A stretch of DNA of 21,790 nt from a virus: positions 1-21,790 of the IMG/VR virus record IMGVR_UViG_3300047462_000728; one strand, 5' to 3'. The translations under genes and the position numbers were made by a program. The number at the start of each line of letters is the position of its first letter. Within the stretch, counting starts at the first letter, position 1. This document shows positions 1 through 21,790 of this stretch, one piece after another. The notes beneath the pieces are model-generated. The model did not search any database. It had not been told where the DNA came from and saw only the letters and a program-made list of their open reading frames with translations.

Positions 1-696
1 CTATCCTCCGATCGCGCCGAGCGCATTGGCGATGGCGCTCTGGCTGGACCCGGCCGCCGCCCCGCCGAAGCTAGAGAGGCCCGCCTGGCTCCCGTAGGCG
101 CCGAGCGCATTGCCGATCAGGCTGTTGATATTGCTGGCCCCGCTGAGGGCCGCATTGCCCTGGGCCGTGGCGGCGCTGTTGTTGTTGCTGGAGACCGCAT
201 TGGCGTAGCTCTGCCCCTGGCCGGCCAGGGCGCCCGCCGCGCCCTCGCCCGTGCTCACCACGCCTTGCAGATCGCCCTCATATTGCTGGCCATATTGGTC
301 CGCCAGGCCCGTGCCATATTGATCAAGGGCCTTCAGCGTCGCCCCGCTGTTCAGCATCCCCGATGAGGCGGCGTTCTGTTCGGCCGCCTGCTCGCCCTGC
401 TGCAGGGTGAACTGATAGCCCGTGGAGTTCAGATAGTTGTTCAGCGCCGCCTGGCTCGCGGCCGGATCACCGCCCAGCCCCAGAAATCCCTGCAGCGCCG
501 TATTGGCCGTGTCGCCGGCCTGGATATAGGGCTGCTCATTGGCGCTGTTCTCGGAATAGATTTGGCTCTCCAGGGCGTTGTTGGCCTGGGCCGCGCTGGT
601 GGCGGCGTTTGCCGCGCTACCGCTCGCCCCGGCGCTGATGGCCGCGCCCGCCACCGCGCCCCCGCCGATGATGAGAGCTGGAATTAATGCAGGCAT
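1..696 (-). CDS. P22 gp7-like DNA ejection protein
   Basis: A 231-residue protein rich in Ala, Gly, Ser, Asn and Gln. It opens with a hydrophobic Ala/Gly stretch (about residues 4-24, from MPALIPALIIGGG). The middle has the pattern GYQFTLQQGEQAAEQNAAS, then SGMLNSGATLKALDQYG, which I recognise from podovirus internal ejection proteins of the P22 gp7 type. Those leave the capsid with the DNA and help it cross the cell envelope. The ATG at 696 is preferred because GGAGGG lies 6 nt upstream; an upstream in-frame ATG at 756 lacks this support. It overlaps the end of the gp14-like gene by 13 nt, so the two are probably translationally coupled. The TAG stop is at the very edge of the window. P22 gp20 and gp16 counterparts would be expected further left. 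The family call rests on pattern and position. Confidence 0.72.
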   Translation of the reverse strand: MPALIPALIIGGGAVAGAAISAGASGSAANAATSAAQANNALESQIYSENSANEQPYIQAGDTANTALQGFLGLGGDPAASQAALNNYLNSTGYQFTLQQGEQAAEQNAASSGMLNSGATLKALDQYGTGLADQYGQQYEGDLQGVVSTGEGAAGALAGQGQSYANAVSSNNNSAATAQGNAALSGASNINSLIGNALGAYGSQAGLSSFGGAAAGSSQSAIANALGAIGG

Positions 697-1151
697 CGCG
701 CCCTCCGTCGTTTCGCGGCCGGGGAGGCTTCCCACCCGGCCTTGGTCAGTATCCACAACCGCGCCTCGCCATGGGGCGTCGCGCGCCAGTCCCCCGCCCG
801 CTGGAACCCGAAGCTTAGCGGCGGCTGGCTGCGGTCATTGGCCCGCATCTCCAGGGTGGTGATGAGCTGGTAGTTCATCAGCCACACAGCCCCGAGCGCC
901 TCGATCCCCGCCGCCCAGGCCTCGCGGCCCCAGCCCTCCGGGGTGAAGAGGGTGTGCAGCTCCGCCGTCATGCCGAGCACGTCCTGGCGAATAAACAAAA
1001 ACCCCCCGTGCGTCGCCGCCAGGGGCAGCACCCGCTCCCATGTGGCCAGCCGCCCGATGATCGCCGGATCAGCCCCGCCCAGCATCCCCACCACCGCCGG
1101 ATGTCCCGCCACGGCCGTCCAGAATGCCGGATCGCGCTCAATGCAGATCAT
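684..1151 (-). CDS. P22 gp14-like (DUF2824/GNAT-like) phage protein
   Basis: A 155-residue protein starting MICIERDPAFW. The segment HTLFTPEGWGREAWAAGIEAL (split: HTLFTPEGWG, then REAWAAGIEAL) resembles the acetyl-CoA loop and following helix of GNAT-fold proteins. Podoviruses of the P22 group carry a small GNAT-like protein (gp14, DUF2824) just before the ejection genes, the position seen here. Its role there is thought to be in head assembly or infectivity, and acetyltransferase activity is unproven. The start at 1151 is set by a strong AAGGAGG 5-6 nt upstream; a longer reading frame to 1322 runs into repeat DNA and is not used. The C-terminus is basic (AAKRRRARCLH) and overlaps the downstream ejection gene. 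Confidence 0.68.
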   Translation of the reverse strand: MICIERDPAFWTAVAGHPAVVGMLGGADPAIIGRLATWERVLPLAATHGGFLFIRQDVLGMTAELHTLFTPEGWGREAWAAGIEALGAVWLMNYQLITTLEMRANDRSQPPLSFGFQRAGDWRATPHGEARLWILTKAGWEASPAAKRRRARCLH

Positions 1152-1197
1152 GCGGGCCTCCTTCGATTTTGGTGGCGCGGCGACGTGGCTCTTTGAA

Positions 1198-1347
1198 TCC
1201 GCAGATTGCGCAGATCGCGCAGATTGAGCTGGGGAAGCGGCGACGGCCGAGGTCAGCCGGCCGAAGGCCAATAAATGCCTGCGGCGCCAAATTCGTGAGG
1301 CGCCGGCGCCTCCACGGCCCATCTGCGCGATCTGCGTAATCTGCGGA
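1198..1347. repeat. 150-bp hairpin repeat R4 (variant ends)
   Basis: The ends form a near-perfect 27-bp inverted repeat built from three 9-bp units (ccgcagatt, gcgcagatc, gcgcagatt). The core holds ggccgaaggcca and atgcctgcggcgc, shared with R1-R3 although the ends differ. It lies 27 nt downstream of the stop of the gene at 1375-1743. On both flanks it has the short T/A runs seen at the other copies. Confidence 0.85.
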
Positions 1348-1374
1348 TAAAAACCTCTCGGCAGGCCCCCAAGA

Positions 1375-1743
1375 TCACGAAAACTCCCCGTTCCTCGGGT
1401 TGGTGATGCTGTAGCTGAAGCTGTCCAGCACCCCGCTGGGGCCGCTCACGGTTACGGTCCCCACGCCCGGGGCGATGAGATACCAGGAGAGGGCCTGGCC
1501 GTTGGGCCACTGGAAGGCGCCGGTGTAGAGCGAGCTCACCCCGTTCAGGGTGTAATAGAGCGTGGAGTCATCCCCGCTATTGGTCGCGGTGATGGTGAGC
1601 GAGCCGGTGATCCCGCTGAGGGTCTGTTCATTGGTCGCCCCGCCCGACTGGGAATAGATGTTGGTCCAGCTGATCGCCCCCGCCGTTCCCGATCCGCCGC
1701 CGGCCGCGCCCGCTCCGGCGAGGCTCAGAACCGCCCCGCTCAC
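1375..1743 (-). CDS. Small virion/tail-associated protein, function unknown
   Basis: A 122-residue protein beginning at GTG (VSGAVLSLAG). Its start overlaps the stop of the upstream fibre-like gene in a GTGA junction, a sign of translational coupling, with a GGGGA run just upstream. It has a glycine-rich N-terminus (about residues 8-20), then a beta-rich region of Thr, Ser, Gly and Asn (for example TLSGITGSLTITATNSG) and an aromatic stretch (FQWPNGQALSWYLIAPG). No Cys or catalytic motif is evident. The composition suits a beta-sandwich virion protein or a small partner of the preceding fibre. A longer frame up to 1854 starts inside the neighbour and is not credible. Function is inferred from position only. 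Confidence 0.6.
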   Translation of the reverse strand: MSGAVLSLAGAGAAGGGSGTAGAISWTNIYSQSGGATNEQTLSGITGSLTITATNSGDDSTLYYTLNGVSSLYTGAFQWPNGQALSWYLIAPGVGTVTVSGPSGVLDSFSYSITNPRNGEFS

Positions 1744-2492
1744 GAAATCCCCTGGCCGCTCACCACCCACGCATTGGCGGCTTCCTGGATCAGGGTCGCC
1801 AGGCCCCATTGGGCCAGGGACACGTCCTTCGATGTTCCCGATCCGGCGATCCATTGGGTGACGCCCGTTCCCCGCGTCAGGGTGATCGTGCCCGCGCCCA
1901 CATTGCGCACCACGATCGTGGTGCCGAGGGGAAAGGCCACGGCGGAATTGGGCGGGATCGTCCAGGCGACGCCGCTGCTGGGGTTCCCGCGCACCATCTT
2001 GCCGGCGTCGGTGAGCACGAAGGTATAGGCCCCGTCCTCCTCATTGACCGGCGCGCCCAGGTAGCCCGCGCTCGTGGTCGACAGGGCGCTGTTGGCGATC
2101 AGCAGGTTCGTGGCCGTGTCGCCCGCCCTGTTCAGCGGCGCGAAGCCCAGGTTCCCCGCCGCCGCGCCGCTGGCCAGCATGGCCGCCGTCACCGCCCCGG
2201 CCGCGAGGGTCTGGCTCCCATTGATCGGGTCCATATCCGCGATCAGCGTGCCGGCGGAATTAAGCAGCTGGGCCCGATAAGTCAGGGCCGGGTTCAGGTA
2301 GATCGGCGCGAACAGCCCCCCGGAGTCCGCGACCACGGGGTTGGAGAGCGGCGTCCCTTGGGTGTCATCGCTATAGACCGCCTGGGGCGTCGTCGTCCCC
2401 GTGGCGTAGAACTGCAGCTGCGCCCCGCTCAAGGGCTCGCCATTATCATCCACCGCCCGGATCACGGGATCATGCAACAGCGTGCCGGTCAT
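1740..2492 (-). CDS. Tail fibre/spike-like protein with head-binding-type N-terminus
   Basis: A 250-residue protein. The N-terminal ~75 residues (GEPLSGAQLQFYATGTTTPQ, then YSDDTQGTPLSNP, VADSGGLF and YRAQLLNSAG) have the pattern of virion-binding N-terminal domains of podovirus tail spikes and fibres, where a beta domain docks on the tail. A linker (AAGNLGFAPLNRAGDTATN) resembles phage tail fibre repeats, and the C-terminal half is beta-rich (TTIVVRNVGAGTITLTRGTG). It is short for a full receptor-binding protein, so it may be an adaptor or a minor fibre. ATG 2492 has AAGGA about 8 nt upstream. It sits 23 nt after the upstream gene and overlaps the next gene by 4 nt. Confidence 0.65.
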   Translation of the reverse strand: MTGTLLHDPVIRAVDDNGEPLSGAQLQFYATGTTTPQAVYSDDTQGTPLSNPVVADSGGLFAPIYLNPALTYRAQLLNSAGTLIADMDPINGSQTLAAGAVTAAMLASGAAAGNLGFAPLNRAGDTATNLLIANSALSTTSAGYLGAPVNEEDGAYTFVLTDAGKMVRGNPSSGVAWTIPPNSAVAFPLGTTIVVRNVGAGTITLTRGTGVTQWIAGSGTSKDVSLAQWGLATLIQEAANAWVVSGQGIS

Positions 2493-2515
2493 ATCGTGAT
2501 CCTTGAGAAGGAGCG

Positions 2516-2935
2516 CTAAGCGCCCACCACCGCGCCGCTATCGACCGCATACCAGCCGGTCCGCGACCACCAGACCGGAACGCCCGTCCCCGATCCGCTC
2601 GCCTCGCCCACCTTGCAGCCGTCCAGGGCATAGGCCCAATCGCCCACATTGATTCCCGTGGTGGGAAGGCTCGCCACATCCGTCAGGGCCACATAGAGCG
2701 CCACGCCCACATTGCCGCCGATCTGGCCGCCCTGTTGCAAGCCCCCGCTGGCCACCACTTCGGCGGTCGCCGGCGCCGCCGCGCTGGCCGCGCTATAGGC
2801 CGCCTCCACCTTGTCGGTCTGTCCGCCCAGCCGGTTCCACACCGCCAGCAGCCACGATTGCCACGCCGGCGCGATCATCCCACCCGACAGAAAGCCCACC
2901 GCGAACGGTGGCGCGGGCACCTGGGTGTCAGCCAT
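2516..2935 (-). CDS. Small podovirus tail protein, function unknown
   Basis: A 139-residue protein. The N-terminal part (FLSGGMIAPAWQSWLLAVWN, RLGGQTDKVEAAYSAAS) follows a G-M-x-x-P-W-x-x-W pattern common in small proteins of phage tail clusters. The C-terminal part has VGDWAYALDGCKVGE and VPVWWSRTGWYAVDSG, which look like a small beta domain. It occupies the place of the tail needle (gp26) in the P22 order but lacks the long heptad-repeat coiled coil of a needle, so that identity is not claimed. Start ATG 2935 has AAGGGAG about 8 nt upstream. Repeat R1 lies between it and the upstream gp10-like gene. Confidence 0.6.
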   Translation of the reverse strand: MADTQVPAPPFAVGFLSGGMIAPAWQSWLLAVWNRLGGQTDKVEAAYSAASAAAPATAEVVASGGLQQGGQIGGNVGVALYVALTDVASLPTTGINVGDWAYALDGCKVGEASGSGTGVPVWWSRTGWYAVDSGAVVGA

Positions 2936-2964
2936 GGCGGCGCTCCCTTAAAGCTTTTTTTGAA

Positions 2965-3113
2965 CCACAGATGACACCGATGGGCACAGATGAGGGGTAG
3001 GAGCGCCGCCGCCTTACGAGCCTAAAGCGCCGCAGGCATTAATGGCCTTCGGCCGGTGAGCTCCGCCGTCGGAGCCTCCACGAACCATCTGTGCCCATCG
3101 GTGTCATCTGTGG
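2965..3113. repeat. 149-bp hairpin repeat R1
   Basis: A perfect 28-bp inverted repeat at the ends (2965-2992 and 3086-3113; it begins ccacagatgacaccgatg) encloses a core with ggccttcggcc and further short palindromes. It lies 30 nt after the stop of the gp10-like gene and before the ribosome-binding site of the next gene. It is nearly identical to R2 and to R3 in inverted orientation. A long RNA hairpin would form in the minus-strand transcript. Confidence 0.93.
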
Positions 3114-3143
3114 TCAAAAGCCACCTCTCCACCCCAACCCCAC

Positions 3144-4673
3144 TCAATAGGCCGGCCGCACGGCGTTCAGCTCCAGGTGGCTGAAGACCACGTTCACCGG
3201 GTCCGAACACCGCACCTGGACCAGCCGCCCCGGCGCGCGGAGGAGCCCGAGCCTCTGCCAGAAGGCCCGGGTGCGATAGGCGCCCATCTTGCCGAGACTC
3301 GCCGCCTTCCATGCGCTGAAGGTGCGCCCCTGATCGTCGCTGAAGCGCATCTCCACCGTGGGATTGCTCCCGGGATCGACGGCGTTCCCCTGGCCCACCA
3401 CGCCGTGAAGCACGATGTTGAGGCAGCGCGGCGTCCCTTCCTCGATCTTGATGAAGGCGCTGGCCTGGCGCTTCAGGGGCCCCGCCGCGTCCGCATAGGC
3501 CCCGACCTGCATGATCCACAGGTCCGCCGTGGTCATGTCCCCCACATAGGCGACGCCGCTCACCATCTGGGCGACCTGGCCCCGGAAGGTGTCGAACCCC
3601 GCGCTCTGCCACTCCTGCCACTCGCCGCGCTCGAAGCTGTCGCCATAGGCCTGGGCCTGAACCCCGATCCGGCTGATGTCATAGGCGTAGCTGCCGACGC
3701 CGGGGACATTCAGCACATAGATTTCATGGCCCTCGAACTGCACCACGATGGCGGTGAGCGTCGTGGGGTCGGCGCATTGGCGGATCTTGTCCTCGATGCT
3801 CGAGCTGCTGATCCGCTGGGGGACCGCGCCGGCGCGATAGACCACCAGGTCATCCCCGACCCAGAAGATCGCGTTATCGGCGAACTGCACCGTGTCGCGG
3901 GCGATGCAGCCCCGCTGGTATCCCTTGCCCGCCACCGGGGCGAAGGGGCCCGTGGCGCTGCTGGTCACCTGCCAGAACTCCACGCTCTGGCTGCCGAAGA
4001 TGATCAGCTCGTCGTTCAGAACCGCGCAGGCGACGTTCGGGTCCGGCGCGCTCTCGGCCGTGGCGAAATCCAGCCCCGTCTCATTGGCCGCGTCGTCGAT
4101 CTCCGAATACCACCAGGTGTCGCTCCCTAAGGCCATGAAAGCGAACCGCCCGCCCAGCCAGGCCACATCGCAGACAGGCGGCAGGACCCCATTGCTGATC
4201 GGGTTGAAATTGGCCCCGTCATAGAGATAGGCGATCCCATCGGCGACCATGACCATCTGTTGCTCGCTGGCCGCCCAGCGCACCCGGTCAGAGCCCGGGA
4301 TCGTCCCGCAAGCCGCCCCCGTGGCGACGTTGTAAGCCGTGGTCCCGCTCACCACGAACAGCCCCGCGCCATAGCTGAACGGCGCCCGGAACACCCCGCG
4401 CAGCGGGCCGGTCCCGTAGTTCTGGTAGGCCACAAGCCCGGGGCGGGAATAATGCACCTCCCGCAGCCCCACATAGGCCGCATAGGGCCGCTCTTCCCGA
4501 AGCGGCGTCTCCTCGATCAGCATGTTGACCGGAATGACATCCGGAAACCCGAAGGCCCGGCTGAAGGCGTCGGTAAAGAACGGGATCCGAAGCCCCGTGG
4601 CCGCCGTGATCCCGTCGCTGCGGAATTGCGCGATCTGATCCGGAGGGGCCGAGCCCTGGCCGACATTGGGCAT
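3144..4673 (-). CDS. P22 gp10-like packaged DNA stabilization / tail accessory protein
   Basis: A 509-residue protein, close to P22 gp10 (about 470). Gp10 binds below gp4 on the portal and helps plug the tail after packaging. Recognisable family pattern: IPVNMLIEETPLREERPYAAY near residues 48-68 (given as IPVNMLIEETP and LREERPYAAY), followed by repeated WD/propeller-like blades such as RGVFRAPFSYGAGLFVVSG, AWLGGRFAFMALGSDTWWYS, NDELIIFGSQSVEFWQV and DNAIFWVGDDLVVYRAG. The C-terminal region (EMRFSDDQGRTFSAWKAASLG, split EMRFSDDQGR and TFSAWKAASLG) resembles phage stabilisation proteins in which bow-tie-like SDDGGxTWS turns recur. ATG 4673 is preceded by GGAGG at 7 nt. That ribosome-binding site lies inside a repeat-like stretch (4674-4736). 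Confidence 0.85.
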   Translation of the reverse strand: MPNVGQGSAPPDQIAQFRSDGITAATGLRIPFFTDAFSRAFGFPDVIPVNMLIEETPLREERPYAAYVGLREVHYSRPGLVAYQNYGTGPLRGVFRAPFSYGAGLFVVSGTTAYNVATGAACGTIPGSDRVRWAASEQQMVMVADGIAYLYDGANFNPISNGVLPPVCDVAWLGGRFAFMALGSDTWWYSEIDDAANETGLDFATAESAPDPNVACAVLNDELIIFGSQSVEFWQVTSSATGPFAPVAGKGYQRGCIARDTVQFADNAIFWVGDDLVVYRAGAVPQRISSSSIEDKIRQCADPTTLTAIVVQFEGHEIYVLNVPGVGSYAYDISRIGVQAQAYGDSFERGEWQEWQSAGFDTFRGQVAQMVSGVAYVGDMTTADLWIMQVGAYADAAGPLKRQASAFIKIEEGTPRCLNIVLHGVVGQGNAVDPGSNPTVEMRFSDDQGRTFSAWKAASLGKMGAYRTRAFWQRLGLLRAPGRLVQVRCSDPVNVVFSHLELNAVRPAY

Positions 4674-4736
4674 GGCCTGTCCTCCGATTTATCCGCCGAA
4701 GCCCGGAAGGCTGAGGGGCAAGCTTCAGGAATGGCG
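4674..4736. repeat. Dispersed repeat, family D, copy 1
   Basis: By eye, this stretch aligns with 15183-15246: ggcctg(t/c)cctccga, a (c/g)gccg(a/g)agcc block, and gaagctt-like sequence near the end. It fills most of the gap between the DUF6941-like gene and the gp10-like gene, and it contains the gp10-like ribosome-binding site. The alignment is imperfect, so common descent is likely but not certain. Confidence 0.5.
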
Positions 4737-4763
4737 GGTCAGGCTCACGTCCGCGGCCCACGC

Positions 4764-5186
4764 CTATGGATTGGCCGCCGCTTCCAACGCGGGCGGCGGC
4801 GCCTCAACAATCCATGGCGAACCGACCTCGTATTCGACTCCATCCGCGATGACTTTCGCAACGACGCGGCCGGCTTGCAGCAGCTCATTTTCAAACGCTA
4901 CCACACCCCGGGTGAACCACGTGGTGCGACCGGCGGGTGAATCAAATGTCGGGAGAGTCAAGGTCTTACGCCTCGGCTCCAGGGAAGGGACAGCCACCTC
5001 TATCGCCAATTCTCTTGGCAAATCTTCAAGTGTCCCTTCAATGTTAACCAGAAATACCAGCTGCTTAACCGGATATGGCCCTGGAATTATGGATACATCC
5101 CCCAAATAGACGCCGACAAGGGTGATTTTTCCACCGACTTCGAAGCGTATATCATCGCATAGACTGATAGTAGCATTGAGTATCAT
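4764..5186 (-). CDS. DUF6941-like protein, third gene of cassette A
   Basis: A 140-residue protein starting MILNATISLC. The signature CDDIRFEVGGKITLVGVY (residues 10-27) matches small uncharacterised proteins of the DUF6941 type; no biochemical role is known to me. The rest reads as a beta-sandwich-like protein (KQLVFLVNIEG, LAIEVAVPSLEPR, RTTWFTRGVVAFENE), with a Pro/Ala-rich C-terminus. Its ATG overlaps the XRE gene stop in an ATGA junction, so it is translated from the same mRNA as the toxin-antitoxin-like pair. Local GC is visibly lower around 5020-5280 than in the phage structural genes, suggesting separate acquisition. It could be an accessory factor of the cassette or unrelated cargo. 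Confidence 0.7.
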   Translation of the reverse strand: MILNATISLCDDIRFEVGGKITLVGVYLGDVSIIPGPYPVKQLVFLVNIEGTLEDLPRELAIEVAVPSLEPRRKTLTLPTFDSPAGRTTWFTRGVVAFENELLQAGRVVAKVIADGVEYEVGSPWIVEAPPPALEAAANP

Positions 5187-5620
5187 TGTAACATCGCGAG
5201 TTGCTTGTTATAGTCTCTTCGATTATTTGTCGGACCCGGATCTTCTTTAGAAGGTTTGTTGATCTTTGACTCTAAATCGTGCGCCGGATCATAGTTGCGC
5301 GCGGGACGAGAGAGCGGCGAAATCGATGTCGCTTCGATCTCCTCTCCCGCGATGGCCAGCAAAGCGTCACTCAGGGTGTCCAGTCGCCAGTTTCCCGGGG
5401 ATTGGATCAGACGGGTTACCACCTCCGGCGCCTTGCCCATGCGTCGGGCAAGCTCCGCTTTCGTAAGCCCGTTACGGGTCTGAGCTTCCTTGAATTTCTT
5501 CACCACCAGGCTGTGAAATCTGTTCCGCTGGCGCTGCTGGAAATAGGCCCGCGTACCCCGAGAGAGCGTGCTCAGATTTTCAAGCTCACTCTGAATGGTA
5601 TGGCTCGCCGAGTAAGTCAT
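5183..5620 (-). CDS. XRE-family HTH protein, probable antitoxin (cassette A)
   Basis: A 145-residue protein. The helix-turn-helix lies at about residues 50-72 (GLTKAELARRMGKAPEVVTR), the classic layout of lambda-repressor-like XRE domains, and is followed by an acidic and Pro/Asn-rich tail. The gene overlaps the upstream HigB-like gene by 35 nt, and ATG 5620 has AGGGAG about 9 nt upstream, so this start is well supported. Toxin-first, XRE-second order is typical of HigBA-type systems, where the HTH protein neutralises the toxin and represses its own promoter. By eye it shows little similarity to the HTH protein at 13191-13544 outside the HTH. Antitoxin function is inferred from context. Confidence 0.75.
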   Translation of the reverse strand: MTYSASHTIQSELENLSTLSRGTRAYFQQRQRNRFHSLVVKKFKEAQTRNGLTKAELARRMGKAPEVVTRLIQSPGNWRLDTLSDALLAIAGEEIEATSISPLSRPARNYDPAHDLESKINKPSKEDPGPTNNRRDYNKQLAMLQ

Positions 5621-6140
5621 GAATTTGATCTCCCTTCAGAGGTTCAAACGGAGAAAATAGCCTGCGAAACTCCCCCTCACAGTCGCTGATGGCTCGCCGC
5701 CATTCTTCAGAGTCCCGGTCACCAAGTGGGCCCCGAGGAATATAGGGAATCACCTTTGAGCGAGACGCGGCGATGAGCGCGACAAATTGGTTGCGCCCAA
5801 TGAAGTGGCCGAGCAGACGAATGCCGGGGTTTGGCTCCCGCGACCGGATATCCCACACGCTCTGGCTGGGGCTGTCTAGAAAACCGAGGAACGCCTCGTC
5901 CGCTTCGTAGGGGCGCGTACAAACGGTAATCGCCTCGCCCATGACGAACGACTCCAGATTGGCCCGAAGTTTGCTGCACCGCACCTCCTCCCCGCTTCGG
6001 CTCCACGGCCCGTTGATCAATCGCCAGATTTCCGGCGCCACCCACATCCGCCGATCGAACCGATCCCCCACGAAGAGAGGCCGTATCTCGTAAAGCCGAT
6101 TATCGTCGCACCGCTGCCGAACCCAATCGTCTATTGACAT
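5586..6140 (-). CDS. HigB/RelE-like putative toxin (cassette A)
   Basis: A 184-residue protein starting MSIDDWVRQR. The core VWDIRSREPNPGIRLLGHF followed by GRNQFVAL (residues 95-122) has the strand pattern of RelE/HigB mRNA-interferase folds. It aligns by eye with VWELRMLDLRLFGWF and KDWFIAV in the protein at 13510-14007. The N-terminal ~90 residues are an extension not usual in HigB. It is followed by an overlapping XRE gene, the HigBA order. ATG 6140 was chosen because the upstream frame runs into a palindromic region. No good ribosome-binding site precedes it; instead GTTGACTTAT directly abuts the start, as at the cassette B toxin. The catalytic residues cannot be assigned, so toxicity is an inference. 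Confidence 0.55.
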   Translation of the reverse strand: MSIDDWVRQRCDDNRLYEIRPLFVGDRFDRRMWVAPEIWRLINGPWSRSGEEVRCSKLRANLESFVMGEAITVCTRPYEADEAFLGFLDSPSQSVWDIRSREPNPGIRLLGHFIGRNQFVALIAASRSKVIPYIPRGPLGDRDSEEWRRAISDCEGEFRRLFSPFEPLKGDQIHDLLGEPYHSE

Positions 6141-6151
6141 ATAAGTCAACC
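6141..6151 (-). promoter_or_regulatory. GTTGACTT motif before cassette A
   Basis: On the minus strand, GGGTTGACTTAT immediately precedes the ATG of the HigB-like gene. The same GTTGACTT occurs at the same place before cassette B (14010-14017). With no Shine-Dalgarno sequence at either gene, it could belong to a promoter for leaderless mRNA or an operator for the XRE protein. Its role is not proven. Confidence 0.35.
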
Positions 6152-6200
6152 CGCCCCTTTCGGCCAGAGGACGGGACCACACAAAGATGCAGACGGCAAC

Positions 6201-6237
6201 GCCCACGGGCGTCCCCTTCGCCGCCCTTGCCGTGGGC
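6201..6237. repeat. 8-bp inverted repeat in divergent intergenic region
   Basis: GCCCACGG (6201-6208) pairs perfectly with CCGTGGGC (6230-6237) across a 21-nt loop. It lies between the divergently read cassette A and the plus-strand gene at 6324. It could be an operator or an RNA hairpin; a weak TTTT follows 16 nt later on the plus strand. The rest of 6152-6323 shows nothing clear. Confidence 0.45.
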
Positions 6238-6323
6238 AGGCGCTTTTGGCATGAGTTGCGCCGCGAGGCGCGCCGCCTATTCAGCCGTCCCGCCAAGCCG
6301 TGATGGGGTGATCAAAGGTGGAC

Positions 6324-7004
6324 ATGTCGGCAACGGCCGTGCGGCTCTGGCTGCTCGCCTCCCAAATCCTGCTCGCCTCCGGCGCCCTGGCCGTGCTGCT
6401 GGGCGCCGCCGGAACGCTTGTTTTCGGCTCCCTGCGGGAAAAAGCCATGGTGACTCCGGCCCATCCCGTGGCCGCCGCCGCGCCTCATGCCGACCACGCT
6501 CACGAACAGGAGCAGGATCGCCTGGAGATCGCCGCCCTCACGGCGGAGAACCTGGGCCTCAAGAGCCGCCTCACCGCCGCGGAGCGTGATCTCGCCGCCG
6601 CGCAAGACGCCGCAAAGGCCGCCGCCAAGGCTCAAGTGATCAAGATGACGCTGGACGCCCCCCGCAGCCTGACCGAGTCTCAGAAGACCAAGCTCCTGGC
6701 CGCCCTCAAGGCCATTCCCGGCCCGCCCCAGGTGCGCATCCAGACCCTTAGCGATCCGGAATCCTCCATCTATGCCAGCGAGATCGTCAAGATCATCGAG
6801 GGCGCGGGCTATCCCGGCCAGCTCCAGAACCTGGGGAGCCCCACCCCCGCGCCCAAGGGCGTCCACATCACCGTCAAACCCGGCGACGCCCGCGGCGCCG
6901 CCATCCGCTACGCCTTCCAGGCCGTGAACATCCCCGTCACCACCTCCGAAACGGACATCGGCGCCTTCGACGCCCAGATCACCATCGGGACCAAACCGAA
7001 GTAG
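6324..7004 (+). CDS. Membrane-anchored coiled-coil protein with uncharacterised C-terminal domain
   Basis: A 226-residue protein and one of only two convincing plus-strand genes. An N-terminal membrane segment (LWLLASQILLASGALAVLLG plus flanking residues, about 8-35) is followed by a His/Ala linker, a coiled coil (about residues 55-100; EIAALTAENLGLKSRLTAAE) and a C-terminal domain of ~115 residues starting near RSLTESQKTKLLAALKAIPG and ending ITIGTKPK. I recognise this C-terminal pattern (R-L-T-x-x-Q, YA/FA segment, aGY or aGW turn, final VG.KP) from many proteobacterial membrane proteins of unknown function. ATG 6324 has AAAGG 5 nt upstream; GTG 6318 is the alternative. It stands opposite to the phage operon, like an independently expressed moron, and ends just before R2. 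Confidence 0.68.
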   Translation: MSATAVRLWLLASQILLASGALAVLLGAAGTLVFGSLREKAMVTPAHPVAAAAPHADHAHEQEQDRLEIAALTAENLGLKSRLTAAERDLAAAQDAAKAAAKAQVIKMTLDAPRSLTESQKTKLLAALKAIPGPPQVRIQTLSDPESSIYASEIVKIIEGAGYPGQLQNLGSPTPAPKGVHITVKPGDARGAAIRYAFQAVNIPVTTSETDIGAFDAQITIGTKPK

Positions 7005-7014
7005 CGTTTTTGAA

Positions 7015-7164
7015 CCACAGATGACACCGATGGGCACAGATGAGAGGTAGGAGCGCCGCCGCGTCACGAACCTAAAGCGCCGCGGGCATTAATGGCCTTC
7101 GGCACGCTAGCCTCCGCCGCCGGAGCCTCCACGGCCCATCTGTGCCCATCGGTGTCATCTGTGG
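7015..7164. repeat. 150-bp hairpin repeat R2
   Basis: Perfect 28-bp inverted ends (7015-7042 and 7137-7164) are identical to those of R1 and R3; the core is closely related to R1. It lies between two convergent genes, 10 nt after the plus-strand stop and 18 nt after the minus-strand stop at 7183, with T-rich flanks (gtttttgaacc). It is therefore placed where a bidirectional terminator would be expected. Confidence 0.93.
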
Positions 7165-7182
7165 TCAAAAGACCTCTCCGCC

Positions 7183-7866
7183 CTACCCCCTCGCCGGCTG
7201 AGCATCCCCGCCCGGCATGGCGAGCCCGATCGGCGGATCGATCTGGTTTCTCCCCCGGCGGTAATAGCTCCGCGCGAAGGCCTGCCGCCCCTCCATCGCG
7301 CCCGCCGCCACGTCCGGCCGCACCTCCGCGCCATATTCGGCGGCGATCACCACCGCCAGCATATTGGGCAGATAATCGATCAGGGGATCGGGAAACTCGA
7401 TGGCGCTGTCCAGCCCCGGGAAATCCGCCTCGATGATCCAGTTGCCCGTATCCCCCCGAAACCAGAACCGCGTGTTCTGCCCCGCCGTAGTGATCGCATA
7501 GTTCGCCGCCGCGCCATTGATCAGCTGGCCGTTGCGGTTGATGACCAGCTGATAGGTCCCCCAGGCAAGGTTCGCGTCCACCACCCCGAACCTTGCCCCC
7601 GACCGGGGATTCAGCGGCGCGGTGAGGGTGAAGGCCGCCCCGCCGGGAATCTGATACTCCCCGCCATTCTCCGCCTGGCCCGTGGCGCCGGTGAGCGAGA
7701 TCGGCCCGAGCCGGGGTCCGATCAGCGTCCCGAACATGGAGCGCTTCAGGCTATTGATCGCCACCAGCGCATCCGCCGCCTCATCCGCCGTGGGATCATC
7801 CCCCGACGCCCAGCAGCCATGCAGCCGCCCAGACCGCTGAATCACCTGACGCACGTTCAGCGACAT
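7183..7866 (-). CDS. P22 gp4-like head-tail connector protein (copy 2)
   Basis: A 227-residue protein. The helical N-terminus (NVRQVIQRSGRLHGCWASGD, DPTADEAADALVAINSLKRS) and C-terminal helices (FPDPLIDYLPNMLAVVIAAEY then MEGRQAFARSYYRRGRNQ) enclose a beta-rich insert (about 60-150). This is the layout of the P22 gp4 tail accessory factor family, which forms the ring under the portal after packaging. P22 gp4 is about 166 residues; the larger size here is common in related phages. It lies before the gp10-like gene in transcription order, matching the 4-10 order of P22, but cassette A and a plus-strand gene now separate them. ATG 7866 has GGAGG about 6 nt upstream. A second gp4-like protein lies at 11492-12151. 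Confidence 0.75.
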   Translation of the reverse strand: MSLNVRQVIQRSGRLHGCWASGDDPTADEAADALVAINSLKRSMFGTLIGPRLGPISLTGATGQAENGGEYQIPGGAAFTLTAPLNPRSGARFGVVDANLAWGTYQLVINRNGQLINGAAANYAITTAGQNTRFWFRGDTGNWIIEADFPGLDSAIEFPDPLIDYLPNMLAVVIAAEYGAEVRPDVAAGAMEGRQAFARSYYRRGRNQIDPPIGLAMPGGDAQPARG

Positions 7867-7909
7867 GGCGGACCTCCAGGAATGTCAGAACAGGCGTGGA
7901 CGCCCGGCC

Positions 7910-9034
7910 TCAGACCGGCGGCGCGAGACCCCAATAGGTAACGAAGGAACGGGCTGCGTTAGCGAGCAAAATCAACGCCATCAGGAGAGTCAGATAATTG
8001 GCACGCCCCCTGACGGTGATCAGGATGAGTGCGAGCTCCAGCAGCGAGGCGAGTAGCCGATTGCCCCACTCAGTAATCTGGATGATGGAGAAGGCGCTGA
8101 CCACCAGAAAAATGCACGCGGAACAGATCAGCGGCAGAGCAAATCGCCCCAGCACCACCGCGTAGGCGTAGCCGAATGCACTGCACCCTTGCGCAGCCTT
8201 CACCAATTGGTGGCCCACACCGAAGGTCAACAAGCCGAGCGTTAGCCAATAAAGCGTCTTGAGAAGGAAGGTTTGCGGCGTGGAATAGACCCCACCCGCC
8301 AAATCCACCGCAAGGCTCTCGAAGGGCTGCGGAAACGCGACGATGACCCCGCCGAGGCTCAGTCCAAACCCGAGGCCAAGTAGCAGAAGAGCGCGCGGCG
8401 TATAGCTCCAAGCCAGGAACTTGCGCGGGATCAGAGTCAAGAACGCCGCGCCTAGCCACACTCCCAGAAAGATTGAGGTGCCGAAATGTGTCAGCGAGGC
8501 CAATACGGCGCCGACGAGGGCCGCGAACGCGGTTCGTGGTCGCCTCACGACTCCTTTGGGCCTCTGAACGTAGAGGCCGATCAAAGGCCACGCCAGAAGG
8601 ACGAACGCGACCCCCTCTCGGATTTGCACGGTGCTTTTTACGATGAGAGTCGCAAAGATCGTGAGCGCCGTGACGGGGGTGAGCCCGCGCGCGAGGTAAG
8701 CCCACCGAGCGGCCACCAAAGTGAAGATTGAAAAGAGAACGGTCCGGAAAGTCTCGTAGCCGTCATATCCGAACGCCCACGCGGCTGCGGAGATCAGCCA
8801 CACGAAACCGGGGTCTCGGCCGTTACGGGAAAGGTAATCGCCGCCCGAATCATACATCAATCGATATGCCGACCAATCGCCGATGCCCGCGAGGCCGTTG
8901 GAGGCCCAGTAGAAGGTCCACATAGCGATGAGCGTCATGCCGGCAGCTAGGAGCTGCCGCGTAGGGACGGTTACCGTGTAGCGAGAGCGGCGCTGGTAGG
9001 CGAAGGACATGCGGGAATGCGTTGCCAGCCCCAA
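7910..9034 (-). CDS. Wzy/EpsG-like polysaccharide polymerase membrane protein
   Basis: About 374 residues with roughly ten hydrophobic segments, e.g. LLAAGMTLIAMWTFYWA, FRTVLFSIFTLVAARWAYLA, VGAVLASLTHFGTSIFLGVW and FALPLICSACIFLVVSAFSI. The N-terminal sequence YRLMYDSGGDYLSRNGRDPG followed by FVWLISAAAWAFGYDGYE resembles EpsG/Wzy-type polymerases, which join O-antigen or exopolysaccharide repeat units at the inner membrane. Lysogenic conversion by a phage-encoded polymerase is known (for example wzy-beta of Pseudomonas phage D3). The gene follows the tail spike by 27 nt, pairing receptor recognition with receptor change. The frame opens at a TTG (9034); ATG 9010 is an alternative. Neither has a clear ribosome-binding site. 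EpsG rather than another membrane family is moderately certain. Confidence 0.7.
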   Translation of the reverse strand: MGLATHSRMSFAYQRRSRYTVTVPTRQLLAAGMTLIAMWTFYWASNGLAGIGDWSAYRLMYDSGGDYLSRNGRDPGFVWLISAAAWAFGYDGYETFRTVLFSIFTLVAARWAYLARGLTPVTALTIFATLIVKSTVQIREGVAFVLLAWPLIGLYVQRPKGVVRRPRTAFAALVGAVLASLTHFGTSIFLGVWLGAAFLTLIPRKFLAWSYTPRALLLLGLGFGLSLGGVIVAFPQPFESLAVDLAGGVYSTPQTFLLKTLYWLTLGLLTFGVGHQLVKAAQGCSAFGYAYAVVLGRFALPLICSACIFLVVSAFSIIQITEWGNRLLASLLELALILITVRGRANYLTLLMALILLANAARSFVTYWGLAPPV

Positions 9035-9061
9035 CAGTGGGTGACAATCCCAGGAGCGCTA

Positions 9062-10972
9062 CTAACAGGGCACCGATGAGGAAATCAGGTCCCCACTAGC
9101 GTCAAAGCACGCATAGGAAGCCGGTGTCCCCGTGACCAGGGTAGACATTCTAAATTGATAGGCTGTTACACCACCGGTGAAGACCCCGCTGCCGTTCGCG
9201 CCCGTCAATGTGATCGTCGTCGAGCCGGAGTGCCTCAACACCATTAGCGCGGTGCCAGAGCTCGGCATCGAAATGTTCCAAGCGTTGGTGGTAAAAGAGT
9301 CCGTATAGCCCCCGATTGGCTGGCCGTTGTTGAAAGCGCAGCCGCCGCCGCCTGTGCCGCAGTCGACGAGATTTGACCCCGCCGCATTGGCAAGCGCGAC
9401 GATCTGGTCTCCATCGGTTGACGGGCGGAAATGCGCGCCCGGCCAAGTCTGCGCCGATCCGAGCGTTAAGGTCCCGCCAGCCGGGATCGTCGCGCCGTTG
9501 GCAAAGGTCGTTGGCGCGTCAATCAGATTATAGGGAGCACCACCGCCAACATTAGCCCCGATGGCGAAGGCGCTCGTCGACAGATCATAGAGATACATGC
9601 CGCCGATCACGTCCGGCACGAACGTGACGCGGGTCCAAGTCGATGGGATTTCGACGACAGGCACGGCGGTCAGAGTGCCGTGCGTGCCGTCATTGTAGGT
9701 CGATGGAAATCCGCCGCCCTGCTCGATGTCACCCGTGAACGTCCAGCCATCGCTGTTGGTCACCGTTTCCGCCGGGATCATGTAGCATCCGGAAGCGCAG
9801 CCTGCCGAGAGCGCGGGAGACACGCCCGTGGACGACGAGGTGACATAAACCGGCGTCATCGTCGCGCTGTTGTATGTTGGCTGAACAGCGCCCCCGAGGA
9901 CGGCGATCTTGTAGGCGTAATTGCCGATATACTGTCCGACGTCGACATTTTTGAAAGTTAGCGTCGTGACGGCGTTGGAGCTCGACGCGCCTTCCAGGTC
10001 GATGAGGTGGGCCTGAGAGTCGTTGACGCTCGACGTGTAAGCCCCCGCATTGAACAGCCACCCCCGCTTGTTCACCCCCCCATTGATGACCCTGACTCGC
10101 TCATAGGAGACGTCAAAGGCCTGGACCTGCTTGATCGCGCTCGTGGTGGAGGCGTCGGTCATGTTCGTCATGTCGAAGACGATATCGTGCAGGCCGATCC
10201 CCATGATCCAGGTGCTGATCGGCGTGCCGTCGATCACCAGGGCCGTGGTCACCGCGCTGGTGGGCTGGATCACCGTGCGGCAGGCCCCGGCCCCCGTGCT
10301 GGAGCCCGCGCCCGATCCCCGCACCTGCTGGCCGTTATTGGCGGCCGTCTCCATGGTCAGGGTCGCCGTGGTCTTATAGGTCCCGCAGGGAATGGTTCCG
10401 GGCGATCCGGCGTTCAGCCAGGATTGCAGGGCGCTGGTGCTGTCCGCCGCGCCCGTCGGGTCCGCGCCGATGGGGCCGCCCGTCACATAGGTGAGAAGCT
10501 GCGCGCCCGTGCAGCCGTTGAGGACGGTCGAGGGCAGACACGGAAACACCGTGCCGGCGCTGATCGGCGGCGAGCCCGAGGCGCTGGGCAGGGACCCATA
10601 GTTCTGGAAGGCGAAACTGCCGAACGCCGTCCCGTTGCTCTTGGTCACCGTCAGGGCGCCGGAGCTGGAGAGCGTCCCGTCGCCGGAGACCGTCACCCCG
10701 GCGAAGGCGCCGCCGGAATTGATCTGAACCTGGCCGCTCGTGCCGGCCGCGGCGAAGTTGCTCTGCACATAGCTCAGCAGCGCGCTGGCCTGGACGCCCT
10801 GCACGGTGGAAGACCCCGCCGGCTGATCGACGATCACGTCCGTCGGCTGCACCGCGCCGCGCGGGGGGAGGCCGACGGGCGGCTGGTTCTGGGCATAGGC
10901 CTGCTGAGTCGGGCAGGAGGCGACCGACAGGGCGAGCGCCAGGCCCAGGGCCCGGCGAAGACGCGGGATCAT
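9062..10972 (-). CDS. Tail spike with pectate-lyase-type beta-helix and N-terminal signal-like sequence
   Basis: A 636-residue protein. Residues 1-28 look like an export signal (MIPRLRR, hydrophobic ALGLALALSVA, then C20 or AYA-Q at 27/28). Next come low-complexity fibre-like segments (residues 75-125, GDGTLSSSGALTVTKSNGTA). At about 165-188, GGPIGADPTGAADSTSAL is the classic entry motif of pectate-lyase-3/tailspike beta-helices. The remainder is Thr/Ser/Asn/Gly-rich and beta-strand-rich, with a C-terminal domain ending YACFDASGDLISSSVPC. Such spikes are trimeric and bind or cut surface polysaccharide. ATG 10972 has CGGAG about 8 nt upstream. The next gene is a polysaccharide polymerase-like protein. 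A secretion signal on a virion protein is unusual. The catalytic residues cannot be named. Confidence 0.8.
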   Translation of the reverse strand: MIPRLRRALGLALALSVASCPTQQAYAQNQPPVGLPPRGAVQPTDVIVDQPAGSSTVQGVQASALLSYVQSNFAAAGTSGQVQINSGGAFAGVTVSGDGTLSSSGALTVTKSNGTAFGSFAFQNYGSLPSASGSPPISAGTVFPCLPSTVLNGCTGAQLLTYVTGGPIGADPTGAADSTSALQSWLNAGSPGTIPCGTYKTTATLTMETAANNGQQVRGSGAGSSTGAGACRTVIQPTSAVTTALVIDGTPISTWIMGIGLHDIVFDMTNMTDASTTSAIKQVQAFDVSYERVRVINGGVNKRGWLFNAGAYTSSVNDSQAHLIDLEGASSSNAVTTLTFKNVDVGQYIGNYAYKIAVLGGAVQPTYNSATMTPVYVTSSSTGVSPALSAGCASGCYMIPAETVTNSDGWTFTGDIEQGGGFPSTYNDGTHGTLTAVPVVEIPSTWTRVTFVPDVIGGMYLYDLSTSAFAIGANVGGGAPYNLIDAPTTFANGATIPAGGTLTLGSAQTWPGAHFRPSTDGDQIVALANAAGSNLVDCGTGGGGCAFNNGQPIGGYTDSFTTNAWNISMPSSGTALMVLRHSGSTTITLTGANGSGVFTGGVTAYQFRMSTLVTGTPASYACFDASGDLISSSVPC

Positions 10973-10990
10973 GAAATAGCTCCGCTCATG

Positions 10991-11236
10991 TCAGGGGCCG
11001 ATGTCGAGCTCATCGCCGTCGCCATCGATGGCGAGGTCGATCTCGGCGGTGGGGTCATAGGCGCCATGGCCGCGCCAGGAGACGCCGGGGGCGATGGCGA
11101 GAAGATCGCCGGCGGGGTCGATCTCAAGGCTGTCGCCCGCGCCATCGATCAGGAGGCTCGGCGGGGCGTTAGGATCGACCGCCCGCTGGCCCTCCCAGAC
11201 GAGGGCCGGGCGGACGCGCAGAACGGGCGGGGCCAT
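10991..11236 (-). CDS. Small acidic phage protein, function unknown
   Basis: An 81-residue protein. After LRVRPALVWEGQRAVDPN it is acidic, with two related parts: LLIDGAGDSLEIDPAGDLLAI and DLAIDGDGDELDIGP, a loose internal duplication of an (L/A)IDGxGDxL(E/D)I unit. The Asp/Gly spacing might suit metal binding, but no established calcium loop is present. ATG 11236 follows the upstream stop by 9 nt, and the tail spike start follows 18 nt after its own stop, so all three are probably one transcript. I do not recognise a family. It may be a virion structural or chaperone protein tied to the spike. Confidence 0.6.
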   Translation of the reverse strand: MAPPVLRVRPALVWEGQRAVDPNAPPSLLIDGAGDSLEIDPAGDLLAIAPGVSWRGHGAYDPTAEIDLAIDGDGDELDIGP

Positions 11237-11245
11237 GGCCGGGCC

Positions 11246-11479
11246 CTATTCGACGAAGCCGACGATGTTGCTCGCCGTCGTCCCCGTGGCCTTGATCTTG
11301 TTGATCTGCAGGGCGATGAACTGTCCGGCCGGAACATTGGCGAAGGTGGTGGTGGTTCCCAGGGAATCCACCACGGTCACATTGCCCGCCCCGCCCACAT
11401 AGAAGCCGATCAGCAGGCGCGTGGCCGTATCCGACGGCGTGATCGCCATGGCGCCGCGGGGCGTGTCATTGGTGCGCAT
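11246..11479 (-). CDS. Spike-base-like protein (RCAP_Rcc01079-type)
   Basis: A 77-residue protein. The sequence runs DTPRGAMAITPSDTATRLLI, then GFYVGGAGNVTVVDSLGTTT, FANVPAGQFIALQINKIKAT and GTTASNIVGFVE. The VTPSD...YVGxAGNVxV...TF.NVPAG...P...v..VxATGTTAxxIV layout is the one I know from the small spike-base protein of the Rhodobacter gene transfer agent (Rcc01079) and related phage proteins, where it forms the base for head spikes. Here it lies two genes upstream of the tail spike and could anchor it or another surface fibre. ATG 11479 has AGGGAG about 8 nt upstream. Confidence 0.72.
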   Translation of the reverse strand: MRTNDTPRGAMAITPSDTATRLLIGFYVGGAGNVTVVDSLGTTTTFANVPAGQFIALQINKIKATGTTASNIVGFVE

Positions 11480-11491
11480 GGATGCGGCTCC

Positions 11492-12151
11492 CTAGAAGTA
11501 TTGGGCCCGCGTCGGGGCGTGACGGTTCCCGGTGCGGGTGAACATCTGCTCCCGCGCGTGGGTGAGGCGGGCCTTCTGCGCCGGGGTCACTTCGCCCGAG
11601 GCCCCCAGCACATCGGCCAGACGTTCGGCCAGGAGCGCCGCGAAGGCGCCCTGCAGGCGCTGGTTGAAGGGCAGTTCGCTATCGACGGTGAGCGCCAGGG
11701 CCGGAACCCAGGCATTGGTGTCCTCGCGGTAGAAATAGAGCCCCTGCCGCGTCCCCACGATCTCGATCCGCGCCCCGTCCGTGGGTGGGCGCCAGGCGAC
11801 ATAATCCGCGGGGTTCAGCGAGCCCTGCACCGGATTGGCGGCGGCGGCGCGGGCGCTGGGATTGAAACCGTAATCATACGGGTCATAGCTTCCGCTCATG
11901 GCCACGGTGTTGGGCAGAATGACCTCCACATCCGCCCCGGCCTGGACCCGCAGCCGCTGGTTCTCCCCCGGCGTCCAATTGGCGCTGATATCCAACGTCA
12001 GCAGCGGCCCCCGCGCCTCATGGATCTCCAACACCAGGGCCTGAGCGGCCTCCAGCCCGACGCTCAGCTCCTCGGCCGTGGCCTCATCCCCGGGCGAGGC
12101 GGCCCTCAGCAGACGCAGGGCCTGCGTGATGGCCGCCCGGACGGTGGACAT
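11492..12151 (-). CDS. P22 gp4-like head-tail connector protein (copy 1)
   Basis: A 219-residue protein. The start at ATG 12151 (MSTVRAAITQALRLLRAASP) is favoured by AAAGGA about 8 nt upstream over the in-frame ATG at 12169. Helical ends (ATAEELSVGLEAAQALVLEI; FNQRLQGAFAALLAERLADV; KARLTHAREQMFTRTG) enclose a beta-rich insert (about residues 50-150). It shares this plan with the protein at 7183-7866, but sequence identity looks low. The gp4 family binds the portal after packaging and provides the seat for gp10 and the tail. Position just downstream of head and lysis genes fits the P22 order. Which of the two copies is the true connector cannot be told here. Confidence 0.65.
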   Translation of the reverse strand: MSTVRAAITQALRLLRAASPGDEATAEELSVGLEAAQALVLEIHEARGPLLTLDISANWTPGENQRLRVQAGADVEVILPNTVAMSGSYDPYDYGFNPSARAAAANPVQGSLNPADYVAWRPPTDGARIEIVGTRQGLYFYREDTNAWVPALALTVDSELPFNQRLQGAFAALLAERLADVLGASGEVTPAQKARLTHAREQMFTRTGNRHAPTRAQYF

Positions 12152-12195
12152 TCGCTGCTGTCCTTTCACGCGGGGCCCGCGACCCCGCGAGGGAG

Positions 12196-12447
12196 TCAGG
12201 GCGAGGCGCCTTTACGGCGAGTGTTGCGAGGTGCGCGGGCGTTCATCGGTTGGAGCGCAAGGCGAAACGCAGCCACAACAGCCGCGACAACACCTCCGCC
12301 GAGAGCCAGCGCGCCGCACCACCCCGTGAAATCATGAAATGGCGGCTTTACCGTCGCGAGGTTTTCGAGGACATAGAAGCCGAAGAAACCCACCGTGAGC
12401 GGGCCGACCGTCCGTCCTCCGTGTCTTAAAAGCGCGACCGGGTCCAT
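12196..12447 (-). CDS. Small membrane protein, fifth gene of cassette B
   Basis: An 83-residue protein starting MDPVALLRHGG. Two hydrophobic segments are visible, VGPLTVGFFGFYVLENLATV (about 14-33) and CGALALGGGVVAAVVAAFRL (about 44-65), followed by a basic tail (RAPRNTRRKG) that should stay in the cytoplasm. The ATG at 12447 is used because the TAG stop of the upstream gene runs into GGGG 5-6 nt ahead of it; a TTG at 12477 is the alternative. It sits 7 nt after the previous stop, so it is translated with it. I do not recognise a family. Being the last gene in a toxin-antitoxin-like operon, it might be a membrane component of that system or a separate phage membrane protein. Confidence 0.55.
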   Translation of the reverse strand: MDPVALLRHGGRTVGPLTVGFFGFYVLENLATVKPPFHDFTGWCGALALGGGVVAAVVAAFRLALQPMNARAPRNTRRKGASP

Positions 12448-12454
12448 GAGACCC

Positions 12455-12820
12455 CTAATCGCGGTGACGGCGATCAAGCACCTTCAACAGACCCCACCAG
12501 AGGCCAAACCCCACTGGGACAACAAGCTCGGTCAAAGGCGTGGGTCGCATGGCGACGCCGATCACGCCGCCTAGGATAAGCAGCACAACAAGCCATGCCC
12601 CGATTTTCGCCCAGAGCGGGGTATCAGTTACGGGAACGGCGTGAGGCATGGTGTTCCGTTGAATCTCCTCCATGCGAAAGGCGTAGGCGGGAGCTTTGAG
12701 GCTATCGAAGGGTGCGGCCACCGACGTCGAGATCCGGTTGCGCAGATATGCGCCCTCTTGCCGCAGCGCAGCACGATTAGTGACGAACGCGAATGTGTGA
12801 TCCGGGTGTGAGAGCGTCAT
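12455..12820 (-). CDS. Small membrane protein, fourth gene of cassette B
   Basis: A 121-residue protein. The first ~60 residues are soluble and Arg-rich (RAALRQEGAYLRNRISTSVA). Two membrane segments follow, WAKIGAWLVVLLILGGVIGV (about 69-90) and LTELVVPVGFGLWWGLLKVL (about 95-115), and the protein ends RRHRD. The ATG lies 1 nt after the TGA of the upstream gene (TGAG-ATG), a tight coupling. No family recognised. The soluble domain plus membrane hairpin could be an effector or sensor part of the cassette; there is no motif to prove it. Confidence 0.6.
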   Translation of the reverse strand: MTLSHPDHTFAFVTNRAALRQEGAYLRNRISTSVAAPFDSLKAPAYAFRMEEIQRNTMPHAVPVTDTPLWAKIGAWLVVLLILGGVIGVAMRPTPLTELVVPVGFGLWWGLLKVLDRRHRD

Positions 12821-12821
12821 C

Positions 12822-13115
12822 TCATATTCCCTGACCGACGGAGGCGCGTGCCGCCTCCCAGTCTTCGTCGGTAATGACTTTCGCCTTTATCAGATCGCTC
12901 ACAACCTGATCGAGGAAGGCGGCTGCTTGTACAAAGCTCTCAGTCGGCATGACGATCTGCGCCACCTGGGCCGCCTTCATCGGCTCCGAGGACGGAATGA
13001 GCGCGCTGAACTGCAACCGACAGAACGCCGGTCCAGGCAAAACGCCCGTAAGGCCATCCGCGAACAGAACCTGGAGCGCGGGTCGGCCGGCTTCCGTCAT
13101 CGGCTCGTCTGTCAT
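12822..13115 (-). CDS. Third gene of cassette B, unknown (possibly DUF3467-like fold)
   Basis: A 97-residue protein from ATG 13115 (MTDEPMTEAGRPALQ), with AAGGG about 7 nt upstream. A longer version from ATG 13142 adds MRKTLQGRS and is possible. The core reads LQVLFADGLTGVLPGPAFCR, LQFSALIPSSEP, then QVAQIVMPTESFVQAAAFLD and a C-terminal helix. The plan (two strand pairs, an IV.P...F turn, long helix) is reminiscent of DUF3467-type proteins, but that is only a shape impression. It begins 75 nt after the XRE gene stop and is coupled to two membrane genes. By position it corresponds to the DUF6941-like third gene of cassette A, with no obvious sequence similarity. Confidence 0.55.
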   Translation of the reverse strand: MTDEPMTEAGRPALQVLFADGLTGVLPGPAFCRLQFSALIPSSEPMKAAQVAQIVMPTESFVQAAAFLDQVVSDLIKAKVITDEDWEAARASVGQGI

Positions 13116-13190
13116 TGACCGCCCTTGGAGTGTCTTTCGCATCTACACCTATGGCCGCCCCGACAGCAATCAAGCTGTCCACCGTAGCGC

Positions 13191-13544
13191 TTAGGCCACG
13201 CCGCGGGAGGCGATGCTGGCGGCGGGTGTGGCCGGCGCGGCTTCGATCTCAAGCGGCGTATTCCGCCCCGCCTGAACCACAGGGCGTCTAAGCTCGAAAT
13301 GCGGCTCGAAGCCCATCACCGCGCTGAGTTCGGCGACGCGGCCAAGAGACATGTCACGAACGCCACGCAACTCCCGGCTGACGACGGAGCGGTGGACGCC
13401 CAAAGCCTCCGCGATCGCGGTCTGGGTGAGACCGCGGCTCTTGCCTTCTTCCGCCAGGGCCCGCTGAAGTGCGTGGCGAATACCCACGACAAACCGCGCG
13501 GCGGCGCGCCTATGGGGCGTAAGCGAGGTTCGAAACGACGGCAT
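13191..13544 (-). CDS. XRE-family HTH protein, probable antitoxin (cassette B)
   Basis: A 117-residue protein. The HTH is clear at about residues 39-61 (GLTQTAIAEALGVHRSVVSR), with MSLGRVAELSAVMGFEPHFE completing the five-helix XRE fold. The Ala/Pro-rich C-terminus is likely flexible. Basic residues near the start (TPHRRAAARFVVG) precede the domain. It overlaps the HigB-like gene by 35 nt, exactly as in cassette A, and has GGGAGAAG about 9 nt before ATG 13544. It is expected to neutralise the upstream product and repress the operon, by analogy with HigA-type antitoxins; this is inference from gene order and domain. Confidence 0.75.
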   Translation of the reverse strand: MPSFRTSLTPHRRAAARFVVGIRHALQRALAEEGKSRGLTQTAIAEALGVHRSVVSRELRGVRDMSLGRVAELSAVMGFEPHFELRRPVVQAGRNTPLEIEAAPATPAASIASRGVA

Positions 13545-14007
13545 CCGGATCTTCTCCCATCACGACATTCGGTTCGTCCAAATCCAGCGCCTCCCTGAAG
13601 CGCACGGTCTCAGCGACAAGGCCGCGATACAAATCGTGGTCCTTCACATGCTTGGCCGTGTGCCCGGAGACCGCGATGAACCAATCCTTCAAAACGAACC
13701 ATCCAAAGAGGCGTAAATCCAGCATCCTGAGCTCCCAGACTCCGTCTCCCACGGGCCGCAGCGGATGGAGGTCCTTGGGATAGACCAGCGGCGCACCCGA
13801 ACAATAGGTCGCCATGAACGCATCGAATTCTTCCTCAGGCGAAAGCTCCTTGTCCCAATCCGAGATCAGTCCGGGCAATGTCGTCTGGACCCATCGCGCG
13901 AAACGCTCGGACGCAAGGAGGACACGATGCTCAAGCTCGCGACCGCCAAGGTCGGGATCGTAGCGTTTGAGAACCCCTCTCGCCTCAAGTTGCGCGATTG
14001 TTGCCAT
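13510..14007 (-). CDS. HigB/RelE-like putative toxin (cassette B)
   Basis: A 165-residue protein starting MATIAQLEARG. The C-terminal half has VWELRMLDLRLFGWFVLKDW then FIAVSGHTAKHV (residues 90-121), a strand run typical of phage-derived Gp49/HigB-like proteins. Similar strands occur in the cassette A toxin (VWDIR...GIRLLGHF...FVAL). A helix rich in charged residues follows (DHDLYRGLVAETVRFREALD). The N-terminal ~85 residues have no recognised match and may be an added domain. The ATG lacks a ribosome-binding site, and GTTGACTTGA directly abuts it, as in cassette A. Toxin activity is inferred from the overlapping XRE gene and the fold pattern. Confidence 0.6.
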   Translation of the reverse strand: MATIAQLEARGVLKRYDPDLGGRELEHRVLLASERFARWVQTTLPGLISDWDKELSPEEEFDAFMATYCSGAPLVYPKDLHPLRPVGDGVWELRMLDLRLFGWFVLKDWFIAVSGHTAKHVKDHDLYRGLVAETVRFREALDLDEPNVVMGEDPDAVVSNLAYAP

Positions 14008-14099
14008 TCAAGTCAACATCCGTTTGAGGCGTCAAGGCCGTCCGGGTCATGCCGGGCGCCATCGGCATATTTCCCCGGAGCGGAACAAAACGTCAACAT
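14008..14099 (-). promoter_or_regulatory. Cassette B upstream region with repeated GTCAACAT
   Basis: On the plus strand, gtcaacat occurs at 14012-14019 and again at 14092-14099. The first, read on the minus strand as ATGTTGAC, directly precedes the toxin ATG. A further TTGACG lies about 29 nt before the start on the minus strand. These are candidate operator half-sites or promoter elements for a leaderless mRNA. No experiment or consensus supports a firm assignment. Confidence 0.35.
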
Positions 14100-14143
14100 T
14101 TCTCTAGCGGCACAACGGGCCCGCCGGACGCCAGAACATCCGC

Positions 14144-14542
14144 CTAGGCCACGCCGCCCGATGCGACTCCCGTGACGACCGGCGTCGGAGCCCTTTGTGC
14201 GAAGGCGGCCAGTTGCGCCTTGGCGCTCGCGGCCAGCCTGTTCAGGGCCGCCGCGCCCTTCACCACCGCATAGTCGATGGCGGCGTTGCCGGCGGCCACC
14301 GCCTCGGGGGCGAGGACCTGGCCGGCCACGGGGATGGCGCCCACCGCGTCGGTGATCACCGCGTCCATGGCGGTCTGGATCGCCGTCTCCAGGGCCGTTT
14401 CGGCGCTGGCCGAGATCGGCGCGGCGGGCAGGGTGGCGGCGGCCTGTCCGGCCAGGGCCTTGAGCTCCGCATCCGCGCTGGCGGCCGCCTTGGCCACCAG
14501 GGCCTTGATGGGATCGCCGATATATTCCGAGAACCAGGACAT
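14144..14542 (-). CDS. Ala-rich phage protein in lysis region, function unknown
   Basis: A 132-residue protein starting MSWFSEYIGDPIKALVAKAA. It is about one third alanine, mostly helical by appearance, with a weakly hydrophobic centre (DAVGAIPVAGQVLAPEAVAA) but no strong membrane helix. ATG 14542 has AAGGAAA about 8 nt upstream, and the gene begins 24 nt after the holin-like stop. Its composition resembles the C-terminal half of the holin-like protein just upstream (AAILPLVEKAVDAQIKARAG), so the two might be distant relatives or act together. I do not recognise a family; a lysis accessory or virion role is possible. Confidence 0.6.
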   Translation of the reverse strand: MSWFSEYIGDPIKALVAKAAASADAELKALAGQAAATLPAAPISASAETALETAIQTAMDAVITDAVGAIPVAGQVLAPEAVAAGNAAIDYAVVKGAAALNRLAASAKAQLAAFAQRAPTPVVTGVASGGVA

Positions 14543-14566
14543 GAGGGTTTCCTTGTGTGAGGGGTT

Positions 14567-14989
14567 TCAGATGCGAAGGTGGCTGACGACTTGGCCCGCC
14601 GCGTCCTTGATCGCGGCGTTGGCGGCCATATCGACCGGCCCGGCGAGAACGCCGGCGCGGGCCTTGATCTGGGCGTCGACGGCTTTCTCCACGAGGGGGA
14701 GAATAGCGGCCTCCAGGGCCGTCACATCGCCGTTCCAGGCCTGCCCTTGGGCCCCCTTGCGCACCGTGCCGAGGAGGGACGCGAGCGCGCCGGTTCGGGA
14801 CGGATGGGCCGCCACATAGGACCAGACCGCCGAACCGAGGGCGATGAGGCCCCCCACGATGGCCTGCCACTGGCTGGCCGTGGCGAGGCCATGCGCCAGG
14901 GGGATCGCGCCCGCCGCCATGAGCGCCGAGCGGGCGAGGTCCAGCGTCGCGGTCTGGATGGGGGTTGGCGACGGGGGCGTATCTGTCAT
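14567..14989 (-). CDS. Holin-like membrane protein (separately started 3' part of the fused frame)
   Basis: A 140-residue protein from ATG 14989 (MTDTPPSPTPIQTATLDLAR), which has its own GGAG 8 nt upstream. One clear membrane segment is WQAIVGGLIALGSAVWSYVA (about 47-66); the stretch LMAAGAIPLAHGLATASQ before it may be a second hydrophobic helix. This matches the plan of small alphaproteobacterial phage holins (Pam3-gp28-like: hydrophobic helix, G-W/L-I-T region, second helix ending in W-S). A helical Ala/Lys-rich C-terminal domain follows. The same codons also form the C-terminal 140 residues of the endolysin frame, so two products, free holin and endolysin-holin fusion, are possible. Confidence 0.6.
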   Translation of the reverse strand: MTDTPPSPTPIQTATLDLARSALMAAGAIPLAHGLATASQWQAIVGGLIALGSAVWSYVAAHPSRTGALASLLGTVRKGAQGQAWNGDVTALEAAILPLVEKAVDAQIKARAGVLAGPVDMAANAAIKDAAGQVVSHLRI

Positions 14990-15667
14990 TGAAATCTCCG
15001 AACTCTCAAAACCTTCATCCCGCACGCAGCGCGGCGGAGATGCGGGACCTAGGGCCTGCCCCGGACTTGATCCGGGGGGACGGGATGCGGCGGCGGGGTT
15101 CGCGGTTGCGAGGTGCGTACTGATCCCCTGGGTCCCGGCTCGCGCTGCGCTTGGCCGGGATGACGGCGCGGGGGCGGGGAAGGGCCTGCCCTCCGACCTG
15201 TCGGCCGGAGCCTGAAGGGCGAAGGGCGAAGCTTTGGCGAAGGAAGCGCGTGTCCCGTTGCGGATCATGAAGGCCAGGCGCTCGGCCCGGTCGCCGACCT
15301 GTTCGGCCCATTCGCTGAGCAGCATGTGCGCGCTGGCGGTGCGCCAGTCATGGGCCTCAAGGGCCTCCAGCATGTGGTGGAAGCCCCGCAAGCCGCCCAC
15401 GCCGATGTTGAAGGCCATGTTGGCGAGGGCGTCCTGGCGGACATCATCCAGGCCCCGCCACCAGGCGAGCTCCCGGTCCAGCCGCGTCAGAACCGTCTCC
15501 ACATCGGCCTGAAGCTGGATCCGGGCGGCCTCCACCGTCCAGACCGCGCCCTCCACGGCCGGGGTGTGGCCATAGCCGATGGTCCAATTCCCCAGCGTGT
15601 CCCGGTACGCCTTAAGGCACAGCCCCTCGTCGCGCTTGAGATCGTCAATCAAGAGCGGCGTGGTCAT
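14567..15667 (-). CDS. GH24 endolysin, open frame continuing through repeats into holin-like domain
   Basis: The 366-codon frame starts at ATG 15667 (TGATG overlap with the upstream gene). Residues 1 to about 140 are a GH24 (T4-lysozyme-type) muramidase: E14 in KRDEG, D23 in YRDTLG and T29 in WTIGYGHT show the E-x8-D-x5-T spacing of the catalytic triad, and NMAFNIGVGGLRGFHHMLEA is typical of the family. It would cut the peptidoglycan glycan chain; no signal sequence is seen, so it needs the holin. From about residue 142 to 226 the translation is Ala/Pro/Ser-rich and comes from repeat DNA (15015-15246). Residues 227-366 are the holin-like protein. The repeats appear to have removed the normal stop and joined two genes. 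Confidence 0.8.
   Translation of the reverse strand: MTTPLLIDDLKRDEGLCLKAYRDTLGNWTIGYGHTPAVEGAVWTVEAARIQLQADVETVLTRLDRELAWWRGLDDVRQDALANMAFNIGVGGLRGFHHMLEALEAHDWRTASAHMLLSEWAEQVGDRAERLAFMIRNGTRASFAKASPFALQAPADRSEGRPFPAPAPSSRPSAARAGTQGISTHLATANPAAASRPPGSSPGQALGPASPPRCVRDEGFESSEISMTDTPPSPTPIQTATLDLARSALMAAGAIPLAHGLATASQWQAIVGGLIALGSAVWSYVAAHPSRTGALASLLGTVRKGAQGQAWNGDVTALEAAILPLVEKAVDAQIKARAGVLAGPVDMAANAAIKDAAGQVVSHLRI
15015..15163. repeat. REP-like palindromic element inside endolysin frame
   Basis: It starts tcatcccgcacgcagcg and ends gcgcttggccgggatga; the ends pair (TCATCCCG with CGGGATGA). It contains a second hairpin (CCCCGGA, loop cttga, TCCGGGG) and the ccctgggtcccg signature shared with 19405-19470, 19841-19896 and, less exactly, 18577-18682. 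It lies in the coding frame between endolysin and holin with no stop codon. Confidence 0.85.
15183..15246. repeat. Dispersed repeat, family D, copy 2
   Basis: It begins ggcctgccctccgacctgtc and includes gcgaagctttggcgaagg. It aligns by eye with 4674-4736. It sits next to the REP-like element and marks the point where the lysozyme domain ends (about residue 141). Confidence 0.5.
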
Positions 15668-15909
15668 CAGCGCTTCTCCCGATCCACCTGGTCGGCCAGA
15701 ACGGAGATCACCTTGTCCTGACTGCTCTCCAGACGGCTGACCCGCGCCTCAAGGCCCGGCAGGGCATCCTTCAGGCCATGGATGTCATCGCGCATCCCGA
15801 TGAGCTGCGAACTGGTCCAGCCCAGCAGGGCCACCACCACCAGGGCGAGCCCGGTGGTGATGGCCTGAAGCCAGTGCTGACCGACGCGGCGGATATCCTC
15901 GACGGTCAC
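15667..15909 (-). CDS. Small membrane-anchored coiled-coil protein in lysis cassette
   Basis: An 80-residue protein beginning at GTG 15909, with an AAGGG-like site upstream. Residues about 14-36 form one membrane helix (LQAITTGLALVVVALLGWTS). The rest is a probable coiled coil (MRDDIHGLKDALPGLEARVS RLESSQDK region). It overlaps the endolysin start by 1 nt (TGATG). The topology (N-terminal anchor, helical periplasmic or cytoplasmic tail) suits a spanin-like or holin-regulating protein. No lipoprotein partner for a spanin is seen. The family was not recognised, and the call rests on topology and place. Confidence 0.6.
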   Translation of the reverse strand: MTVEDIRRVGQHWLQAITTGLALVVVALLGWTSSQLIGMRDDIHGLKDALPGLEARVSRLESSQDKVISVLADQVDREKR

Positions 15910-15920
15910 GGACCCGGCCC

Positions 15921-16391
15921 TTAGGGGTTCGAGCCGGCGACATCCTCGACGTAATATTCCACGTCGAGTTCGAGGGTCCCGGCCACCGGCGTGGCCGCCG
16001 CCGTATGGACGGTGATGATCACCTCCTGATCGGCGCCGCTGGTGTTGGCGTAGAGATAGCCGGCGGCGGTGTTGGTGGTGTCCACGCTGGCGCCCGAGGT
16101 CCGGCCCACCGTGGTGACGGCGGCCTTGAAGAGCTGCGGGGTTCCCACCACGCCGACGTCGAGGGCGAGGGTCGGCGTTCCATTGCTATCCAGCTGGCTC
16201 GCGGCCTTCAGGACCACATTGGTGACGACGGCGCCCCGGGGGATATAGCCCACGGCGATCGTGTCGTTCGCCGCCCAGGTGGAAATGCTCCCCGAGATGG
16301 CGTGCAGCGAGGTGTGCATCCGGCTGAGCCCATGGCCCGAGGAGGCGCCCACCTTGGAGTTGAACAAAGCGGTCGTATAGGCGGTCGACAT
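15921..16391 (-). CDS. Probable capsid decoration/head-associated protein
   Basis: A 156-residue protein. A Ser/Gly-rich N-terminus (MSTAYTTALFNSKVGASSGH) is followed by a beta-rich body, e.g. TIAVGYIPRGAVVTNVVLKA, TLALDVGVVGTP, EVIITVHTAAATPVAGTLEL and DVEYYVEDVAG. The IPRGAVVTN...L...T...DVG motif is common in small proteins encoded directly after phage major capsid genes, which usually decorate or stabilise the head. ATG 16391 has AAAGGAG about 8 nt upstream. Repeat R3 separates it from the coat gene. Decoration is inferred from position and strand content; it has no enzyme motif. Confidence 0.6.
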   Translation of the reverse strand: MSTAYTTALFNSKVGASSGHGLSRMHTSLHAISGSISTWAANDTIAVGYIPRGAVVTNVVLKAASQLDSNGTPTLALDVGVVGTPQLFKAAVTTVGRTSGASVDTTNTAAGYLYANTSGADQEVIITVHTAAATPVAGTLELDVEYYVEDVAGSNP

Positions 16392-16444
16392 GGCGATCCG
16401 CTCCTTTCAGATTTGAGGGATGGGGAAGGGGAAGAAAGGCGTGA

Positions 16445-16593
16445 CCACAGATGACACCGATGGGCACAGATGGTTCGTGGAGGCTCCGACGTCGGAGCTC
16501 ACCGGCCGAAGGCCATCAATGCCTGCGGCGCTTTAGGCTTGTAAGGCGGCGGCGCTCCTACCCCTCATCTGTGCCCATCGGTGTCATCTGTGG
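16445..16593. repeat. 149-bp hairpin repeat R3 (inverted orientation)
   Basis: The 28-bp ends (16445-16472 and 16566-16593) are identical to those of R1 and R2. The core is the reverse complement of the R1 core with a few changes (ggccgaaggcc; ctccgacgtcggag), so it is the same element in the opposite orientation. It begins 13 nt after the coat gene stop codon. Confidence 0.93.
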
Positions 16594-16606
16594 TTTCAAA
16601 AAACCT

Positions 16607-17746
16607 TTACGAGTCAGCCGAGGCTGCGGCGAACATCGTGACCATGCCGTTCTGGACGCCGTTGAAGTTGATCTTCTTGACGCCCAGCAGCTCCTCGATG
16701 GCGACGCCGGGGCGGAAGCCGTAGTCCTTGATCATGTCGGTGCGCGGGGTCGGCTCCTGACCCCAGGCGACGCCGACAGCCCCGCCGCCGCAGAGGAACA
16801 TCGGGCGCACATCGCCGGATGATCCGCCCACGCCGTTGAAGGCCGTCCCGCCATTGGGATTGGAGATATTGCCGCAATAGGTGTCGATCTCGGGGATTTC
16901 CCGGATGATCACCCCATCCCAGAGCAGGTCCCCGTCCTGGAAGATCGGGTTCTTCTCCATCCCCATGCCTTCGCGGGCCCGGGCGTTGGAATTGGCGCCC
17001 ACGATGTTGGTATCCAGCTTCAGATCGCGGAAGGTGCGCGAGCCGCTGAACAGCACATAATATTCCCGCCCGTCCCCGTCCTCGACCCGATAGGGCCGGA
17101 TATGCGGGTCCGCCTGCTTGGCGATGCGCTTGGCCTTGGAGACCATGGCCGCCGAGGCTGTCATGGAGGTGGTGATATTGGCCATGGCCGTGGCGAAGGT
17201 CGCCGAATAGTCGGAGATGTTGGAGCCGAACAGCACCCGGTCGGAATTGGCCGCGTTCCACGCATTCTGCTGCGCCGCCGTGGCCTGATCATAGAAGGCG
17301 ATCGTGCCATTGGCGTCCACCACCACCATGGCCAGGGCCTTGATGATGTCGTCGCGCAGCTTCTCCGATTCCCAGACCATCAGGGCGTCGCGGGCCGCAT
17401 CCCACAGATTGATCTCGGTGCGGAAGGTGGTGGATTTCGGCAGGCGGACGCCGTTCCTGCGCCAGTCAATGGTGATCGGGCAGTTATAGTTGACCAGCTC
17501 CTCTTCCGCCCCATCCAGCACCGTGGCGCCGGTGACGCCAGCGGCCTTCAGACGGGCGATGAAGGGGATGTTGATGGTGCGGAACGCCTCGTCCTCCCGC
17601 TGGAACTTGGTGAGGATGATGCCGCCCTTGTTGATGTCGGCGTTGGACATGTAGGGCATGAACCGCGAGGTGCGGACATACTCCTGGAAGTACTTGGTGA
17701 TCCAAACCTGACGCTCTAGCGCGGTGGAGAGAATGGTCTCGGCCAT
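16607..17746 (-). CDS. Major capsid protein (DUF4043/N4-gp56-like)
   Basis: A 379-residue protein. The N-terminal half includes VLDGAEEELVNYNCPITIDW then RRNGVRLPKSTTFRTEINLW, DAARDALMVWESEKLRDDII, the signature I associate with phage capsid proteins of the DUF4043 type (G-x-EE-x-L..., ID..R..v, AR..L..W). Later segments (YYVLFSGSRTFRDLK; NPIFQDGDLLWDGVIIREIP) match that family too. It would form the icosahedral shell. ATG 17746 has AAGGAG about 8 nt upstream. It lies right after the scaffold-like gene, as in P22. No protease gene is seen in the window, suggesting assembly without a maturation protease encoded nearby. Confidence 0.85.
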   Translation of the reverse strand: MAETILSTALERQVWITKYFQEYVRTSRFMPYMSNADINKGGIILTKFQREDEAFRTINIPFIARLKAAGVTGATVLDGAEEELVNYNCPITIDWRRNGVRLPKSTTFRTEINLWDAARDALMVWESEKLRDDIIKALAMVVVDANGTIAFYDQATAAQQNAWNAANSDRVLFGSNISDYSATFATAMANITTSMTASAAMVSKAKRIAKQADPHIRPYRVEDGDGREYYVLFSGSRTFRDLKLDTNIVGANSNARAREGMGMEKNPIFQDGDLLWDGVIIREIPEIDTYCGNISNPNGGTAFNGVGGSSGDVRPMFLCGGGAVGVAWGQEPTPRTDMIKDYGFRPGVAIEELLGVKKINFNGVQNGMVTMFAAASADS

Positions 17747-17802
17747 GGCCGGGGCTCCTTATCTAAGAGTGGCGCCCGGCCGCACGATGCGGCGAGGCGG
17801 TA

Positions 17803-18489
17803 TTATCGACGAATGGTCTGTGCAAAGGCCGCGCCGGGCCCGAGGGGCGTTTCGGCGACGGCGCCCGCGCCGCCCGCGTTCGGGGCGTTGGCGAGAGAGC
17901 GCGGCGGGGTCGGCGTGGGTTGGAGCGCGGGCGTCCCGCCCGCGTCTTTGGACGCACGCGAGGCCTTCCACGCCTTGTAGTCATCCAGATCGTCCGGGCT
18001 CACCTCGGCGAGCAGCATCTCGCGTTGGCGGGCCTGGCGAATGAACGCGTAGGGATTCTTCGACGCATAGACCTGTTGGTTGAAGTGCGGATCAGATCCA
18101 CACTTCGCCTCCCCCCACTCATGCAGCGCCTTGGCTTCCGCCTCGCCGTGCTGACTGACCATCAGCTCCCGCGAGACATCCATCCGAAGCGCCCACATCT
18201 GTTGGGCGGCGGTCGGCTCAGGCGCCGGGCCCTCTGTCTTCCGCTCGGCCTCGATATCGGCCAGGCGCTTCTCCAGAGCCTTGCGCTTATCCCGCTCGTC
18301 CAAAAGCGCGGCCACGGGAACGTGACCAGGTTCTGGTTGGGTGGGTGGCGGCGGCGTCACTGGGAGGGTGGGCGTCTCGCCCGCCTCTTTTGTCTCCGCC
18401 TCCGCCGGTTGCTCCGTGACCTGAGTTTCCTCTTCGGTCACGCCTTCAGGCTCCCCCTCGATGAGGGCGGCCAAATCGTCCTTATCCAT
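17803..18489 (-). CDS. Scaffolding-like protein with repeat-derived inserts
   Basis: A 228-residue protein. The N-terminus is very acidic (DLAALIEGEPEGVTEEETQV), followed by a Pro-rich linker, a charged helix (LLDERDKRKALEKRLADIEA, about 61-83), a central helical domain (MDVSRELMVSQHGEAEAKAL; NPYAFIRQARQREMLLAEVS) and a Gly/Ala/Pro-rich tail ending FAQTIRR. Acidic N-terminus, long helices and the position between portal and coat fit a scaffold that guides procapsid assembly and then exits. Two near-identical stretches, KEAGETPTL (residues 34-42) and KDAGGTPAL (181-189), are encoded by copies of a small palindrome. ATG 18489 has AGGAAA upstream. Confidence 0.7.
   Translation of the reverse strand: MDKDDLAALIEGEPEGVTEEETQVTEQPAEAETKEAGETPTLPVTPPPPTQPEPGHVPVAALLDERDKRKALEKRLADIEAERKTEGPAPEPTAAQQMWALRMDVSRELMVSQHGEAEAKALHEWGEAKCGSDPHFNQQVYASKNPYAFIRQARQREMLLAEVSPDDLDDYKAWKASRASKDAGGTPALQPTPTPPRSLANAPNAGGAGAVAETPLGPGAAFAQTIRR
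17921..17950. repeat. Short palindromic repeat in scaffold gene, copy 1
   Basis: Palindrome GCGGGCG-TC-CCGCCCGC with flanks tggagc and gtctttg. It encodes KDAGGTPAL in the scaffold frame. It is a host-type dispersed repeat, known in many environmental genomes as the source of 'DAGGTPAL' peptides. Confidence 0.7.
18361..18391. repeat. Short palindromic repeat in scaffold gene, copy 2
   Basis: gtgggcgtctcgcccgcctc is closely related to the copy at 17921-17950, in the same orientation and reading frame. It encodes KEAGETPTL near the N-terminus of the scaffold-like protein. Confidence 0.6.
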
Positions 18490-18576
18490 GTTCGTGGTTT
18501 CCTATTTCGCCCATGCGGTGGCGGCCCGTAACGCCCGTTACCCCCGGCGGCGGGGTGGTCCTGAAATCCCCCACCC

Positions 18577-18682
18577 CCGCTCATCCCCGCGAAAGCGGGG
18601 ACCCAGTGTTGTCCAGCGGAGATGCGGGCCCTGGGTCCTGGATCGCGCCTTCGCTTCGCTTCGGCTTGTCCAGGATGAGCGG
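18577..18682. repeat. REP-like palindromic element after doc-like gene
   Basis: The ends ccgctcatcc and ggatgagcgg pair perfectly (10 bp). Inside are ccccgcgaaagcgggg (hairpin) and a gggccctgggtcctgg signature related to the other REP-like copies. It lies 65 nt downstream of the toxin stop. The 18490-18747 gap otherwise holds only GC-rich sequence. Confidence 0.75.
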
Positions 18683-18747
18683 GTTAATGAGGAAACGCCC
18701 GTTAGCCCGAAGGCTGCCCGGCGGCGGCTTTATGGTTGTGCGGTCGC

Positions 18748-19143
18748 CTATCCCTCGCTCAGGGCGCCCCGAAGGCGATCCGCGAAGGTCTCCTGCGAAA
18801 GGCTACCATCGATCACCGCGACCATGTCGTCGGCCCATGCGAGGTCATCGCCGATACCCAGACGATACCCGTTGTCTTCAATGAAGATGCGCATGGCCGC
18901 GAAGCCCGTACGCTTGTTCCCCTGAAGAAACGGATGATTGGCGCAGATCGCGAACAGCAAAACCGTGGCCAGGGTGGCGATATCCTCGACCCCGTCATAA
19001 GCCCAGTGGCTGTAGGGGCGCGCGCAGGCGCTTTCCAACAGCTCGGGCCGGATCAGGCTGTGGGGCTCGCTCGTCCCCTCCAGAAGCGCCCGATTCAGCT
19101 CAACGACGATGTCCGGATCGAGCCAGTGAGGCTCACTCTGCAA
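18748..19143 (-). CDS. Fic/Doc-family death-on-curing toxin
   Basis: A 131-residue protein. The Fic/Doc motif HPFLQGNKRTG is at residues 70-80, within FAICANHPFLQGNKRTGFAA, and the N-terminus EPHWLDPDIVVELNRALL is typical of Doc proteins. Doc of phage P1 phosphorylates EF-Tu and stops translation. The classical motif is HxFx(D/N)(A/G)NKR; here Gln74 replaces the acidic or Asn residue, which could affect metal binding, though Gln variants exist. The frame starts at TTG 19143 without a ribosome-binding site and overlaps the upstream antitoxin-like gene by 11 nt, so it depends on coupled translation. It lies between portal and scaffold, same strand. Confidence 0.8.
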   Translation of the reverse strand: MQSEPHWLDPDIVVELNRALLEGTSEPHSLIRPELLESACARPYSHWAYDGVEDIATLATVLLFAICANHPFLQGNKRTGFAAMRIFIEDNGYRLGIGDDLAWADDMVAVIDGSLSQETFADRLRGALSEG

Positions 19144-19291
19144 GGCGCGCCAAAATCTTCGGGTAGGTCTTTTTCAGGTCCGCGACCCGCGCCTTGTAGT
19201 CCGTATCCCGCTTGGCGACAGGGCGCGCCTTTAGGACCGGTTTTGCGACCGTCGCCTGCGTTTTGGACCCTGCGTCATCGGGGGGAGACAT
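19133..19291 (-). CDS. Probable antitoxin of the Doc-like toxin
   Basis: A 52-residue protein, MSPPDDAGSKTQATVAKPVL followed by KARPVAKRDTDYKARVADLK and KTYPKILARLAE. ATG 19291 has GGAGG 6 nt upstream, a strong site compared with the toxin's TTG. The basic N-terminal half and the amphipathic C-terminal helix fit an antitoxin with a DNA-binding or disordered part and a toxin-binding helix. It is not recognisable as Phd by sequence. The order antitoxin-toxin with an 11-nt overlap is standard for phd-doc. The 113 bp between it and the REP-like copy at 19405 shows nothing clear, but should hold its promoter. Confidence 0.6.
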   Translation of the reverse strand: MSPPDDAGSKTQATVAKPVLKARPVAKRDTDYKARVADLKKTYPKILARLAE

Positions 19292-19404
19292 ATTGAACCT
19301 CCATCGGCACGGAATAGCGTCCCAATGACCTCAATATCGCGCCGAAGACTGCCGATTACAATTCGACTTCACGCCAGCGCCGGCGACGGGGTCGATTCCG
19401 AAAC

Positions 19405-19470
19405 ATCGCGTCCAGTCCCCTGGGTCCCGCATCTTCCCCTCGCTTTCGCGAGGGTCCGTGCGGGATGACG
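19405..19470. repeat. REP-like terminal repeat, left copy
   Basis: Contains the outer 32-bp arm, a central hairpin (cctcgctttcgcgagg, 19438-19453) and gtgcgggatgacgg. It is the inverted partner of 19841-19896, 12 nt longer because of the central hairpin. It lies 17 nt upstream of the GIY-YIG start. Confidence 0.85.
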
Positions 19471-19487
19471 GTTAAGGTTGGGGGGCT

Positions 19488-19817
19488 ATGGAGAAGGGTG
19501 GCTGCGTTTACATCCTGGCCAGCCGGCGAAACGGAACGCTCTATACCGGCGTGACGAGCGACCTCTTACGGCGCGTTTCTGAACACCGCCTGGGGCTCAC
19601 CCCTGGCTTCGCCACCCGTTATGGCGTCAAATATCTGGTCTGGTTCGAAGACCACGGCGACATCGAAGCCGCGATCACCCGCGAGAAGGTCATCAAACGC
19701 TGGCGCCGCGCCTGGAAGATCGCCCTCATCGAAGCCGCCAACCCCCAATGGCTCGACCTCTGGGACTCAATCAACGCGGTTCCCGAAGGCCCTCTTAGCT
19801 ATCTCCAACGCCCCTGA
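19488..19817 (+). CDS. Small GIY-YIG (URI-type) endonuclease
   Basis: A 109-residue protein. The GIY-YIG motif is read in GCVYILASRRNGTLYTGVTS (VYI ... YTGVT), followed by the conserved Arg in LLRRVSEH and the metal-binding Glu in AAITREKVIKRWRRAWK. The family nicks or cuts DNA through a Tyr/Glu active site; stand-alone ~100-residue members (YhbQ/UPF0213 type) are frequent in alphaproteobacteria, often in several copies. It reads opposite to all neighbours and is enclosed by inverted REP-like repeats, suggesting the nuclease acts on these ends. ATG 19488 is the start; upstream ggttgggggg is a weak ribosome-binding site. Function beyond nuclease fold is inferred. Confidence 0.85.
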   Translation: MEKGGCVYILASRRNGTLYTGVTSDLLRRVSEHRLGLTPGFATRYGVKYLVWFEDHGDIEAAITREKVIKRWRRAWKIALIEAANPQWLDLWDSINAVPEGPLSYLQRP

Positions 19818-19840
19818 ACCCCGGCACAAGCTCCCACCTC

Positions 19841-19896
19841 CCGTCATCCCGCACGAAGCGCAGCGAAGATGCGGGACCCAGGGGACTGGACGCGAT
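19841..19896. repeat. REP-like terminal repeat, right copy
   Basis: Reads ccgtcatcccgcacgaagcg ... ggggactggacgcgat. It is the inverse of the left copy, 24 nt after the GIY-YIG stop and 10 nt from the portal stop. Confidence 0.85.
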
Positions 19897-19906
19897 CTTG
19901 GCGGCT

Positions 19907-21790
19907 TTACTGGACCTCCTGCTGCGCAGCGACTCCCGCGGCCATCTGCGCTTGCGTCATCGCCTGAGCCTGATCGCTTTGGGCCTGGTTCTGCCCCGCC
20001 TCAAACCCCGCCGCCGCGTGCTCCGCATGAACCGCGTGGGCCTCACTCAGCGCATTCAGCATCCGCGCCGTGCCCTCCGCCTCGTTCCGCGCGGTCTCTG
20101 ATTTCGTCTTGTCGATTTGCGCCACGGCGTGAGCCGCCCCGATCTGTTGTTGCTGCGCCTGGGCCTGCTGCTGCGCCTGGCTCGCCTGGTCCACCGCGTC
20201 GATGACGCTGCGTTTGTGCGGGATCGGCGAGAGCAGGATGAGCTGCTTCAGGCTGATCTGCTGTTGATAGACCGGGCTCATCTTCACCAGGTCGAGGATC
20301 TCGCTGAAGGCCTCGGCCTGGAGGTTGCCCACATCCTGCTGGGTGTCGATCTCGATATCCACGTCCATCTCGGCGAGGGGGTTTGAATAGCCCAGAACCT
20401 CGGCCGTGGATGGATGGACTTGCGGCTGGTTCAGCCCCACGAAGCGGGGCGCGTTCTCGTCGTCCGTCACCCGGATGAACTGGGGCGCGCGCCAGAACTG
20501 TTTGGCCCTCCCCCAGCACTGGCGATAGACGCGCAGCTCGAAGTCCTCCAGGGCGCCGTAGAGATTGGCGAGCTCCGTCAGCCCCGATTGCTGGCGGGCG
20601 AGCAGGGCGCGTCCCGACGCGTCCTCACTGGACCGCCCGAGCACCGCGGGGCTTGGCCCCATGCGCTCCAGCTCGGCCTTGGCCTCGGCCATCATCTCCA
20701 GATTGCCCTGGAACTCCGCCGTGTTGGGCGAAATCCCCCAGCCATAGGGCAGAACCCCATCGGGCCTAGCCGCCTCGCGCCGGGCTTCCTCCGCATCCAC
20801 ATTGATGGCGCTCGGGTCCTTGGCCTCGATGCGGCTGACGCTGAGCAGATGCAGGCTCTTGGACCGGCGCTTGTTCACCTCATCCTGCGGGCCGATCATA
20901 TCCCACACCGCGCCGTAGCGACCGTTGTCGCGGCGCACATAGGCGCTCTGGGCCTCGATGGGGCAGTCCGGCCGGCCTTTGTGATCCTGATAGGGGCTGG
21001 GGCCATGCTCCAGCACGTCGGAGCCGGTGAAGACCGAGCGGCTCCAGCTTTGGGCGTCGCGCCAATACATCTCCACCACCAGCAGACGCCGCAGCTTCGG
21101 GTCCACCCAGGCCCCGCCCGTTCCCGGGCCCACCAGCGGGCGATCCTGGAAGCTCTCGTCAGGAACCATCATCCCCGCCCCGCCCGAGGCCTGGACGCTG
21201 GTCTCGATGGCGGCGGACTTGTCCGGATACAGCGCCGCCAAGTCGTCGACATACATCCACTTGGCGATGCCCATATAGCGGGCGTCCTTGAAGTCCGGCC
21301 GGCGGGAGCGGGGATCGTAGAAGAACTCCTCCCACCGGATCTGCGTAATGGTCACCTGGCTATCCGCATCCGCCCCGATCAGGGCCGCGCCAGTGCCGGG
21401 CACCAGGATATCGCGGAACACCTCCAGCTTGACCCGCTTGAAGCGGTTGAAGTCGGCGATATAGCGCAGCACATCCGTGGCCGCGTCGGCGCTGTCCTCA
21501 TCTCCCGGGTTGCGCGGCCAGCATTTGGGGTCGGATGTCCCCTTCTCACTGACCCCGATGATTCCGTTGATCGCCGGCTTGATGCGGTTGACCACGATGG
21601 GCGGTTGTCCCCGCTCCCGCAGCTTCGCCAGCTCCTCGCGCGTGAACTGATCGGAGTCGTAATAGTCCAGGGCCACAAGGCTGTTGCGGCGGGCGGAATA
21701 GGTGAGCTGCTCGTGCTCGGTGAAGTAGCGCTTGAGGCGCGCGAGGTCGGCGGTGGGGGCCGCCGCCCCCTTGCTCGCGGATCGCGCCAT
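19907..21790 (-). CDS. P22-type portal protein
   Basis: A 627-residue protein, complete with its ATG at the last three bases of the window; P22 gp1 has 725. Portal family features are FTEHEQLTYSARRNSLVALD near the start, PPIVVNRIKPAINGIIGVSE (about 63-82), GTGAALIGADAD, EEFFYDPRSRRPDFKDARYM and a middle section with DMIGPQDEVNKRRSKSLHLL. The C-terminus (about 530-627) is Gln/Ala-rich and helical (QASQAQQQAQAQQQQIG), like the P22 portal barrel. Twelve copies should form the DNA entry ring that the terminase docks to. The terminase genes are expected beyond the right edge. A palindromic element starts 10 nt after its stop. Confidence 0.9.
   Translation of the reverse strand: MARSASKGAAAPTADLARLKRYFTEHEQLTYSARRNSLVALDYYDSDQFTREELAKLRERGQPPIVVNRIKPAINGIIGVSEKGTSDPKCWPRNPGDEDSADAATDVLRYIADFNRFKRVKLEVFRDILVPGTGAALIGADADSQVTITQIRWEEFFYDPRSRRPDFKDARYMGIAKWMYVDDLAALYPDKSAAIETSVQASGGAGMMVPDESFQDRPLVGPGTGGAWVDPKLRRLLVVEMYWRDAQSWSRSVFTGSDVLEHGPSPYQDHKGRPDCPIEAQSAYVRRDNGRYGAVWDMIGPQDEVNKRRSKSLHLLSVSRIEAKDPSAINVDAEEARREAARPDGVLPYGWGISPNTAEFQGNLEMMAEAKAELERMGPSPAVLGRSSEDASGRALLARQQSGLTELANLYGALEDFELRVYRQCWGRAKQFWRAPQFIRVTDDENAPRFVGLNQPQVHPSTAEVLGYSNPLAEMDVDIEIDTQQDVGNLQAEAFSEILDLVKMSPVYQQQISLKQLILLSPIPHKRSVIDAVDQASQAQQQAQAQQQQIGAAHAVAQIDKTKSETARNEAEGTARMLNALSEAHAVHAEHAAAGFEAGQNQAQSDQAQAMTQAQMAAGVAAQQEVQ

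Follow-up and report, generated by a model that had tools for sequence, protein, structure and literature searches.

Does a small nuclease gene that lies between two inverted palindromic repeats in a phage genome form a mobile element together with these repeats, and could such an enzyme be the one that spreads them? The question arises from an IMG/VR virus record, a contig of 21,790 bp that we analyzed as a whole and call the window. Di Nocera et al. (2013) defined the GTAG and the CGTC superfamilies of REPs and tied the GTAG REPs to the RAYT transposases (PMC3733652). According to these authors, no dedicated transposase seems to belong to the CGTC elements; they checked genes for tyrosine and other transposases, do not mention GIY-YIG proteins, and left the mobilizer open with the suggestions that it is extinct or that its work is spread over many transposases (PMC3733652). 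In the open-access literature that we searched, we found no link between GIY-YIG proteins and REPs; most subscription papers and all preprints outside PubMed Central were beyond our reach.

The unit in the phage and its nuclease

Positions 19405–19436 and 19865–19896 of the window are exact inverted copies of each other over 32 nt, the longest exact stretch. Elsewhere in the contig, windows with the same spacing match exactly over 11 nt at best, and a chance inverted repeat is thereby ruled out. At 91% identity the repeat reaches 44 nt (19402–19445 and 19856–19899), and a further inner inverted match pairs 19445–19471 with 19841–19867. The arms enclose a single open reading frame, which matches the GIY-YIG family PF01541 with an E value of 6.6e-13. 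The features that we refer to below are the following.

15012–15162, no strand: gene-less REP pair (REPIN), CGTC tags outward, candidate non-autonomous relative
16607–17746: major head protein gene
17803–18489: scaffold-like gene, named from its position only
18577–18686, no strand: inverted pair of REPs, without a gene and with tags of a variant type (CTCATCCCC)
19402–19471, minus strand: left REP of the unit, CGTC tag gene-proximal, its outer 32 nt (19405–19436) exactly inverted at the right end
19488–19817, plus strand: GIY-YIG nuclease gene, 109 aa, PF01541
19841–19899, plus strand: right REP of the unit, CGTC tag gene-proximal, its outer 32 nt being 19865–19896
19907–21790, minus strand: P22_portal gene, P22-like portal

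The nuclease gene is placed between the portal and the scaffold-like genes on the strand opposite to the portal, whose stop codon is only about 8–10 bp away from the outer repeat end of the unit. With its hairpin, CGTC tag, and CCA tail, each arm is a CGTC-type REP. The stem of 8 bp contains one mismatch, while the loops are much longer than the 4–5 nt published for CGTC REPs with their stems of 8–9 bp (PMC3733652). The tags of the phage unit face the gene, whereas the commonest bacterial form has them outward. Several claims of the initial annotation consequently held: a GIY-YIG gene boxed by 32-bp perfect inverted repeats at 19405–19896, its orientation against the phage operon, the unit abutting the portal stop, and the REP-like character of the repeats, to which only the longer loop has to be added. 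Repeat-only relatives had also been proposed near 15015–15163 and 18577–18682, and we map both, the first with slightly shifted ends and the second ending at 18686.

The REPIN at 15012–15162 is present in the related contigs L082, L083, and L085 and absent in L171 and L094. It lies inside a single open frame of 366 aa (window 14567–15667). By our own reading, a lysozyme-like frame and a downstream frame appear to be fused there; the relatives L171 and L094 are free of the REPIN.

Two side observations concern the same region and its surroundings. A Fic/Doc-like gene (18748–19143, minus strand) and a small upstream ORF occupy the space between the unit and the scaffold-like gene (window 18748–19290). 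The gene is missing at that place in L082–L084, and in L085 a piece matching window 19135–19253 sits on the other side of its unit. A separate palindromic repeat of about 100–160 bp, of the CACAGATGACACCGATGGGCACAGATG type, is found at 1258–1356, 2956–3118, 7007–7169, and 16444–16594 and also in related phages.

The protein itself is a member of the GIY-YIG superfamily, as shown by the PF01541 match, the conserved residues, and the fold. The residues Y8, Y19, R29, H33, E66, and N85 are of catalytic type, correspond to those of the GIY-YIG active site, and do not vary among 55 homologues. The AlphaFold model (pLDDT 89.5) is matched first by the UPF0213 structure 1zg2 and then by Slx1; the UvrC domain was matched as well, and WD-40 matches in the PDB profile search were taken as spurious. 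UPF0213 proteins (1zg2, 1ywl) are the closest solved relatives by profile and fold, but these solved members are annotated as hypothetical. Slx1 acts on branched DNA according to the title of entry 6sei, yet it is a repair enzyme that acts together with Slx4 and lacks repeat ends. The GIY-YIG subfamily of the unit has no known activity. We rejected an identity as RAYT or TnpA-REP, given that PF01541 is the sole domain found, that an IS200/IS605-type tyrosine (HUH) transposase domain is missing, and that the flanking REPs carry CGTC instead of GTAG tags. A known anti-phage defence system was likewise rejected, since no PADLOC model matched.

Four related contigs (L082–L085) have the GIY-YIG gene beside the same scaffold-like gene, L094 retains a truncated remnant, and close relatives such as L171 are without it. 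In these phages the scaffold-side flank is kept while the portal-side flank varies, and the breakpoint is the outer end of the repeat. The dN/dS values among the phage copies are 0.02–0.10 (one pair without an amino-acid change was left out), showing that the protein has been kept functional by purifying selection. Because five phage relatives have the unit at a single inherited position, recent movement within these phages is not shown. We searched for an exact empty site with L171, L105, L094, and others and obtained none, the gap between portal and scaffold genes being too rearranged. Annotated phage records contained no homologue.

Association with CGTC REPs across bacterial phyla

We compared 96 homologous loci, namely 80 from bacterial genomes, 15 from virus contigs, and the window locus; the 80 bacterial loci are the best matches of the search and no random sample. 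Among the hosts are Alpha-, Beta-, and Gammaproteobacteria, Zixibacteria, Planctomycetota, Nitrospirota, and Cyanobacteria. At 77 of the 96 loci the flanking inverted repeats score higher than the 99th percentile of 514 shifted controls; several loci, for example L065 and L027, have no recognizable repeats. Using a strict CGTC-REP finder, we counted 207 REPs less than 300 bp from the gene (3.61/kb) versus 30 REPs in 435 kb beyond 600 bp (0.069/kb), a near/far ratio of 52. REPs on both sides within 150 bp bracket 50 of 80 GIY genes but only 3 of 404 other ORFs of the same loci. For a second sample we took 40 Sphingomonadaceae genomes with one locus each; flanking repeats are present at 33 of these loci, versus 1 of 79 controls at that score. 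The association across phyla is thus shown.

The REPs of the window and of the loci fulfil the definition of the CGTC superfamily, with an unpaired CGTC tag at one end and a CCA tail, and the published form with a stem of 8–9 bp and a loop of 4–5 nt is seen in many loci (e.g., CGTCATTCCCGCGAAGGCGGGAATCCA). Their tag orientation varies, being outward in 29 cases, inward in 21, and the same way in 11. The first REP pattern that we used matched nowhere in 20 of the 40 genomes of the Sphingomonadaceae sample; many nuclease genes of those 20 carry other stems (e.g., CGTCATGCTGAACTTGTTTCAGCATCCA), mostly in a CGTCA...TCCA frame.

Elements are located at many unrelated sites, also on plasmids and phages, and a genome can hold up to 8–9 copies of the nuclease gene, so that multicopy occurrence is shown as well. 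In the Sphingomonadaceae the presence is patchy (129 of 200 genomes), and GIY copy number follows REP count with a Spearman coefficient of 0.43 over 200 genomes, not corrected for phylogeny. Ten Sphingomonadaceae genomes have at least 10 REPs without a full-length GIY gene, and seven show no match at all. Such REP-rich genomes without any match are exemplified by G148 (105 REPs) and G077 (90); relics of the gene occur in some of those without a full-length copy, such as G023. The Rhizobium plasmids L293 and L294 gave neither a repeat pair nor a useful polymorphism. As a side observation, a relative of the nuclease lies inside a dense array of CGTC-type REPs in L291, a Neisseria gonorrhoeae record of chromosome size that was deposited as a plasmid.

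The ends are matched to the lineage of the nuclease. Left and right REPs of one locus have a mean identity of 0.92 versus 0.66 between loci, a level not reached in any of 5000 permutations. Protein similarity predicts REP similarity with a Mantel rho of 0.39 (permutation maximum 0.13), and the relation also appears when only paralogues of the same genome are paired (17 pairs, rho 0.71, p 0.0016). In Leptolyngbya sp. PCC 6406 the REP pattern has five matches in 5.8 Mb, all of them at the GIY locus. The sole match in Nitrosomonas UBA6494 and both of the two matches in the Sphingomonadaceae genome G026 are at a GIY gene too. Genomes of this kind fit a joint transfer of the gene with its ends.

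We also observed that a second and more distant GIY-YIG subfamily lies between inverted copies of another common palindrome, CCGTTCGTCCTGAGC..TGTCGAAGGAC. At these loci (L195, L202, L203, and L311–L339, e.g., L202:1350–1900) the bracketing reaches the score threshold in 20 of 28 Sphingomonadaceae cases versus 1 of 112 controls.

Gene-less forms, boundaries, and occupied sites

The relation between units and gene-less repeats is most direct in Pseudoxanthomonas helianthi, whose genome contains about 105 REPs besides four GIY genes. Among adjacent tag-outward REP pairs in this genome, 32 have a gap below 100 bp and are gene-less REPINs, none has a gap of 100–200 bp, and three with gaps of 336–356 bp each hold a GIY gene. 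When S. caseinilyticus is included, all four tag-outward pairs with gaps of 200–700 bp hold a GIY gene and no other gene. This count took in tag-outward pairs only and left out two tags-inward pairs, one in P. helianthi with a 473-bp gap (C1:440361–440860) and one in S. caseinilyticus with a 603-bp gap. The P. helianthi REPINs and the matching GIY units have the REP plus about 6–10 adjacent nucleotides in common, with the subterminal bases GCGACTT (L189), TGGACGTT (L179), and CCCAGC (L198). One further REPIN type of this genome (G003), with the ends ATCCATTTTGC (e.g., L348, L352, L355), has no partner among the four GIY units.

Precise boundaries in paralogous copies, as expected of a transposable element, are shown by Rhizobium sp. 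C1. The alignment of its units L186 and L190 runs from outer CGTC tag to outer CGTC tag, and no similarity is left outside them. Orthologous sites that are occupied in some genomes and empty in others are shown as well. A unit between two genes, identified as pilB and pilC by their translated flanks, was found in P. helianthi and in seven congeners that we examined. G222, where these genes are 3 bp apart, and G238 lack the unit. Two further Pseudoxanthomonas sites are occupied in some species and empty in others. On the Sphingobium plasmids L299–L304, the fnrL-side intergene exists in at least three states: with a GIY unit, with a solo REP palindrome, or with no such REP. The solo form, a perfect palindrome made of two REP outer parts, was seen in two isolates, and two others have no such REP; it could stem from a deletion between the ACCCCGGG direct repeats or could represent the pre-insertion site, both of which are possible. 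A base-exact empty site was not found among the orthologous sites compared, and we saw no target-site duplication in the examined Rhizobium units, Sphingobium sites, and P. helianthi REPINs and units.

For the initial annotation, this means that the proposed layout of an autonomous element with non-autonomous offspring is supported, directly so in P. helianthi, where REPINs match GIY units. Its larger claim, that a GIY-YIG protein mobilizes REP-like palindromes as a new system, is supported by sequence evidence, with the enzymatic mobilization itself being inferred. Two outcomes had been named that would refute it, homologues usually lacking the repeats and repeats lying equally around unrelated genes. 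Neither was met, given the repeats at 77/96 and 33/40 loci and the bracketing of only 3/404 other ORFs. The comparison with empty sites that it had asked for gave none that is exact in phages and sites that are not base-exact in Pseudoxanthomonas and Sphingobium.

A probable minimal mobile element and its rivals

The likely reading is that the unit is an autonomous GIY-YIG element that mobilizes CGTC REPs; catalysis, target rule, and transposition are inferred. It would be a minimal mobile element, a single-domain GIY-YIG gene between two inverted CGTC-type REPs that serve as its cognate ends. Because the fold is nearest to the UPF0213 proteins and then to Slx1, a structure-specific nuclease, we infer that the enzyme most likely recognizes the REP as a hairpin or cruciform. 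It may then cut at or near the CGTC tag, and host replication or repair would complete the move. REPINs with the same ends would be non-autonomous derivatives, moved in trans. Hairpin recognition, strand cleavage, the mobilization of REPINs in trans, and the strand chemistry are inferred and not shown. Against this reading weigh the lack of a target-site duplication and of a base-exact empty site in our comparisons, the ten REP-rich Sphingomonadaceae genomes without a full-length GIY gene, the varying tag orientation, and the loci without recognizable repeats. One of the closest known systems is that of the RAYT or TnpA-REP proteins with their GTAG REPs and REPINs (PMC2817692, PMC3116915, PMC3733652), which likewise combines a small nuclease gene flanked by inverted palindromic REPs, dispersed gene-less dimers, and a cognate matching of enzyme and REP. 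RAYTs, however, are IS200/IS605-type tyrosine transposases with GTAG REPs, whereas the unit described here has a GIY-YIG enzyme and CGTC REPs. With the published CGTC superfamily (PMC3733652) the ends have in common the CGTC or TGTC tag, the hairpin, the CCA tail, and the inverted dimers; no transposase gene was reported there, while here the repeats bracket a specific nuclease family, in the phage with a longer loop.

The rival that survives best, although we regard it as unlikely, is a homing-type parasite. The REPs would then have come first and owe their spread to another agent, with repeated insertions of the GIY gene between the REPs of a REPIN. GIY-YIG homing endonucleases do exist; their free-standing genes are selfish and occur in phages and bacteria, which makes them similar to the unit. 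The position of the gene between two complete REPs speaks for this rival, as does the Sphingobium fnrL site with a solo palindrome in two isolates where others have the unit. A deletion between the two ends, at their ACCCCGGG direct repeats, explains the solo REP equally well, however. In addition, the REP sequence tracks the nuclease lineage even among paralogues of one genome, and the Leptolyngbya REPs are found only at the gene, so that the ends travelled with it. Free-standing homing genes also differ in that they convert alleles at fixed sites and have no inverted REP ends with dispersed gene-less copies.

Two other rivals are very unlikely. A resident housekeeping or regulatory enzyme could process REP cruciforms or be autoregulated by the flanking REPs, neither of them being mobile. 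Strong purifying selection and the Slx1-like fold are compatible with this, and the TnpA-REP of RAYTs has indeed been termed a domesticated transposase (PMC8266576). Against it stand the up to 8–9 copies per genome, the patchy presence (129/200 Sphingomonadaceae), the location on plasmids and phages, and the occupied and empty orthologous sites. In a composite cassette, homologous recombination between REPs would move any gene in between, with GIY-YIG as a common passenger. This agrees with the different genes that adjoin the unit in related phages and with their breakpoints at the REP end, but in P. helianthi and S. caseinilyticus all four wide tag-outward pairs hold a GIY gene and none another gene, and two GIY-YIG subfamilies occur with two different palindromes. 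That the REPs are nothing more than intergenic hairpins of the terminator kind, located by chance next to a small gene of horizontal origin, is all but excluded. REP-rich genomes do commonly have REPs in their intergenic regions (PMC3733652), but the controls (3/404 other ORFs versus 50/80 GIY genes bracketed), the left–right matching of the REPs, and the genomes with REPs found only at the gene contradict this rival.

CGTC REPs are among the most widespread short bacterial repeats, and this nuclease is so far the strongest candidate for the missing enzyme behind their spread. With one small protein and one hairpin, the question of the mobilizer can be tested directly. If our reading is true, the nuclease would be minimal in size (about 95 aa; range 95–109 aa) with predictable cognate DNA hairpins, a GIY-YIG-based mobility class would be added to bacterial transposition, and the origin and persistence of REPINs would be explained. 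Going further, we lean toward a bolder reading, in which bacterial palindromic repeats would have a second class of mobilizing enzymes, independent of HUH and formed by small GIY-YIG nucleases, one subfamily moving CGTC REPs and another the CCGTTCGTCCTGAGC..TGTCGAAGGAC repeats. In that case, a large part of the palindromic repeats interspersed in genomes of Proteobacteria and other phyla would derive from GIY-YIG elements, which are also borne by phages and plasmids.
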